Shown in pieces: positions 1 through 26,732 of a DNA stretch of 26,732 nt. This stretch comes from a virus. How positions within the stretch are numbered: the first letter of the stretch is position 1; every line of letters begins with the position of its first letter. A model generated the notes under the pieces. That model was not told the origin of the DNA, made no database searches, and saw only the letters and a program-made list of their open reading frames with translations. The stretch is from positions 1-26,732 of IMG/VR virus record IMGVR_UViG_3300009168_000100; one strand, written 5' to 3'. The position numbers and the translations under genes were made by a program.

Positions 1-645
1 ATCGAGGTAGTCGCGCACGGTGTGGAACGTGACGCCCATCCTGACCGCAATCTCCGCCACCGTATGGCCGCGCGACATCAGCCGCAGCGCGCCCAGTTGC
101 CGGCGGGTCAACCTCGGCACCGTACCGTCGATCTCCTCGGGGTCGACCATCTCCTCGAGCCGATGAACGGTGAACCCTGCCGCGATGGACAGCCCGGCCC
201 GCGTCTGCGCTGAGAGGCGGATGACCTTCGGCGACCAGTAGCCGACCAGCCATGCGCCATGTGGTGAATAGGCGGCGTCGCGTATCTTGTACGTCCGCGC
301 CAGATCGAGGAGCCACGATTCCGGCCCGCTCAGTGCAAGCTCGCGCGTCATCTCGGTCCAGGTCATCAATCTGTGCTTCTGCTGCGCCAGCCGCGACATC
401 GGGCTCGGCCCATATTTGCGCGCGAGCGGCCAGAACCCCTCGACAAAGCCCGGCGGCACGCTGGCATGAAACCAGACATTGCGGTCGACGACATAGCGAT
501 CCATTTCGTCGGGGTAGATCGGTATGCGCCAGGCGCCATAGACGTTGATGGTCGGGCGGACGAGCGCATGCAAGGCGTTGACCACCTCGTCGGGCCGCTC
601 CAGTCCCGTCAATTCGTTGGCGAACTGCTCGAGCTTGCGCAACAT
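1..645 (-). CDS. LuxR-type transcriptional regulator (C-terminus off window)
   Basis: The gene reads leftward and leaves the window before its stop, so about 215 residues are visible. The N-terminal ~160 residues look like an autoinducer-binding domain (family PF03472), with the aromatic pattern of that fold (FWPLARKYGP, then LMTW). The last ~40 visible residues are a LuxR/GerE helix-turn-helix (LTRRQLGALRLMSRGHTVAE, then IAVRMGVTFHTVRDYL). Where acyl-homoserine-lactone receptors usually carry Asp-Pro, this protein has Ser-Pro, so the ligand may differ or be absent. I chose ATG 645 because GGGGGA lies 7 nt upstream; ATG 660 is also possible. A terminator-like hairpin sits just upstream at 696-723. 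Whether the gene belongs to the phage or the host cannot be told from here. Confidence 0.8.
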   Translation of the reverse strand, partial: MLRKLEQFANELTGLERPDEVVNALHALVRPTINVYGAWRIPIYPDEMDRYVVDRNVWFHASVPPGFVEGFWPLARKYGPSPMSRLAQQKHRLMTWTEMTRELALSGPESWLLDLARTYKIRDAAYSPHGAWLVGYWSPKVIRLSAQTRAGLSIAAGFTVHRLEEMVDPEEIDGTVPRLTRRQLGALRLMSRGHTVAEIAVRMGVTFHTVRDYLD

Positions 646-695
646 CGGGGTGTCCCCCATAGTTGCTTGCCGGCCAGTCATCCTACAACCGATGC

Positions 696-723
696 AAAAA
701 AATATCCCCCGAAAACGGGGGAT
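696..723 (-). terminator. Rho-independent terminator between XRE genes and luxR-type gene
   Basis: A perfect 8-bp stem (ATCCCCCG/CGGGGGAT at 704-711 and 716-723) with a 4-nt loop is followed on the minus strand by ATTTTTTT. It would stop transcripts coming leftward from the minus-strand XRE gene before they enter the LuxR-type gene. It lies only ~50 nt upstream of that gene's start, so it could also act as an attenuator. Confidence 0.8.
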
Positions 724-840
724 AGGGTCGCTGGGGACAATCAAGCGACGAGTCTTATAGGACCAGCGGAGGCCCTTATACGATGCCACCATGTGTGGGG
801 CCACGCGGGCTGCGCCCCTCTAGGGACGGTTGTTCCGCCT

Positions 841-856
841 GGTTGCCGTCGCAACC
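841..856. repeat. Short perfect inverted repeat upstream of plus-strand XRE gene
   Basis: GGTTGC-CGTC-GCAACC forms a perfect 6-bp inverted repeat about 75 nt before the XRE start. A second one, CAAAA-7 nt-TTTTG, follows at 864-880. Neither is followed by a T-run, so operator half-sites are likelier than terminators. No binding protein can be assigned. Confidence 0.4.
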
Positions 857-875
857 AATATGCCAAAAATGACAG

Positions 876-903
876 TTTTGCGAATTGTCGGAAATCGCAT
901 AAT
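876..903 (+). promoter_or_regulatory. Candidate promoter/operator of plus-strand XRE gene
   Basis: TTTGCGAATTGTCG at 877-890, then six variable bases, then GCATAA at 897-902. The same 14-mer, gap and hexamer occur upstream of the other XRE gene at 1525-1550 in the matching orientation. CATAAT at 898-903 can serve as a -10 box, with TTTTGC 16 nt upstream as a weak -35. The start codon lies 28 nt after GCATAA. Confidence 0.6.
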
Positions 904-930
904 TCTGGGGATAGAAAAAAGGGGATGACC

Positions 931-1245
931 ATGCCAGGGAAGCGCCTGCTGCAAATCCGATTACATCGTGAGATGTCGCAAGCCCAGATCGCCAGGGCGC
1001 TCGGGGTGTCGGTGGGCACGGTGCAGAACTACGAGCACGAACGGGCGCACATCACCGCCGAGCGGATCGCGCAGCTCGCCCGCGCGCTGCAATGCGAACC
1101 GGCCGATCTGCTGGCGCCGCCGGACTCGCCGCCGCCACGCTACCGGAGGCCCCGCTTTCGTCCCTTTCAGGAACGGGCCTCGTCGCAATGGTACGCCGTG
1201 AGCTGCCCATGGGAGCACTGGATCAGCGTCGCCGACGACGATTAG
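931..1245 (+). CDS. XRE-family HTH regulator (104 aa)
   Basis: A small DNA-binding protein with a Cro/C1-type helix-turn-helix over roughly residues 5-58 (MSQAQIARALGVSVGTVQNY, then ERIAQLARALQCEPADLL). A proline-rich linker and a basic, tryptophan-containing tail follow, with no recognisable dimerisation or peptidase domain. ATG 931 was chosen because AAAAAAGGGG ends 6 nt upstream; ATG 925 lies too close to that site. The longer open frame running back to 373 is only an extension with no start signal. Its 3' end overlaps the convergent XRE gene by 23 bp. It is probably a lysogeny or late-gene switch regulator, by family and position only. Confidence 0.85.
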   Translation: MPGKRLLQIRLHREMSQAQIARALGVSVGTVQNYEHERAHITAERIAQLARALQCEPADLLAPPDSPPPRYRRPRFRPFQERASSQWYAVSCPWEHWISVADDD

Positions 1246-1498
1246 AATGATTCCAAAGCTCGCCCTCGACCTTGATCACCTTGCGAATCACCTTGACCGG
1301 ATCGATGCCGATGATCTCGCATAGCGCCAGCAGTTCGATGGCATCAATCCGGCGTTGTCCGGCCTCGAAACGAGCCACAAAGGTCTGGGTCTTGCCCACC
1401 CGGCGCGCGAGTTCCGCCTGCCGAATCCCGGCATGCTTGCGGGCGTCGATCAGGATTTCAATCAGCCGTTGATGGCGTTTTGTAGCGATAGATTCCAC
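1223..1498 (-). CDS. XRE-family HTH regulator (91 aa)
   Basis: A compact repressor-like protein with a classic XRE helix-turn-helix over residues ~12-66 (ILIDARKHAGIRQAELARRV, then GKTQTFVARFEAGQRRIDAI). It ends in five arginines encoded in the 23-bp overlap with the convergent XRE gene. The start is GTG 1498: an in-frame TAA lies just upstream and no ATG is available. AGGAG abuts the GTG almost directly, so initiation may be weak. A promoter-like element shared with the other XRE gene lies 26 nt upstream. It faces the other regulator tail-to-tail, so reading through its stop would make RNA antisense to that gene up to the terminator at 696-723. Confidence 0.87.
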   Translation of the reverse strand: MESIATKRHQRLIEILIDARKHAGIRQAELARRVGKTQTFVARFEAGQRRIDAIELLALCEIIGIDPVKVIRKVIKVEGELWNHSNRRRRR

Positions 1499-1523
1499 TC
1501 CTGCGATTTATGCGAAGATGACC

Positions 1524-1551
1524 TTTATGCCAATTTCGACAATTCGCAAAG
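1524..1551 (-). promoter_or_regulatory. Candidate promoter/operator of minus-strand XRE gene (twin of 876-903)
   Basis: On the minus strand TTTGCGAATTGTCG (1550-1537) is followed after six bases by GCATAA (1530-1525), the same arrangement as upstream of the plus-strand XRE gene. The GTG start lies 26 nt further on. It also overlaps the first codons of the divergent small ORF. Confidence 0.6.
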
Positions 1552-1727
1552 GCACCATTGTCACACGCCACGACCAGCCCGCCCAGCAGGGCCTAGTTGC
1601 CGAGGTGGTGCTGGACGCGGTCGTCTTGGTGTATTGGTCCGGTCGGCCCCCGAGTTATGAACACATCAACGACTTGTCGACGGTCATAAAAAAAGCCCCC
1701 AGGCGGGGGCGAGGCGGCGGCAGATGA
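1527..1727 (+). CDS. Hypothetical small protein, SH3/KOW-like pattern
   Basis: A 66-residue ORF divergent from the minus-strand XRE gene. Residues ~8-50 alternate in a way expected of a small beta-barrel (RKGTIVTRHD, VLDAVVLVYWSG, SYEHINDL); I do not recognise the family. Its last ~12 codons are the reverse of the late-operon terminator and give a basic Arg/Gly-rich tail. An upstream ATG at 1518 is also open, and neither start has a clear ribosome site. It overlaps the twin operator element, so it may be controlled with the XRE gene. The call is tentative. Confidence 0.45.
   Translation: MPISTIRKGTIVTRHDQPAQQGLVAEVVLDAVVLVYWSGRPPSYEHINDLSTVIKKAPRRGRGGGR
1688..1710 (-). terminator. Rho-independent terminator ending the late operon
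   Basis: On the minus strand GCCCCC-GCCT-GGGGGC is followed at once by seven T. It lies 21 nt past the stop of the last small membrane protein gene and is the natural end of the structural and lysis transcript. It also separates that transcript from the XRE/LuxR regulatory patch. Confidence 0.88.
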
Positions 1728-1730
1728 CCG

Positions 1731-1865
1731 TTACCAGTCATCGCCGTCAAGATGCGTGCCGCGATGGTAGGGCGGATGGCTGCGACGCGGCGCGAACAGA
1801 CAGATCAGCAACACAACGATGATGCCGAGCAACACCAGCGGGGTGACCCGCTCGGCGACCGACAT
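1731..1865 (-). CDS. Small single-span membrane protein (44 aa)
   Basis: The protein has one hydrophobic helix at residues ~7-27 (VTPLVLLGIIVVLLICLF) followed by a polar, His-rich tail. ATG overlaps the stop of the gene before it (TGATG), so translation is probably coupled. It is the last gene before the late-operon terminator and the last of three tiny membrane proteins after the endolysin. A role in lysis timing or envelope modification is possible from position, but no family is recognised. Confidence 0.65.
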   Translation of the reverse strand: MSVAERVTPLVLLGIIVVLLICLFAPRRSHPPYHRGTHLDGDDW

Positions 1866-2152
1866 CAGTTCTCTCGTATGATGGCAGGCGCCGGCGGCAG
1901 TACCGCGCCGACCGCCGGGTAGTTGCTCTGGCCGTGCCCGATGATGCGCACCGCCGGAAGGCCAAACAGCAAGGCGACGATCAGATAGAGCACGATCAGT
2001 AGCACCACCAGCAAGTACAGCCGCTGCACATTCCAGTCGATGGCGTAGTCCATCCACTTCGCGAACATGACGATGACTGCACCAACCAGCACCAGGACCG
2101 CAGCGACGATGGCGACGTTGATGATGCCAAGCACGATGCCGCCGAGACTCAT
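1865..2152 (-). CDS. Two-span membrane protein, holin-like (95 aa)
   Basis: Two strong hydrophobic helices at residues ~3-30 and ~44-64 are separated by a short charged loop (AKWMDYAIDWNVQRL). A polar 30-residue C-terminus with Pro/Ala follows. ATG 2152 has an excellent ribosome site (GGGAGGT five nt upstream), which rules out the longer frame to 2266. Size, topology and place after the endolysin fit a second holin or antiholin. A more typical holin gene lies at 4897-5190, so this could be a regulator of it or unrelated. Confidence 0.72.
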   Translation of the reverse strand: MSLGGIVLGIINVAIVAAVLVLVGAVIVMFAKWMDYAIDWNVQRLYLLVVLLIVLYLIVALLFGLPAVRIIGHGQSNYPAVGAVLPPAPAIIREN

Positions 2153-2163
2153 GGGAACCTCCC

Positions 2164-2280
2164 TTAGCGCGAGAGCAGAACCGCCGCGATGATGGCGATG
2201 GCGAGCGCCAGGCCGAGCCACATGGCGGCACTCAGGATGCGGCGCCACGTCGGCACCACCTGCCACCGTCGATCAATCAC
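2164..2280 (-). CDS. Tiny single-span membrane protein (38 aa)
   Basis: GTG 2280 overlaps the endolysin stop as GTGA, and the frame runs 38 codons to TAA. It has a basic N-terminus (IDRRWQ, TWRR) then one hydrophobic helix, about residues 16-36 (AAMWLGLALAIAIIAAVLL). Coupling to the endolysin gene and the clear membrane pattern make it likely to be real despite its size. Its function is unknown; it forms a small lysis-linked set with the next two genes. Confidence 0.6.
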   Translation of the reverse strand: MIDRRWQVVPTWRRILSAAMWLGLALAIAIIAAVLLSR

Positions 2281-3842
2281 GGCCACACCGGTTGACCATT
2301 GACCATGATGGTGACCGCCCCGGTTGCGGTGATGTTCACCAGCGCCATTTCCGGTTCTGGTCCGGGCTCTGGCGGTGGTATCGGCTCCACCCCGCTCTCG
2401 ACCAGCAATTGCACCGCCTGCAGCATCTGGTCGGCTTCGTTCTTAAGCTCGACCTCCTTGCGATTGATCGGACCCCAGTGCTGCCGCAAATTGCGCAGCC
2501 CGATCCCGGTCACCAGCGCGTGAAATGCCGGGGCATACTTGCTGAGAAACTGATATTGAGCGCCCGCGCCGCTGCCGAAATTACCCAGGTCCGACGACTT
2601 GAGCGTGACGCCCTTGGCGAATTCAGGCCTGAAGCCGCACGGGTTGGCCCAGTACTCGGTCAGCAGCGGCGCGATCGTGCTGTCACAGGATCTGATGTTC
2701 CAACTGGTCTGATACATGCCGGCTTCAGCGGTGTCGGCGCTCACGTTGCTGGCGCTTTGATCCCTGCCTTCGCTGTAGCGGCCCGACGATTCCCGCAGCC
2801 CGAGCCCCAGCATCAATGCAAACAGATGACGCAAGGTGTTCTCGCCGTCCTGGCTGTTGTCCATGCCAAGCGCACGGAACTCAGCGGCATAGAAAGCCAG
2901 CGCGTCCTTGTCGGGGTTGCCGCTGTCCTTATTGGCCATCCCCCAGGCGGCGTCGTCCTCGGCGTTGAGCCGATCGAGCGCCAGGGCAAAACACAATGCA
3001 ACCCCGGCGGTGTAGCCCAGCGGAGCCTTGCCGCGGTCCTTCCAACTGTAAGCCGCGATTGCCGACCCTTCCGCCGTTTCGACAATGGCGTCGATCAACT
3101 CGTCCGGTAAGCCGTCGCTGCCGGCGGTGACCTTGGCGGTCAGCTCGTCGATCTTGCCCCAGGTGGTCGGCCCCACCACACCGTCGGCGGCAATGCTGCA
3201 CGCCGCCTGATAGCCCTTGACCGCTGCCTCGGTGATCGCACCGAAGTCGCCGTCCGCCGGATAAACGCCAAGCGCAATCTGCACCTCAACGACATCCGGT
3301 CCCGTGCTCCCGTTCTGCAGCTCACGCCGCGGCTGCTCCGGCATCGGCGCGTCTTTTGGCCAGAAGTAACCGATCACGCTCGACTTCGGGTAGGCCGACA
3401 CATTGACGGAGTTGCTCTGATTGCCGCCCCGGCAATTGATGTTCGCGCCGGCGTCGCTCTCGTAGAACGTGACATGGCCGCCGCCGCTGCGGGTCATCAC
3501 CACGATCGCGCCGGGAACCGGGGTTGCAAGCTCGATGTAGTTGGGATCGTTGGCCCACGATTGCGCCCAGCCGAACTTGTCCGTGTCGGTCGCACCGAAC
3601 GGCGGGATGAAGCCCGCCTCCGACAAGCAGTAGCCCGCCGCCACGCCGCACCATGCGGTCTCGTCGCTGTCCCAGGCTGGCTGATCGCAATACGGTTTCA
3701 TGCCTGGAACGGCATCGCCCCAGATGCGCGCAATCTCGGTGGTCATGCCGGTAATGACCGGATTGGCTTCGGAGCCAGAGACCTCTTTGGTCCCCGTCAA
3801 CGTCCGCATGACCGACAGCCAGGGAGGAACGTCACCCGCCAT
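2277..3842 (-). CDS. Modular endolysin: CHAP-like amidase/peptidase, PG-binding, lysozyme-like
   Basis: At ~521 residues this is long for a phage endolysin. Residues ~8-162 match the TIGR02594/CHAP-like type, with the catalytic pair probably C65 (ETAWCGVAAGYC) and H123 (GGGHVTFY), and GGNQ after it. Residues ~175-234 form a peptidoglycan-binding repeat (LQNGSTGPDVVEVQ, ADGVVGPTTW). Residues ~250-490 resemble a lysozyme or transglycosylase fold, with E351 in GLRESSGRYSEG as likely acid and AGMYQTSWN downstream. A Pro-rich linker leads to a short beta-type tail ending NGQPVWP. ATG 3842 is 6 nt after AGGAG; ATG 3845 is also possible. It would cut host peptidoglycan at two bond types after holin action. 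Confidence 0.85.
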   Translation of the reverse strand: MAGDVPPWLSVMRTLTGTKEVSGSEANPVITGMTTEIARIWGDAVPGMKPYCDQPAWDSDETAWCGVAAGYCLSEAGFIPPFGATDTDKFGWAQSWANDPNYIELATPVPGAIVVMTRSGGGHVTFYESDAGANINCRGGNQSNSVNVSAYPKSSVIGYFWPKDAPMPEQPRRELQNGSTGPDVVEVQIALGVYPADGDFGAITEAAVKGYQAACSIAADGVVGPTTWGKIDELTAKVTAGSDGLPDELIDAIVETAEGSAIAAYSWKDRGKAPLGYTAGVALCFALALDRLNAEDDAAWGMANKDSGNPDKDALAFYAAEFRALGMDNSQDGENTLRHLFALMLGLGLRESSGRYSEGRDQSASNVSADTAEAGMYQTSWNIRSCDSTIAPLLTEYWANPCGFRPEFAKGVTLKSSDLGNFGSGAGAQYQFLSKYAPAFHALVTGIGLRNLRQHWGPINRKEVELKNEADQMLQAVQLLVESGVEPIPPPEPGPEPEMALVNITATGAVTIMVNGQPVWP

Positions 3843-3888
3843 CATCGTCTCCTGAATGTTCGGAAAAACTTCTAGTCGCGCGGATCGT

Positions 3889-4233
3889 TCACCCAGGGCA
3901 GTCTGGTGGCGCCCACGCCGCGACCGACTTACTCGCCCTGAGATAGGCCGCGACGCCATTGGTGACGCCGGTGCGCGCGCGCTCCGGCTGGCCACGATCG
4001 TCCTTCATCCAGACCTCGAACATGTGGACGATGTGATTCTTGAGCGCCGTATCCAAAGCCTCGGACATGATGGTGCGGACTGTCTCTCGCATCGTGGGGT
4101 CAGCGCAAAGCACAGGAGTCGATTGGGCACTTGCCATCTCGAACCCAACATTCGGCAACTGATGGGCCGGGCAGCACGTCCCCAGCAGCAGCGCAAGCGC
4201 GCTGGCTACCGCCGCCTGCAGTGCAACCATCAT
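3889..4233 (-). CDS. Secreted or lipoprotein-like small protein (114 aa), possible outer spanin
   Basis: The N-terminus is a signal-like stretch (VALQAAVASALALLLGTCC). Two cysteines follow the hydrophobic core; LGTC departs from a standard lipobox, so lipidation is uncertain. The mature part has two more cysteines (C43 and near the C-terminus) and a helical middle (ETVRTIMSEALDTALKNHIV). ATG overlaps the stop of the upstream gene (TGATG). Between spanin-like coiled-coil membrane proteins and the endolysin, an outer-membrane lysis partner is a reasonable but unproven role. Confidence 0.62.
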   Translation of the reverse strand: MMVALQAAVASALALLLGTCCPAHQLPNVGFEMASAQSTPVLCADPTMRETVRTIMSEALDTALKNHIVHMFEVWMKDDRGQPERARTGVTNGVAAYLRASKSVAAWAPPDCPG

Positions 4234-4469
4234 CAATCGCCCCGCGGCACAACACACTTGCTGAGAATTTCGGTCACATGCTTCTGATATTCGTTCTGCT
4301 GCGTCAGCAGCGTGGTGCGAAACTCGGCGGCCGCGTGCAGCGCATAAAACATCCATGCCAACAGCCCGAGCAGGACAACCGTCAATGACAATGTCGCCGG
4401 GCTCTGCTTCAACCCGTCAATGAGACTGTTGGCGGCCTTGCCAGCTTCTTCGCCGATGCCGGGGTTCAC
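4233..4469 (-). CDS. Small membrane protein (78 aa) of the lysis region
   Basis: A soluble helical N-terminus (GEEAGKAANSLIDGLKQ) is followed by one membrane helix at ~28-48 (LSLTVVLLGLLAWMFYALHA). A polar helix then ends in a single Cys (ILSKCVVPRGD). GTG 4469 directly follows the upstream TAA. The type recurs in alphaproteobacterial prophage lysis regions without a named function; a holin accessory or inner spanin would fit the layout. Confidence 0.65.
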   Translation of the reverse strand: MNPGIGEEAGKAANSLIDGLKQSPATLSLTVVLLGLLAWMFYALHAAAEFRTTLLTQQNEYQKHVTEILSKCVVPRGD

Positions 4470-4886
4470 TTATTTCGAATCCTCGTCCAGTTCTTTTTGT
4501 AATTTGAGTAACGGAGCCTTCAGATTCTCTGGCAAATTATCGATATCGACCGGCGTGCTGAGATCGGACTGCAGCTTGTAGACCGCCTTGGTCTGCTGGT
4601 TAATCTCGACCATCTGCCCCCGCAACACGGTTAGGCGCTCGTCCATGACCGGCAGTTTGGTCAGGGCCTCGCCGATCTTGTCCAAGCTGCGCTCCAGATT
4701 AGATACGCGCGCCAGGGTCGAGTTCACTTGCCGACCTCCCACGGCATCAAGCACCTCAACATGCGCCGCCAGCTCGGTGACCCTTTGATCGAGGCGTGCG
4801 CCCCACACCAGCGCCAGCACCACTTGCCCCAGCAAAAACAAGATGAACGCCACCGCGCTCTTGTTGTCGTTGAGCATCTGCCACAT
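4470..4886 (-). CDS. Membrane-anchored coiled-coil protein, inner-spanin-like (138 aa)
   Basis: Residues ~11-31 are an N-terminal membrane anchor (AVAFILFLLGQVVLALVWGA). Most of the rest is predicted helix with heptad-like spacing (LDQRVTELAAHVEVLDAV, LARVSNLERSLDKIGEALTK), then a charged tail. This N-in, periplasmic coiled-coil layout is that of Rz-type inner spanins. It sits between the holin gene and other lysis genes. No sequence family is recognised, so the role is inferred from architecture. Confidence 0.65.
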   Translation of the reverse strand: MWQMLNDNKSAVAFILFLLGQVVLALVWGARLDQRVTELAAHVEVLDAVGGRQVNSTLARVSNLERSLDKIGEALTKLPVMDERLTVLRGQMVEINQQTKAVYKLQSDLSTPVDIDNLPENLKAPLLKLQKELDEDSK

Positions 4887-4896
4887 CTGGGACTCG

Positions 4897-5190
4897 CTAT
4901 CTCTCGACCACCTTCTCGTGATCCTTCAAAGCCCCCTCGGCGATCTCCGCTGTGGCCACCACCTTCTTGATTTCCGGCATATCCGCCACCTTGGCGATCT
5001 GTGCCGTCTTCGAATTGGCCACGAATGACCAGATCATCGCGCCTAGCAAGACCACGCCGACGAGACAGTTGATCACCATATCGGTCAACGGACCGGCCAT
5101 GTCCGCAGTCACCAGCCCCTTGGCGCTGAACCACGCCACCACGCTGGGGACGAAGATGCGCAGCACTCCGGTGAGCTGTTCCTTGTCCAT
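4897..5190 (-). CDS. Putative holin, Pam3-gp28 type (97 aa)
   Basis: Two hydrophobic segments (~10-28 and ~38-58, MVINCLVGVVLLGAMIWSFV) precede a conserved cytoplasmic-type tail (KVADMPEIKKVVATAEIAEG). The LPEV/MPEIKxVV motif with nearby AEIA recalls the Pam3-gp28 family of phage holins, common in alphaproteobacterial phages. It would form inner-membrane holes that let the endolysin reach the wall. ATG 5190 overlaps the upstream TAA (TAATG), indicating translational coupling. Confidence 0.75.
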   Translation of the reverse strand: MDKEQLTGVLRIFVPSVVAWFSAKGLVTADMAGPLTDMVINCLVGVVLLGAMIWSFVANSKTAQIAKVADMPEIKKVVATAEIAEGALKDHEKVVER

Positions 5191-5774
5191 TACAAGCTGG
5201 TCGAATAATTCACATTGAGCGTGTCGCCGTTCACCACCGCTTTGTCGCCGGTCGAGAACGTGCCGGCCGACCACAGCACGCCGCCGGTGTTGTCCTTGGT
5301 GGCGGATGCGCCGCTGCCGAAGCAGAGAAACGCGCCCTTGGCGGTGCCGGTGCCGGTGATGGCGAACGACAGCGCCGCCGACAGCGCCTTCGATCCCGAG
5401 GCCGCCGCCGACCAGACTGCGGTCTTGCGGTTGCCGGTATAGGTCGGCGCATTGGTGCCGCCAGCCTCGAGCCAGCCGGCATGCGAGGCCATGGTGTCGC
5501 CTGCGGATACCGCCGAGTACGAGGTCGAAGAGATCAGCCCCATGAACGGCCCGGTCACGGTGTAGGCGGCGCCGGCGAGGAAGGTATCGAGCGCCAGGTT
5601 CTTGCCGACGGTACAGACGACGTTCTCGATCACGTCGCGCCATTTAAGCTGGCCGTCGGCGCCGATGCATTCGACCTCATAGCGGCCATGCGCCTCGGCC
5701 TGCTCGCCGATCCCGCTGCCCCGGATCACGGATGCGTCGCTGCTTTCGCGCGCGTCTGCGCGTTCCTCGGTCAT
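5190..5774 (-). CDS. Conserved phage structural protein (194 aa), tail-fibre associated
   Basis: Residues ~25-194 form a beta-rich, Gly/Ala/Thr-rich domain (VVCTVGKNLALDTFLAG, TVTGPFMGLISSTSYSAV, GDTMASHAGWLEAGGTNAPT). This is a recurrent phage structural family that I recognise by pattern but cannot name. ATG 5774 has AGGAG 10 nt upstream; the longer frame to 5801 lacks a site. Between adhesin genes and the holin, it most likely belongs to the tail tip or receptor-binding apparatus. Confidence 0.7.
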   Translation of the reverse strand: MTEERADARESSDASVIRGSGIGEQAEAHGRYEVECIGADGQLKWRDVIENVVCTVGKNLALDTFLAGAAYTVTGPFMGLISSTSYSAVSAGDTMASHAGWLEAGGTNAPTYTGNRKTAVWSAAASGSKALSAALSFAITGTGTAKGAFLCFGSGASATKDNTGGVLWSAGTFSTGDKAVVNGDTLNVNYSTSL

Positions 5775-5788
5775 CGGTATTCTCCTGT

Positions 5789-6655
5789 TTATAGACCCCA
5801 ACCGGAAGCAAAGCCGGAGGGAACGCTGCCATTAAAAGCGGTGGCGCCGAAGTTTGCCGTCATCTTGTCGTTAGCAAATGTCCCGCCAAAACATGGATAG
5901 AAGGTGCTGCCGGTGAGCGCGCCCAGGCTGACGCCGCCAACACCGGTCGCCGGATTGGCTGTGCCGCTGCCGTTCCAGTTGCCCGAGGGCGTGAGCCGAA
6001 ACCAGATCAAGCCGGCCGAGAGATCAACAGCGATGCCGACGGTAGCGCCGGCGGGCGAACCAAGCGCGCTGCCTGAATTCGAACCGTTGATCCAGATCGC
6101 CCCCGAGGTGAACTTGGCTCTGGTCATCACCGCCTGACCGGCCGCACCATCCCCGACCAGCGCGGCCGATGCCGTGGAGATCCCGATCTCGGTACCTGAG
6201 CCGTTCGCCGTGGTGACTGTGGCCTCCCAGTAATATTTTCCACTGTTGCGTGCTGCTATACCGCGCACGCCGGCTGTCGCCGAATTAGCCGTCGAGATCA
6301 GATTGCCACCGGTCAGGGTGACACTGGCGAGGTCGCTTGGGTTCCAGGTCGTGGGCGTGACAATCGGTGGCCCGGTGGACGTGGTGCCGGTTTGCGTATC
6401 GGCGGCAGTCGTCGCCTCATCGATTGCAACAGCATAGGTCAGCCCGGCATTAAGGCTATCGGCTGCGCTCGCCGCCTCGACCATGATCTCGCCGAGATAG
6501 GCGTCGACGGTGTCGTTCACATTGGCCGGGTCGTCGACCAGGGTTGCAAACACAACATTGCCGGTCGCGGTCGCGTCCGCCGCCGTGGCCGCTTCCTCGA
6601 GGTCGGCCGCAATGGCCCGGCGTGGCGCGCGCAGGCTGACGCTGCAGACAAGCAT
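5789..6655 (-). CDS. Tail adhesin with C-terminal SPRY-like domain (288 aa)
   Basis: Residues ~15-85 contain Ala/Asp-rich repeats (EEAATAADATATG, VEAASAADSLNAG, DEATTAADTQTG), each probably a helical stalk unit. Residues ~105-288 fit a SPRY/concanavalin-like beta sandwich: GKYYWEATVT, GTEIGISTASA, VGIAVDLSAGLIWF and a C-terminal FYPCFGGTF. ATG directly follows the stop of the upstream gene (TAAATG). A surface-binding tail protein is the likeliest role. Confidence 0.7.
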   Translation of the reverse strand: MLVCSVSLRAPRRAIAADLEEAATAADATATGNVVFATLVDDPANVNDTVDAYLGEIMVEAASAADSLNAGLTYAVAIDEATTAADTQTGTTSTGPPIVTPTTWNPSDLASVTLTGGNLISTANSATAGVRGIAARNSGKYYWEATVTTANGSGTEIGISTASAALVGDGAAGQAVMTRAKFTSGAIWINGSNSGSALGSPAGATVGIAVDLSAGLIWFRLTPSGNWNGSGTANPATGVGGVSLGALTGSTFYPCFGGTFANDKMTANFGATAFNGSVPSGFASGWGL

Positions 6656-7921
6656 TTAGGCGGTCTCGGTTTCGCTGAGCGCCGGATCAGGGGTGTATGT
6701 CTTGATCAACCCGATGTGCTGGAATTGACCGGCCTGGATGACGACCTCCTCGCCCTTGTCGTTTTTGGTGAGACCGGTCGTGCCGGTGTTCTTGCCTTGC
6801 TTCCAGTTGCTCGAGCCGTGCAGCAGAATATCCGGTCTCCTGCCGAGCGCTTTCTCGGTGTCCTCCGGCTTGATCGGCTTGCCTTTTGCATCGACGAATG
6901 CGCGCCGCTTTTGTTGATCTTCGGTATCGATCGCCAGCCCGGCAAAAAACTGGAATTCGGCCTGCTCGCAATGGTAGATCGTGTCGACGTAATCGACGCT
7001 CGCAGGCAGCCCGACCGGTCCGCCACTCATCGGCACGGGCGATGCGGTCCAACTGTAGTTGCCATCGTATAATTCACCGGTGACGGTCGGCCGGCCGGCA
7101 GAGTCGACAGGCGGTGAGCTGGGGAAATAGTCATACGCGGCCTGCTTTGCGGTCACCGGAACAATCCCATTCGGGTCATGCGGCACCCAACTGTCGCCGA
7201 TGTTGTCTTTTCCTGCTTTGTTTTCATCGTCGAATGCATACCAAACCTTGCAGAAGCTCTTGACCGTAGCGAACAGCAATTGCTCTTCGCTGGCGGATGT
7301 TCCGATATGGGGCGTCACGTTGACCGAGCCGGAAAAATCAAACGAGACCAACAAGTGATGCCACTTATCAACATCGACCTTGAAGTGCGGGATAATCTCG
7401 AACGCTTCAGGCGTGCCGGTTCTGACAAAGGAAATGTCTTTGACAACATCATAACGCTGCAAGGCGTGGCCTCCCGGCGGTATTTCAAAGGTGACGCTCG
7501 TGGCCTGGGTCACCAGCCCTTGGACCTGTGCCCGCGTCGCGGTCTGAAAATACAGCCGAGGGAATACACCTTCATCGATAAGACCGCCGCGCACCGGATC
7601 GACTACCAGCCCGAGGTGCGATGGCTCGGCCGGCGAATCCGGCGCTGGCACCCAGTCGATCGTCGTTGCCCCGATTTCACCCGTCGGCAACGACCAGTAA
7701 TGCGGGACGGTGTCATAATTATTTGCCATCACCTTGCGGCCGAACGTGACCAGCGGAATGGTGGCAGCAAAAATGCTCGGCCCACCAAAATCCGGGGGGC
7801 GATAGTTCGCATTATGCTCGCGCGCGTTTTGCACGGTATCGTTCGAGAACCGAAACCAGATCGAAATGGTGCCGGTCTGGATGTCGTCTATACTGAGCGA
7901 CGGCAAATGCAGATAGCTCAT
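6656..7921 (-). CDS. LamG-like (concanavalin-fold) phage protein (421 aa)
   Basis: The N-terminus YLHLPSLSIDDIQTGTISIW and the later DKWHHLLVSFDFSG are hallmarks of LamG/concanavalin A-like jelly-roll domains. A long insertion separates them. The C-terminal ~100 residues are polar and Lys/Gln-rich (EDQQKRRAFVDAKGKPIKPE). ATG 7921 overlaps the upstream small ORF as ATGA; the longer frame to 7993 belongs to that small ORF's DNA. The domain type often binds sugars, so host-surface binding is inferred. Confidence 0.72.
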   Translation of the reverse strand: MSYLHLPSLSIDDIQTGTISIWFRFSNDTVQNAREHNANYRPPDFGGPSIFAATIPLVTFGRKVMANNYDTVPHYWSLPTGEIGATTIDWVPAPDSPAEPSHLGLVVDPVRGGLIDEGVFPRLYFQTATRAQVQGLVTQATSVTFEIPPGGHALQRYDVVKDISFVRTGTPEAFEIIPHFKVDVDKWHHLLVSFDFSGSVNVTPHIGTSASEEQLLFATVKSFCKVWYAFDDENKAGKDNIGDSWVPHDPNGIVPVTAKQAAYDYFPSSPPVDSAGRPTVTGELYDGNYSWTASPVPMSGGPVGLPASVDYVDTIYHCEQAEFQFFAGLAIDTEDQQKRRAFVDAKGKPIKPEDTEKALGRRPDILLHGSSNWKQGKNTGTTGLTKNDKGEEVVIQAGQFQHIGLIKTYTPDPALSETETA

Positions 7922-8049
7922 GCCGTCGGGGTCTCCCCGCCTGGCGCATCCTGATCCTTGTCGCCAAACTCCACCGCCAGCCCGCCTTCCCATTGGACGT
8001 TGACGATGTTCGTCAGGACATCCAGTTCGAGCCCTTCGTCTTCGGCCAT
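7918..8049 (-). CDS. Small acidic protein (43 aa) bridging two adhesin genes
   Basis: ATG 8049 overlaps the upstream stop (TGATG) and its own TGA overlaps the next ATG (ATGA), so it is perfectly spaced in the operon. The peptide is acidic (AEDEGLELDVLTNIV, VEFGDKDQDAPGGE). I do not recognise a family. It fills what would otherwise be a 127-nt gap in a region with no other gaps, the main reason to believe it is translated. Confidence 0.6.
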   Translation of the reverse strand: MAEDEGLELDVLTNIVNVQWEGGLAVEFGDKDQDAPGGETPTA

Positions 8050-8852
8050 CAGATATCCGTGCGGATGAACGGCAGCGTCACCGACAGGCTCGCCGGCTCG
8101 GCATTGTCGGACTGCGTCACCCGCAACGCATAGTGGTCGCCCTCGGCGAATTCGACATCGGCAGGGATGCTGAACTCACCCACCTGTCCGCCACTGGTAT
8201 CGATCTCACCGCCGGCGGGAAATGTGATGGTGCCGACCTCGGTCCCGTTCTTTTCGATCGAGACAATGATATCGGTTGCGCCGGTGCCATCGTTGCCAAC
8301 ATCGAGGTAGGCGTAGGCATGCGCGTCGCCGGCGCCAAGACGCATGGGTCGGTTGTTGATGCCCAGGAACAACAGCTCATCGGCCGCCCGCTGGATGCTG
8401 CCGGGCACGAAGATTGCGGCGTCATAATTCAAGTAAGTCAGCGGCATCCATAACTGGTAGAGCGGATTCTGATCGGTGGTCTCGTCGGTGGCATTCGGGT
8501 CGAACGGCGCCGGCCACGGTGGCGTCGTGTGGCTTTCAAGAACCTGCCAGAAGCCATTCGCGGCTGTCAGCAGATGGCCAGGCCCATAAGGTGTGTCATT
8601 CGCCCATGTACCGACATACGTGAAAGTTGCGACCGGCAACGGAATGACCTGCGACGTTTCGTCGGTAAAATGAAACGTCATCGAGTTGGATGTATAGGTA
8701 ACGAAGTCGATGCGCTTACCCTCGGCCAGATCGGCGTTCAGGGCCACGATACGCTGATCGACATCGTAAAAATTGCCATCGACCTGCGCCGCACTGTTGG
8801 GCGTGCCGGTCCCCGTACCCCAAGCACCAGTCGTAACATAAACGATTGTCAT
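8049..8852 (-). CDS. Tail fibre/adhesin-like protein (267 aa)
   Basis: The N-terminus (GTGTGTPNSAAQVDGNFYDV) resembles fibre attachment segments. Residues ~78-112 carry a W-rich carbohydrate-binding-type motif (YVGTWANDTPYGPGHLLTAA, then GFWQVLESHT). The C-terminal ~120 residues form a beta-rich domain ending SLSVTLPFIRTDI. Between the tail-tip proteins and LamG/SPRY adhesins, a receptor-binding role is likely. No clear ribosome site is visible; re-initiation from the upstream stop 4 nt away is plausible. Confidence 0.68.
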   Translation of the reverse strand: MTIVYVTTGAWGTGTGTPNSAAQVDGNFYDVDQRIVALNADLAEGKRIDFVTYTSNSMTFHFTDETSQVIPLPVATFTYVGTWANDTPYGPGHLLTAANGFWQVLESHTTPPWPAPFDPNATDETTDQNPLYQLWMPLTYLNYDAAIFVPGSIQRAADELLFLGINNRPMRLGAGDAHAYAYLDVGNDGTGATDIIVSIEKNGTEVGTITFPAGGEIDTSGGQVGEFSIPADVEFAEGDHYALRVTQSDNAEPASLSVTLPFIRTDI

Positions 8853-8856
8853 CTGA

Positions 8857-9363
8857 TTACTCTGTCGGTTCCGGCCATTTCATCATGTTCTTTTTCATGA
8901 TCTCAATGTTGGGGTTCCCATGAACGGGCGTAAACGAATCGACCTCCACCTCATTAGCCTTGCCGCCCTTCGATCTCGGCACGATGTCATCACCAGTAAA
9001 CCCCCGCCCTGGATATGTCGGCACCCGATCGTCACCGTTGAAACCGACAAAGTCTTTCGGTGGCCCTTCCATCCAAAGCTTGTTGGTCACTTCGATGTCG
9101 ACGAAGTTTTCCTTGTTCACCGTTTTATCGTCGCGCTTCTGATAGACCCGCGCCACGTCGACGCGCCGTTTGATTTCTTTTTGCGTTGCTGTTGTTGCGC
9201 TGGCACTGTAACTATTTGTCAGATCAATCTGCTTGGCGCCATTGCCGCGGATGACGGCAAAGCCTTTGTCGGGATCATCCGCCGGCGGCAATGATCGAGC
9301 CGGTGCTGGCCGTATGTTCGGGAAGACAACCGGACGGACGACGACTTCCAAGCCACCCGCCAT
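8857..9363 (-). CDS. Conserved phage protein of the tail-tip region (168 aa)
   Basis: Starts at ATG 9363, overlapping the upstream stop (TGATG). It is Lys/Asp-rich and less GC-rich than its neighbours: FAVIRGNGAKQIDLTNSYSA, ATQKEIKRRVDVARVYQKRD, KENFVDIEVTNKLWMEG. No enzymatic motif is seen. The pattern is known to me only as an unnamed protein of alphaproteobacterial prophages. Position suggests a tail-tip component or adhesin adaptor. Confidence 0.62.
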   Translation of the reverse strand: MAGGLEVVVRPVVFPNIRPAPARSLPPADDPDKGFAVIRGNGAKQIDLTNSYSASATTATQKEIKRRVDVARVYQKRDDKTVNKENFVDIEVTNKLWMEGPPKDFVGFNGDDRVPTYPGRGFTGDDIVPRSKGGKANEVEVDSFTPVHGNPNIEIMKKNMMKWPEPTE

Positions 9364-11342
9364 CACGCCGCCTCCAGATCATAGCCGGCCGGAATTTTCA
9401 GATCGGTCACCTGTATTTCGTAATCGCTCAGGAATTCGCGGGTCATGCTCTTGAGCTTGAACTTGGCGCGGGTTTCATACTGCGGCAGGATTTGCTGTTT
9501 GATGAACGCGCTGCGCGCCTGGATTGCTTCCGACGCCTGATTGCTTGTCGTGTTTGCCGGGTTGCCCATATCAGGCACGTCCTGCGTCGGGTCCGGCCCG
9601 TGCTCGACGACAAGGTCGGTGTCGATCACATCCTCCGCTCTCAATGTAGACAGGAAGTCGAGGCCGTCGTCGTTCGGCGACGCGTCGGGCGGCTGATAAC
9701 CCACCGACGAATCAGTGAATGCATCCACCAAAATCGTGCGATCGATGAACTGCTGATAATCCGCTCCGACATAATCGATGCTGGCATAGGTCGGCGTTCC
9801 CTCGGTTGCCGTCACGATGCCGCCATAGCCGATGGTGCAGCCGATGCGAACTTCGCAATTGACCCGGCCGTCCGCACCATCCAGCGCGATCGAATAGCCG
9901 ATGATCTTGCCCAGCGCTTCGCCCACCCGTGGCTCGGCCAGAAATACATTCTTGCGCAAGGTAACTTCCGCCATGCGCGAGAGCTTGGGCGCGAAAGTGA
10001 TCTCCACCGCGCGCGCCCGCTTCATCAGGTGCGCCCGCGCCAGCGCAATCAAATGCTCGATGCTCTGATTGCCGCGCTCGGTCGCGATGTAGGATCGCCG
10101 CCGCGGGTCAATGATCGCCGGAATGATCTCGGTGCCCTCTTCGCCGACTGATTCCTCGCCACTCAGATTCACCGAGCGGATGTCCTCGATCCGCAACGCC
10201 TCGCCGTCCTCCGGATCGGTCAGGATCGGTTGCACATCGGCGAACAATGTCAGCGACACCCGCTCGGTGCATTGCCGTTCGGCCTTGTAGCCTGCCACCA
10301 GGGTCGCCGTGATCGATTGCACGCCGACGACTGCGAAGGTGCTGGAACGGCTGCGGCTGGCCGAGCCGGACGTGCCAGCGCTTGAGCTGCTACTGTCATT
10401 GGTGACGATCTCGCCGAAGCTGATCAGCGCGCCCGAGCTTTTGACCGATGTGGCGGATGTACTCCACGTGATCCTCGAATCCCCCTCGTCATCGGTCCCC
10501 TCCACAGTGATCGAGCCGGTTCTGGTTTCGGTGTGGGTCGAGAAATCGAACACGTCCTGCGCGCTCGACTCCGCGACTTCCCAGCCATCGCCAAGGCCGC
10601 CGCCGTGCTTGGGCCAATCGCCCGCGTTCAATGATGGGATTTGGCCATTGATCGAACCCGGCCAATGCGAGATCAGATAGTTGGTCAGATCGACGGTGCC
10701 GCCAGCCTGCTGCGTCCAAGTGAACTCGGCAGTGAGGTCGACGCGGGACAGCGGCCCGGTGGCGAGGTTGAGGCCGAGGCCATCGTACAGCACCTTGCCG
10801 TCATCGCTGCCGCCGTCGAACGAAACCAAGCCATCCTCGCCGCTGATCTCGTCCGAGACGGTAACGACATGGGTCTCGCGATCGAAATGCCAGATCTTGG
10901 TATAGCCCTCGAGCACGACATCCGGGTCTTTGCGCCGCGAGGGATCGATCACCGCCTCATCGTAGAACGGCAGCACCCGCAGCGTATTGGCGAGCGCCTC
11001 CTTCTGCGCCACTACGTCGATCGGCTTGGCCACGAATTCCAGTGTCACCAGATCTTCGAACAAGCTGGTCGGGATGCCGACCAGGCGGCCACGGAACTTG
11101 ATCAGCGCCGGTCCGCAGTCGAGCGCAAACCATGCCCATATCTTGCGGCCGGGACCGAGCAGCCCGATCGGATCGCCGGACACATTGCGCGGGCGGCGGA
11201 CCTGGGCGGTCAGGCTGGCCGGGTCGCCTTCCTCCTGCGCCAAGGTGAACGAGAACACCGACTCGTCCCAGCGCATATGCTCGGGACCGAACGTCGTCTC
11301 GCTGGCATCGATCCAGGCAAAGTACGGCAGGCCGGCCGGCAT
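9363..11342 (-). CDS. Tail-tip/baseplate hub-like protein (659 aa)
   Basis: A long beta-rich protein after the tape measure and a small tail protein, the usual place for the hub or central tail-tip protein. The N-terminal ~150 residues (YFAWIDASETTFGPEHMRWD, GRKIWAWFALD, FRGRLVGIP) resemble the hub beta domains that use T4 gp27-like folds. A Ser-rich stretch near residues 312-337 (SSSSSAGTSGSASRSRSST) is probably a flexible linker or loop. It ends with a helical segment (IQARSAFIKQQILPQYETRA). Start ATG overlaps the stop of the upstream gene. Function is assigned from synteny and size. Confidence 0.72.
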   Translation of the reverse strand: MPAGLPYFAWIDASETTFGPEHMRWDESVFSFTLAQEEGDPASLTAQVRRPRNVSGDPIGLLGPGRKIWAWFALDCGPALIKFRGRLVGIPTSLFEDLVTLEFVAKPIDVVAQKEALANTLRVLPFYDEAVIDPSRRKDPDVVLEGYTKIWHFDRETHVVTVSDEISGEDGLVSFDGGSDDGKVLYDGLGLNLATGPLSRVDLTAEFTWTQQAGGTVDLTNYLISHWPGSINGQIPSLNAGDWPKHGGGLGDGWEVAESSAQDVFDFSTHTETRTGSITVEGTDDEGDSRITWSTSATSVKSSGALISFGEIVTNDSSSSSAGTSGSASRSRSSTFAVVGVQSITATLVAGYKAERQCTERVSLTLFADVQPILTDPEDGEALRIEDIRSVNLSGEESVGEEGTEIIPAIIDPRRRSYIATERGNQSIEHLIALARAHLMKRARAVEITFAPKLSRMAEVTLRKNVFLAEPRVGEALGKIIGYSIALDGADGRVNCEVRIGCTIGYGGIVTATEGTPTYASIDYVGADYQQFIDRTILVDAFTDSSVGYQPPDASPNDDGLDFLSTLRAEDVIDTDLVVEHGPDPTQDVPDMGNPANTTSNQASEAIQARSAFIKQQILPQYETRAKFKLKSMTREFLSDYEIQVTDLKIPAGYDLEAA

Positions 11343-11728
11343 CAGATCGCTCTCTGCTCGGCCTCAAGGCTCCAGGCCACCTCGGCCGCCCATTCGTCGC
11401 GCGAGGTATTCCAGGCGGTGACCTTGGCCAGGATGGTCAGCACGTCGTCGCTGCTGTTGGCAGCACCGAGGCCGGGAATGCAGGTGATGGTGATGTCCTG
11501 GCCGGGCCAGATGTCGGTGAGCTCGGGCGCCTCGTGATCGGTGCAGGTAATCGAAACTTTATACTGCCGGAACTGCGCCACCGAAATGTCGGCGAGGAAC
11601 CCGCGGCAGTCGCGCGCCACGTTGGCGGCCTGCTCGATCGGCTCCAGCGTCATGGTGATCCCGCGCACGGCATATTGCGAGAAGTCGATGCTGTCGATCG
11701 CCAGCAAGGTGTAGGGCGGGTGCGCCAT
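11342..11728 (-). CDS. Small distal tail protein (128 aa)
   Basis: A beta-rich protein located directly after the tape measure gene, where siphoviruses encode distal tail proteins. Motifs seen are YTLLAIDSIDFSQYAVRGIT, VARDCRGFLADISVAQFRQY and IWPGQDITITCIPGLG. Start and stop overlap both neighbours by the TGATG rule. No confident family; the tail-tip role comes from context. Confidence 0.68.
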   Translation of the reverse strand: MAHPPYTLLAIDSIDFSQYAVRGITMTLEPIEQAANVARDCRGFLADISVAQFRQYKVSITCTDHEAPELTDIWPGQDITITCIPGLGAANSSDDVLTILAKVTAWNTSRDEWAAEVAWSLEAEQRAI

Positions 11729-13368
11729 CAGGAATACCGGCTCGGCTTGCGGCCACCCGAACGGACCTGCGCCAGCGCCGCCGCCCGGTGCAATTCATCC
11801 ACCACGGCAGACGAGGCCCGCAGGCCGCTGATCGCCGGCAGGCCGGGAAACGCGATGGTGACATGGCTCATGCTGCCAACCGCGCCACCACCGGCAAATG
11901 CCATCCGCGGGACCACCCCGCCGAGCGCGAACCGGCCCATACCATCGAGCACGCGCGAGAGGTTGCCGCCCGAGCGCCGCAGCGCCTCGAGGAACGCCAG
12001 CACGCCGGGCTGTGCCACCGCCCGCGCCGGCATGATGTGTTCGCCGCGCGAGACCCAGGCGAGATTGCTGTCGGACGTGCCGGTGCCGCGGCCGCCGAGC
12101 AGGCCGCCGCCGGCAAACTGACCGCCACCCGCCGCTGCCGGTGTCGGTGTGCCGCCCGACGGCTTGAGCCCGATGAACTCCAGCAGCTTGTTAATTGCGC
12201 TCTGGATTGCGCCGGTCAGCGCATTCCAGGCAATCACGCCGGCATCTATGATCGACCAGTTCCAACTGCCAAGCGTAGAGACCACCCCCGCAATGGCAGT
12301 GCCAACCGCCGTTATCGCATTAACCAAGGCGCCGATCACCGACGCGCCGGTGCTCGCAATGGTATTGACGACACTCCACAGCGCTTGGAATTCCCGCACT
12401 GTTGTTGCAATGCCGGCTGAAATCGCCGGCAATTGCGAGGCGAGCCAGTCCAGCATCGGCGCCAACACCGGCGCTGCCACTTCGGCCTTGAAGCGAGTCC
12501 AGGCGTCGTTAAGCTGGTTGAGGCTTTGTTGATATTGGGCGGCCTTGACGATCTGCGCTTGCGTTGCCGGCGTGGCACCAGCAAGTGCGGCCGCAAACTT
12601 TTCCGCGCTGATAGTGCCCGTCTGCAATCCTGCGATCACCTGACCGCCGAGTGCGTCTCCCAGAGTTTGCATCGCGAGCTGGGTGCGCGCGACACCATCC
12701 GGCATGCGTTCGAGCTGACCGATGAACTGCTGCAGGCCCGTGGTGGCATCGGGAGGGACAACATCCCCAAGCCGAAACAGACCGCCGCCGAGCACGCCTT
12801 TCAATTTCCCCAAATCAGCGGCGAGTGCGTCGGGAGCCACGCCGAGCGCGGTGAAAGCCTTCTGCAGTTTGTCAAATTCCTGGGCGGTCAACCCCAGTTT
12901 CGCGCCCTCGGTATTCAGGTTTGCGAGTGCCTTTGCCGATTCGTCGCCGAACTTTATGAAGGCGGCACCCGCAACCCCCAGTAAAATGCCAAGCGGCCCC
13001 AGTGCGCGGGCAAAAACGCCCAGTGGTCCGAGCGACCCGGCCATTTTATTGGCAAATTTGTCGACCGAGATACCCAGCTTGTCGAAGCCCTTCTCGAGCG
13101 TTTGAACGCCTTGCACCACCTGCTCAAGTCGGCCTGCTTGCTGCACCGCGGTCTGAATCTTGTTAATCGCGTCCGCGCCGGTGATGCCCATCTTGGTGAG
13201 TTTTGTAGTCACCTCGGTCGGATCGAGCTGACTGAATCCGCCGACCTTCTCGGCCGCCTTGCCGATGTCGGTGAACGCCTTGGTCCCGGCCTTGCCGATG
13301 TCACCGAGTTGCCGCGCGATCTCGGCGCCACCCTCGAGCTCAATCTGGACTGACAGTTTCTCGGCCAT
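11728..13368 (-). CDS. Tail tape measure protein (546 aa)
   Basis: Helical N-terminal half with heptad-like regions, hydrophobic glycine-rich segments (LGPLGVFARALGPLGILLGV; VIGALVNAITAVGTAIAGVV), then the Gly-rich C-terminal signature of tape measures (GTGTSDSNLAWVSRGEHIMP, then LAFLEAL). At 546 residues it is short; the usual ~1.5 Å per residue would give a tail near 80 nm, an inference. ATG 13368 overlaps the upstream TAA. It follows chaperone and DUF6441 genes, as expected. Confidence 0.88.
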   Translation of the reverse strand: MAEKLSVQIELEGGAEIARQLGDIGKAGTKAFTDIGKAAEKVGGFSQLDPTEVTTKLTKMGITGADAINKIQTAVQQAGRLEQVVQGVQTLEKGFDKLGISVDKFANKMAGSLGPLGVFARALGPLGILLGVAGAAFIKFGDESAKALANLNTEGAKLGLTAQEFDKLQKAFTALGVAPDALAADLGKLKGVLGGGLFRLGDVVPPDATTGLQQFIGQLERMPDGVARTQLAMQTLGDALGGQVIAGLQTGTISAEKFAAALAGATPATQAQIVKAAQYQQSLNQLNDAWTRFKAEVAAPVLAPMLDWLASQLPAISAGIATTVREFQALWSVVNTIASTGASVIGALVNAITAVGTAIAGVVSTLGSWNWSIIDAGVIAWNALTGAIQSAINKLLEFIGLKPSGGTPTPAAAGGGQFAGGGLLGGRGTGTSDSNLAWVSRGEHIMPARAVAQPGVLAFLEALRRSGGNLSRVLDGMGRFALGGVVPRMAFAGGGAVGSMSHVTIAFPGLPAISGLRASSAVVDELHRAAALAQVRSGGRKPSRYS

Positions 13369-13925
13369 TAGTTGTCCTTGAAGTGCTTGAGAAACAGCAT
13401 GGCTATTTTCGCCGCGTGTTGCCTGACGATCTCGGTGATGCGCCAGCTTTTCGGGATGCGCACCGACGGCACGCCGATGTAAAGCGGCTTGCGGTTGCGG
13501 TCCTTGTCATTGGCGTCGAACAGCATCGGCCGCCCGCGCACCGTCGCCGAGGTCAGCTTCTTGCCTGATCGGCTGGCCGTCGGCCCGCCGGGTGTGGTTG
13601 GTATCCACAGCAGCGGCTTGCCCTCGATCGTCGCGCCGTGCTCGAACACGCCAGCAAAGCCGAACTTGTGGAAGATGACGGCCTTGGCCTGCAGCGACGG
13701 CCCGCCGCCCTCGTCCACTGCGTCCAGCGTTCGGTATTGCAAGCCCTGCTGCCACTTCGGCCCGAACTTGCCGGCGCCCGCGATATTGCTGCGCCCGTCC
13801 TGCACCGCATTGGCGGCGGTCTCGCGCAACGCCGCCACCGCCGCAGTCGCCACCGGCCGTTGCTTGTCGCGGATCATCTCCAGCCAGCGCGGCTGATCAA
13901 CCTTGACCTTGAACCGTGACGCCAT
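13368..13925 (-). CDS. DUF6441-type phage protein (185 aa)
   Basis: The motif pattern VFEHGATIEGKPLLWIP in the middle and PLYIGVPSVRIPKSWRI near the end matches the DUF6441 family, which lies beside tail genes in many prophages. The N-terminal half is helical and basic. ATG 13925 was chosen with GGATAG as weak ribosome site; ATG 13937 lies inside the preceding frame and is possible. Its stop overlaps the tape measure start. Exact role unknown; probably tail assembly or morphogenesis. Confidence 0.75.
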   Translation of the reverse strand: MASRFKVKVDQPRWLEMIRDKQRPVATAAVAALRETAANAVQDGRSNIAGAGKFGPKWQQGLQYRTLDAVDEGGGPSLQAKAVIFHKFGFAGVFEHGATIEGKPLLWIPTTPGGPTASRSGKKLTSATVRGRPMLFDANDKDRNRKPLYIGVPSVRIPKSWRITEIVRQHAAKIAMLFLKHFKDN

Positions 13926-13929
13926 CTGG

Positions 13930-14477
13930 CTATCCATCAATATCGGTGCGGTCCAACTCGTTGCTGAATTCGAGAAAGGCCACGATCTGCCGCGGCGTCA
14001 GGCTCATTGCATAGTCGGGCGGGAATCCACGCCGGATGAGGGCGGTGATGGCGACGGCGATGGCCTCAAGCGGACCTTGTAGACTTTTGCTTCTTCGCCC
14101 GCCGCGCCGAGCGCCGCCCCGATTTCGAGGAAGAAGCCGAACCCGTTTGGGAATGTCAGCCGGATAATCGCAATAACCAGTTTCAATTGATCTTCCAGCA
14201 GCAACACCGTGGCGGCATGCTGCTCATATTTTTCATCCGCCAGGTGCCCGCAACCCGCCGCAATGATCGGGCCGGTCGCTTCTCCAAACTGCGCAATAAA
14301 CTTTGGCCCGACATCGGCCACACTGAAACCGCCGAGGAACAATCCGATCAGTCTCGGAAAGCGGGCCGCAATCGAAGCGAGTGCGGGAGCGCGTAAGCCA
14401 TGCACAACGATCCGCTGGCCGTTGATCTTGACGACCTCAACTGCTGTCGTTGGCGCAATATCCAGAAGGTCTGCCAT
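13930..14477 (-). CDS. Tail assembly chaperone, GT-like -1 frameshift product (about 182 aa)
   Basis: Residues 1-131 are shared with the unshifted chaperone. A -1 slip at GCAAAAG (14090-14084) then adds ~51 residues (SLQGPLEAIAVAITALIRRG, then MSLTPRQIVAFLEFSNEL) up to TAG at 13930. The shifted frame reads as normal protein with local codon use, whereas the zero frame turns into a low-complexity Pro/Ser run. This is the lambda gpG/gpGT arrangement just before the tape measure region. A plain 25-codon ORF starting at ATG 14007 (ATGA overlap) is the alternative, but it would leave 26 protein-like codons unexplained. Confidence 0.7.
14004..14477 (-). CDS. Tail assembly chaperone, G-like unshifted product (157 aa)
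   Basis: A helical protein located between the tail tube and tape measure genes, where long-tailed phages encode chaperones that coat the tape measure protein. Visible segments include DLLDIAPTTAVEVVKINGQR, ARFPRLIGLFLGGFS and QLKLVIAIIRLTFPNGFGFF. After residue 131 the zero frame gives VRLRPSPSPSPPSSG to the TGA at 14004, a tail that looks accidental. ATG 14477 has AGGAG 5 nt upstream. Confidence 0.8.
   Translation of the reverse strand: MADLLDIAPTTAVEVVKINGQRIVVHGLRAPALASIAARFPRLIGLFLGGFSVADVGPKFIAQFGEATGPIIAAGCGHLADEKYEQHAATVLLLEDQLKLVIAIIRLTFPNGFGFFLEIGAALGAAGEEAKVYKVRLRPSPSPSPPSSGVDSRPTMQ
14084..14090 (-). promoter_or_regulatory. Putative -1 ribosomal frameshift site GCAAAAG
   Basis: In the zero frame this reads GCA-AAA-G. 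The Lys tRNA on AAA can re-pair one base back on AAA, entering the frame that encodes the T-like extension. It is not a canonical X-XXY-YYZ heptamer, so a one-codon slip is assumed. Both frames stay open for some distance upstream, so the exact slip point is inferred from where protein-like sequence changes frame. Confidence 0.5.
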
Positions 14478-14485
14478 GCGTTCTC

Positions 14486-15013
14486 CTATGCCGTTGCGGT
14501 CTCGTCCCTGATCGTCCAGACGCCGAAGAAACCATTGGCATCCTTCTGCACCTCGGCCTCGATCTCGATCACCGTGAAATCATCCTCGTCGGTGATGAAG
14601 CTGAAATCACCGGACGGGACGAACGAGACGGTGGCGAGGAAGTCGACCTGCTGGCCGATGTCGTTGGTGCCGACGACCTTGATCTCGCCGGTAAACTCGG
14701 TCTTCGACAGGCCGCTCAGGGTGATGTTGCCATCGGTATCGGTGCCCTGCTCAGCGAGCGCGAAGAATGCAAGGTTATTGCCGGTGATCTCATCGAGCGT
14801 CATCTTGACCGTCGCACCGACCTGAGTGATGGCCGTGAAGTCCTTGGTCTTGATGCCCTCGCGCGAGCTGAAGTGCTCCTTCTTCTCGACGTTCGGCGTG
14901 TAGACGAACGATGGAGCGTTGCCGAGATCAACGAAGGATGACCCGCCGGCTTCCTTGAACGACACGATACCTTTGCCGATGTGATAATTTTGGACGTTGG
15001 GTGACGTGGGCAT
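14486..15013 (-). CDS. Major tail tube protein (175 aa)
   Basis: A beta-rich protein with typical tail tube features: an extended N-terminus (NVQNYHIGKGIVSFKEAGG), a middle strand-rich section (FTAITQVGATVKMTLDEITG) and a C-terminal sandwich (FSFITDEDDFTVIEIEAEVQ). It precedes the chaperone genes, as in lambda-like siphoviruses. ATG 15013 follows AGGAAAGG; the longer frame to 15124 overlaps the tail terminator gene without a start signal. It should polymerise into the tail tube around the tape measure. Confidence 0.82.
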   Translation of the reverse strand: MPTSPNVQNYHIGKGIVSFKEAGGSSFVDLGNAPSFVYTPNVEKKEHFSSREGIKTKDFTAITQVGATVKMTLDEITGNNLAFFALAEQGTDTDGNITLSGLSKTEFTGEIKVVGTNDIGQQVDFLATVSFVPSGDFSFITDEDDFTVIEIEAEVQKDANGFFGVWTIRDETATA

Positions 15014-15030
15014 GGCAAACCTTTCCTTTC

Positions 15031-15486
15031 CTAGAGATCGTCGGGCCGAAGCGTGTACTTGAACAAGAACTGCGCGCGCAGCGCGCCATGCAGCGAGCGC
15101 ATCCAGCCGAGATCGGTCTGGCATCCGAGATAACGGATTGCGCCGTTGCCGTGCCGCCCAGTCTTGACGATCTGCTCGTTGAGTTCGGTATCGGTCAGCA
15201 CCCGCTTGATCAGCTCGCGCCGCAGCGTCGTCAGATCGGAGCCAACCTCGTCGGCCTGCTGCGCGATGATGATCTCGGGTGTCATCTGCACATTGTAGGG
15301 TCGATGCGGTTGCTTCATTGACACATCACCCGCGCCGTCCGACTCCTCGTCGCCATCGAGCACAAGGACGGCCGGCAATTGATCCTCGGTGATGTCGACG
15401 TTGTTACGGTGCGCCGATCGGATGTTCGGAATGGTGGCGACCACCACGAGCAGCCGCGCCAGGATATCCTCGCGCACGTCAGCCAT
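15031..15486 (-). CDS. Tail terminator/completion-like protein (151 aa)
   Basis: A mixed alpha/beta protein: N-terminal helix (REDILARLLVVVATIPNIRS), then strands (DQLPAVLVLDGDEES, NVQMTPEIIIAQQ), a helix (TTLRRELIKRVLTDTELNEQ) and a final strand (RAQFLFKYTLRP). This fits lambda gpU-like tail terminators, and it sits directly before the tail tube gene. Its start overlaps the head-closure gene by 8 bp. The assignment is from synteny and fold pattern. Confidence 0.72.
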   Translation of the reverse strand: MADVREDILARLLVVVATIPNIRSAHRNNVDITEDQLPAVLVLDGDEESDGAGDVSMKQPHRPYNVQMTPEIIIAQQADEVGSDLTTLRRELIKRVLTDTELNEQIVKTGRHGNGAIRYLGCQTDLGWMRSLHGALRAQFLFKYTLRPDDL

Positions 15487-15832
15487 TGGTCGACTCGATC
15501 GCCTTCAGCAGAAACCGCACCTCGCCGACATCCTCGCCGTTCGGGCTGCCGCGCAGCTCGTAGGAGCGCACGACCCAAGTCCGGCCGTTGAAGGAAAGGA
15601 CCGCGTCCATGTAGTCGTCGCGCGCGATGCCATTGTCGGCAAGCTCGGGAATGCGGGCATAGGCACCAGGCCCGACGCTGCGCACCTCCACCGTGCCGCT
15701 GGTGTTGGTCTTCGGCCGGGTGTCGTCGATCACGGTGAGCGCGATCTCGCCCGCGGTTCCGGCGGTCAGCGTCGCCGGCACGCCCAGTTCGGCATAGACC
15801 GGATCGTAGAGGTCCGCGCTATAGTTGATCAT
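15479..15832 (-). CDS. Head closure / head-tail joining protein (117 aa)
   Basis: A small beta-barrel-type protein (AELGVPATLTAGTAGEIALT, LSFNGRTWVVRSYELRG, VGEVRFLLKAI) of the size and position of the head-closure (stopper) proteins that join the connector to the tail. ATG 15832 overlaps the upstream methyltransferase stop by 14 bp. In standard siphovirus order it would directly follow the gp6-like connector; here the sugar/methyl-transfer island separates the two. Confidence 0.72.
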   Translation of the reverse strand: MINYSADLYDPVYAELGVPATLTAGTAGEIALTVIDDTRPKTNTSGTVEVRSVGPGAYARIPELADNGIARDDYMDAVLSFNGRTWVVRSYELRGSPNGEDVGEVRFLLKAIESTNG

Positions 15833-16454
15833 CGGTTGCCCTTCGAAACGCGAATGTCCCGATGTCCTCGCGGCCGAGCTCAGTCTCGACCTTGCTTTCC
15901 GACACCAGCGCGAAACCGCACAGGTTCATCGCGAACACCAGCCCGTCGCGGGTGAAGTACCAGCAATGTTCCTCCGGCTTGAAATGCTTGGAGCGCAGCG
16001 CGTGCTCGGCGTCGCGGAAGATCGGTAGCGACGCAAACACCCAATCGCGCACGTTGGCGAGCAGGGACTGGAAGTCGGGGATATGCTCGAGCACGTCCCA
16101 CAGCGTGACCGCATCGAACGACACCAGATGCGGATCGACCAGCAGCTTGCGCTCATCGAGCCAGGCGAGCCCGGCCGGATTGACATCGTAGCCGTAGGTT
16201 GTGCGCCCGCGCCGATTGCGCAGCTCGACAAAGGCGCCCGAGCCGATGCCGACATCGATCAGTGTTCCTCTGTAATGCCGCTCGACGAAGTTGACCCGCG
16301 CCTCCATCAGCGCGCGGCCAAGCTCGGTCTGTGCATTGCGATCGAAGGCGTCGAAATAGTCCTGATCGTAAGGCGCGTGTCCGACCTCGACCGGGTAGTA
16401 GCCGATGCCGTGCTGCAGCCACCAGGTCAGGCAGCGATGCGAGAACTGCCCCAC
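15819..16454 (-). CDS. Class I SAM-dependent methyltransferase (about 211 aa)
   Basis: Motif I is clear (LIDVGIGSGAFVELR, residues ~65-79), followed by an acidic strand end (GYDVNPAG, D90) and motif FDAVTLWDVLEHI (~113-125), the pattern of Methyltransf_11/23-type enzymes. The N-terminus carries RCLTWWLQHGIGYYPVEVG. The start is uncertain: GTG 16454 is the first in-frame codon after frame-shadow sequence but lacks a ribosome site; ATG 16520 overlaps a coupled micro-ORF. The acceptor is unknown, perhaps a sugar or virion protein, given the glycosyltransferase nearby. Confidence 0.78.
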   Translation of the reverse strand: MGQFSHRCLTWWLQHGIGYYPVEVGHAPYDQDYFDAFDRNAQTELGRALMEARVNFVERHYRGTLIDVGIGSGAFVELRNRRGRTTYGYDVNPAGLAWLDERKLLVDPHLVSFDAVTLWDVLEHIPDFQSLLANVRDWVFASLPIFRDAEHALRSKHFKPEEHCWYFTRDGLVFAMNLCGFALVSESKVETELGREDIGTFAFRRATDDQL

Positions 16455-16516
16455 CAGCGGTAGAACTGGCCGAGCGGATCGGCGATCATCTTGTCGCAGG
16501 TGTGCAGCGTGTTCAT
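16427..16516 (-). CDS. Micro-ORF (29 aa) resembling the C-terminus of the GT9-like protein
   Basis: ATG 16516 overlaps the upstream stop as ATGA. The peptide (LHTCDKMIADPLGQFYRW) matches the last ~30 residues of the GT9-like gene product (LHACDKTIADPVGRFRRW), with close DNA identity and codon alignment. It may be the remnant 3' end of a second glycosyltransferase copy, or a retained small protein. It shares DNA with the uncertain 5' end of the methyltransferase in another frame. Confidence 0.5.
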   Translation of the reverse strand: MNTLHTCDKMIADPLGQFYRWWGSSRIAA

Positions 16517-17115
16517 GCATTGACAGCGGGCTTCCGTTCAAATGCCATCCAAGTCGTGTCGACGTGCCAAATGGCATCGCCTGCCAAATGCATCTCGTCG
16601 AGCACTGCCTTTACATCCACGGTGCCGAGGTCGTGGTAGTCATGCCAGACGATGATGCCGCCCGGACGAACCAGTGCCCGTGCCAGGAAACTGTCATGCA
16701 CAACAGCTTCGCGGCTGTGATCGCCGTCAATGAAGGCGGCATCACACGGCGCGAGGTCGGTCACGGTAAGATCGAGCGAACCGCGCGGTCGGATGATCAG
16801 ATGAAACCTCGGGTCTGATAAAACCATTTCGCCCGGATTTGCCACGGCATTGTCACTCTGAATCGGCAGAGCCGGCATATAGTCGAGCGGCACATCGATG
16901 CCGGTATAACGCTCGATCCCGGCCACATTCACCATGATCGCCTTAGCAGTGCGACCTACGTTGACCCCGAATTCAATGACGTGACGCGGCCGTTCCACGC
17001 TGCGCACGAGTGCGATCAATGTTTCTAGTTCGCCTTCGGGCATGAACCGTTTCGGTAGAGCGCGCCAATCAATCGGCTGCACGCCCAGTGACGATCGCGG
17101 CACACTAGGCAGCAT
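16513..17115 (-). CDS. Methyltransf_24-type SAM methyltransferase (200 aa)
   Basis: Residues 46-60 hold a motif I variant (VIEFGVNVGRTAKAIM). GIDVP (72-76) ends the second strand. CDAAFIDGDHS (124-134) and VRPGGIIVWHDYHD (149-162) are the diagnostic pattern of Methyltransf_24 enzymes, which often act on sugars in polysaccharide or glycan pathways. ATG 17115 overlaps the glycosyltransferase stop by 11 bp; the longer frame to 17229 is shadow. Together with the flanking genes it suggests methylated sugar decoration. The acceptor is not visible. Confidence 0.78.
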   Translation of the reverse strand: MLPSVPRSSLGVQPIDWRALPKRFMPEGELETLIALVRSVERPRHVIEFGVNVGRTAKAIMVNVAGIERYTGIDVPLDYMPALPIQSDNAVANPGEMVLSDPRFHLIIRPRGSLDLTVTDLAPCDAAFIDGDHSREAVVHDSFLARALVRPGGIIVWHDYHDLGTVDVKAVLDEMHLAGDAIWHVDTTWMAFERKPAVNA

Positions 17116-18010
17116 GGCCAATCCGTTGTTCCGTGGCCCAGCGGCGGAATCGCCCCACCGGATCGGCGATCGTTTTGTCGCAGGCGTGCAGCATGTTCGT
17201 GCATCGGCAGAACTTCTCCGGTACGGCAAATCCGATGCGGCGCAGATCGAGCCGCGGGTCGGTGATCTTCTCGGGCGCGTTGTGACCGCCCTGGCCGCCC
17301 ATCACCACGAAGGCCTTGGTCTTGAGCGCCAGTGCCGCCGGCACGATCCAGCCGACGCCGCCGACGACGATGTCGGCGTCACGCACCAGGGCGAGCAGCT
17401 CGCGCACCTTAAGCTCGCCGTGGACGAAATAGCGATGTGCCGGTGGCGGCTCGCCGACCACCCATTCCTCGCCCGGCGCGAGATCGGCGACCGCGACCAC
17501 GGTATGGGTCGCCATCAGCTCACGCGCCAGGTCCGCGATATATTCCGGGTGCGGATTGCGCGCCTCATTGTGCCATTCACTGCGCACCGTGACCGGGCGG
17601 ATAACCGCGATCGGCCATTCCGATTTGACCGGCGATGGCCCCATATCCGGCAGATCGAACAGCGCCGGATCAAAGACGACCCTCAGCGCCGCCCACCGGC
17701 ATTCCAGCGAGCGGATGATCGAGCGCGAGCCCAGATCGAAATAGCCGACCTTGATCTGACGCATCGGCGCCGGCGCCGATCGCATCCACCGCTCCGGCGG
17801 TTGCCGCGCCATGTTCTTCTGCTGCGTGCGCAGCTTGCGACTACCGCAGACGAACTTGATATCCAGATCGGCGTAAAGCTCGGGCCACGGCGTCTCGAGG
17901 TGGATATCGTATTGCTCTGCCGCCGCGCGCACGAATGGCCGCGAGAAGATGTTGTCGCCGAGGCCCCACATGCCGCGGACCAGGACTGGCTTAGGCGGCG
18001 CGCCGCTCAC
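17105..18010 (-). CDS. Glycosyltransferase family 9-like protein (301 aa)
   Basis: The N-terminal strand-loop KPVLVRGMWGLGDNIFSRPF is like GT9 (heptosyltransferase-type) Rossmann folds. The C-terminal half has RDADIVVGGVGWIVPAALAL, typical of the nucleotide-sugar side, and ends with a Cys-rich CRCTNMLHACDK tail. GTG 18010 keeps the first strand intact and overlaps the upstream stop; ATG 17971 would cut that strand off. It would move a sugar from a nucleotide donor, acceptor unknown. Such genes are unusual between connector and head-closure genes. Confidence 0.75.
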   Translation of the reverse strand: MSGAPPKPVLVRGMWGLGDNIFSRPFVRAAAEQYDIHLETPWPELYADLDIKFVCGSRKLRTQQKNMARQPPERWMRSAPAPMRQIKVGYFDLGSRSIIRSLECRWAALRVVFDPALFDLPDMGPSPVKSEWPIAVIRPVTVRSEWHNEARNPHPEYIADLARELMATHTVVAVADLAPGEEWVVGEPPPAHRYFVHGELKVRELLALVRDADIVVGGVGWIVPAALALKTKAFVVMGGQGGHNAPEKITDPRLDLRRIGFAVPEKFCRCTNMLHACDKTIADPVGRFRRWATEQRIGHAA

Positions 18011-18635
18011 CCAGCACGTCCTGCAGGCTGATGACCGGAAGCAGATCGCCCCACGCCGTTCCCGGCGAGGCATTGAACGCCGCGATCTTGAGCGCCCGCA
18101 GCGACGGCACGATGGTCACCAGATCGGCATGCTGCTTGTCGTAGCAGCCGGGCTTGTGCGGCCAGCGATGCGGCGGGTGATGGTGGCTGCGGCCGTCGGC
18201 GGCCAGCTTGCCGTCGGCGCCGAGCCAGACGATGGTCCCGCCTGGCCCGATCAGATGCGCCGCCAGGTTGGTCGCCGCCGTCAACGAGGTGAACTTCTGC
18301 ATCAGGCTGTCGTGCGCGAGCGCCAATCCCGGCGGCTTGGCGGCGCGGCACATCCGCACCTTCGGGTCGGTGACCAGCCGCGAGACGCTGACGACACGGC
18401 CGCGGAAGCCCGCCACCGCCGCCTGGTTGTCGGGCTCGTTATACCAGCGCCAGTCGCCGAAGAAGAGAAAGTCCGCCCACGGCAGTTTGTAGACGCTGGA
18501 ATTGATCGCGATGACGCGCCGCCCGCGCAGCGCGTCGAGATCGACGCCGAGCACCGACGGCCCGCCGCCGACGATGAAGACGGTCTCGCCCGGCCATTCG
18601 CGCGGGACCGACCAGAACGATGGACTACGCGACAT
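17991..18635 (-). CDS. MptE-like/DUF115-type Rossmann protein (214 aa)
   Basis: The start (ETVFIVGGGPSVLGVDLDAL, then RVIAINSSVYKLPWADFLFF) has the GGGPS nucleotide loop and AINS motif of the MptE-like (DUF115) group, often found with glycan biosynthesis and flagellin/surface glycosylation genes. The central part contains GTIVWLGADGK and a His-rich HHHPPHRWPHK stretch. It overlaps the connector gene by 11 bp and the GT9-like gene by 20 bp. The specific reaction is unknown; sugar or nucleotide-linked transfer is inferred from neighbours. Confidence 0.68.
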   Translation of the reverse strand: MSRSPSFWSVPREWPGETVFIVGGGPSVLGVDLDALRGRRVIAINSSVYKLPWADFLFFGDWRWYNEPDNQAAVAGFRGRVVSVSRLVTDPKVRMCRAAKPPGLALAHDSLMQKFTSLTAATNLAAHLIGPGGTIVWLGADGKLAADGRSHHHPPHRWPHKPGCYDKQHADLVTIVPSLRALKIAAFNASPGTAWGDLLPVISLQDVLGERRAA

Positions 18636-19245
18636 GCAGGCGCCGATAGGGTTTGATCAGATCGACAACGACCGCTGACAGATATCCCGATGAGGCGGTC
18701 GACAGCGACGGTGTGAAATAAGAGACGCGGGTATCGCCGTGCTGCACCTCGCGGATGCCGGGATCGCGCGCGCCGGTGGTGCGGCCGTCATTGACCGCCT
18801 GGATCACTGCCTGCTGCAGCCGCGCCGGCGCTTCTTCCGGCAGGTCGTAACCGCCGGAATAGAGTACGGCCACGACGGTGTCGCCCCAATAGCCGCCGGT
18901 CCACAGCCGCCCGCTCGCCGGATCAAATTCAATGTCGCCCGCCGTGGCGCCTGCGGTCGAGACCTCGGCCACCTCGACCACCGGATAGAGCGACAGGGTC
19001 AGCGCCTGCCGTTCCAGCAGATATTCATTGTGGTCGAGCGTGAAAGTCTCGATCGCCTCGGCGAGCCCGAAACGGCGGTTGCAATACTCTGCAATGAGCC
19101 GTGACTGCATCGTAATCGCGGCTTGCAGCGCGGCATCCTCCTCGGTGCCCGTGATGCCGAGCGCGAATTTGAGATCGTCGAGGCTGATCAGGTCGGGACC
19201 GGCGCTGTCGGTCGCCTCGCTGAGAATTTCGAGAATGGAGTGCAT
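18625..19245 (-). CDS. Head-tail connector, gp6-like (206 aa)
   Basis: The start ISLDDLKFALGITGTEEDAA, then LQAAITMQSRLIAEYCNRRF, is the typical helical opening of phage gp6-like head-tail connectors. A beta section with TLSLYPVVEVAEV and LYSGGYDLPEEAPARLQQAV follows, another hallmark of the family. It would form a ring below the portal. TAATG couples it to the upstream collagen-like gene. Confidence 0.85.
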   Translation of the reverse strand: MHSILEILSEATDSAGPDLISLDDLKFALGITGTEEDAALQAAITMQSRLIAEYCNRRFGLAEAIETFTLDHNEYLLERQALTLSLYPVVEVAEVSTAGATAGDIEFDPASGRLWTGGYWGDTVVAVLYSGGYDLPEEAPARLQQAVIQAVNDGRTTGARDPGIREVQHGDTRVSYFTPSLSTASSGYLSAVVVDLIKPYRRLHVA

Positions 19246-19859
19246 TATTTCAACCTGAGCGGCTCGAGCGCGCGTTTCTCATCCGCGCGCGCGTCGCGGC
19301 CATCGCTGCCGCGCTTGACGGCCAGGCGCCAGTCATCGGACTTGCCGGGCTTGGCTGATGTCTCGGCCTGGGCGATGAAGAACGAACCGCCCAGCGTGAC
19401 ACCATCGCCAGCGGCATAGCTTGCGCCTTCCTTCCAGACGCCGGCATCGAGCACGACCGCGGTCTTGATCTCATGCACGGTGTCGCCGATGGCCAAGCGC
19501 AAGGTGCGACCGCCATCCGGCGTGGTGACTGACGCGGTCTTGAACGCACGCCCGACCTGCTCGACGGCGTAATCCTGCAGGAAGGTCAGATCGCTGGCAT
19601 TGCGGCCGGGCTCGCCCTTCTCGCCGCGCTCACCGTTCCTGCCGTCGATCCCAGGCGGGCCGATTGCGCCGGGGTTGCCCGGTTCACCGCGCTCACCCTT
19701 CTCGCCACGCTCGCCTTGCAGACCGGTTGTGCCCGGCGGTCCCGGCATGCGCGCCAGGGCGCGAACCTCGGTCAGCGCCAACTGGCACATGCGCAGGCAG
19801 ACGCCGAGCGTTTCGTTGAGGGTGTAGGACGGCGCCGGGATCATCGGTGTATCGCTCAT
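19245..19859 (-). CDS. Collagen-like protein with carbohydrate-binding-type C-terminus (204 aa)
   Basis: A helical N-terminus leads into 16 G-X-Y triplets at residues 40-87 (GER, GEK, GEP rich, which favours a stable triple helix). A short helical spacer follows, then a W/G-rich domain ([20 protein letters not shown], then [17 protein letters not shown]) resembling carbohydrate-binding modules of tail fibres. Its place between portal and connector genes is not usual for a tail fibre; it may be a head or neck fibre. ATG 19859 is preceded by CAGGG. Confidence 0.8.
19599..19742 (-). repeat. Collagen-type G-X-Y repeat coding tract (16 triplets)
   Basis: Nine-base periodic DNA encoding Gly-X-Y triplets in the 204-residue protein. 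Such tracts can recombine and change length. It shares its repeat style with 21452-21694. Confidence 0.85.
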
Positions 19860-19869
19860 GCCCTGGCCC

Positions 19870-20268
19870 CTAGCTAAAAATTTCGTCGGCGCGCGCTTGC
19901 GTCAGGATGCCATCAGCAACCAAGTTATCCTTGAGCGTCTTCGTCTTCTTCTTGTCCATGTTGATCACCGGATCGGAGGTGACGTTGTCCCAATCCTTTG
20001 CCATCTTGCCGTTGTCACTGGTGCGCCGCTTCTGCAGCGCCAGATACTCGGCATTGCTCCAGCGGGCGATAAAATCGCCGGTCGGCACGGCGCCGAGCGG
20101 ATCGATCGGAATGGTGGCGATGACGTTGTCGCCGGCATCCTTCTGGGCCTGGGTTGCGGTTTCGCCCGGCGCCCAGGTCCAGGTCGAGCGGTCGTCGGCT
20201 TTGCCGACAGAGCACGAAATGATCGGGCTGACATCGGCAATGGCGGCGTGTAGCGTTGCTGCGTCCAT
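19870..20268 (-). CDS. Hypothetical phage protein (132 aa)
   Basis: No named domain recognised. The N-terminus ([20 protein letters not shown]) leads to a middle part ([20 protein letters not shown]) and a Lys-rich C-terminus ([20 protein letters not shown]). The sequence resembles small accessory proteins found beside fibre genes. It lies between two collagen-like genes, so a fibre accessory or chaperone role is possible but unproven. Confidence 0.62.
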
Positions 20269-20278
20269 GGCATCACAT

Positions 20279-21886
20279 CTACATTGTCAAGTAACCTTGA
20301 AGCTGCGCGTCCGAATTGTAGTTGAACCCGTTGGCGTTCACGCCATCACCTGACTCGACAGCACAAATTGCATGATGTCCTAAAAACTGTTGCGGCTTCA
20401 TAAGTGTGATCGGAGTGAAAAAATGCGTGGCGGCAAATGTCGCATTAATAAAGCATTTAGCTCCGCTGTAAGTCGTGGTCGAGTCTACACCAATGCCGAT
20501 GAAAGCACCCGCACTTCCAGCAGCAGCAGTAGCCAATGTGGTTTGATAATTGGCGCAAACCGTGTCCTCTGCTAATCCCATCACAAATGAAATTTGCATG
20601 CCGGCGGAAGCCTCGGCCTGTCTATACGCAAATGTCGAATAGGTATAATTCGCCCCACTATTGACGACTACTGCGCTGAATTGTATCCGATTATAACAAT
20701 TCCAAACTCCTAGAAAGCCAGCAGTTCCGCCCGCAGCCGAACCCCCCAATATCCAATCCAGCGTGGATGATGCATTGCTGCGCGTGCTGCCGACATAGGT
20801 GCCGCGCTGCGCTGCTGGCCCCGTCGTAGTGCCGTTGCCGATGGTGGCGTTATTGAGCCAGATGCCGTTTACACGCACCAACGCAGTGCCAGCAGATCGC
20901 GCCGTATCACTCGTCCAATCGGGGCCGTGACAGAGCCTGACCGCACTGCCATCGAGAAAGATAAACCAATCATTGACCTTGCTTGCACCGATCGCGGCGG
21001 GGTTATGAATGGTATCTGTCAGTGCCGACGGCAATTCCACAAAGGACTTCATCAGAAAATTGGTGCCGTCGTAGAGCGGGATAAAATTGCCGACGAATGG
21101 AGTATAATAGATTATGTTGTTGGCAGCGGACGTGGCTGTCATCACCGGCACGCTGGCCTGCAACGTCAGCCGCCCCTGCGGCGGTCCTGGTGTTGCCGCA
21201 CCGCCGCCGCCCGTTGCCGCGAGCGTGCCCGCTGTGAACGTCAACCCGGTACCGATCATAACTGCGGCCCAGGTATTGGCGGCCGAGCGATAGTAGATCG
21301 TGTTGGTGCCGGTGAGCGCCGCAATGGCGGTGAGATCGGCGTCGAGCGGCTGATAGGCGCCTGCAATGGCCGCGGTCGTGGAGTAGGCCGACAGGTCGAT
21401 AGACAGCGTGCCCGAGACTAACGACAGCGGCGCGTTGGCAGTCACAACACCGGCCGGACCGGTGGGGCCGGGATCACCTTGCGGCCCTTGTGGTCCCTGT
21501 ATTCCGGGCGTGCCGGGCGGGCCTTGCGCACCGGTCGCGCCGGGCGGTCCTTGCGCGCCGGTGTCACCTTGCGGCCCTTGCGGTCCGGTGTCGCCTGTGT
21601 CGCCCTTCGGGCCCGGTGCTCCGTCCGCTCCTGCTGGACCTGGATCGCCTTGCGGGCCGGGCGGCCCCTCTGGCCCGGGCGGTCCCGGCGGGCCTTGCTC
21701 GCCGCCACCTTCGCCGCTTCCGCTGCTTCCGCCGCCGCTGGGCGCGATCCGGATGCGATCGATGCGCTCGTTTAGCTCGTCGACATCCTCATAAAGCTCG
21801 GTGAAATTGTTGTTACACTTGGTGAACGAGATACGAATCTCATCGTTGGGCGGCAGCTCGTCGATGTTGATAATCTGCTGCGTCAT
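20279..21886 (-). CDS. Collagen-like fibre protein (535 aa)
   Basis: Residues 23-46 form a short coiled coil ([20 protein letters not shown]) that could trimerise the chain. Residues 65-145 are 27 G-X-Y triplets. A Gly/Ser/Thr-rich beta stalk ([20 protein letters not shown]) is followed by a ~330-residue C-terminal domain with several Cys and aromatic residues ([30 protein letters not shown]). The DNA of that last domain is visibly more AT-rich, suggesting exchange. ATG directly follows the upstream stop (TAAATG). Probably a fibre; its site in the head module favours head decoration. Confidence 0.83.
21452..21694 (-). repeat. Collagen-type G-X-Y repeat coding tract (27 triplets)
   Basis: Nine-base periodic DNA encoding residues 65-145 of the 535-residue fibre ([12 protein letters not shown] triplets). 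It was checked as a CRISPR candidate and rejected: the period is 9 bases and the reading frame is kept throughout. Confidence 0.88.
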
Positions 21887-22069
21887 TTACGAATTGCTTG
21901 GCTCTTGTGGCTTGAGCGGCGGCGACTCGTGCAGCAGCCGCACGGCAAGAGCCACTTGCTCGGCGAGGTCGGGCGGCACCATGGTCTTGCTGTAAGCCTC
22001 GGCGACGCATTCGCGCACGAACGGCACCATGCCTTTGGCAAGTTCGGTGATATCGCTGGCATCCATCAT
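21887..22069 (-). CDS. Small helical phage protein (60 aa)
   Basis: Starts at ATG 22069, overlapping the portal stop (ATGA; a second ATG follows at 22066). One amphipathic helical stretch (ITELAKGMVPFVRECVAEAY) precedes a Pro-rich end. No family recognised. Its tight coupling to the portal gene and directly abutting downstream fibre gene support it being real. Confidence 0.65.
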   Translation of the reverse strand: MMDASDITELAKGMVPFVRECVAEAYSKTMVPPDLAEQVALAVRLLHESPPLKPQEPSNS

Positions 22070-23469
22070 GCGGCCTCGCGATGTACGTCCTGCAATGCCC
22101 GCGTGAACAGTGCTGCGATGTCGGACTTTGCGGCGGGCGGCTTCGGTGCGGGCTCGGGTGGCTCATCCTCTGCAGCCGGTGGTGCTGGCTGCGGCGGTGC
22201 CGGCGGGGTTGCCGGCTTGAACGGATCGTCCTGCGCGTCGCGCTTGGCGAGCGCCTCAAGACTATAGTTTTGCTGCTGTAGGTAAGGCGACTTGCCGCCC
22301 TCGACCGGCTTGAGATCGAACTTGGCGCGGCCTTCGTTCGGGCTCATGACGCCGGCGCCGACCGCATCGCGAATGGTGGTGACCAGCGTGATGCTGTCCA
22401 TGCGCAGCAGGTTCTCGGTGTCGAACTCGGTGCCGATGCCAGCGCCCCAGCCGATGCCGAGCGAGTGGTCGAGCGCCTCCTCGATTTCCTCGATGTGGGA
22501 CTGCAGCGCCTGCGAGTAGTACTCGACGTTAAGCGCCTGCACGTTGTTGTAAGTCGGCAGCACGCCGACGCCGACCTTGTACGGTGGCACATGGTAGACC
22601 GAGCAGACCACCTCAGCCGACCACTTCAGGTTCTCGATCAGCTGGCCCTCGACGTTGGTCATGGCCATCTTCTCGTACTTGGCGCCGCCGGTCATGACCG
22701 CGACGCGGCCGAGATTGCTGCGCGAGAAACGTTGCTCCCATTGCTCCTTGACGCGCTGCTCTTCCTCCTGGGACACCTCGCCGGGCAGCATGAGCAGCCC
22801 GCCGGGCGTCGAGGAATTCTCGAACAGCAGCGCGGAGGCCTTCTGCGCATTGAGGCCGAGCATCGATGACAGCCCGCTGGCGAACACCGGCGGCGTTCCG
22901 ACCAGCGGATGAAATAAACAGTTGAAACGATCGTGGATGATCTCGCGCGCGGGCACGACGATGTCGTCGATGCCGGCGAGGTTGTCGCTGTTCAGGCGAT
23001 AGAACACCGCGCCGTCGTCGGACACCAGCGGCTGCACGCTGGTCGGATCGAGCACATGCAGGTCGGTGACGACGTTGCGATCGTCGCGCACTTTCAGAAC
23101 GTAGGTATTGCCGCGCGACAGTTTCGACAGCAGCCAGCATTCCCAGAACTGATTCCTGGTCTGATAATCGTTGGGCCGCCGCAGCACCGGACTAAAAGCC
23201 GAGCTCGTCGTCTCCGACCAGATATCGTTCTTGTCCTTCTCGACCAGTTTGACCCGCAGCTTGGCGATGTCGCGCGCAATCAGCGTCTTGCAAGCGAAGT
23301 CGGCATGAAACGAGGCCGCGGTGTCGACATTGATCTCAAGGTTGCGTTGCCACGCGCCGGTGAAGGGCTCGCGGATCAGCGGATACCAGCCGCCGCGATC
23401 CATCGGCAGCGAGTTGAGCGCCTTTTGCTTCTCGCCGGTAAACGGAATCGGCAACCCGAAAATGCGCAT
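22066..23469 (-). CDS. Portal protein, HK97 type (467 aa)
   Basis: Typical HK97-family portal pattern: N-terminal helical section (FHADFACKTLIARDIAKLRV, LLSKLSRGNTYVLKVRDDRN), then LHVLDPTSVQPL, the FENSSTPGGLLMLPGEVSQE segment and the stem region (VEYYSQALQSHIEEIEEALD). The C-terminus is a Pro/Ala/Glu-rich tail. It forms the dodecameric ring through which DNA is packaged. It comes after the capsid gene in transcription order, whereas portal usually precedes protease and capsid. Start overlaps the upstream stop (TGATG). Confidence 0.9.
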   Translation of the reverse strand: MRIFGLPIPFTGEKQKALNSLPMDRGGWYPLIREPFTGAWQRNLEINVDTAASFHADFACKTLIARDIAKLRVKLVEKDKNDIWSETTSSAFSPVLRRPNDYQTRNQFWECWLLSKLSRGNTYVLKVRDDRNVVTDLHVLDPTSVQPLVSDDGAVFYRLNSDNLAGIDDIVVPAREIIHDRFNCLFHPLVGTPPVFASGLSSMLGLNAQKASALLFENSSTPGGLLMLPGEVSQEEEQRVKEQWEQRFSRSNLGRVAVMTGGAKYEKMAMTNVEGQLIENLKWSAEVVCSVYHVPPYKVGVGVLPTYNNVQALNVEYYSQALQSHIEEIEEALDHSLGIGWGAGIGTEFDTENLLRMDSITLVTTIRDAVGAGVMSPNEGRAKFDLKPVEGGKSPYLQQQNYSLEALAKRDAQDDPFKPATPPAPPQPAPPAAEDEPPEPAPKPPAAKSDIAALFTRALQDVHREAA

Positions 23470-23798
23470 CAGCGTTTGGCCTGCGCAATCTCATGCTGCA
23501 GCCGCGCCACGCCCCAGCGGCCGTCGACATTGATGCCGATCTGCGTCGCCTCCATGCGCAGGCGATCGATCGCCGCATCGGTCGTGACTGCGCCGGCGAT
23601 GCTATCGTCGGAATCAGGCACGAGTCTTTCCTCAACCCTGGCGGTGCGAGCCGTCTTCTTGGTGTCGGCAAACTTCGCCTTCTTGCCCGCGACCAGGGCG
23701 ATGGCATGCCGCGGCGGCACCTCGTATTCCTCGCCGGCGACCAGGTGCCGGGTGCCGTACTTGTGCGGCTTGATCGTCAGCAGTCTGCGCATTTTCAT
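23469..23798 (-). CDS. Hypothetical protein between capsid and portal (109 aa)
   Basis: The N-terminus (RRLLTIKPHKYGTRHLVAGE) and middle (YEVPPRHAIALVAGKKAKFA) suggest a small beta-type domain. The C-terminal part holds a helix motif (AAIDRLRMEATQIGINVDGR, then WGVARLQHEIAQAK), like lysin/HeH-type helix hairpins used in phage head accessory proteins. ATG 23798 was chosen because GGAG lies 9 nt upstream; ATG 23807 abuts that site. The terminator-like hairpin ending the capsid gene lies just upstream. Its function may be head stabilisation, unproven. Confidence 0.68.
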   Translation of the reverse strand: MKMRRLLTIKPHKYGTRHLVAGEEYEVPPRHAIALVAGKKAKFADTKKTARTARVEERLVPDSDDSIAGAVTTDAAIDRLRMEATQIGINVDGRWGVARLQHEIAQAKR

Positions 23799-23812
23799 CG
23801 GCGTCATCTCCG

Positions 23813-23851
23813 AAAAAAAGGAGAGCGAGCGGAGGAGGCCCACCCGCTCTC
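23813..23851 (-). terminator. Terminator-like hairpin after the capsid gene
   Basis: On the minus strand GAGAGCG (23851-23845) can pair with CGCTCTC (23827-23821), followed by C and seven T. An alternative pairing of inner GAGCGG/CCGCTC also exists. It lies 14 nt past the capsid stop, so it probably lowers portal-side expression relative to capsid rather than ending the operon. Confidence 0.7.
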
Positions 23852-23864
23852 AGGCGCGAGCCGA

Positions 23865-25826
23865 TCAGGCGGTGTGGACGGGGCCGCCCCAGTCAGCGCT
23901 GGTGAGATACGCGACCGACTGCGTCCGGCCCCTCATCCAGTTGATGATTCGCTCGGCGCGAATCGCGACGGTGTTGGTCTGAAACATGCTGACCAGCGAC
24001 GTTGCGCCGGTCGGCGTGCCCGAGTTGTGCGCCGGCGCGTCCGACATTTCGAGCGATGCCTCGCGGCTGGCGTCGATCGCGATCTCGCCGTCGTCCGCCA
24101 CGAAGATGTCGGAGGTATTGACCAGGACGACGATGTTCATCGCCTTGGTGATGTAGTCGCTGGCGATCACCGGCATGCCGCTGAGTGTGCCGCCGGTCAT
24201 CGACATAGTGGGGAATTCCGATTGCCCCAGCGGGTTGGTCATCATCGCCAGCGCGACCGCGTTGTTCGATGACATGATCCAGACGCCGGACGAAACCGGG
24301 TTATTGGCCGCGGCGAACTTGGCGTAGAGCGAGCGGATATCCATGCGAATGTCGTCGGCATCGTCACCGGATGACACCACCGTGGCGGCGCCGTTGGTGA
24401 TCGAGGCTGGCGAGACACCCGCCACCGCCGTCTTCGCGGGATCGATGAAATCGATGTCAAGCCGCTCGCGCAACGCCGCTGCCAGACTGTCGCGCACGAT
24501 CAGGTCGGACTTGGGGTTGCTGAACCTAATGCTCTCATCCGTGAGCGCGCAGATGTTGGCCACTTTGGTCGGTGGCAGTGTCGTGCGCGCGAAGTTGAAC
24601 GAGGTGAGCGGCTTGGCCTTGCCCTCGCCGACCCAGTAGCCGGCGCCACCGCCGGTCTGCGTGACGATCGGCGTGTTGAACATCACCGAGCGCAACGCCG
24701 GCACGCCGCCGGCGCCGAAGCGACCGATGATCGTCTGCGGCCGCAGATACTCCAAAAACGCGGCGACCGCGCCGCTTTCCGTGCTGTACAGATTGGCCGC
24801 CCAGTTGCCGCTGATATTGGTGCCGGCCGGAACGTTGGCCTTGAACTCGGCGACGACCGCGCTGTCCGAGCCATACATTTCCGCCGCGATATCGCCGGCG
24901 GGTCGGAACACCTTCTGCGACAGCGCCAGGCATTTGACCTTCTGGGCAAACAACTGGCCGGGCTCCATCTTCGGCTGCGGCTTGACGATGATCGATCCGC
25001 CGCGCGCCGCAGTGCCATCATGCTGCGTCTCAGCCTTGATCACCGGCCTGGCCGCGAACGCCTTGGCCTGCTCGATCTTGCGCAGCCGCACCAGATCCTT
25101 GTCCAGTGCCTCGACCTCGCTCGACAGCGTATCGAATTCATCCTGCTCGCCCGCGTCCGAGGTCCGATCCTCGTCCAGGCTCTTCTGCATCACCGCTTCC
25201 ATGCGCGACGCGCTCGCGGATCGCTTGGCTTCTAAAGCTGTAATCTGTTCAGCAATGGTTTTCATGGCGCCCTCCAGGGCAGCAGACTTCGGTTGCGATG
25301 ATCCCGAGGCGCCGGGTGGGTTGAGATGAACGACACGACGCGGCTTTGTCTGGCCGGACGCGGCCCGCTGCGCAGTGTCGATCGATTTCACGGTGGCGAT
25401 AGAGGCTTCGGAGTTGGCCGGAATGGTCACGGCCGACAGCTCGAACCAATCCCATTTGATGAAACGGATGCCGTCGGTTTTTTCGATGCGCGCCGTCTCA
25501 GTCGCTTTGAACCCGATCGAGAGGCCTTGCACCAGCCCGGCTTTGATCAATCTCCATGCGCGATCGATCTCATCGGTCACGCCTTTGGCGATCTGGGCAA
25601 CGATCTCGATGCCATCCTTACCGACTTTGGCCTTCGTGACATGGCCGATCGGCTGCTTCGAGTCGTGCTGCCACAACAGCGGCAGCGGCAACTTGAACTG
25701 CGCGCCCATCGGCTCGACGATGTCCTCCAGCCGATCCGGCGTCGGCGTCGACGCCATGCCGGTGATGATGCGCGCGTCGTCGTCGACCGCTTTCAGGGTG
25801 AGAAGCGAGTAAGCTCGGTTCAACAT
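23865..25826 (-). CDS. HK97-type prohead protease fused to major capsid protein (653 aa)
   Basis: Residues ~15-150 are a U35-type protease: LLWQHD gives the likely catalytic His54, GLSIGF the likely Ser103, and FELSAVTIPANSEASI the conserved C-terminal strand. From residue 188 (MKTIAEQITALEAKR) comes a coiled-coil scaffold/delta segment, then an HK97-fold capsid (RSVMFNTPIVTQTGGGAGYW, VANICALTDESIRFSNPKSD, WIMSSNNAVALAMMTNPLGQ). The protease would cleave the delta segment during head maturation. ATG 25826 has no strong ribosome site. An internal ATG at 25265 has a perfect one, so capsid may also be made alone. Confidence 0.88.
   Translation of the reverse strand: MLNRAYSLLTLKAVDDDARIITGMASTPTPDRLEDIVEPMGAQFKLPLPLLWQHDSKQPIGHVTKAKVGKDGIEIVAQIAKGVTDEIDRAWRLIKAGLVQGLSIGFKATETARIEKTDGIRFIKWDWFELSAVTIPANSEASIATVKSIDTAQRAASGQTKPRRVVHLNPPGASGSSQPKSAALEGAMKTIAEQITALEAKRSASASRMEAVMQKSLDEDRTSDAGEQDEFDTLSSEVEALDKDLVRLRKIEQAKAFAARPVIKAETQHDGTAARGGSIIVKPQPKMEPGQLFAQKVKCLALSQKVFRPAGDIAAEMYGSDSAVVAEFKANVPAGTNISGNWAANLYSTESGAVAAFLEYLRPQTIIGRFGAGGVPALRSVMFNTPIVTQTGGGAGYWVGEGKAKPLTSFNFARTTLPPTKVANICALTDESIRFSNPKSDLIVRDSLAAALRERLDIDFIDPAKTAVAGVSPASITNGAATVVSSGDDADDIRMDIRSLYAKFAAANNPVSSGVWIMSSNNAVALAMMTNPLGQSEFPTMSMTGGTLSGMPVIASDYITKAMNIVVLVNTSDIFVADDGEIAIDASREASLEMSDAPAHNSGTPTGATSLVSMFQTNTVAIRAERIINWMRGRTQSVAYLTSADWGGPVHTA
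25263..25277 (-). promoter_or_regulatory. Internal ribosome site and start for a separate capsid protein
   Basis: GGAGG (25275-25271) lies 5 nt before an in-frame ATG at 25265, at the junction between the protease and the capsid delta segment. It would yield a 466-residue capsid precursor independent of the fusion and is stronger than the site of the fusion start. Confidence 0.65.
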
Positions 25827-25851
25827 GGCTGGAACTTTCGTGATGCGCTCC

Positions 25852-25880
25852 GTGTTGTCCTGCCACAGGCAAGGCAACAC
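25852..25880. repeat. Strong hairpin between micro-ORF and protease gene
   Basis: GTGTTGTCCTGCC and GGCAAGGCAACAC can form a 13-position stem (12 pairs, one G-U, one mismatch) around a 3-nt loop. On the plus strand it lies directly before the GGAGG site of the 34-codon micro-ORF; on the minus strand it is upstream of the protease start. No T-run follows on either side. Confidence 0.6.
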
Positions 25881-25895
25881 CGGAGGTGAACAGCG

Positions 25896-26000
25896 ATGGG
25901 AAACGACCCCAATAATCCGGGCGACGATCCGAAACCGAACCCGCAAAACCCTAATCCGGGAAAACCGAATCCCAATCAGCCGCCGCAACCACAGCGATAA
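25896..26000 (+). CDS. Antisense Pro/Asn-rich micro-ORF (34 aa)
   Basis: A plus-strand ORF opposite the late operon, in the terminase-capsid gap. CGGAGGTGA sits 6 nt before ATG 25896, the best ribosome site near this part of the window. The peptide (start MGNDPNNPGDDPKPNPQNP) is nearly all Pro, Asn, Gln, Gly, Asp and Lys, without hydrophobic residues, and so is probably unstructured. A strong hairpin lies just upstream of the ribosome site. Minor resemblance to short Asn/Pro-rich hypothetical proteins of Rhizobiales is from memory only; no promoter is visible. Confidence 0.55.
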   Translation: MGNDPNNPGDDPKPNPQNPNPGKPNPNQPPQPQR

Positions 26001-26027
26001 CCAACCGGCGAGAGCGGTGGCATGATC

Positions 26028-26063
26028 GTGAGCGGCCTTTGTCCCCCCCAGATGGCCGCTCAC
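26028..26063. repeat. Perfect 10-bp inverted repeat after terminase gene
   Basis: GTGAGCGGCC (26028-26037) and GGCCGCTCAC (26054-26063) flank a 16-nt loop containing seven C. It lies 11 nt past the terminase stop on the minus strand and 28 nt past the micro-ORF on the plus strand. No T-run follows in either direction, so a processing hairpin or bidirectional weak terminator is likelier than a classic one. Confidence 0.6.
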
Positions 26064-26074
26064 TGCATTTCTGA

Positions 26075-26732
26075 TCAGGCAAAAAACAACCGCACCTCTG
26101 GCCGCTTCTGCGCCATCGGGTTGGTCGCCATCAATGCCGAGGCATTGAACAGCGCCATGAGCGGGTCGATCTTCCCATAACCGGAATCATCCCGAGCAAT
26201 CCGCATCCCGGTCGGCGTCGGCACGATGCGCGCATTGCCGGCGCACCACGTCATCAGCGCCTGCCCGCCGTGCTTGAACGAACCGTCCACCAACTTGCGC
26301 TCGACGGTCTTGATGGCGCCCATCAGCGAGATGCCCTGGCGCACGCCGGCGAGCAGGTTGTTCTCCTGCGTGACACCTATTTTTGCTAGGGCGTCAACAA
26401 TGCCGCCGATCCCGATGGCGTCGACACCGACGCCAGCCAGCTTCTTGGTGTCCTTTACCTTTTGGACAATGTCGGTGACGAACGAAATATCGTCAGGCAA
26501 TTCCTCAACAATGGTTAGATCGCCGTCGGCCTGAAACCTTTCGTAAAAACCAGTATTAGCTTTGCGCCGCTCTAACCCCTCCGGGGAAATGAGCGCATGG
26601 GTCCATGCCAGATGGGTTTTCGTATCCTTCTCGCGTCCGACCACGGCAATGCCGAGCAGGTCGTCAAGCCCGCCGCCGTCGATGCCGATGACCACCGCCT
26701 CCGAGCGCGCAAGCACGCCATCAAGCGATAGC
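26075..26732 (-). CDS. Terminase large subunit, nuclease domain (N-terminus off window)
   Basis: The frame is open to the right edge, so only the C-terminal ~218 residues are here. AVVIGIDGGGLDDLLGIAVV is the first RNase H-like strand with a catalytic Asp; KLAGVGVDAIGIGGIVDAL supplies the second acid. ARDDSGYGKIDPLMALFNAS holds the conserved K-x-D-P that supplies the third acid. It would cut phage DNA at the start and end of packaging, with the ATPase part lying outside. The apparent GTG at 26716 is internal, not the true start. Confidence 0.85.
   Translation of the reverse strand, partial: LSLDGVLARSEAVVIGIDGGGLDDLLGIAVVGREKDTKTHLAWTHALISPEGLERRKANTGFYERFQADGDLTIVEELPDDISFVTDIVQKVKDTKKLAGVGVDAIGIGGIVDALAKIGVTQENNLLAGVRQGISLMGAIKTVERKLVDGSFKHGGQALMTWCAGNARIVPTPTGMRIARDDSGYGKIDPLMALFNASALMATNPMAQKRPEVRLFFA

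Follow-up and report, generated by a model that had tools for sequence, protein, structure and literature searches.

A candidate stress-linked micropeptide unit between the terminase and capsid genes of phages

The window (the whole stretch of DNA analyzed, a viral record 26,732 bases long) contains a gap of ~248 bp with the gene for the large terminase subunit (TerL) on one side and a gene for a fused protease/major head protein on the other. The gap is occupied by a micro-ORF that runs antisense to both of these genes. The features of the gap and its flanks are as follows:

23865-25826, minus strand: flanking gene for a fused prohead protease/major capsid protein (PHROG 617; Pfam Peptidase_S78 and Phage_capsid)
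25831-25856, plus strand: EcfG/ECF-type promoter-like motif GGAAC-N18-GTT (-35 at 25831-25835, -10 GTT at 25854-25856), conserved in copies
25852-25880, no strand assigned: inverted repeat reported earlier (fold z -2.3), overlapping the predicted -10 and start site
25882-25888, plus strand: Shine-Dalgarno sequence GGAGGTG, 7 nt before the ATG (GAGG/AGGTGA in nearly all copies)
25896-26000, plus strand: micro-ORF for a Pro/Asn-rich, presumably disordered peptide of 34 aa, with homologous peptides and coding selection
26028-26063, plus strand: downstream hairpin with a C-rich loop (C7 at ~26043-26049), a conserved stem-loop (fold z -2.7) and putative terminator or possible seed loop
26075-26731, minus strand: flanking TerL gene, C-terminal part, running off the window (PHROGs 2699 and 9; Pfam TerL_nuclease)

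The product of the micro-ORF is MGNDPNNPGDDPKPNPQNPNPGKPNPNQPPQPQR. It comprises 34 codons and has no hydrophobic residues after Met1, bearing out the description of a low-complexity frame without hydrophobics in the first-pass annotation. That annotation had also proposed a micro-ORF with a strong ribosome site in the terminase-capsid gap, and it had named the absence of a conserved frame and ribosome site in relatives as grounds for abandoning the proposal. In the homologues described below, the ATG, the frame and the ribosome site are all kept, and we regard the micro-ORF as real. Judged from the sequence, the earlier observation holds, and it understates the contents of the locus. The neighboring capsid gene has its own peculiarity: at 25824-25840, the window and one relative (L003) lack the stretch in which other relatives with the element have the capsid gene's Shine-Dalgarno sequence (plus-strand cctctcag), and for this reason the capsid ATG at 25826 is without an obvious ribosome site.

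Viral contigs supplied close relatives of the capsid and terminase proteins, and every TerL-capsid junction among those fetched was read for the antisense peptide; further copies were found with a degenerate N-terminal pattern. The resulting family has 26 distinct peptides of 27-46 aa, encoded by 29 distinct coding sequences. Its consensus is MGNDPNxP...PNQPxQPPR, in which M1, G2, several prolines and the final arginine are invariant. The pN/pS of the family was ~0.16 (mean 0.046/0.282, 41 close pairs), a figure that describes a pattern and should not be taken as a formal test, the close pairs being mutually dependent. Variation is dominated by the third codon position (entropies of 0.44, 0.33 and 1.18 for the three positions), and the length differences among copies are all multiples of three. 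The synonymous bias outweighs the in-frame indels as an argument, because low complexity makes in-frame repeat changes easy. These are the marks of codon-level conservation that the first-pass annotation had suggested looking for, and at the level of sequence comparison they show that the family is under purifying selection and varies like a coding gene. A chance ORF without function might be suspected from its shortness and low complexity, and from the failure of Pfam and PHROGs to match the window's product to any family. Such an origin is scarcely credible in view of the synonymous bias and in-frame indels across 26 distinct peptides, the ribosome site, and the promoter motif and unrelated carriers presented below.

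The micro-ORF forms the core of an insert of ~230 bp. Among 96 distinct TerL/capsid junctions from related phages, 28 were filled by this unit and 28 were empty (gap ≤30 bp). The empty junctions were mostly 14-16 bp long, which leaves room for just a stop codon and the ribosome site of the capsid gene, for example TGAAGGACTAACCATC-ATG. Because other gaps hold other small or large ORFs, we consider the TerL-capsid gap to be a cargo site. In the gaps of L013, L014, L024, L131 and L132, other small antisense ORFs were seen (MTKQDPIKQTGAYLDAHC..., MAKFDEGFADYLAGRFGDKG...), and no GGAAC motif was found there.

The unit is also present in three carriers that are unrelated at their packaging genes. 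One of these (L182) has a TerL and a protease that are clearly different from the window's. Another (L183) has the unit in antisense orientation between a DUF5681 protein and TerL, and its terminase is a Terminase_6 enzyme. In the third (L204), the unit neighbors a C5 methylase gene and is co-oriented with it and with the DUF5681 gene. Since unrelated phages keep all parts of the unit, and since one copy is in the sense orientation, the unit is better understood as cargo than as a cis-antisense regulator.

These observations recall phage morons, which are single genes, equipped with their own promoter and terminator, that have been inserted into gene pairs found side by side in related phages (PMC4378225). 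Like them, the unit consists of one coding region with its own promoter-like and terminator-like elements, located between genes that are adjacent in relatives; morons are often antisense to lytic genes, as the unit is to the TerL and capsid genes. It is unlike them in its extremely small, low-complexity product, its stress-type (EcfG) promoter-like motif and its conserved C-loop hairpin. It also departs from a usual, although not obligatory, moron trait, as its base composition is close to that of the window (G+C of 0.598 vs. 0.622). The idea of an independently expressed cargo (“moron”) peptide, raised in the first-pass annotation, is thus well supported by the discrete insertion, the empty sites, the coding selection and the unrelated carriers, and the unit's apparent promoter and terminator would lend it further support.

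With regard to the promoter, the pattern G(G/C)AAC-N17/18-GTT is present in 26 of 30 copies, with the GTT located 34-42 nt before the ATG; the remaining four have a near match by eye. Among 90-nt stretches drawn at random from these loci, 0.85% had the pattern by chance. In the copies from unrelated phages, both promoter boxes are kept and the spacer sequence is different. The window's GGAAC-N18-GTT fits the published consensus of the alphaproteobacterial general-stress sigma factor EcfG, GGAAC-N16-CGTT or GGAAC-N17-20-GTT (PMC7083833, PMC6599016), and we assume that the host possesses this factor. Only one other GGAAC-N-GTT site occurs in the window, and its spacer is shorter; a sigma-70 scan returned only a weak site, where the ORF begins. 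Our limited search of the open-access literature turned up no phage gene described as controlled by EcfG. If the unit's promoter follows the geometry customary for this type, transcription would start near 25865.

This start position bears on the inverted repeat, which had previously been described as a strong hairpin directly upstream of the micro-ORF. The structure does exist, as only 3 of 200 shuffles of 25840-25900 were equally stable. However, given a start near 25865, the repeat overlaps the -10 and the start site instead of being located in the leader; probably, it is only partly inside the transcript. It is strong in ~12 copies and absent from one clade (L144/L147/L148/L151). L061 and L123 retain it, although their stem sequence is different. 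Both the promoter-like motif and the C-loop hairpin downstream, which is better conserved than the repeat, had been overlooked.

The predicted start is also pertinent to an alternative in which the transcript would act as a cis-antisense repressor of the late operon, either that of the resident phage or that of superinfecting relatives. The transcript's position is complementary to the TerL-capsid mRNA in the 28 filled junctions, and the copy in L183 is antisense as well. There is a precedent in STnc6030 of prophage BTP1, a 786 nt antisense RNA that acts in superinfection exclusion (PMC7067206). The unit's predicted transcript resembles STnc6030 in being antisense to late structural genes, but the unit is a conserved coding gene and is found in the sense orientation, too. 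Such a role is made less likely by the copy in L204, which is co-oriented with its neighbors, and by selection that acts on codons. Moreover, transcription is predicted to begin past the ribosome site of the capsid gene, and the region of complementarity coincides with the insert, which the 28 empty junctions lack. An antisense regulator of the operon, which the first-pass annotation had entertained, is thus disfavored, and we deem it improbable.

Downstream of the ORF, 21 copies feature a C-rich run located in a loop that a strong stem closes. (For L144, the automatic procedure picked another C run; the proper hairpin was present on inspection.) An alignment of 17 hairpins shows five invariant loop cytosines, and the copies carry C5-C7 loops; that of the window exposes UCCCCCC. 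The outer parts of the stems have eight different sequences, all of which pair, i.e., the changes are compensating. Because the stems had been picked for pairing, a shuffle performed at each locus is a fair test of them, and it yielded p≤0.009 in each case. The tail past the hairpin contains 4.7/12 T residues on the plus strand vs. 2.1/12 on the minus strand. It is only moderately T-rich, which counts against the moron reading. The absence of the hairpin from eight copies (L136, L088, L097, L100, L109, L111, L123 and L127) does so as well. In those eight, the micro-ORF and TerL terminate at exactly the same place, and their convergent stop codons apparently overlap (CTAG). Two further ideas were set aside on inspection by eye: pairing of the C loop with the 5' leader, which is lost in copies whose leader has changed (L061, L123, L144), and an integron-cassette origin of the hairpin.

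The earlier suggestion of an RNA element does not suit the upstream hairpin for which it was made, but it is possible for the downstream one, because the C-loop hairpin resembles that of the EcfG-dependent sRNA GsrN. In this Caulobacter sRNA, a loop with six cytosines in tandem is the acting element (PMC5869019). The unit shares with GsrN an EcfG-type promoter-like motif and a loop in which consecutive cytosines are exposed. It differs in being ~200 nt long, coding and phage-borne, in having its C loop in a 3' hairpin rather than a 5' loop, and in showing no sequence relation in Rfam, where a search with the unit matched no family. By analogy, the unit may work like GsrN, though we do not class it as a GsrN-type sRNA. 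Put as a full alternative, an EcfG-driven, dual-function RNA would base-pair via its C-rich loop with host mRNAs that have G-rich leaders, and the peptide would be a second product. The invariance of the C5 loop while the stems change, which extends to unrelated phages, speaks for such a riboregulator. The eight copies that keep promoter and peptide but have lost the hairpin speak against it, and the coding selection indicates that the peptide itself matters; on these grounds, we find this alternative possible but doubtful. We are equally tentative about a combined view, namely that a mobile phage unit taps the host stress response with a single RNA of ~200 nt that would give both the micropeptide and a GsrN-like C-loop riboregulator.

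As for the peptide, all family members are very hydrophilic (GRAVY -2.1 to -2.7) and have a net charge near 0, and the 34-aa product is expected to be disordered. Because it is nearly uncharged, very hydrophilic and devoid of a hydrophobic core, it is less plausible as an enzyme than as a hydrophilin-like or linear-motif peptide. Hydrophilins are defined by a glycine content >6% and very high hydrophilicity. The peptide resembles hydrophilins and LEA-like stress proteins in its hydrophilicity, its expected disorder and its presumed induction by stress. It differs from them in being shorter and Pro/Asn-rich instead of Gly-rich; glycine ranges from 3.0 to 11.1% across the family, and many members fall below the threshold, which counts against a hydrophilin-like moron.

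Homologous Asn/Pro-rich peptides, which the first-pass annotation had recommended seeking, were found in related and unrelated phages but not in the sampled Alphaproteobacteria genomes, where neither the family profile nor the N-terminal pattern had a match. The latter result counts against the moron reading. We judge the profile search to be working because the same profile recovers the known phage copies. A tblastn search of phage and plasmid collections with the peptide gave no match and was uninformative under the low-complexity filter. Among sequenced genomes, it is chiefly, though not exclusively, Alphaproteobacteria that have relatives of the capsid gene.

On balance, we lean toward the interpretation that the unit is a self-contained moron between TerL and the capsid gene, expressed under stress and yielding a disordered peptide useful to the host. 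Host RNA polymerase carrying the general-stress sigma factor EcfG would transcribe the unit into an RNA of ~200 nt (from ~25865 to ~26070), and this transcription would not depend on the late operon of the phage. Translation of this RNA would provide the 34-aa disordered, uncharged and extremely hydrophilic peptide, which presumably would benefit the stressed host cell, be it a lysogen or an infected cell, and hence the phage. Its most likely role would be that of a hydrophilin-like protectant, or of a short peptide with a linear motif that is recognized via its conserved ends. Those conserved ends, the in-frame indels and low pN/pS, the EcfG-type motif, the filled and empty junctions, the downstream hairpin with more T in its plus-strand tail, the unrelated carriers and the hydrophilicity together make the moron reading somewhat probable.

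Annotation routinely misses micro-genes of <50 codons with low-complexity products. A cargo gene wired to the host's general-stress sigma factor would, if true, be a notable way to time the expression of phage cargo, and the locus suggests that phages may supply their hosts with a micropeptide or small RNA that is switched on by stress. The conserved C-loop hairpin makes it testable whether a stress small RNA that is central in bacteria has mimics in phages.

Short Gln/Gly-rich peptides that begin with MGNE were noted in two other phage sequences, L197 (micro-ORF at 4061, minus strand) and L234 (1995-2174); queries with such peptides returned no convincing bacterial homologue. The gene in L234 has a GGAAC-N18-GTT site and an ordinary T-rich terminator without a C loop. 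Possibly, the two belong to a wider phage class of hydrophilic peptides with stress promoters, and we count the L234 gene, which shares the promoter pattern, in favor of the moron reading. Near the far end of the window (1865-2266, minus strand) is a small membrane protein, MSLGGIVLGIINVAIV..., with no Pfam match; by eye, it resembles a protein of L182 (4416-4799, plus strand) that is sited between TerL and the protease gene.
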